From positions 5,080 through 25,646 of IMG/VR virus record IMGVR_UViG_3300030450_001525: a DNA stretch of 20,567 nt, one strand, 5' to 3'. Below, one piece after another: positions 1 to 20,567 of this stretch (positions are counted from its first letter, which is position 1; every line of letters starts with the position of its first letter). The DNA comes from a virus. The position numbers were made by a program, and so were the translations under genes. The notes under the pieces were generated by a model, which was given only the letters and a program-made list of their open reading frames with translations, had not been told where the DNA came from and ran no database searches.

Positions 1-52
1 TAGGTTTATCGTAAATTCCTGGAAGACCACCATTATATTCTGTTGTATTCAT
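1..52 (-). CDS. Partial unknown protein, N-terminus only
   Basis: Only the first 17 codons lie in the window (reads MNTTEYNGGLPGIYDKP), so no family can be assigned. The start is well supported. AAGGAG stands about 6 nt before the ATG, and a consensus phage promoter at 83-111 points at it with a leader that resembles those of the next two promoters. It is therefore a separate leftward transcription unit, insulated from the upstream gene by the terminator at 204-229. Confidence 0.7.
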   Translation of the reverse strand, partial: MNTTEYNGGLPGIYDKP

Positions 53-82
53 ATTTACTCCTTTTTAATTAATACAAGACAC

Positions 83-111
83 ATTCTATGTCATTCTTCC
101 ATAAAAGTAAA
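83..111 (-). promoter_or_regulatory. Phage promoter P1, TTTACT-N17-TAGAAT
   Basis: On the minus strand the -35 box TTTACT (106-111) and the -10 box TAGAAT (83-88) are separated by exactly 17 bp. AACTCC precedes the -35 box and A/T-rich DNA lies upstream. The leader shares TCTTGTATTAATTAA and an AAGGAG ribosome site with P3. It drives the gene running off the left edge. Confidence 0.85.
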
Positions 112-203
112 GGAGTTTATTAAAAATAATTAAATTAATTTTTTACTACTTCGCAGGAGTCCACTCTCAGTCAGACTCTGTCGAAACGCCACAATGCACA
201 CAT

Positions 204-229
204 AAAAAATGGCACCCGAAGGTGCCATT
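204..229 (-). terminator. Rho-independent terminator with UUCG loop
   Basis: On the minus strand AATGGCACC, loop TTCG and GGTGCCATT form a 9-bp perfect stem capped by an ultra-stable UUCG tetraloop. A run of T residues follows. It sits 19 bp after the stop of the 129-aa gene and before promoter P1, so it ends the P2 transcript. The stem is at 208-216 and 221-229. It is the only canonical intrinsic terminator I found in the window. The 112-207 stretch between it and P1 has no gene and only a weak 5-bp GAGTC/GACTC inverted repeat. Confidence 0.9.
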
Positions 230-247
230 ATCTGGGGGAAGTATAGT

Positions 248-637
248 TTAAAGGACTATACTAAATCTGTCGTCGTCGTCAGACAACACACTACCTATAG
301 CAAGGACAGAAATTAATTTAGGACTATAAATATCCTTAATCATTTTCTTAGCGACTTTTTTACCAAGTCTAACGTGTATATGATTAGCCGAGTTAAAAAC
401 GCTTTCTGCTTCACCATCTTCGCCAAAACAACTTTCGTCGTAGCCACCAAGATTGGTAGAAATTGCAACACTGGTGCATTTACGCATACCGATAACACAA
501 AGAACTTCGTCTTGTGTTAAGAATAGACGATCGCTTTTAGTTTCCTGCATTTCTTCAGGATTATCGCCAAATCCTTTAGGTTCCATTCTAGGCTCTATAG
601 CCTTTTGTATTTTTTGTATAAGTTTTGCTTTATTCAT
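248..637 (-). CDS. Unknown phage protein, 129 aa
   Basis: I do not recognise this protein. It is 129 residues with a lysine-rich N-terminus (MNKAKLIQKIQKAI), a middle with two Cys (positions 47 and 55 approximately), a basic stretch GKKVAKKMIK and an acidic DDDD near the C-terminus. No membrane segment or signal peptide is visible. The ATG at 637 is chosen over an upstream in-frame ATG at 670. It has GGAG at 6-nt spacing, whereas the upstream ATG overlaps the -10 box of promoter P2 and would precede the transcript. It is a single-gene unit between P2 and the terminator at 204-229. The function may be host takeover, judged only from size and location. Confidence 0.8.
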   Translation of the reverse strand: MNKAKLIQKIQKAIEPRMEPKGFGDNPEEMQETKSDRLFLTQDEVLCVIGMRKCTSVAISTNLGGYDESCFGEDGEAESVFNSANHIHVRLGKKVAKKMIKDIYSPKLISVLAIGSVLSDDDDRFSIVL

Positions 638-668
638 TTTTCGCTCCTTTAAATTAAATACAAGACTC

Positions 669-697
669 ATTCTATCTCAGCTTTCTAAAAAAGTAAA
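669..697 (-). promoter_or_regulatory. Phage promoter P2, TTTACT-N17-TAGAAT
   Basis: The -35 box TTTACT is at 692-697 and the -10 box TAGAAT at 669-674, with a 17-bp spacer. AAGTCC precedes the -35 box and GAGA the -10 box. The leader contains GTCTTGTATT and AAAGGAG, nearly matching P1 and P3. It drives the 129-aa gene. Confidence 0.88.
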
Positions 698-725
698 GGA
701 CTTTTATAAAAAAGTTAAATTAATT

Positions 726-1001
726 TTAACACCCATATCTTCGCATCCTTTCTGCTATTTCAGTTCTTTCTTCACTATAACCAGTCTGATTTATTTCAGG
801 ATCTGGGGATAATGAAAGCAACAAGCCTACTTCATCATCAGTCAAAGGAATTAAACTTGTGTGATCTGTTAAATCTTTTCTTATGACTTCATAATTATTT
901 TCGGATTCTTTTTCTATCATTAGCACAGAATTAGTTTCCCCATACGCCACAAATTTATATTTATTTAATAAATACTTTTGTTGTTTTTCTGATAAATTCA
1001 T
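726..1001 (-). CDS. Unknown phage protein, 91 aa
   Basis: This is a 91-residue acidic soluble protein of no family I recognise. The N-terminus (MNLSEKQQKYLLNKYKF) looks helical, and a strand-rich middle (VLMIEKE, NYEVIRKDL) is followed by TPLTDDEV-like and SPDPEINQT segments. The start has GGAG five bases before the ATG. It lies 2 nt after the stop of the zinc-ribbon gene and so is the second and last gene of the P3 operon. No terminator is evident before P2. Confidence 0.75.
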   Translation of the reverse strand: MNLSEKQQKYLLNKYKFVAYGETNSVLMIEKESENNYEVIRKDLTDHTSLIPLTDDEVGLLLSLSPDPEINQTGYSEERTEIAERMRRYGC

Positions 1002-1003
1002 AA

Positions 1004-1258
1004 TTACTCCTCCTCAAAAGATAATTCTAAACATCTATCGCAGCAATTATCGTCTTCAGGAAAGACGGCAACACCGCAACCATGGCATCTAGGTGTAGTT
1101 TCAACTTGTTCCGCAAAACCGTCAAACCATACTCCTTCTTTTCTGGTATCTGGTCTTTGGCAGTGCTCTTGTGCTTCTTCTAAAGTCAATCCAGTTTTAA
1201 TTATTACTGAATTCTTACCATCTTCTTTAAAGAATCTTACTATTTTGTATTTTTGCAT
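1004..1258 (-). CDS. Conserved phage protein with C-terminal zinc ribbon, 84 aa
   Basis: The N-terminal part (YKIVRFFKEDG, then IIKTGLTLEEAQEHCQRPDT and GVWFDGF) is a pattern I know from many small uncharacterised phage proteins, in which a short beta-rich domain holds a conserved EAQ-HC motif. Residues about 57-78 add a zinc-ribbon-like Cys set (CHGC and CCDRC), followed by an acidic tail. The start has AAAGGAG upstream and belongs to the P3 transcript, first in a two-gene operon. The function is unknown. A zinc-binding adaptor that contacts nucleic acid or a host protein is an inference from the Cys pairs only. Confidence 0.85.
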   Translation of the reverse strand: MQKYKIVRFFKEDGKNSVIIKTGLTLEEAQEHCQRPDTRKEGVWFDGFAEQVETTPRCHGCGVAVFPEDDNCCDRCLELSFEEE

Positions 1259-1290
1259 TTTTTTCTCCTTTCTTAATTAATACAAGATTC

Positions 1291-1319
1291 ATTCTATCTC
1301 ATGTTTCTCAAAAAGTAAA
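1291..1319 (-). promoter_or_regulatory. Phage promoter P3, TTTACT-N17-TAGAAT
   Basis: The -35 box TTTACT (1314-1319) and -10 box TAGAAT (1291-1296) have a 17-bp spacer. ACTCC precedes the -35 box, with an A/T tract (1321-1350) upstream that could act as an UP element. It drives the zinc-ribbon gene and the 91-aa gene. Confidence 0.88.
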
Positions 1320-1357
1320 GGAGTTTTTTAAAAAAAGTTAAATTATTTTTATTAAAT

Positions 1358-1518
1358 GTGGACAGTTCGAAACGAGGAGTATATGAAAACTCTTTTTCCA
1401 AACTGTCCACGACGAGTGTGTTGAACGAGATTAGGAGGACAGGAAATAGGTCTCGTTCAACTTTACTAATAGCGGAGCACCACTCACAGTGCTCACTGGT
1501 ATTAACCCTACTCCTGTC
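1358..1518 (-). ncRNA. Structured RNA element with three hairpins and a predicted pseudoknot
   Basis: This 160-nt stretch between a stop codon and promoter P3 contains four independent pairings. Stem A pairs GTGGACAGTT (1358-1367) with 1401-1410 and holds an inner GAGT/ACTC hairpin. Stem B is an 11-bp perfect helix, GTTGAACGAGA (1420-1430) with 1451-1461. Stem C pairs GAGCAC (1475-1480) with 1489-1494 and has an outer TAATA/TATTA helix (1467-1471 with 1500-1504). The loop of stem B (1438-1444 GACAGGA and 1447-1450 TAGG) is complementary to 1507-1518 (CCTA and TCCTGTC), forming a pseudoknot. It begins 6 nt past the stop of the 83-aa gene, so it is probably the 3' part of the P4 transcript. The strand is an inference because the stems pair on either strand. 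Confidence 0.65.
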
Positions 1519-1524
1519 TGAAAC

Positions 1525-1776
1525 TTAATGTTGTTGCATTAAATAAAATTTTGCTGACAACGACAAACAATCTATGTTTGCGTCAGCAATCTTTTGCACA
1601 TCTTCCCTTTTACACCAAGACCAACATAAAGGAAGTGCGTCACGTTCTTTTTTCGGAAGATCTGCTAGTCGCATATCTTTCCATATTGAACGTAGTTCGT
1701 CAATCTCGTTGGTTTCTTGCTTTTCTTCTTCGACAGTAAGTTCGCCGTCAAATATATTATGTGTAAATTTTTTCAT
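1525..1776 (-). CDS. Unknown small phage protein, 83 aa
   Basis: This is an unrecognised 83-residue protein. The first 35 residues are acidic (ELTVEEEKQETNEIDEL), followed by a basic and aromatic segment (SIWKDMRLADLPKKERDALPLCWSWCKRED) and a short hydrophobic end. AAAAGGAGGAAC places a strong ribosome site before the ATG. It is the second gene of the P4 operon, 29 nt after the 81-aa gene. The structured RNA at 1358-1518 follows its stop codon directly. Confidence 0.75.
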   Translation of the reverse strand: MKKFTHNIFDGELTVEEEKQETNEIDELRSIWKDMRLADLPKKERDALPLCWSWCKREDVQKIADANIDCLSLSAKFYLMQQH

Positions 1777-1805
1777 AGTTCCTCCTTTTCTACAAATTTC
1801 GCTGT

Positions 1806-2051
1806 TTATTCTTCTAAATGTCCAATCAATTCGCCATACTTATTGAAAAGATAATCGTTAGCTTCACAAAAATCTATTTGTTCTTCTAAATTCATATCTG
1901 CAAAATAATCATATTTAATAATTGTGTTGCCTTCTTTATCTTCATCTTCATAATTAAAGGGCGTATCCCACATTTTATGTATGAAATTTTCTTTTGCCTT
2001 GTCATTAAGTTCTGCATACTTATATGCTCTTATACTTATTAATTCACTCAT
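1806..2051 (-). CDS. Conserved small phage protein, 81 aa
   Basis: The segment AYKYAELNDKAKENFIHKMW matches a pattern I recall from many small uncharacterised phage proteins beginning with a Y-(D/E)-L-(S/N)-D-KAKE helix. The rest is strongly acidic and aromatic (FNYEDEDKEGN, YDYFADMNLEEQIDF). No catalytic motif is visible. TAGGAG sits 8 nt before the ATG. It is the first gene after promoter P4. The function is unknown. A DNA-mimic or inhibitor role is possible given the net negative charge, but nothing here proves it. Confidence 0.8.
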   Translation of the reverse strand: MSELISIRAYKYAELNDKAKENFIHKMWDTPFNYEDEDKEGNTIIKYDYFADMNLEEQIDFCEANDYLFNKYGELIGHLEE

Positions 2052-2082
2052 TTTTTTTCTCCTATATAATTAATATTCCATC

Positions 2083-2111
2083 ATTCTATCTCAGTCTATT
2101 ACAAAAGTAAA
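2083..2111 (-). promoter_or_regulatory. Phage promoter P4, TTTACT-N17-TAGAAT
   Basis: The -35 box TTTACT (2106-2111) and the -10 box TAGAAT (2083-2088) have a 17-bp spacer. AAGTCC precedes the -35 box and GAGA the -10 box. A ribosome site AGGAG lies in the leader before the 81-aa gene. Any RNA started at P5 would read into this promoter. Confidence 0.87.
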
Positions 2112-2480
2112 GGACTTAAATAAATCGGTAATCTAACATGCTTTATAGGACAGGTACAACACAGGACATTTAATTATTTTGGTGGTGTATAAATCCTTAA
2201 CCATTGACAAAAGAGTGTGGTTTTTCAGCACAAACTTTTGTAATAACCCATCAGACATAAAGTTCAGGAACTAGTCGTCTACTTTACGTACCCTTTCAGT
2301 CGTACTCTACTACTTGTGATATTTTGCAATATATCCTTTTTGTAAATTCGGAGCTGCCCTATAAAACATGTTAAATTTTAGTTATAACTTACGAAGAGGC
2401 TAAAAGCGTCATATGGACTTAACTCCGTAAGAGTGTAGTTATCTTTAAGTTTTTTGTCGTTTAACTACCAAGCCGACAAT
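2112..2480 (-). ncRNA. Candidate promoter-driven structured RNA, no convincing ORF
   Basis: This roughly 370-bp gap lies between P5 and P4. P5 matches the phage consensus but has no ribosome site or ATG behind it, unlike every other copy with an SD leader. The expected transcript starts about 2480, at a 6-bp hairpin (TTGTCG/CGACAA, 2454-2459 with 2474-2479). A second hairpin pairs 2388-2393 with 2426-2431 (CTTACG/CGTAAG), extended by GAG/CTC and by ATAAC/GTTAT (2384-2388 with 2438-2442). A third pairs 2207-2213 with 2235-2241 around an inner TGTG/CACA helix. The longest minus-strand reading frame is 41 codons (2133-2258), with no ribosome site. The 3' end is not defined by a clear terminator. 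Confidence 0.5.
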
Positions 2481-2486
2481 AAAGAC

Positions 2487-2515
2487 ATTCTATTCTCTCT
2501 TTTTGTAAAAGTAAA
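2487..2515 (-). promoter_or_regulatory. Phage promoter P5, without a gene behind it
   Basis: The -35 box TTTACT (2510-2515) and -10 box TAGAAT (2487-2492) have a 17-bp spacer, and AAGTCC precedes the -35 box. It diverges from the oxygenase promoter at 2529-2557, the two -35 boxes being 13 bp apart. The downstream leader lacks the AAGGAG found behind other copies, suggesting an RNA gene. Confidence 0.8.
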
Positions 2516-2528
2516 GGACTTTTTTAAA

Positions 2529-2557
2529 TTTATTTAAAATATTTTTTAGAGTACAAT
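2529..2557 (+). promoter_or_regulatory. Probable leaderless promoter of the oxygenase gene
   Basis: The -35-like TTTATT (2529-2534) and -10 TACAAT (2552-2557) have a 17-bp spacer. The ATG follows the -10 box after only 6 nt and no Shine-Dalgarno exists, so transcription should start at or next to the ATG. The -35 box differs from the TTTACT of the other promoters by one base. Confidence 0.55.
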
Positions 2558-2563
2558 ATAACC

Positions 2564-3250
2564 ATGGTAGATTTACATCGAATCTATAATTACAGTCCCG
2601 ATAATATAGCTCCCGAGCTTTTAGAAGCCACACAAGATTACGTGCTTGTTCCCGAAGAAAACTTTATGCCGACCGAAGAAGTTAAAGCATCGGTCTTAGA
2701 TTTTATTGAAGAACCAGCACCAGATATTATTAGCTTTCCGTTTTTAACACCAAAGTATTGTGCTGATCTTGTAAGTTTATGCGACGCAATCGGAAAGTTC
2801 GACCATAGACCAGGAGATTCTTATCCTGCTCCTGAAATGGATTTAAAAGATATGTCACCTTATATAAATACAACACACATCCAAAATATCGAGAAACACA
2901 TTCTACCAATCGCATGTAGTAAATGGGCATTCCCTTTAGTTTGGTTATCATCGGCGTTTGTGGTTAAGCACAGCATGGATGGGCAGATTGGCAATCCTGG
3001 ATGGCATCATGACGGTTTGGCAGACATCTCATTGTCAGTCCAACTCAACGACGACTTCGAAGATGGTGGTGTTTATTTTGAAAACCAAAAATTTGGTGCT
3101 GGTAATTTACCTGTTGGTCATGCCATTTTATTTCCCTCGCGAGTGACACATCGTCACACGGCACTTAATATTACGAAAGGAAAACGATATTCTTTAACTT
3201 ATTGGATGAAAGGCGATATTCCAGAAGATCGATCAGCCAGAACCACATAA
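2564..3250 (+). CDS. 2-oxoglutarate/Fe(II)-dependent oxygenase, prolyl/lysyl-hydroxylase type
   Basis: This 228-residue protein carries the double-stranded beta-helix signature of 2OG-Fe(II) dioxygenases in its C-terminal half. Iron ligands are the H-x-D motif at His148/Asp150 (within WHHDGLAD) and His198. Arg208 (GKRYSLTYW) should bind 2-oxoglutarate. The segment SVQLNDDFEDGGVYFE is typical of the P4H/PLOD-like branch. Residues 1-55 are acidic and not recognised. Marine phages often carry such enzymes, but their substrates (protein side chains or other small targets) are mostly unknown. It is one of only two rightward genes in the window, stands alone, and converges on the small membrane peptide gene at 3252. 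The start is the only ATG consistent with the promoter 6 nt upstream. It is unlike TET/JBP base oxidases, so a role in DNA modification is speculative. Confidence 0.88.
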   Translation: MVDLHRIYNYSPDNIAPELLEATQDYVLVPEENFMPTEEVKASVLDFIEEPAPDIISFPFLTPKYCADLVSLCDAIGKFDHRPGDSYPAPEMDLKDMSPYINTTHIQNIEKHILPIACSKWAFPLVWLSSAFVVKHSMDGQIGNPGWHHDGLADISLSVQLNDDFEDGGVYFENQKFGAGNLPVGHAILFPSRVTHRHTALNITKGKRYSLTYWMKGDIPEDRSARTT

Positions 3251-3251
3251 A

Positions 3252-3338
3252 CTATCTTAAATTTTTTTCGTTTGTGTATATTGTGTATATTAAAACTGCA
3301 CTTAATATAGAATAACTAATTATTTCCACTATTGTCAT
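3252..3338 (-). CDS. Tiny single-span membrane peptide, 28 aa
   Basis: An ATG with GGAG at 5-nt spacing opens a 28-codon frame. It has a hydrophobic stretch from Ile3 to Tyr21 (IISYSILSAVLIYTIY) and a charged tail ending ENLR-like (Asn23, Glu24, Lys25, Arg28). It overlaps the 3' end of the nucleotidyltransferase gene by 23 nt and stops 1 nt before the end of the convergent oxygenase gene. A larger in-frame reading up to 3479 lies inside the nucleotidyltransferase and is rejected. One transmembrane helix is a straightforward prediction. The function is unknown. With the 24-aa peptide at 12785-12859 it suggests the phage makes several minute membrane proteins. Confidence 0.6.
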   Translation of the reverse strand: MTIVEIISYSILSAVLIYTIYTNEKNLR

Positions 3339-3741
3339 ATACTCTCCTTTTTCTAAGCTCACTGGACGAAAATCCATGTTGACGGCTGTTATAGTAAATT
3401 TCTTTTTTAGGATTGTCTTTGTACTCATCACGACCAGTGTACGGAGCATTCTCATACTCTTCACCGATAATCCTAACATCCCATTGTATACCTGCTAAAA
3501 TATCTAACACGTCTTGCTCAGTTTCGTAAACAAGAACTTCATCAACATATCGACATCCCTTAACTTGTAATTGTCGTTCTACAATATTTTGTACAGGTTT
3601 ATTTTTCTCTGGTCTGTCCACACTAGGATCTCTTTGTACGCAGACTATCATGTAATCGCACACAGTATCTGCTTCTTGCAACATTAAAACATGCCCAGCG
3701 TGAAATAAATCAAAAGCACCAAATGTTATTCCTACTTTCAT
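3316..3741 (-). CDS. Cytidylyltransferase-like nucleotidyltransferase, 141 aa
   Basis: The N-terminus (VGITFGAFDLFHAGHVLML) contains the HxGH signature (His14-His17) of the nucleotidyltransferase superfamily. The C-terminal SSSELR (125-130) matches the second family motif (ISSTxxR). The length fits the glycerol-3-phosphate cytidylyltransferase (TagD)/HldE-C branch, which joins CTP or ATP to a phosphorylated polyol or sugar. The substrate cannot be read from the sequence. ATG at 3741 overlaps the upstream stop (TGATG) and has GGAG 6 nt before it; a TTG one codon earlier is possible. It follows the cupin gene, and together they may supply an activated sugar, for instance for the glycosyltransferase at 10451. 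That link is inference. Confidence 0.87.
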   Translation of the reverse strand: MKVGITFGAFDLFHAGHVLMLQEADTVCDYMIVCVQRDPSVDRPEKNKPVQNIVERQLQVKGCRYVDEVLVYETEQDVLDILAGIQWDVRIIGEEYENAPYTGRDEYKDNPKKEIYYNSRQHGFSSSELRKRRVYDNSGNN

Positions 3742-4217
3742 CAATGACTCCTTTTACCATCGAACACACATACAAAGTATAGTGGTTTTGATTGTGTGTT
3801 CTTTACTCTATGAAAAGCTCCATCAGGTATTAGAACAACATCATTTGGTTTAACATAGAATTTTTCATTATCTATTTCCATTTCACCAAAACCATGAACA
3901 AAGATATACACTTCTTCTTGCCCTGAGTGATTGTGTCCATTTGTTTGTTTGAAAGGATGTAGCAAAGTACTGCTAACAATAAGATTATTTAATAATTTAT
4001 TATCTTTCAGAAAATATGTTTCATCATCTTTTATTATGTCACCACCAATGTCGTTAATAGTAAATAAATTATACTTTCCTCTTTTTTTATGGTTATTGTT
4101 GGAAACTTCAACTTCCCGTTTACCACAATCCTCGCACTCTAACACACTCTGTAGGACTCCGTCTTTGGTAATCGTAAAACTATTGCTGATGTTCGTGCAA
4201 GGACAATCTGTACTCAT
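3741..4217 (-). CDS. Cupin-domain protein with N-terminal Cys pairs, 158 aa
   Basis: Residues about 80-153 form a single cupin barrel. Motif 1 is HNHSGQEEVYIFVHG (His95, His97, Glu101 or Glu102 as metal ligands) and motif 2 is PNDVVLIPDGAFHRVKN (His136). The first 35 residues hold CPC (Cys5, Cys7) and CEDC (Cys28, Cys31), a plausible small zinc ribbon. Similar stand-alone cupins are annotated as mannose-6-phosphate isomerase-like, but binding or isomerase activity cannot be told here. The start overlaps the previous stop (ATGA). The ribosome site is weak, so translation is probably coupled. It precedes the nucleotidyltransferase, hinting at sugar or polyol metabolism. Confidence 0.85.
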   Translation of the reverse strand: MSTDCPCTNISNSFTITKDGVLQSVLECEDCGKREVEVSNNNHKKRGKYNLFTINDIGGDIIKDDETYFLKDNKLLNNLIVSSTLLHPFKQTNGHNHSGQEEVYIFVHGFGEMEIDNEKFYVKPNDVVLIPDGAFHRVKNTQSKPLYFVCVFDGKRSH

Positions 4218-4480
4218 GTTCTAAAGTTCCTAGAGTTTGCGTTTGCTTTGGTCGTCGGTTCGTAATCGTAAACTTTTACGTCACCATAATTACCTACCCA
4301 ACCGATCATCATGTCTGCTGTATCGCGAACAATCCAACCACCCATGCGTTCACTAGAATATTCGTCACTTACGACTTTATCATAAGTAGGAATTAAATGT
4401 TTAGCTTTTTTATAAAATTTTTCCTGCATTTCCTCGTAAGAGTTTTCTACCCATGGGCGAGGTGTTAATTCTTTATCCAT
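4214..4480 (-). CDS. Unknown phage protein, 88 aa
   Basis: This unrecognised soluble protein is rich in Tyr, Trp and charged residues. It has an N-terminal helix-like region (SYEEMQEKFYKKAKHL) followed by MGGWIVRDTADMMIGWVGNYGDVKVYDYEP, which may form strands. Two in-frame ATGs are close together. The second, at 4480, has GGAG at 7-nt spacing, while for the first, at 4486, the GGAG is only 1 nt away, so 4480 is preferred. It overlaps the 57-aa gene upstream by about 16 nt and the cupin downstream by ATGA. It belongs to the P6 operon. Confidence 0.75.
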   Translation of the reverse strand: MDKELTPRPWVENSYEEMQEKFYKKAKHLIPTYDKVVSDEYSSERMGGWIVRDTADMMIGWVGNYGDVKVYDYEPTTKANANSRNFRT

Positions 4481-4638
4481 GTCCATACTCCGTGCCCTTG
4501 ATAGCTATCTTTTATGTAGCCACGTTTTTTCATTTCAACGTCGACATATTCGTCGATGCTGCCTTTTTTGCCGTTAAGCTCCCAATTATGTTTACCATCT
4601 TGATAAGCATAATATGAGTCTAGTTTTTCGCAGTTCAT
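4465..4638 (-). CDS. Unknown small protein, 57 aa
   Basis: This short gene fills an apparent gap. The ATG overlaps the stop of the basic 60-aa gene as TAATG, and GGAGAG is placed 5 nt upstream. The frame runs 57 codons into the start of the next gene. The product has charged and aromatic segments (WELNGKKGSIDEYVDVEMKK, then RGYIKDSYQGHGVWTW) with no membrane span and no family I recognise. Confidence rests on translational coupling, a good ribosome site and the tight packing of the operon. Confidence 0.65.
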   Translation of the reverse strand: MNCEKLDSYYAYQDGKHNWELNGKKGSIDEYVDVEMKKRGYIKDSYQGHGVWTWIKN

Positions 4639-4820
4639 TATGCTCTCCTATTTTTCTGTCGCATTTTCTTTGCGAGTTTTCTTTTTTTCTTCATAGCTTT
4701 TTTTCTGTCTTCTGATTTTTTAATCTCGTTCGGATCAGAAAAACCATTTTCGTCTATTCTCCTACGTAGTTTTTCTTGAGTTCTAATACTGTAGGGATTT
4801 AACTGTTTATACTGTTTCAT
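4638..4820 (-). CDS. Very basic small protein, 60 aa
   Basis: This 60-residue, Lys/Arg-dominated protein ends in a long basic helix-like tail (KKAMKKKRKLAKKMRQKNRR). The first half (YKQLNPYSIRTQEKLRRRIDENGF) could be a short alpha-helical domain. Nucleic-acid binding is likely from charge alone. It is the first gene after promoter P6, with TAGGAG 7 nt before the ATG, and is coupled to the next gene by TAATG. I do not recognise a family. Confidence 0.75.
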   Translation of the reverse strand: MKQYKQLNPYSIRTQEKLRRRIDENGFSDPNEIKKSEDRKKAMKKKRKLAKKMRQKNRRA

Positions 4821-4851
4821 AATTTTCTCCTAAATAATTAATCACAGTCGA

Positions 4852-4880
4852 ATCATGTTCTACTTTTTTCTAAAAGTAAA
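4852..4880 (-). promoter_or_regulatory. Phage promoter P6, weaker -10 box
   Basis: TTTACT (4875-4880), preceded by AAGTCC, and CATGAT (4852-4857) are separated by 17 bp. The -10 box keeps the key A2 and T6 positions but begins with C. The promoter overlaps the end of the 71-aa gene, which stops at 4860. AGGAG in the leader precedes the 60-aa gene. Confidence 0.7.
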
Positions 4881-5075
4881 GGACTTTGTATCATGATCGT
4901 AATTAGGAGTCTGATTGTCGGGCATGCCATTAGGATATTTCATGGCGTGCATAAACATTTCATAATCCTCTTTAGACAATATTTTCTCTAACTTACTAAA
5001 GGGAGTAGAGAGTGGTAAGCTATATTTTTGTTTAATATAGCTCATGATACTCCTTGGTGCGTCGTTCCTAGCCAT
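4860..5075 (-). CDS. Unknown small protein, 71 aa
   Basis: This is a 71-residue protein with a basic start (MARNDAPRSIMSYIKQKY), a central helix-like part (FSKLEKILSKEDYEMFMHAMKY) and a polar end. No known family is recognised. ATG overlaps the previous stop as TAATG, so it is translated together with the 51-aa gene. Its 3' end contains the promoter P6. It is the last gene of the P7 operon. Confidence 0.75.
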   Translation of the reverse strand: MARNDAPRSIMSYIKQKYSLPLSTPFSKLEKILSKEDYEMFMHAMKYPNGMPDNQTPNYDHDTKSFTFRKK

Positions 5076-5230
5076 TAGACTTCTCTTTCCGCATCGTTAA
5101 AATGTCTACCATCATTCTCAGAATAAAACACTTGTGGATTTTTTACTTTACTCAAATCTAAAGACTCAAGTAAATTATCTCTTTCTTCTTCTGTTTCACA
5201 TTTTATTGTGATGTTGAATGTGTCTGCCAT
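5075..5230 (-). CDS. Unknown small protein, 51 aa
   Basis: This small frame is bounded on both sides by TAATG overlaps: its ATG shares bases with the stop of the 126-aa gene and its own TAA with the next ATG. The product is acidic, with a Thr/Ile-rich strand at the N-terminus (TFNITIKC) followed by a helical EEERDNLLESLDLSKV and a polar end (SENDGRHFNDAER). No family is recognised. The unusual double coupling strongly favours a real gene. A G+G-poor ribosome site (AGGTGGC region) is present upstream. Confidence 0.68.
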   Translation of the reverse strand: MADTFNITIKCETEEERDNLLESLDLSKVKNPQVFYSENDGRHFNDAEREV

Positions 5231-5610
5231 TATGCCACCTCTCTTTTAGTTATGTTAATATATCCCCATCTACGAAAGTAGTTGAGATCTGCCTCGCAAA
5301 TACCAAGTTCTTTTTTAAGAATATCTACAGGACGGTTTTTAACGCCGATCCCCTCGATCATATCTTTTATGTTAGCAGAACGTGGTGTTCTAATGCCACT
5401 TAAATAATCATTTGACTGATTAACAATGTCATTAGGTGCGATGCCGTAGGTTTTAGAAGTTTTTGCTTTACTTCTTGGTGTTTTACGTTTTACGTGTTCT
5501 GATAATAGTTGTAATGCTTTTTCAGCATTAGTATTACCATTCACAGCTTTACGCAAAGTTTTGAATACCGTGGATAAGTTTTTATCGTACGGATTTAGAT
5601 TATTTTCCAT
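5230..5610 (-). CDS. Unknown protein, 126 aa, possibly nucleic-acid-binding
   Basis: The protein is basic, and its C-terminal half reads VDILKKELGICEADLNYFRRWGYINI, a helix pair that could form a winged or HTH-like unit. The middle is rich in Lys and Ser (KRKTPRSKAKTSKT). No family is recognised. The ATG at 5610 is favoured over an upstream ATG at 5655, because the latter precedes or overlaps promoter P7's -10 region and lacks a ribosome site. GGAG sits 7 nt before 5610. It opens the P7 operon and is coupled to the 51-aa gene. Confidence 0.75.
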   Translation of the reverse strand: MENNLNPYDKNLSTVFKTLRKAVNGNTNAEKALQLLSEHVKRKTPRSKAKTSKTYGIAPNDIVNQSNDYLSGIRTPRSANIKDMIEGIGVKNRPVDILKKELGICEADLNYFRRWGYINITKREVA

Positions 5611-5643
5611 AGTTTTTCTCCTTTCTTTAACTAATCTAGAATC

Positions 5644-5672
5644 AGTGTATCTCATTTCTACAATAAAGTAAA
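5644..5672 (-). promoter_or_regulatory. Phage promoter P7, TTTACT-N17-TACACT
   Basis: TTTACT (5667-5672), preceded by TAGTCC, and TACACT (5644-5649), preceded by GAGA, have a 17-bp spacer. It begins just 3 bp beyond the stop of the upstream nuclease gene. It drives the 126-, 51- and 71-aa genes. Confidence 0.8.
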
Positions 5673-5675
5673 GGA

Positions 5676-6056
5676 CTATTTTAAAAAAGTTTTAATTAAT
5701 AGTTCCCAGTCATATGGCTTTTTTAAACACAGTTCAGGAGTCAAACGTAAACCGTCATCGGCAACTTGTCTAGCGTTTTCACCTTTATATAAATATATTT
5801 CTGCTGTAGGTGTTCTAACTAAAACAAAACATTTACCACCACACATAGATCTTTTAACTAACCATCCTACTTGTTCTGGTCGTAGTCCCACTTTTTTACC
5901 AGCGTTAACAACTTTTAATTCTACCCAAAACTCTGTTCCTTCGCAACATGCATTAAAATCTGGGATGCCTCTACCTGTGCCTCCCGTTTCAATTCTTTGT
6001 ATATGCATGTTGCTCAGGTTTTTATTTACAAGACCCCAGAATGCACTCTCTTTCAA
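5676..6056 (-). CDS. VRR-NUC-like PD-(D/E)XK endonuclease, 126 aa
   Basis: GIPDFNACCEGTEFWVELKV contains the nuclease core: Asp33 (in IPD), Glu46 and Lys48 (ELK), with Gln62 (RPEQVGWL) as the further family residue. This matches the VRR-NUC branch of the PD-(D/E)XK fold, typically a structure-selective nuclease resolving or trimming DNA branches. The usual small phage version is about this length. The start is a TTG overlapping the preceding stop (TTGA). An internal ATG at 6008 would cut off the first helix of the domain. It is the last gene of the polymerase operon, next to P7, and is likely to act during replication or recombination. Confidence 0.85.
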   Translation of the reverse strand: MKESAFWGLVNKNLSNMHIQRIETGGTGRGIPDFNACCEGTEFWVELKVVNAGKKVGLRPEQVGWLVKRSMCGGKCFVLVRTPTAEIYLYKGENARQVADDGLRLTPELCLKKPYDWELLIKTFLK

Positions 6057-6331
6057 AGAAATCTATTTTTTACTTTCTTGATTCCTTTAGTTTCGAGCCA
6101 ATTTTTATACTCTTCGTTAGGAAGATCTTTTTTCTCTTGCTCTAATTGTAAAGCGTCATAATAATGACCCTCACCTATTTTGCATCTTCGTATAATCTGA
6201 TGCACTCTTTGTTTAGAAATGTTGTATTTATCGCCAATGTTTTCCATAGTCAAACCTTGTTTATACATATCAAACATTTCTTTATTTCTTTTTAAGAAGT
6301 CGGTAGCCAACTCTTTATTTATACCTTGCAT
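6053..6331 (-). CDS. Helix-turn-helix protein, sigma-region-4 like, 92 aa
   Basis: Residues about 20-50 (MFDMYKQGLTMENIGDKYNISKQRVHQIIRR) form a helix-turn-helix of the sigma-70 region 4 or TrfB type, in which the IGDKYNISKQRVHQI helix pair is the DNA reader. The rest is polar and basic. It may regulate this phage's promoters, which is inferred only from the fold. The start ATG at 6331 is chosen because it overlaps the polymerase stop (TAATG) and has TGGAG at 6-nt spacing. An upstream in-frame ATG at 6376 lies inside polymerase without a site. Confidence 0.8.
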   Translation of the reverse strand: MQGINKELATDFLKRNKEMFDMYKQGLTMENIGDKYNISKQRVHQIIRRCKIGEGHYYDALQLEQEKKDLPNEEYKNWLETKGIKKVKNRFL

Positions 6332-8211
6332 TAATTGCTCCAAAATATATTGTGATCGACAGTAGCTGTTCCCCATGTATCACCTATTTCAGCATCTACT
6401 TTTGAAGGAACGTCTAAATCGACACAGGTTTCCATTATTTCTACAATCTTTCTGCTTTCTTCTTTATTTTTAACAGATATGTCCAACTCGTCGTGAACTT
6501 GGATGTGTGGGACTATACCCTCGTTCCATAAATCCACCATGGCTTGTTTTGTCATATCTGCTGCACTGCCTTGTATCAACCTATTAAACGCTCTATAGGT
6601 AAATGCTCGGCGAATGTTTCCACCATATTCTTCGTATGCTTTTTCATACGGCAATGGTATGTCTTTCTCGTTTCTTGGTTCGTATAAATCAAAACGACAT
6701 TTCCTATCTAGTAGTGTCGTGATATAACCAACATTTTCTGCTCTTCTAGAACATGCTAATGTCAACTCTTTGATGAAAGGTACTTTTGAGTGATAAGTGT
6801 TAAACAACACGTCAGCCTCTAGTTCGTTAATACCTAATGCATTGATTAATTTAGCTTTACCCATACCATAACTCAACGACAAATTAATAACTTTGGCATC
6901 TTTTCTAGATATACCTGCCATATCTGCTACGATTTGATGGAAATCGGCATCTTCATGACGATAGGCTTGTACTGCTTCATCAGCACCTGGAAGTTCTAGT
7001 TGCGAGGCATAGTGTACAGTCAATCTAGGTTCTTGTTGAGAATAGTCAAAAGCTCCCCATTTATGTTCTTCCTCAGGTAAAAATAATCCACGAACTAATG
7101 GACCCAACACTGGATCACGAGCAGGAACTTGTTGCAGGTTGGGAGTACTATAACTAAATCGTCCACTAACAGTGCCACCAGAATCCCCACGTAATGGATG
7201 CATTTGTCCATGTATTCTGCCATTATGTGCATGTTTTAAAATCATGTTTTCTATAAACGCACTTCTAATTTTTTGTAATTTTCTTGCCTCAACTATAAGT
7301 TTTGGCAGTCCGTGATCTAGACTTTCTAGCCATTTACCTGTAAAACTTGGAGCGTTTGTCTTTTTAGTTCTGGGATACGTTAAGCCATTTTTATCAAACG
7401 CTTTTGCAACACTAGCAGATGCCCATACATCTACATCTACACCATACTTATACTTTATTTGTTTTATACATTCGTTTTCTTTAATTTTTAATTCTTCTGC
7501 CGATTGTTGTGCTTTGTTTTCATCTACACGTACACCTTTCCATCGCATCTCTATTAACAAAGGAATTAAACTAGATTCTAGATCATAGATACTCTGTAAA
7601 TTCTCTATATCCATTAATTTACTCAATTTATCCCATAATTTTAGAGTCAACAGAGCGTCTTGCTCAGCATACTGCCCTACATATCTAGCAGGAAGTCTCC
7701 ACATTTCTGATTTTGCGTCAACTGCATAACTAGATGCTGCTTCTTTAAGTAAAGTCTCATCTTTTATATCACCACAATATTCTTCACCCAATATATTTAA
7801 AGAATATCTTCGTTTGTTTTCATCCACTAATGGTGCAGCAATTACAGTGTCATGTATTTTACCATTAATTTGTATTTCTTCTCGTTTTAACCAACCTACA
7901 TCATACAAAGCATTGTGAAATATTTTATCACAATTGCTAGATAATGTTTTGTTTACCCAGCGTTTTACTAAACCCTCATCTAAATTACCACCACCCTCGT
8001 GTCTTATAGGTAAATATCCAGACCATGTATCTGTAGCTATTGCAAAACCAGTGACATACCCATCTCCTGTTGCCCATCCTGGACCAGAAGTTGTTAGATT
8101 AGGATCTTTAGTTTCTAAATCTACAGCTATGCGTTTGGCTGAAGATAAATCAGGCAATGTGTCAGGAGCTACCCAGTCAGATTTAGGAGGAAATAAAGGC
8201 ATAGATCTCAT
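6331..8211 (-). CDS. polA: DNA polymerase, family A, with 3'-5' exonuclease domain
   Basis: This 626-residue replicative phage polymerase has an N-terminal DEDDy proofreading exonuclease. Exo I is VDLE (Asp31, Glu33), Exo II has Asn100 and Asp104, and Exo III is Y181-x3-D185. The polymerase domain carries FDYSQQEPR (motif A, Asp389), RKDAKVINLSLSYGMG (motif B, Arg436, Lys440, Tyr448) and VHDE (motif C, His573-Glu575). SGRFSYSTPNLQQVPAR (349-365) and AFNRLIQGSAADM (541-553) are also conserved. No 5'-nuclease domain is present, as usual in phages. The position equivalent to E. coli Phe762 is Leu444. The start overlaps the HD gene (ATGA) and has GGAG at 7-nt spacing. Confidence 0.97.
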   Translation of the reverse strand: MRSMPLFPPKSDWVAPDTLPDLSSAKRIAVDLETKDPNLTTSGPGWATGDGYVTGFAIATDTWSGYLPIRHEGGGNLDEGLVKRWVNKTLSSNCDKIFHNALYDVGWLKREEIQINGKIHDTVIAAPLVDENKRRYSLNILGEEYCGDIKDETLLKEAASSYAVDAKSEMWRLPARYVGQYAEQDALLTLKLWDKLSKLMDIENLQSIYDLESSLIPLLIEMRWKGVRVDENKAQQSAEELKIKENECIKQIKYKYGVDVDVWASASVAKAFDKNGLTYPRTKKTNAPSFTGKWLESLDHGLPKLIVEARKLQKIRSAFIENMILKHAHNGRIHGQMHPLRGDSGGTVSGRFSYSTPNLQQVPARDPVLGPLVRGLFLPEEEHKWGAFDYSQQEPRLTVHYASQLELPGADEAVQAYRHEDADFHQIVADMAGISRKDAKVINLSLSYGMGKAKLINALGINELEADVLFNTYHSKVPFIKELTLACSRRAENVGYITTLLDRKCRFDLYEPRNEKDIPLPYEKAYEEYGGNIRRAFTYRAFNRLIQGSAADMTKQAMVDLWNEGIVPHIQVHDELDISVKNKEESRKIVEIMETCVDLDVPSKVDAEIGDTWGTATVDHNIFWSN

Positions 8212-8726
8212 TCTGTAGCTCCATAAGATTTAACTAAATAACCCAACAATGCTTTACCTTTTTTATTTAAGTTCATATCAACTAACTTCTCTACACCATT
8301 ACTAAAAACCACATTAACGTTTGTGTTTCCTAAACTTCTTTGATTTACACAATAGAGTAAAAGTTCAAACAAATCAGATTGTTTAAAATATTCATGTTCT
8401 TCTGCGTCTAACTCGTAATCTACACCTAATTCTTCTTCTATGTCTTTTTCAACTTTACGTAATTCATAAGCTAAATCTTCATTATTCCATTTAGTCGGAG
8501 CTGGCATATCTCCAGTTCTTTTCTCAGCTACATCGTGACTTAACGCTTTTAGTAGTGCTGATTTACTAATGTCTGGCTTTAGCCAATTTAAAATAACTGC
8601 CACACCCCAAGAATGATTAGCTACTGTTTGTTCACCAATAGTTTTCATAGTGTGATAACGCTTAACCTCACCACCACTTAAAATGTCTAATAAATTTTTT
8701 ACTTTTTTAGATTGATCTATATTCAT
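8208..8726 (-). CDS. HD-domain nucleotidase (YfbR-like), 172 aa
   Basis: The metal-binding HD set is visible: His26 and His39 (ANHSWG), His65-Asp66 (LSHDVAEKRTGDMPAP) and Asp119 (QSDLFELL). The nearby RYHTMKT and EKRTGD pattern is that of 5'-deoxynucleotidases of the YfbR/HDDC2 group, which hydrolyse deoxynucleoside monophosphates. Residue numbering counts a GTG one codon before the ATG; the ATG at 8726 is preferred and AGGA precedes it. It overlaps the Cas4-like nuclease gene by about 20 nt and polymerase by 4 nt. In this operon it may remove unmodified dTMP or a dNTP precursor; this is inference from position. Confidence 0.85.
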   Translation of the reverse strand: MNIDQSKKVKNLLDILSGGEVKRYHTMKTIGEQTVANHSWGVAVILNWLKPDISKSALLKALSHDVAEKRTGDMPAPTKWNNEDLAYELRKVEKDIEEELGVDYELDAEEHEYFKQSDLFELLLYCVNQRSLGNTNVNVVFSNGVEKLVDMNLNKKGKALLGYLVKSYGATE

Positions 8727-9375
8727 CACATATTCCTATTTTACCGAAATGACACCAGCGACAGTTTTTTACACTAGCGTTTGCTGGATATTCTTTTGCC
8801 TCTGTTAGTTTTAATGCTCGTTCATGAAACATTCCCTGTCGTTCTTTTATTTCTTCTACTGTGTATGAGTGTCTAGATATTTTACCATGATCTAGATACC
8901 ATAGTTCTGCTTGTATATTTTCTACCGAAGGATCACGATTGTATGTTGCAGATGCATATAAGGCACATTGCTGTTCGTGGGACTCTTCGTTGCCCATATA
9001 TCTACCTGTTTTGAAATCTATGACTACTGTGCGATCAGGTTTTTTAACGTATGCGTCTATTTTATACCTGCACCAAGTCTTATCTTCTCTCCATCCACTA
9101 GGTTGCCAATCTAAATCAAATGCCCAATCCTCTTCTACAAACACATGTCCATCGATGTACCCTTGTCTTAAATCTTCAAAACCTAACTCAAACATTTGCA
9201 ACCCTTTAGTAAGTTCACCCTCACCTTTTATATAATTCTCTGCCTCTATATGTATATTAGTTCCTCTGGTAGCAGCAGGATGTTGAGGAGTTGGTATTTT
9301 TTCTATGCTAGAGTAATAATATCTTTTAGGACATTGCTCAAACACAGATAATCTACTATACGACCATGTTGTCAA
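8707..9375 (-). CDS. Cas4/RecB-like PD-(D/E)XK nuclease with iron-sulfur cysteines, 222 aa
   Basis: SYSRLSVFEQCPKRYYY and the RGTNIHIEAENY motif mark the PDDEXK_1 family (Cas4, RecB, AddB type). The catalytic residues are probably His52, Asp117 (KIDAYV), Asp130 and Lys132 (VIDFKTG) and Gln145/Gln146. Four cysteines, Cys25 and Cys215-x2-Cys218-x7-Cys226, fit a 4Fe-4S cluster. Numbering counts from an ATG at 9405. I prefer TTG at 9375, which has GGAG at 6-nt spacing and yields LTTWSYSRL at the N-terminus. Such phage nucleases process DNA ends in recombination. It overlaps the TS-family gene by 20 nt and the HD gene downstream. Confidence 0.87.
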   Translation of the reverse strand: MTTWSYSRLSVFEQCPKRYYYSSIEKIPTPQHPAATRGTNIHIEAENYIKGEGELTKGLQMFELGFEDLRQGYIDGHVFVEEDWAFDLDWQPSGWREDKTWCRYKIDAYVKKPDRTVVIDFKTGRYMGNEESHEQQCALYASATYNRDPSVENIQAELWYLDHGKISRHSYTVEEIKERQGMFHERALKLTEAKEYPANASVKNCRWCHFGKIGICDEYRSI

Positions 9376-10441
9376 CCTTATCTCCTGATTTAATTGGACC
9401 ACCATCTTCTGTCGGAGTTTCTACCAAACTAGGTTTTAATCTTCGTTGTAGCCATTCTATACAAGCTAAACTCCAATCCTCTGCTTTACAAAACTCTTTT
9501 AAGATAGAGATTGCTCCCTGTGTGTTTTTATCCTTATGCATAAACCATGCTTTATGCATAGGTTGAACTACATGTATAAAGAAAGGATGCTCAAACCTCC
9601 ATTCTTTTGAAGGAGTTTTATGAAAACTATTTAAATCTTCTTCAAACGATCTTACCGAGTCGTCATCTAGTGTCAACATAGGATAAGTAGATATATTATC
9701 ATACGGACTTCCAGTCATAGGATACTTCATAGCATAGTAGTCTACTTCGGGAAGTCTTTTTTCCATTTCGTTATACACATCCTCATAGACATGGAAACTG
9801 TCACTTATCTGGTTGTACACACCTACTTCTACACCTATTTTTGCTGCCATGTATTCCTGCAGCATAGACATATGAACTGCATTAGCACCATATGCTCCCC
9901 AAATCATATCGTTAGATCTACAGCATACAGTCATATTAAGTTTGTTATTTCTAACTTTAAAATATATATGTGTATTGCATGGTGTGTCTTTAGTGTCACG
10001 ATCTAAATCTTTTACACAATCCCACATTGCTAACACACATCTTCTGTCTGTAGGATCGTTTTGTAATCGGTTTGCTATAATGTCTAGCTGGTCTTTTTGA
10101 AAAAATGTTCTCCATCTATACCCATATGCTCCGTTTAGAGTCACTCCGTTATCACTATATTCAGCCATGCGTTTGTTATATTTGGTTAAAAAATGTACGT
10201 CATCTCTACCAGCTAACATCCATAAACCCTCCATAAAGTGAAAGAAAGGATTAGCATCGCGAGGTTCCCAAAAAAGCACACGTTGACATGGATTTCTATA
10301 GGTGGTTATTACTGGACCATCATACTCTAACGTTGTACCTGCTCTACTTTCTTGTTTACATATATCTCCATCCCATCTGAATAAATCTATACCCAATATA
10401 AATGCTTCATGCACATTATCACAATTTATTATTTTCGCCAT
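9356..10441 (-). CDS. Thymidylate-synthase-family enzyme, possible dUMP hydroxymethylase, 361 aa
   Basis: The fold is clear. FHFMEGLWMLAGRDD, NGAYGYRWR (Tyr106-Trp110), RRC-VLAMWD (Arg133-Arg134), PCNTHIYFKV (catalytic Cys155), RSNDMIWGAYGAN (Arg175, Ser176, Asp178) and SDSFHVY (His217, Tyr219) follow TS motifs in order. Two features differ. The usual PCH is PCN, and the base-reading Asn177 (E. coli) falls at Ala186 with Asn187 shifted one place. No Asp is there, unlike T4 dCMP hydroxymethylase, so dUMP is the likelier substrate. Product could be dTMP or 5-hydroxymethyl-dUMP. It has about 90 extra C-terminal residues. Start has GGAGAG upstream. Context with aGPT-PPlase-like and modification genes favours hydroxymethylation. 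Confidence 0.82.
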   Translation of the reverse strand: MAKIINCDNVHEAFILGIDLFRWDGDICKQESRAGTTLEYDGPVITTYRNPCQRVLFWEPRDANPFFHFMEGLWMLAGRDDVHFLTKYNKRMAEYSDNGVTLNGAYGYRWRTFFQKDQLDIIANRLQNDPTDRRCVLAMWDCVKDLDRDTKDTPCNTHIYFKVRNNKLNMTVCCRSNDMIWGAYGANAVHMSMLQEYMAAKIGVEVGVYNQISDSFHVYEDVYNEMEKRLPEVDYYAMKYPMTGSPYDNISTYPMLTLDDDSVRSFEEDLNSFHKTPSKEWRFEHPFFIHVVQPMHKAWFMHKDKNTQGAISILKEFCKAEDWSLACIEWLQRRLKPSLVETPTEDGGPIKSGDKVDNMVV

Positions 10442-10450
10442 TATTCTCTC

Positions 10451-11788
10451 CTATACTTCTTTTGACAATTTAAAAAAGTCTGACATGACTTCTTCTGTTT
10501 TATTTTTAACTTTATCTGAAACTTCACCTACTTTTAGATCTCCGTAAAATCCTGTCGGCATATTAAATGCTAATGAAACGTATTGTTGAGCAACTCTTTC
10601 TCTTTCAAAATTAGCTAAAAGTGTGTAATTGGCTTGATGTATTTCATTAGATAAATAATCAGGCAGATTACACGTTTCTTCTATCTTTTCAGCAAACTCT
10701 AAAGGAGTAGCATCATGAGGAACCATCATATAGTTTTCATATGGTTTAAATACTTCTCCTATACCCTCTTCATTAGTAGATATCCCTAAATTTCTGGCTA
10801 TAGGTATTGCTCCCTCTATTATTCCGTCCACGACTACACGATTAAAATGGTCACCAACTTTTGCGTAAGCCACAGACCAAGAAGGATCTATCACCACTTT
10901 AGATTGTCTTAATAAAAAACGTATTCGTTCTTGCCTTAAATAGCCTAACCACTCCATACCATGCTCTAACGCAACATCCCATATTTTTCTGCCATAATGA
11001 ATGGGATCTATGTCTGGATCTTTTTCTTCTGAAACAAAATATTGTGGTTTACATTTATCTACAGAAGTCATGTAGTTATGCTCTATGCCACCACCAGCCA
11101 TAAGTTTACGTGTATCTTTTGACACATGTGGTATAGCTCTAACTAAATCATCCACATGTTTCCAGCCTTTAAAGGTTTGCATAGAAATAAAACCATTTTT
11201 TCTGTTTTTCCAATCATTATTTCTAGTTAACGAAGCTAAATTTTGTGGATTAAATATTAATGCTCTTGGTACATCTAGCACACTAGCACCATGAAAAGCA
11301 CATGGATGTACACAAGCTAGTCCATGCAAATGTCTAGATATTTGATGTATCCATGGATAACTCTTTTCCATATTTCCGTCGTGGATAATAGCAACTTGCC
11401 TTATGTCTGGAGGTAGATCGTATAATGCTAACCAATCTGTATTACCCTCATTATCTCTTTGTTTTGTAGGAACAGGTATCTGCCATATTATCATTTCATA
11501 ATCATCTACAAACTTCCTCCACCTTTTTAGATTCCAGTCACCTTTATAAGCAAATCTATTAGCAGCAGGAAATAACCATCCTTTACCTTGATGCACTGGT
11601 ATATCAGATGCACCAGTCTCGTACTCATCTGTGTTTTTAGTAGTTTTACCTTTAACACTTTCTCTCCAGATAAGTTCAACAAAATTTACATCGTGTCCTT
11701 GTTCTTTTAAACCAGCTATAAGCTGTTCATTATGGTTAATAATCCCACCTGGACTATTAATACCATACATAGTAATTAATATCTTCAT
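10451..11788 (-). CDS. Glycosyltransferase, GT-B fold (GT4-like), 445 aa
   Basis: The first Rossmann half opens with KILITMYGINSPGGIINHN, placing GG after a beta strand, typical of GT4 enzymes, which retain the donor sugar's anomer. The C-terminal half has the donor-side motifs ISMQTFKGWKHVDDLV and MAGGG (about 210-240) and DPSWSVAYAKVGDHFNRVVVDGIIEGAIPIARN (about 320-350), in which the acidic residues could coordinate the nucleotide sugar. The acceptor is not recognisable. The ATG overlaps the previous stop (ATGA) and has GGAG 8 nt before it. It lies between the Nmad1-like gene and the TS-family gene, so a glucosylated hydroxymethyl-base is the leading idea. Capsule or tail glycosylation is an alternative. 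Confidence 0.85.
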   Translation of the reverse strand: MKILITMYGINSPGGIINHNEQLIAGLKEQGHDVNFVELIWRESVKGKTTKNTDEYETGASDIPVHQGKGWLFPAANRFAYKGDWNLKRWRKFVDDYEMIIWQIPVPTKQRDNEGNTDWLALYDLPPDIRQVAIIHDGNMEKSYPWIHQISRHLHGLACVHPCAFHGASVLDVPRALIFNPQNLASLTRNNDWKNRKNGFISMQTFKGWKHVDDLVRAIPHVSKDTRKLMAGGGIEHNYMTSVDKCKPQYFVSEEKDPDIDPIHYGRKIWDVALEHGMEWLGYLRQERIRFLLRQSKVVIDPSWSVAYAKVGDHFNRVVVDGIIEGAIPIARNLGISTNEEGIGEVFKPYENYMMVPHDATPLEFAEKIEETCNLPDYLSNEIHQANYTLLANFERERVAQQYVSLAFNMPTGFYGDLKVGEVSDKVKNKTEEVMSDFFKLSKEV

Positions 11789-12096
11789 TCTACATTCTCC
11801 TCTTTAGCTGACGTCACATGTTCTTCGACTAACAGTAAATAACGACGTAAATCTTGTATGTCATCTAAAATACCCTCTTTTCTATCGTCATCAAAATATG
11901 CTTCAAACACATCATAGTTATATCCTAGAACTTGGTTTTCTATTCTGTCCCACTTACGTGCTAACATCATAAAAGCACCAACTCCACCTCTTCTTCTCCA
12001 AGAGTCTCCGTAAGATTTGCTTGCCTCTTCTAGTTCGGTGACATCTGTTTGTGCGATGCCTCGCATTTTTTCAAACGGTGTAAATAAATTACTCAT
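11785..12096 (-). CDS. Nmad1/DUF1599-like protein, 103 aa
   Basis: The sequence YGDSWRRRGGVGAFMMLARKWDRIENQ, followed by DDIQDLRRYLLLVEEH, resembles the small helical domain Nmad1 (nucleotide modification associated domain 1, formerly DUF1599), described next to enzymes that build hypermodified bases. The family has no proven activity. Here the protein has 103 residues and helical character throughout. ATG overlaps the FkbM gene stop (ATGA) and AAGGAG stands 8 nt upstream. Its neighbours are the methyltransferase and the glycosyltransferase. I recognise the family from memory of its motifs, so a profile search is needed. Confidence 0.6.
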   Translation of the reverse strand: MSNLFTPFEKMRGIAQTDVTELEEASKSYGDSWRRRGGVGAFMMLARKWDRIENQVLGYNYDVFEAYFDDDRKEGILDDIQDLRRYLLLVEEHVTSAKEENVE

Positions 12097-12785
12097 AACT
12101 CTAACTCCTTCATTTTATCTTTGACTAAACCCAATCCAGGTTTTGTTCTGTGTAGTATTAATGTTGTTATATGCCAACTAAATCTAAATTTAGTGTGGTA
12201 ATGCCAGTCATTAAATCTTCTAGCTAACGCCATACCAAGTTCTCTATATCCTTTTTTACCTAAATGCAGTTCTATAGCAACCTGTTCAACGTAATCTGGT
12301 ATTTCTTTTTGAAACATAAAATTATATTCACCACCCTCTATGTCTACCTTTAACACTTGTGGTCTGTGTATATCTAGTTTTTTCCAAAAGTTTTCTGCCT
12401 GTACTGTCATTACCTCTCTGTTTTTTACAGGAATATGTGTATGGCACGTAGGATACGTTTTAGACAAATAAAAATCAGTTTCTATGTCATCGTGTCCTGT
12501 TAAAGCAGAATTATACAAACTAGTTTTTTCGTTATTTACGTTCATAACCATAAGTGCGAAACTTTCTGGTGTGGGCTCATAGGCATACACATGTTCAGCA
12601 CCATTCTTTAACGCTAAATCTGTAAAACAACCTATGTGTGCACCTACATCCATAACAATTTTATCTTTAAAATCTAATTTAGCATACTGGGATTGCTCAT
12701 TTATTACGAAAAGCTCTCCCAACTCTGGTCTATACCATAAACCAGACTTTTCGTCTTTTTCTATTTTTGCGTTAAGTTCGTCCAT
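12093..12785 (-). CDS. FkbM-family methyltransferase, 230 aa
   Basis: A SAM-binding Rossmann core is visible: KIVMDVGAHIGCF (residues 42-54, motif I), Glu70 of YEPTPESF (ribose binding) and KVDIEGGEYNFM (146-157), which is diagnostic of FkbM enzymes. They methylate hydroxyl groups of sugars or antibiotics. The ATG at 12785 is preferred. It has GGAGAG at 5-nt spacing and overlaps the stop of the 24-aa peptide (TAATG). A GTG frame extending to 12869 would add 28 residues that overlap the peptide gene out of frame. In this cassette it might O-methylate a sugar or hydroxymethyl group on DNA. Target unproven. Confidence 0.9.
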   Translation of the reverse strand: MDELNAKIEKDEKSGLWYRPELGELFVINEQSQYAKLDFKDKIVMDVGAHIGCFTDLALKNGAEHVYAYEPTPESFALMVMNVNNEKTSLYNSALTGHDDIETDFYLSKTYPTCHTHIPVKNREVMTVQAENFWKKLDIHRPQVLKVDIEGGEYNFMFQKEIPDYVEQVAIELHLGKKGYRELGMALARRFNDWHYHTKFRFSWHITTLILHRTKPGLGLVKDKMKELEL

Positions 12786-12859
12786 TATTTTCTCTCCATA
12801 AAATATGCGTAAACCATTAATAGTAATACACCCAACACTGCTAAAAAACTTATATCCAT
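12785..12859 (-). CDS. Tiny membrane peptide, 24 aa, in the modification operon
   Basis: A 24-codon frame with TAATG overlaps at both ends lies between the aGPT-PPlase-like and FkbM genes. GGAG is placed 9 nt upstream of its ATG. The peptide is hydrophobic from Phe5 to Phe20 (FLAVLGVLLLMVYAY) and ends with Glu22, Arg23, Lys24. It predicts one transmembrane helix with the charged C-terminus probably inside. The exact back-to-back coupling is hard to explain by chance, and it accounts for the 73-bp hole otherwise left between two good starts. The function is unknown: membrane anchoring of the modification enzymes, or an independent small host-acting peptide, are both possible. Confidence 0.65.
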   Translation of the reverse strand: MDISFLAVLGVLLLMVYAYFMERK

Positions 12860-13692
12860 TATTCCACACTCCTTTTATATAATGATCTTGGTTTGCCTTG
12901 ACCTAGTCTAACACGTTCATATTTATCGAACTCACATAAAGAGTGTTCGATGTCTCGCATCTCTAAATCTGGGACTTGTCCATGTAAAAAATCTGGACTT
13001 GCTTTTAAAAGTTCTCGCATCTCGACTATATTCTGACCACTTTTTACATGTTTGTCTACTGGTCTGTTATAAACTCTATTTAAACCACGTTTTGCTCCTG
13101 GTCCAGGATTCGCCCATTCCATAATATCATCGGCATTTTCTCCTACCCATGTGTGTCGCCAATCTGTAATAACTTCGTAAGCCATAAATGGACCCATGTA
13201 TGGATAAGGTAATAAAACTTCCCACAATTTACGTAAAGAGTCTTTAGCTTCATGTATATCATCTAAAAATTTATTATGGTTTTTCATAATTTGATCGATA
13301 CACCAACATACTCCTGCTAGTTTATCCATTCCGTTAGGTGTTTTTATTATGTATGCTCCAGTAATCCATTGTGGTTGATCTTTCATAACTTCATAGCATA
13401 GTTCACTGTCCCAATACCTATGTAAATCATGTTTCTTTAAAACTTCTCCTGTAGCGATAAGATTAAACCATCTAAAAATTATAGTAGCTAATATAACATC
13501 CTGTTCATCTTTTAAAGGTTCACGTATATTTTCTTTAAACCATACTGTTGTCTTATCGTTCTCCCTAAACACATTAGTAAATTTATATTTTTGTAAAATA
13601 GGATCTTTTGTCCAAGGAAACTCCTCACCACGCAATCTACGTAAATGTATTAAATGTCTTTCGTTTATAAAATTAAAAAAATCAATGTACAT
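12859..13692 (-). CDS. 5-hmdU-DNA-kinase helical / aGPT-PPlase family protein, 277 aa
   Basis: The N-terminus (ERHLIHLRRLRGEEFPWTKD, residues 11-30) and KFTNVFREND (37-46) match the helical family described as HMUDK_hel and alpha-glutamyl/putrescinyl thymine pyrophosphorylase. In phages such as ViI and related viruses these act on 5-hydroxymethyl-dU in DNA. The remainder is also alpha-helical, with GAYIIKTPNGMDKL, ITDWRHTW and GPGAKRGLNR (about 200). No Walker A P-loop is present, so the kinase part seen in fused 5-hmdU kinases is absent and should be sought elsewhere in the genome. AGGA lies 6 nt before the ATG. It overlaps the zinc-finger gene by 11 nt. Confidence 0.82.
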   Translation of the reverse strand: MYIDFFNFINERHLIHLRRLRGEEFPWTKDPILQKYKFTNVFRENDKTTVWFKENIREPLKDEQDVILATIIFRWFNLIATGEVLKKHDLHRYWDSELCYEVMKDQPQWITGAYIIKTPNGMDKLAGVCWCIDQIMKNHNKFLDDIHEAKDSLRKLWEVLLPYPYMGPFMAYEVITDWRHTWVGENADDIMEWANPGPGAKRGLNRVYNRPVDKHVKSGQNIVEMRELLKASPDFLHGQVPDLEMRDIEHSLCEFDKYERVRLGQGKPRSLYKRSVE

Positions 13693-14314
13693 ATTTTTTC
13701 CTTAACCACTGTTCTAGCTTAAACAGTTCTGGTTTTCTGATATTTTCTTTATAATATTTTCTAGCATGTGCTCTACGTTTTTTAGCATGAGCTTTATAGC
13801 TTTTTCGAGTATGTTTATTTAACTTTTCTTTATTATCTGCGTAATAGCGTTTTTGTTTAATAGTCCGAGCTTTCTTTTCGTCTTCGGTTAAATTAGCTTC
13901 ACGTTTTTTAGCTTGTTCTGTTTGATAACTTACGTCATGGTGTTTATTATATTCTTCTTGAAAGATTGTTAAGCCGTCAATAACTACTCTAGCTTCATAC
14001 TCATTTCTATCAAGAATATATTGTTCATGGTTAGCTTCAGCTATGGCAAATATATCTGGGTCAACGGGATAATCGTCAACTGAGAATCTACCGTCACCTA
14101 TAACATAGCTTTCATCTTTTTTAATAGAACTTTCAACTGTAGTTAAACCTCTCGGTCCACCTGCCCATCCGTCAAGGTCTTTATAAATACCTCTTCTTTC
14201 TGAACAAGTGCTTTTAATTTGACATTTCCTGCTACAAAATTTTCTTTGTTTACCTGTAAGTGGATTATCACATTTAGGCAAAGAACATTTTAAATAGTTT
14301 ACTTTTTCACTCAT
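13682..14314 (-). CDS. Cys4 zinc-finger protein with basic C-terminus, 210 aa
   Basis: The N-terminus has a Cys4 finger, Cys10-x4-Cys15-x11-Cys27-x3-Cys31, with CSRKCQIKS typical of a treble-clef-like DNA- or RNA-binding finger. The last 90 residues are strongly Lys/Arg-rich and helical. No HNH catalytic His is evident, though a degenerate endonuclease is possible. ATG at 14314 is chosen because the Cys4 finger begins right after it and the promoter -10 box ends 7 nt earlier, predicting a leaderless start. Other in-frame ATGs at 14359 (ATGA overlap with helicase) and 14320 are weaker. It heads the modification-polymerase operon and may control it through the palindrome at 14332-14356. Confidence 0.75.
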   Translation of the reverse strand: MSEKVNYLKCSLPKCDNPLTGKQRKFCSRKCQIKSTCSERRGIYKDLDGWAGGPRGLTTVESSIKKDESYVIGDGRFSVDDYPVDPDIFAIAEANHEQYILDRNEYEARVVIDGLTIFQEEYNKHHDVSYQTEQAKKREANLTEDEKKARTIKQKRYYADNKEKLNKHTRKSYKAHAKKRRAHARKYYKENIRKPELFKLEQWLRKKYVH

Positions 14315-14321
14315 GACCATA

Positions 14322-14350
14322 AGTGTACTATAACTCCTATACATTGTAAA
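14322..14350 (-). promoter_or_regulatory. Promoter P11, TTTACA-N17-TACACT, leaderless
   Basis: TTTACA (14345-14350), preceded by ACTCC, and TACACT (14322-14327) have a 17-bp spacer. Only 7 nt separate the -10 box from the ATG at 14314, so the transcript probably starts at the ATG and has no Shine-Dalgarno. It drives the long modification-polymerase operon. Confidence 0.75.
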
Positions 14351-14356
14351 GGAGTT
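14332..14356. promoter_or_regulatory. Near-perfect 25-bp palindrome, operator candidate
   Basis: The half-site AACTCCTaTACA (14332-14343) is mirrored by TGTAaAGGAGTT (14345-14356) about a central T. Eleven of twelve pairs are complementary. It covers the -35 box and spacer of P11 and touches the helicase stop codon. It may bind a dimeric regulator, perhaps the zinc-finger protein encoded just downstream. The left arm resembles the ACTCCTTTACT upstream of other promoters, but only this copy is palindromic. Confidence 0.6.
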
Positions 14357-15864
14357 CATAGGATTGGTTTAAAAAATTTAGAAGTAGATGGCTGAACTAT
14401 ATGTAGGTTTTTTCTAGTTCTAGTCACAGCCACATAAAACGCACGATTTTCTCCGTCTGGTCGTGCATATAGTTCGTTAGCAGTTTTAACAGATATATCT
14501 GTAAACACTACTACATTGTCTGCCTCTCCACCTTTTGCTGCGTGTATAGTAGATAAACGTATTCTAGGTTTTGTAGCTTTTTCTCCTCTACGTAAACAAG
14601 CTATAAGATATTCTCTTTGTTGTGCTCCAACTCTATCAAAAGCCTTATGCCATATCTCATCAGTCAGGAGTCCATGTTTTTCTTTTAGTTCCTCTATGTC
14701 GACTAACTCTTCTTCTGAAAGTCCAGGAAGTTTTTTCTTTCCTCTCGCTACACCTTTTCCTACTGACATAAAATAATAAATATCTCGCACTTTACTCACA
14801 GAAACTTTACGTTCTTTACGAAGCAACTCCCAGTTTCCTATAGCATCCAATAATTCCTGCTTTACAGATAGGTTATTATTTTTAGCGTAAATGAAACCAA
14901 TTTGTTGCAAAAATTTTTCAACACGATTTAATATATAGCCGTTGCGTGCAAGAACTAACCAATCTCCATCAGAAAAGTCTATGTGTTCATGGGAAACGTG
15001 AATAAATATTTCTCCTTCAACTGACCTGGGATTCCAAGACTTCTCTCGTCTATTTTCTTTCGGTATTCTATTTAAAATGCCTTGTGCGACTTCGTGAACT
15101 TTTCTTGGTATTCTGTAAGAGTTTTCTAACACAGATACATCACCTTTGAGATCTATGAACGACTGAACATCTGCTCCTGCCCATTGATAGATAGCTTGGT
15201 CATCGTCCCCAGCAACATGTACATGGTTAACTCCTTGTGCTAATTTCTTAATACATTCCCACTGTAATTTAGAAAGATCCTGTGCTTCATCAACGATTAA
15301 CACATCCAAACTTGGTTTAGTTTTATCGCGAACAAAAAGATGTAGCATGTCTGTGTAATCTTTTAAAAATCTTTCTTCCTTATATTTTTCTAAACTTGTA
15401 CAAAACCAATGTACATGATTCCATGGTATATCTACTCCTGAGATTTTCCACTGTTCTTTTACAGATATTTGTTTATTTCTGGCTATGTTTTCTATAAAAA
15501 GCATTTGGTCACCCTTTGATAGACCAAAAACTGTACCCTCTTCAGTTTTAAGTTGACCATTTAATGGTTCTCCCATAATTTTACTAAACTCTTTATAGTG
15601 TGTTCTAGCCATTATGTCTGATGTTTTTAACCCTAACCAATTATAACAAAGTGAGTGTATAGTTCTAAAATAAACCAACTGTTTTCTGTCTAAATTAAAC
15701 CTAAAACTTGCTCTTTCTAATGCCTCGTTTGCAGCTTTTTTAGTAAACGCTAAATAACCTATTTTGTGAGGCTCCACACCGTTCTCCAAGTAATCTTCTG
15801 TAAGATTTAGGAGACTGGTAGTCTTTCCAGTTCCTGGTGGTCCAAGTAAGATGTTCCACGTCAC
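14356..15864 (-). CDS. SF1A (UvrD/Dda-like) DNA helicase, 502 aa
   Basis: Helicase motifs are complete: Walker A GPPGTGKTT (8-16), Ia YLAFTKKAANEA (37-48), Walker B DEAQ (192-195), III VAGDDDQAIYQWAG (217-230), IV region VLENSYRIP (245-253), V LSTIHAAKGGEADNVVVFT (437-455) and VI NRAFYVAVTRTRKNL (473-487). With 502 residues and few inserts it is nearer to T4 Dda or PcrA-like minimal forms than to full UvrD. It should unwind duplex DNA 3' or 5' at forks. Start codon is GTG, overlapping the stop of the 68-aa gene (GTGA). It lies in the P8 operon, next to the replication genes. Confidence 0.95.
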   Translation of the reverse strand: MTWNILLGPPGTGKTTSLLNLTEDYLENGVEPHKIGYLAFTKKAANEALERASFRFNLDRKQLVYFRTIHSLCYNWLGLKTSDIMARTHYKEFSKIMGEPLNGQLKTEEGTVFGLSKGDQMLFIENIARNKQISVKEQWKISGVDIPWNHVHWFCTSLEKYKEERFLKDYTDMLHLFVRDKTKPSLDVLIVDEAQDLSKLQWECIKKLAQGVNHVHVAGDDDQAIYQWAGADVQSFIDLKGDVSVLENSYRIPRKVHEVAQGILNRIPKENRREKSWNPRSVEGEIFIHVSHEHIDFSDGDWLVLARNGYILNRVEKFLQQIGFIYAKNNNLSVKQELLDAIGNWELLRKERKVSVSKVRDIYYFMSVGKGVARGKKKLPGLSEEELVDIEELKEKHGLLTDEIWHKAFDRVGAQQREYLIACLRRGEKATKPRIRLSTIHAAKGGEADNVVVFTDISVKTANELYARPDGENRAFYVAVTRTRKNLHIVQPSTSKFFKPIL

Positions 15865-16067
15865 TTTTTCTTACTTTTCTTTTTAGGTGTATCTTCTTGT
15901 TTTACTTCGTTAGGCTTGTTAAAAGCTGGATCGTTCATAACCAAATCCACTATATCAGCCATGTTTAAAAGTGTGTCATGTAGTTGCTTCCGTAATGGAG
16001 CTGGTGTTAAATTAGATTCAAGAAGCAGTATGTACTGCTGCATATTTTCTCGTATAGTTGTTTTCAT
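15861..16067 (-). CDS. Unknown 68-aa protein with Lys-rich tail
   Basis: The first 50 residues are helical with amphipathic leucines (MQQYILLLESNLTPAPLRKQLHDTLLNM split in two helices), and the end is PKKKSKKK. No family recognised. GGAGG stands 4 nt before the ATG, which overlaps the previous stop (ATGA). It is coupled to the helicase (GTGA) downstream and may be a helicase accessory protein, by position only. Confidence 0.8.
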   Translation of the reverse strand: MKTTIRENMQQYILLLESNLTPAPLRKQLHDTLLNMADIVDLVMNDPAFNKPNEVKQEDTPKKKSKKK

Positions 16068-16384
16068 AAAACCTCCGCAGGTATAGCAACTAAATGTGTC
16101 TCGAAAAAGTATCCTTCTTCAGAGTTTTTTAAGTTGTCGATTATAGATTTATCATAACATCTAGCAGGTAAACAACAACTAACTCCTTTTCTTAAAACTT
16201 TTGAACCAAGTTTTTGTAGTTGCAGTAATGCCTTTTCCATGTGTTTATCTAAATATTTTGTAGCTTCTGATGAAAACTCACCTATAACATATTTATTCCA
16301 AATATGATGGTGTGTTCCAGTTTCTTGGTCTTCTATGGTTATAGTAAAGACAGTGACGTGATGATGTTGTTTTAATTCTTGCAT
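16064..16384 (-). CDS. Unknown 106-aa protein
   Basis: This 106-residue protein has a His-rich N-terminus (HHHVTVFTITIEDQ, GTHHHIWNK), two Cys pairs (SCCLPARC) around residue 85 and a helical EATKYLDKHMEKALLQL segment. The His/Cys richness suggests metal binding, but no recognised motif spacing is present. AAAGGAG precedes the ATG by 7 nt and promoter P8 lies upstream. First gene of the P8 operon with the 68-aa protein and helicase. Confidence 0.78.
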   Translation of the reverse strand: MQELKQHHHVTVFTITIEDQETGTHHHIWNKYVIGEFSSEATKYLDKHMEKALLQLQKLGSKVLRKGVSCCLPARCYDKSIIDNLKNSEEGYFFETHLVAIPAEVL

Positions 16385-16412
16385 TTTTTTCTCCTTTCTT
16401 AGTTAAAAGACA

Positions 16413-16441
16413 ATCATATCTCCTCTACTGTAAAAAGTAAA
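16413..16441 (-). promoter_or_regulatory. Phage promoter P8, TTTACT-N17-TATGAT
   Basis: TTTACT (16436-16441) and TATGAT (16413-16418), preceded by GAGA, have a 17-bp spacer. The upstream pentamer is ACTAC, deviating from ACTCC by one base. AAAGGAG in the leader serves the 106-aa gene. Confidence 0.8.
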
Positions 16442-16449
16442 GTAGTTTT

Positions 16450-16695
16450 TTAGTGTATTGTCTCGTGTTCTAAAGGCATGTCTTCTAGAACTGAGTCTGT
16501 CGCATAATGAATTACTAACTTTATAATTTCTGGATGTAAATTTAATTTTAATCCGATTGCAAGTGCAGCCCAGATTGTTGCTAAAAGTAAAGCACCATCG
16601 TCTAAACTGTCTTTTCTTAAATCTGTAAAAACTAATGTACTTATTTCTTCTGCTAAATCCATAGCACGTTTCATGTTTAATTCGTAAGAATCCAT
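16450..16695 (-). CDS. Unknown helical protein, 81 aa
   Basis: The 81-residue protein is predicted helical and acidic, with a hydrophobic stretch (LLLATIWAALAIGLKLNL) in the middle that could be one membrane span or a buried helix. No family recognised. No Shine-Dalgarno precedes the ATG. A TATACT-N17-TATGAT promoter ends 8 nt before it, so a leaderless or near-leaderless mRNA is predicted. The gene sits between P12 and P8. The 107-codon frame on the same strand overlapping it (16403-16726) is rejected because its product is Arg/Lys/Phe-rich with no pattern. Confidence 0.7.
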   Translation of the reverse strand: MDSYELNMKRAMDLAEEISTLVFTDLRKDSLDDGALLLATIWAALAIGLKLNLHPEIIKLVIHYATDSVLEDMPLEHETIH

Positions 16696-16703
16696 ATAAA
16701 GAT

Positions 16704-16732
16704 ATCATAGTCTTTATTGTTCTCATAGTATA
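16704..16732 (-). promoter_or_regulatory. Promoter P12, TATACT-N17-TATGAT, probably leaderless
   Basis: TATACT (16727-16732) and TATGAT (16704-16709) have a 17-bp spacer, one -35 base away from the window's TTTACT. The -35 box is 1 bp past the primase stop codon. The -10 box ends 8 nt before the ATG and no ribosome site exists between them. Confidence 0.6.
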
Positions 16733-16733
16733 G

Positions 16734-18248
16734 TTAGAATGGATCCTGTTTCATATCAGGAATCTCTATGTCTGCATCCTCATTAGCATAAGCTGGTATT
16801 CCCCAAGCGTTTACACCTCTGCCTTTTATGTTAAAGAACACATGCTCAGCACCCATGTCTTTTAATTTGGCAGCAATCTGGTTAGTTTTCATGTCCATAA
16901 ACCTGTGTCTTTGTAAATACTCCATTAAATCACGGAGTCTAAAATGTGTCACACCGTCATTAGTCCAAGGTTTACCTAATAGCATTTCTTCTCTAGTGGA
17001 CGCTTGTGCTATGTCTGTACAAAAAGATTCTAATAACTCATTAAATTGTCCTTGTACGGATGCGTCCTCACTTACTTCTATTATTTCTAAACCATTTTCT
17101 AATAATTGTTGCACTAACCCTTGCCATGCAACCTCTTTCATTTTAGGTGGCATAACGTTTAAAGTTTCCATACACACACGTTGAAAACGTATTTGGTTTT
17201 GTAGTTGTTCTGTACTGAGTTCTAAACGTTTATCGTTTACGGACATAAACCATAACGGTGGTTGTGTATTTAGTTTAGCTAAACTAGAGAATACAGGTGC
17301 ATCGTGTCCTGCACCTACGCCAAATTTACATGTTTTACATTTAGTGGGATTACAATAAGACTTTATAGGTTCATCACTACATTTATAATTGTAATCTTTT
17401 TTCTCATGTTGTGAGATAAGGTTCATAACTTCTTTAGCTGGTAGTGGTGGTTGAAAATATTTACGGTTATATTCTTCTAGTTGTTCTCGCCAACTTTCTG
17501 GATACGCTTTCTGTAAATACACAGCCACATTAAACAACCCATTGTTTCTAGTTCCCTCAGGAAATCCTTGTTTTAGTAGTATCTTTAAACAAGGTGGTCC
17601 ATGTTGTAGGTCTTCTTTTACGGTTGCTATTTCTATGTTAAACAACTCATCTGCCGTTGTTAATTGTCTAGTTATGGCATGTGCTAAAAAATCTTCCATG
17701 GTCAATGCTTCTGCTTTCTCTGATAGTCCATATCTAGTTGAGTCGTCGCCACCAAAATATGGCATGTTTAACCATGAACCAATGTCTCCTCTATCTGCTA
17801 ATACTTGTCTTTGTTTAGGAAATATTTCTAACCCACCATAACCTAATCCTGCAGATATTTCCCTTAACTTGTCTTGCATATCCCCAGCTTCAACAGGCTC
17901 TGAGACAAAAAGTAATATATGTGCTCCACCACTTTTACTTCTGCAAACCACTAATGGTAATTTTTGATCCTCTATTTTTTCTACTAGCTCAGCTAAATCT
18001 AAAGGATACACATCTACATCTATACAACCCCAATGACACATATTGTCATCGTCAATGGGAATAACACCTAACCCATATTCTCCCTGTAAGTGTTTTTCCC
18101 ACAGCTCCACAGATGGTCCAGAGGTTTTAACAGTAATGGCTTTACCCTGTTTCTTACCATCGCCTCTGTTTTTAATAACTTCAAAATTACCATGTGCTCT
18201 TTGCGATCCTTTAAACAGCTGAGATAAACTCTCTGCTATTTTTATCAT
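16734..18248 (-). CDS. AEP-superfamily primase (PrimPol-like), 504 aa
   Basis: WGCIDVDVY supplies the catalytic Asp77-x-Asp79, and RSKSGGAHILLFV (102-114; SGGxH is the AEP nucleotide-binding motif) and GLEIFPKQ (139-146, Glu141) complete the archaeo-eukaryotic primase core. Residues about 220-270 (GTRNNGLFNVAVYLQKAYPESWREQL) look like the helical PriCT-like domain. CNPTKCKTC (about 305-313) adds cysteines for zinc or iron-sulfur. The C-terminal third is helical and unrecognised. It should synthesise primers for the family A polymerase, replacing a DnaG-type primase. No Shine-Dalgarno is evident. It belongs to the P9 operon with the SSB-like gene upstream. Confidence 0.85.
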   Translation of the reverse strand: MIKIAESLSQLFKGSQRAHGNFEVIKNRGDGKKQGKAITVKTSGPSVELWEKHLQGEYGLGVIPIDDDNMCHWGCIDVDVYPLDLAELVEKIEDQKLPLVVCRSKSGGAHILLFVSEPVEAGDMQDKLREISAGLGYGGLEIFPKQRQVLADRGDIGSWLNMPYFGGDDSTRYGLSEKAEALTMEDFLAHAITRQLTTADELFNIEIATVKEDLQHGPPCLKILLKQGFPEGTRNNGLFNVAVYLQKAYPESWREQLEEYNRKYFQPPLPAKEVMNLISQHEKKDYNYKCSDEPIKSYCNPTKCKTCKFGVGAGHDAPVFSSLAKLNTQPPLWFMSVNDKRLELSTEQLQNQIRFQRVCMETLNVMPPKMKEVAWQGLVQQLLENGLEIIEVSEDASVQGQFNELLESFCTDIAQASTREEMLLGKPWTNDGVTHFRLRDLMEYLQRHRFMDMKTNQIAAKLKDMGAEHVFFNIKGRGVNAWGIPAYANEDADIEIPDMKQDPF

Positions 18249-18265
18249 AATTATATCTTATATCA

Positions 18266-18294
18266 TGCTCGATGTTATTGAAGAGTATCGAGCA
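18266..18294 (-). other. Intercistronic 8-bp hairpin
   Basis: TGCTCGAT (18266-18273) and ATCGAGCA (18287-18294) form an 8-bp perfect inverted repeat with a 13-nt loop between the SSB-like and primase genes. There is no T-run after it on either strand, so an intrinsic terminator is unlikely. RNA processing or differential expression of the two genes is possible. Confidence 0.5.
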
Positions 18295-18311
18295 AACTCT
18301 TAAGACCATAA

Positions 18312-19076
18312 TTAAAACGGAGTGTCTTCGTTAGCTGTCTTTATGGAACCAGAATTAACATTCTGACTAAACTGTTTAGCAGCAGAATAGATAAAACTAT
18401 CTTCACTTCCTAACTGTTCGTCCATAGCTACATCCCAACCATACCATGATCCCTGATCATTTTGTTCTATCACTGAAGTCAATTTATATTTGTGAGAAAA
18501 CGTAGGTGGTGTAAACACATTACCATCTTTTGTTCTTATTTTAAGACCAGACATTATAGAATTCCATTTTTTAGACTTCTTAAGTTGGCTACCACCAAAA
18601 GCAATAATCGCTTGGCTAAACCCACCTGCGTCATCTAATATAAGTACATAATGATTGGCTGTAGTTGCTATTAGATTACCATTTTCTAAATAATCTTGAC
18701 CTTTGTCACTTCTTACAACTTTACTTAATATTTCAGAATTGTCATGGACACCTGCTAGACCTTTTCTATCAGGCAACCACTCTAAAAAATTACGTTTATA
18801 AGCCACTGGCACTACTGTAACACCCTCTGCACCTTTGTACAATGTATTATCAACAGTATTAAATATATCCCCTTGTTCACAACCAGCTATGTGTTTACCA
18901 TCACGAGCATTAACTTGTGGGCTCATAGCCTGTATAATTCGTAAAAACGGAATAGCTAAATCTTCTGAAGATACATTCTCCAGACCAGAATTAGCGTCTG
19001 CCATCATATCGTTAACATCTAACGATAGTTCAGTTTTTTGTTTTTTTGTTATTGGTTTTTTAACTTCATCATTCAT
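18312..19076 (-). CDS. SSB-like ssDNA-binding protein candidate, 254 aa
   Basis: A conserved phage protein of this type lies next to primase and polymerase. The body has beta-rich segments (GVTVVPVAYKRNFLEWLP, NHYVLILDD, SQAIIAFGGSQLKKSKKW) that resemble an OB-type fold. The C-terminus NEDTPF ends in acidic residues plus Pro-Phe, the tail type through which SSBs recruit replication partners. I recall similar proteins annotated as SSB in marine podophages. The residues that contact DNA cannot be identified. AGGA is placed 8 nt before the ATG. It follows the 188-aa gene by 5 nt. Confidence 0.6.
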   Translation of the reverse strand: MNDEVKKPITKKQKTELSLDVNDMMADANSGLENVSSEDLAIPFLRIIQAMSPQVNARDGKHIAGCEQGDIFNTVDNTLYKGAEGVTVVPVAYKRNFLEWLPDRKGLAGVHDNSEILSKVVRSDKGQDYLENGNLIATTANHYVLILDDAGGFSQAIIAFGGSQLKKSKKWNSIMSGLKIRTKDGNVFTPPTFSHKYKLTSVIEQNDQGSWYGWDVAMDEQLGSEDSFIYSAAKQFSQNVNSGSIKTANEDTPF

Positions 19077-19081
19077 TTTAT

Positions 19082-19648
19082 TTATCCTTTAGTTATTTTA
19101 GTTTTTTGACCTACATATACATTAAAGACATCAAACGGGAGGTCTGTACCGTTTTCTACCTGTTCACGAGCAAACGCTTTAAGAGTCATAGGCTCTACCC
19201 AACGTTTGTTCGTAGGAGCGTACCCTTGAGCAACTAAACTCTCAGACACAGAAACAGCAGACTCATCTTCACCTCTACCAAATTGAACAGAGATTACATT
19301 TTTAATAATGTCCTCATGTCCATTTTGCTTTAGCCATGCAAATGCTTCTGCTTCTCTTTCCTTTCCTATACGTGCAGAATAAAACTGCTGTACAGAAACT
19401 TTTGAACCATCTGCTAATTTAATCTCTGATAGATTACACTCACGCATAGCATCTGGTAATTTTTGTTCTACTATATCCTTTAACATTTTTTTAGCATCAG
19501 CCAAGACTTCTTCTGCTTGTGTAACAACGTCTTGTAATCGTATTTGCTCTTGTGCCCAATAAGATACTTCTTTTAAACTGTCGTTTTGTGGTGTGTTATC
19601 CATGTTAGGTGTGGCATCTTCTTCCCATACATTTTTTAAATCTGACAT
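19082..19648 (-). CDS. Conserved phage protein, coiled-coil N-terminus, 188 aa
   Basis: Residues about 25-70 are helical and charged (WAQEQIRLQDVVTQAEEVLADAKKML), likely a coiled coil. The C-terminal part (VEPMTLKAFAREQVENG, then LPFDVFNVYVGQKTKI) contains a motif I have seen in uncharacterised phage replication-region proteins. Activity unknown; a Gam-like nuclease inhibitor is a possibility without evidence. GGGAG lies 4 nt before the ATG. Second gene of the P9 operon. Confidence 0.7.
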   Translation of the reverse strand: MSDLKNVWEEDATPNMDNTPQNDSLKEVSYWAQEQIRLQDVVTQAEEVLADAKKMLKDIVEQKLPDAMRECNLSEIKLADGSKVSVQQFYSARIGKEREAEAFAWLKQNGHEDIIKNVISVQFGRGEDESAVSVSESLVAQGYAPTNKRWVEPMTLKAFAREQVENGTDLPFDVFNVYVGQKTKITKG

Positions 19649-19657
19649 AATCTCCCT

Positions 19658-19963
19658 CTATTTAAAATCTACTTCAACTGGAAAATATTTATATTCTCTG
19701 TTGTCCCATTTGAGCATATTAACTTTATTAGTATTCATAGCAGCATAATGTGTTGCTATACCTATCGAAACTGGATCTCCGACTAATAAAAGATAGTCTT
19801 CTGGTCCAAAAAACTCTAATGCTGAACGTATTTTAGTGACTGCTTCTTCAGTCGAGAACATTAAATTAGTTTTTGGTGGTAGAAGAAACTCGAGTTCACC
19901 GTAATTAGTAGCAGCAAGTAGATTCTTGCCTGGAGTTTCTTGTATTGCGTAGACTTTTGACAT
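19658..19963 (-). CDS. Unknown phage protein, 101 aa
   Basis: An unrecognised 101-residue protein. SKVYAIQETPGKNLLAATNYGELEFLLPP and EDYLLLVGDPVSIGIATHYAA look like an alpha/beta domain, and NREYKYFPVEV ends with a strand. First gene of the P9 operon. Upstream GAGGA is a weaker and more distant ribosome site (about 11 nt). Similar small proteins open replication operons in other marine phages, without assigned function. Confidence 0.75.
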   Translation of the reverse strand: MSKVYAIQETPGKNLLAATNYGELEFLLPPKTNLMFSTEEAVTKIRSALEFFGPEDYLLLVGDPVSIGIATHYAAMNTNKVNMLKWDNREYKYFPVEVDFK

Positions 19964-19997
19964 TCTTAATTCTTCCTCTAGTTTCTATCTATATTCG

Positions 19998-20026
19998 ATC
20001 ATATCTAATCTTTTCTAAAAAGTAAA
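19998..20026 (-). promoter_or_regulatory. Phage promoter P9, TTTACT-N17-TATGAT
   Basis: TTTACT (20021-20026) and TATGAT (19998-20003) have a 17-bp spacer. Upstream CCGC replaces the usual GTCC. It starts the operon that includes the SSB-like and primase genes. Confidence 0.82.
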
Positions 20027-20185
20027 GCGGAAATATTATTACTTCATGAAAAGTTATTTTCTTGATGATGATACGTTAAAAATTTTCAAAAAGCTAATAT
20101 GCTAATATGATAGCAGGTCAAGACAGTATTGCAAAAGGTGAGGAGTCGTATTACTTTCTCATATTAGACACCTATTACCTAGTCC
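20027..20185. other. Intergenic region between divergent promoters, with repeats
   Basis: About 160 bp without a convincing gene separate P9 and P10. CTAATATG occurs at 20094-20101 and 20102-20109 in direct repeat and as its inverse CATATTAG at 20160-20167. The stretch may hold operators or a replication origin. No DnaA-like box is evident. Confidence 0.4.
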
Positions 20186-20214
20186 TTTACTATTGTGTAC
20201 ACATACGTTATGAT
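20186..20214 (+). promoter_or_regulatory. Phage promoter P10, TTTACT-N17-TATGAT, rightward
   Basis: TTTACT (20186-20191), preceded by TAGTCC, and TATGAT (20209-20214) have a 17-bp spacer. It is the only plus-strand copy of the consensus. AAAGGAG in the leader precedes the ATG at 20243. Confidence 0.87.
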
Positions 20215-20242
20215 TTGCGATAACTATAAGAAAGGAGAGATT

Positions 20243-20567
20243 ATGAATATATTTTACGTAGATAAAGATCCAGCACATGCTGCCATGTGTTTACCAGATA
20301 AACTCGTTGTTAAAATGCCACTAGAGTCTGCTCAGATGTTAAGTACAGCTCATCGTGTTTATAGTGGCGAAAAGTATTGTGACGAAAAAGGTATTTATAA
20401 AACTGCTTATAAAAATCATCCGTGCACTATATGGAGTAGAGAATCTAAACAAAACTATCGTTGGTTGTATTATCATTTTTTTGCTTTATGTAAAGAATAT
20501 GAGACTAGATACGACAGAGAGCATATGTCTTACACTAAACTTAACAAAGAACTAGCTGTAGTTCCTG
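20243..20567 (+). CDS. Conserved phage protein, cut by window edge
   Basis: The first 108 residues of a rightward gene are visible. The opening NIFYVDKDPAHAAMCLPDK, then VVKMPLESAQMLSTAH, NHPCTIWSRES and NYRWLYYHFFALCKEYE, form a pattern I know from uncharacterised proteins of cyanophages and other marine phages (conserved His, Trp, Arg and Glu). It may be a DNA-repair or nucleotide enzyme; a similarity to pyrimidine-dimer glycosylases has been suggested to my memory, but I cannot confirm it. Start chosen from AAAGGAG 7 nt before the ATG, after promoter P10. Confidence 0.85.
   Translation, partial: MNIFYVDKDPAHAAMCLPDKLVVKMPLESAQMLSTAHRVYSGEKYCDEKGIYKTAYKNHPCTIWSRESKQNYRWLYYHFFALCKEYETRYDREHMSYTKLNKELAVVP

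Follow-up and report, generated by a model that had tools for sequence, protein, structure and literature searches.

The stretch of DNA analysed here, called the window, is 20.6 kb long, has a GC content of 35% and comes from an IMG/VR virus record of 25.6 kb. Its DNA polymerase and terminase are nearest to those of 023Pt_psg01, DSL-LC04 and the Pelagibacter phages HTVC023P and HTVC027P (48–58% identity), and by this measure the source is an uncultivated marine phage, kin to the HTVC023P-type pelagiphages and presumably with a SAR11-like host. A DNA similarity search of 50,697 phage records returned no match to the window and only chance matches to the element described below. Genes near that element lie mostly on the minus strand and in short units, most of which are headed by a repeated promoter block (TTTACT-17-TAGAAT, at 111, 697, 1319, 2111 and 2515); the blocks (61–120, 650–710, 1260–1350, 2050–2120 and 2480–2540) are about 60–90 nt long and about 72–89% alike, and close relatives carry similar ones. 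Farther on along the minus strand come a likely terS (a call based on its size and its place ahead of terL), then terL, then a likely portal gene. A 2OG-Fe(II) oxygenase-like gene (PHROG 61, 2564–3250) runs on the plus strand, opposite to its neighbours; L006, L005, L013 and G001 have a 228-aa ORF at the corresponding position, likewise on the opposite strand. The features of the locus itself, read along the minus strand, are the following.

1525–1776, minus strand: gene A, 83 aa; its stop codon lies 6 nt ahead of PK1, and it adjoins the element in all copies.
1358–1518, minus strand: the whole structured RNA element, a predicted 3′-UTR domain of gene A (fold z −5.6, covariation, CM R1 matches only to syntenic copies).
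1507–1518, minus strand: PK1a, the 5′ strand of PK1, GACAGGAGUAGG; its partner is the P2 loop at 1438–1450, and 98.3% of cells are paired.
1495–1506, minus strand: loop L1, GUUAAUACCAGU; 10 of 12 positions invariant.
1475–1494, minus strand: hairpin P3, GAGCAC-UGUGAGUG-GUGCUC; all 8 loop positions invariant.
1420–1461, minus strand: hairpin P2, with an 11-bp stem, GUUGAACGAGA/UCUCGUUCAAC, that survives GC/GU/AU and AU/UG changes.
1438–1450, minus strand: PK1b, the 3′ strand of PK1, CCUAUUUCCUGUC, within the P2 loop.
1431–1437, minus strand: loop L3, CUCCUAA; together with the bases ahead of it, this is a run of pyrimidines that complements Shine-Dalgarno sequences.
1414–1418, minus strand: the PK2 strand CACUC in the P2–P1 junction, a plausible partner of GAGUG in the P3 loop (1481–1485); invariant.
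1358–1410, minus strand: hairpin P1, with a 10-bp base, GUGGACAGUU/AACUGUCCAC, a variable apical part and a CG/UA compensatory pair; the 3′ end of the element.
1291–1319, minus strand: the promoter of the next unit, TTTACT-17-TAGAAT, which bounds the element and belongs to the repeated promoter unit.

The original prediction for this locus was a compact RNA whose helices are nested or pseudoknotted, and its pairings can be read directly from the window: an 11-bp perfect stem (1420–1430/1451–1461), a 10-bp perfect stem (1358–1367/1401–1410), a loop-to-tail pairing of 7 bp (1438–1444/1512–1518) plus 4 bp (1447–1450/1507–1510), and a 6-bp stem (1475–1480/1489–1494), although G011 and G001 have not kept the outer helix (TAATA/TATTA) that had been assigned to the last of these. 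An additional 5-bp match between loop and junction (1414–1418 with 1481–1485), absent from that list, is invariant in all copies. The further claim that so much pairing goes beyond chance was borne out by dinucleotide shuffling of these 161 nt, in which none of 2000 shuffles held two perfect stems of at least 10 bp; one perfect stem of that size occurred in 1.3% of them, and 0.15% reached the native summed length of disjoint perfect stems. Minimum free energy z-scores, calculated with pseudoknots left out, were −3.9 for the plus strand and −5.6 for the minus strand, and on neither strand was any of 200 shuffles as stable as the native sequence.

Four further IMG/VR records (G011, G002, G005 and G001), spread over three lineages, turned out in DNA searches to carry the element; G002 and G005 are almost the same, so that there are four distinct sequences in all, one of which carries most of the variation. 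Across the five-copy alignment the proposed fold, with its pseudoknots, comprises 220 cells, and 99.1% of them hold standard pairs, against 34–46% for slid partners; both the covariation score and the paired percentage lie above those of all 500 shuffles. Five pairs have changes on both sides, and three of these (one in P1 and two in P2) are robust; the other two, PK1 columns 22 and 23, derive from G001 and were discounted because the alignment register is doubtful there. In G001, the most diverged copy, the PK1 strands change register and move to a contiguous 8-bp match (GGAAUAGG/CCUAUUCC). RNAalifold likewise recovered P1, P2 and P3, with 3 compensatory pairs. A lack of compensatory changes among homologues had been named in advance as counting against a compact, partly pseudoknotted RNA; such changes are present both in the five-copy alignment and in the RNAalifold result, and they support that structure.

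Conservation is not confined to the stems. Invariant positions make up 10/12 of L1, 8/8 of the P3 loop, 6/8 of L3 and 8/9 of the junction, and the freely varying parts are the P1 apex (7/33 invariant) and the linker (4/13) that separates P3 (1494–1475) from P2 (from 1461). Unpaired loops of the core roughly equal the stems in conservation, a pattern suggestive of a defined tertiary fold that meets a partner, more than of a plain end-hairpin. As a whole, the element is 92.5% identical between the window and G005, where gene A is 80.2% identical; against G001 the values are 78% and 81%, and the element is no better conserved. Judged from these sequence comparisons, some 160 bases of the locus make up a genuine folded RNA domain that evolution has kept and that probably contains two pseudoknots. 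Because a perfect stem looks the same on both DNA strands, one might imagine a DNA-level feature such as a cruciform or protein site, or else accidental leftover inverted repeats; we consider this very improbable, since G-U changes in the stems, the crossing PK1 pairing and the invariant loops suit an RNA, and an accident is unlikely given the covariation and shuffle results.

The strand on which this RNA is made bears on every later interpretation. The original prediction placed the structure just after a stop codon and implied transcription of the plus strand; the stop codon is indeed there, 6 nt away, but it is that of a minus-strand gene (1525–1776), and G-U evidence, alifold and promoters all point to the minus strand. 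Eight cells fail to pair when the alignment is read on the plus strand, compared with two on the minus strand, and alifold gives −45.1 with favourable covariation for the minus strand and −40.8 without it for the plus strand. Minus-strand promoters flank the locus, one ahead of the preceding unit (2111–2083) and one past the element (1319–1291), and the promoter scan listed no plus-strand promoter-like site near 1358. The element is therefore most likely made on the minus strand, a good case, yet one with few changes behind it, some of which (in P3 and PK1 of G001, and in the apex of P1 in G002) favour plus. An independent plus-strand noncoding RNA, antisense to the 3′ end of gene A, would draw on that P3 and that P1 apex, which pair only on plus, on the good plus-strand fold (z −3.9), and on the conservation of an AT-rich stretch ahead of P1 (TTAAATTATTTTTATTAA). 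Set against these are the excess of failing cells, the preference of alifold, the missing start-site promoter, and the fact that the AT-rich stretch lies mostly within the repeated minus-strand promoter unit, so that this reading appears quite unlikely.

The element keeps close company with one gene. Gene A precedes it in all five contigs, with protein identities of 72–94%, but the next gene beyond the following promoter differs in every genome, and the sequence ahead of gene A also varies. Because gene A and the element co-occur while the following gene changes, the element is best described as a 3′-UTR domain, and sequence comparison makes gene A plus the element the natural unit. It lies on the same strand as the preceding gene and is linked to it, as a 3′-UTR RNA should be, with the strand supported rather than proven. 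Gene A itself belongs to no PHROG or Pfam family and has no tblastn match in phages, and its AlphaFold model is of low confidence (pLDDT 56). CM R1 matched only the known copies, in synteny, at 164–219 bits, and found none in 84 further loci (80 of them from terL relatives) or in the four named relatives. The terL of the carriers is at least 97% identical to that of the window, and L005, with a terL at 87%, has neither gene A nor the element; the unit is therefore a feature of a narrow clade. No second copy was found within the same genome. DNA patterns based on the element recovered from IMG/VR nothing beyond the four known contigs except chance hits that found no support in CM, BLAST or direct reading, and one such pattern gave two hits in GTDB genomes, judged to be chance by their count and unrelated hosts. 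None of the Rfam 15 covariance models matched in the window at gathering score, and a permissive Rfam search of 1300–1560 gave only chance eukaryotic hits far under the cut-off.

Several familiar roles for a structure at the end of a gene can be set aside. The suggestion of a frameshift-like element fails because the structure comes after a stop codon and the relatives do not share any reading frame across it. Frameshifting or read-through was rejected since frame 0 past the gene A stop stays open across the element only in the window and closes within it in G011, G005 and G001; PK1 begins 6 nt past the TAA of gene A, which fits read-through spacing but has little weight without a conserved extension. 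Nor is any frame through the element conserved on either strand, which disposes of conserved coding. An intrinsic terminator was rejected as well: P1 is followed by AUUUAAUAAAAAU and no U-run, and the terminator scan found none here on either strand.

A subtler form of transcription control in cis is conceivable, in which the minus-strand RNA would be a non-canonical terminator or a put- or EAR-like antitermination RNA by which polymerase would continue into terS and terL downstream. The element does sit between units, with an intrinsic terminator downstream of it (229–208), ahead of terL. However, there is no U-tract behind P1, the next unit has its own promoter after about 40 nt, the window's other unit boundaries do without the element, and no Rfam hit points to put or EAR; this explanation, too, strikes us as rather improbable.

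What sequence comparison does support is a set of three hairpins, P1, P2 and P3, together with PK1, in a fixed place behind gene A and with no conserved coding. The element would be transcribed on the minus strand from the phage's own sigma-70-like promoters as the 3′ UTR of gene A. P2 and PK1 form a probable H-type pseudoknot in our model, and because no nucleotide separates P2 from PK1b the two helices could stack end to end. P3, within the first loop, may then dock in the junction, GAGUG of its loop meeting CACUC (PK2), a plausible pairing that never varies and so stands outside the covariation evidence, and P1 would cap the 3′ side. The CCUCCUA loop is conserved, is mostly unpaired in the model and can pair with gene A's own Shine-Dalgarno sequence (−12.3 kcal/mol in the window), so it could engage Shine-Dalgarno sequences, gene A's own included, with the caveat that such complementarity is generic to any anti-Shine-Dalgarno-like run.

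How such a domain would be used is a more delicate matter. A regulatory RNA and an exonuclease-resistant 3′ end, the other two roles offered in the original prediction, are both candidates. Our tentative preference, held at somewhat short of an even chance, is for a stable 3′-UTR-derived phage RNA acting in its own right. In its least certain steps, the domain might be left over from the gene A transcript as a stable 3′ fragment, and this RNA might bind a protein, the ribosome or target mRNAs. A simpler account, which we regard as somewhat unlikely, is that the element is a 3′-end protector only, blocking 3′-to-5′ exonucleases past Rho-dependent or processed ends and thereby stabilising the short gene A mRNA. 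Its start 6 nt past the stop, its strong terminal 10-bp hairpin lacking a terminator U-tract, a position that tracks gene A rather than the next gene, and the ordinary U-tract terminator (229–208) at the end of another unit of the same phage all agree with protection; but invariant loops and two pseudoknots are needless for a mere barrier, and an ordinary hairpin does the job elsewhere in the genome. The boldest version of an RNA acting in its own right, an undescribed phage RNA class in which a double-pseudoknot 3′-UTR RNA and an 83-aa gene form a module whose RNA builds up in infected cells and works in trans on translation or RNA decay of the host or the phage, seems to us unlikely. A compact pseudoknotted RNA travelling with one small gene would lend itself well to tests of transcript and structure, and possibly offer a handle on how pelagiphages control mRNA or host functions; a mere mRNA end protector would be a modest finding.

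Other structured candidates occur in these phages. On the minus strand at 2120–2485, downstream of the promoter at 2515–2487, lie about 360 nt with no obvious gene, the first 110 nt or so of which are almost identical in four genomes; a possible H-type pseudoknot (2479–2474/2459–2454 with 2468–2462/2441–2435) plus a hairpin is followed by a long-range stem near 2370/2140, with no Rfam match, and the region is a second noncoding RNA candidate of the same phages, possibly a stronger one than 1358–1518. Also on the minus strand (120–247), past the terminator at 229–208 and just ahead of a promoter block, is a short conserved hairpin-like motif (TTTCG...GAGTC...GTGGACT...CGAA), with diverged copies in L006 (17830–17900) and L005 (6750–6820). 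Upstream of terL in HTVC027P (L035, 9891–10030) and 023Pt_psg01 (L036, 9151–9290) are strongly folding non-coding stretches that have GATCCCAG...CAGGGATCAG and a GGGGA/TCCCC stem in common, what seems to be a separate structured RNA of this phage group; the scan of relatives relied on a small number of shuffles and a fixed SD, which makes its z-values only rough pointers. The words “noncoding”, “intergenic” and “promoter” are absent from the main text of two pelagiphage papers (PMC9599517, PMC12753301). Structured RNAs of SAR11 phages appear to be little studied.

Several known systems invite comparison. H-type folds are familiar from riboswitches and frameshift sites, such as the preQ1-II, SAM-II and coronavirus-type pseudoknots, and the element shares with them two stackable stems, crossing loops and an embedded hairpin; it differs in lying in a 3′ UTR rather than a leader or slippery site, in carrying its hairpin in the first loop, in lacking an Rfam hit and in keeping no reading frame. 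The put and EAR processive-antitermination RNAs are, like the element, intergenic structured RNAs inside a transcribed region, and EAR also has a pseudoknot, whereas the element has no Rfam hit, stands behind one gene and is followed by units with their own promoters. Anti-Shine-Dalgarno loop sRNAs of the CcsR/cuckoo type, found in alphaproteobacteria, likewise have a conserved pyrimidine loop complementary to Shine-Dalgarno sequences, but the loop of the element would lie inside a pseudoknot, and the complementarity is generic. The xrRNAs are also compact pseudoknotted 3′-UTR elements; the known ones act on 5′-3′ enzymes in eukaryotic cells, while the element, at most a candidate exoribonuclease-resistant RNA, has no Rfam match. 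The general kind to compare is that of the 3′-UTR-derived and 3′-end RNAs of bacteria and phages, from which the element differs in its two probable pseudoknots and in its want of an intrinsic terminator U-tract and an Rfam match. Fitting no named family, it may be regarded as a new candidate among structured phage and 3′-UTR RNAs, with which it shares a place directly past a stop codon, the strand of its gene, a strong 3′ hairpin and conserved loops.
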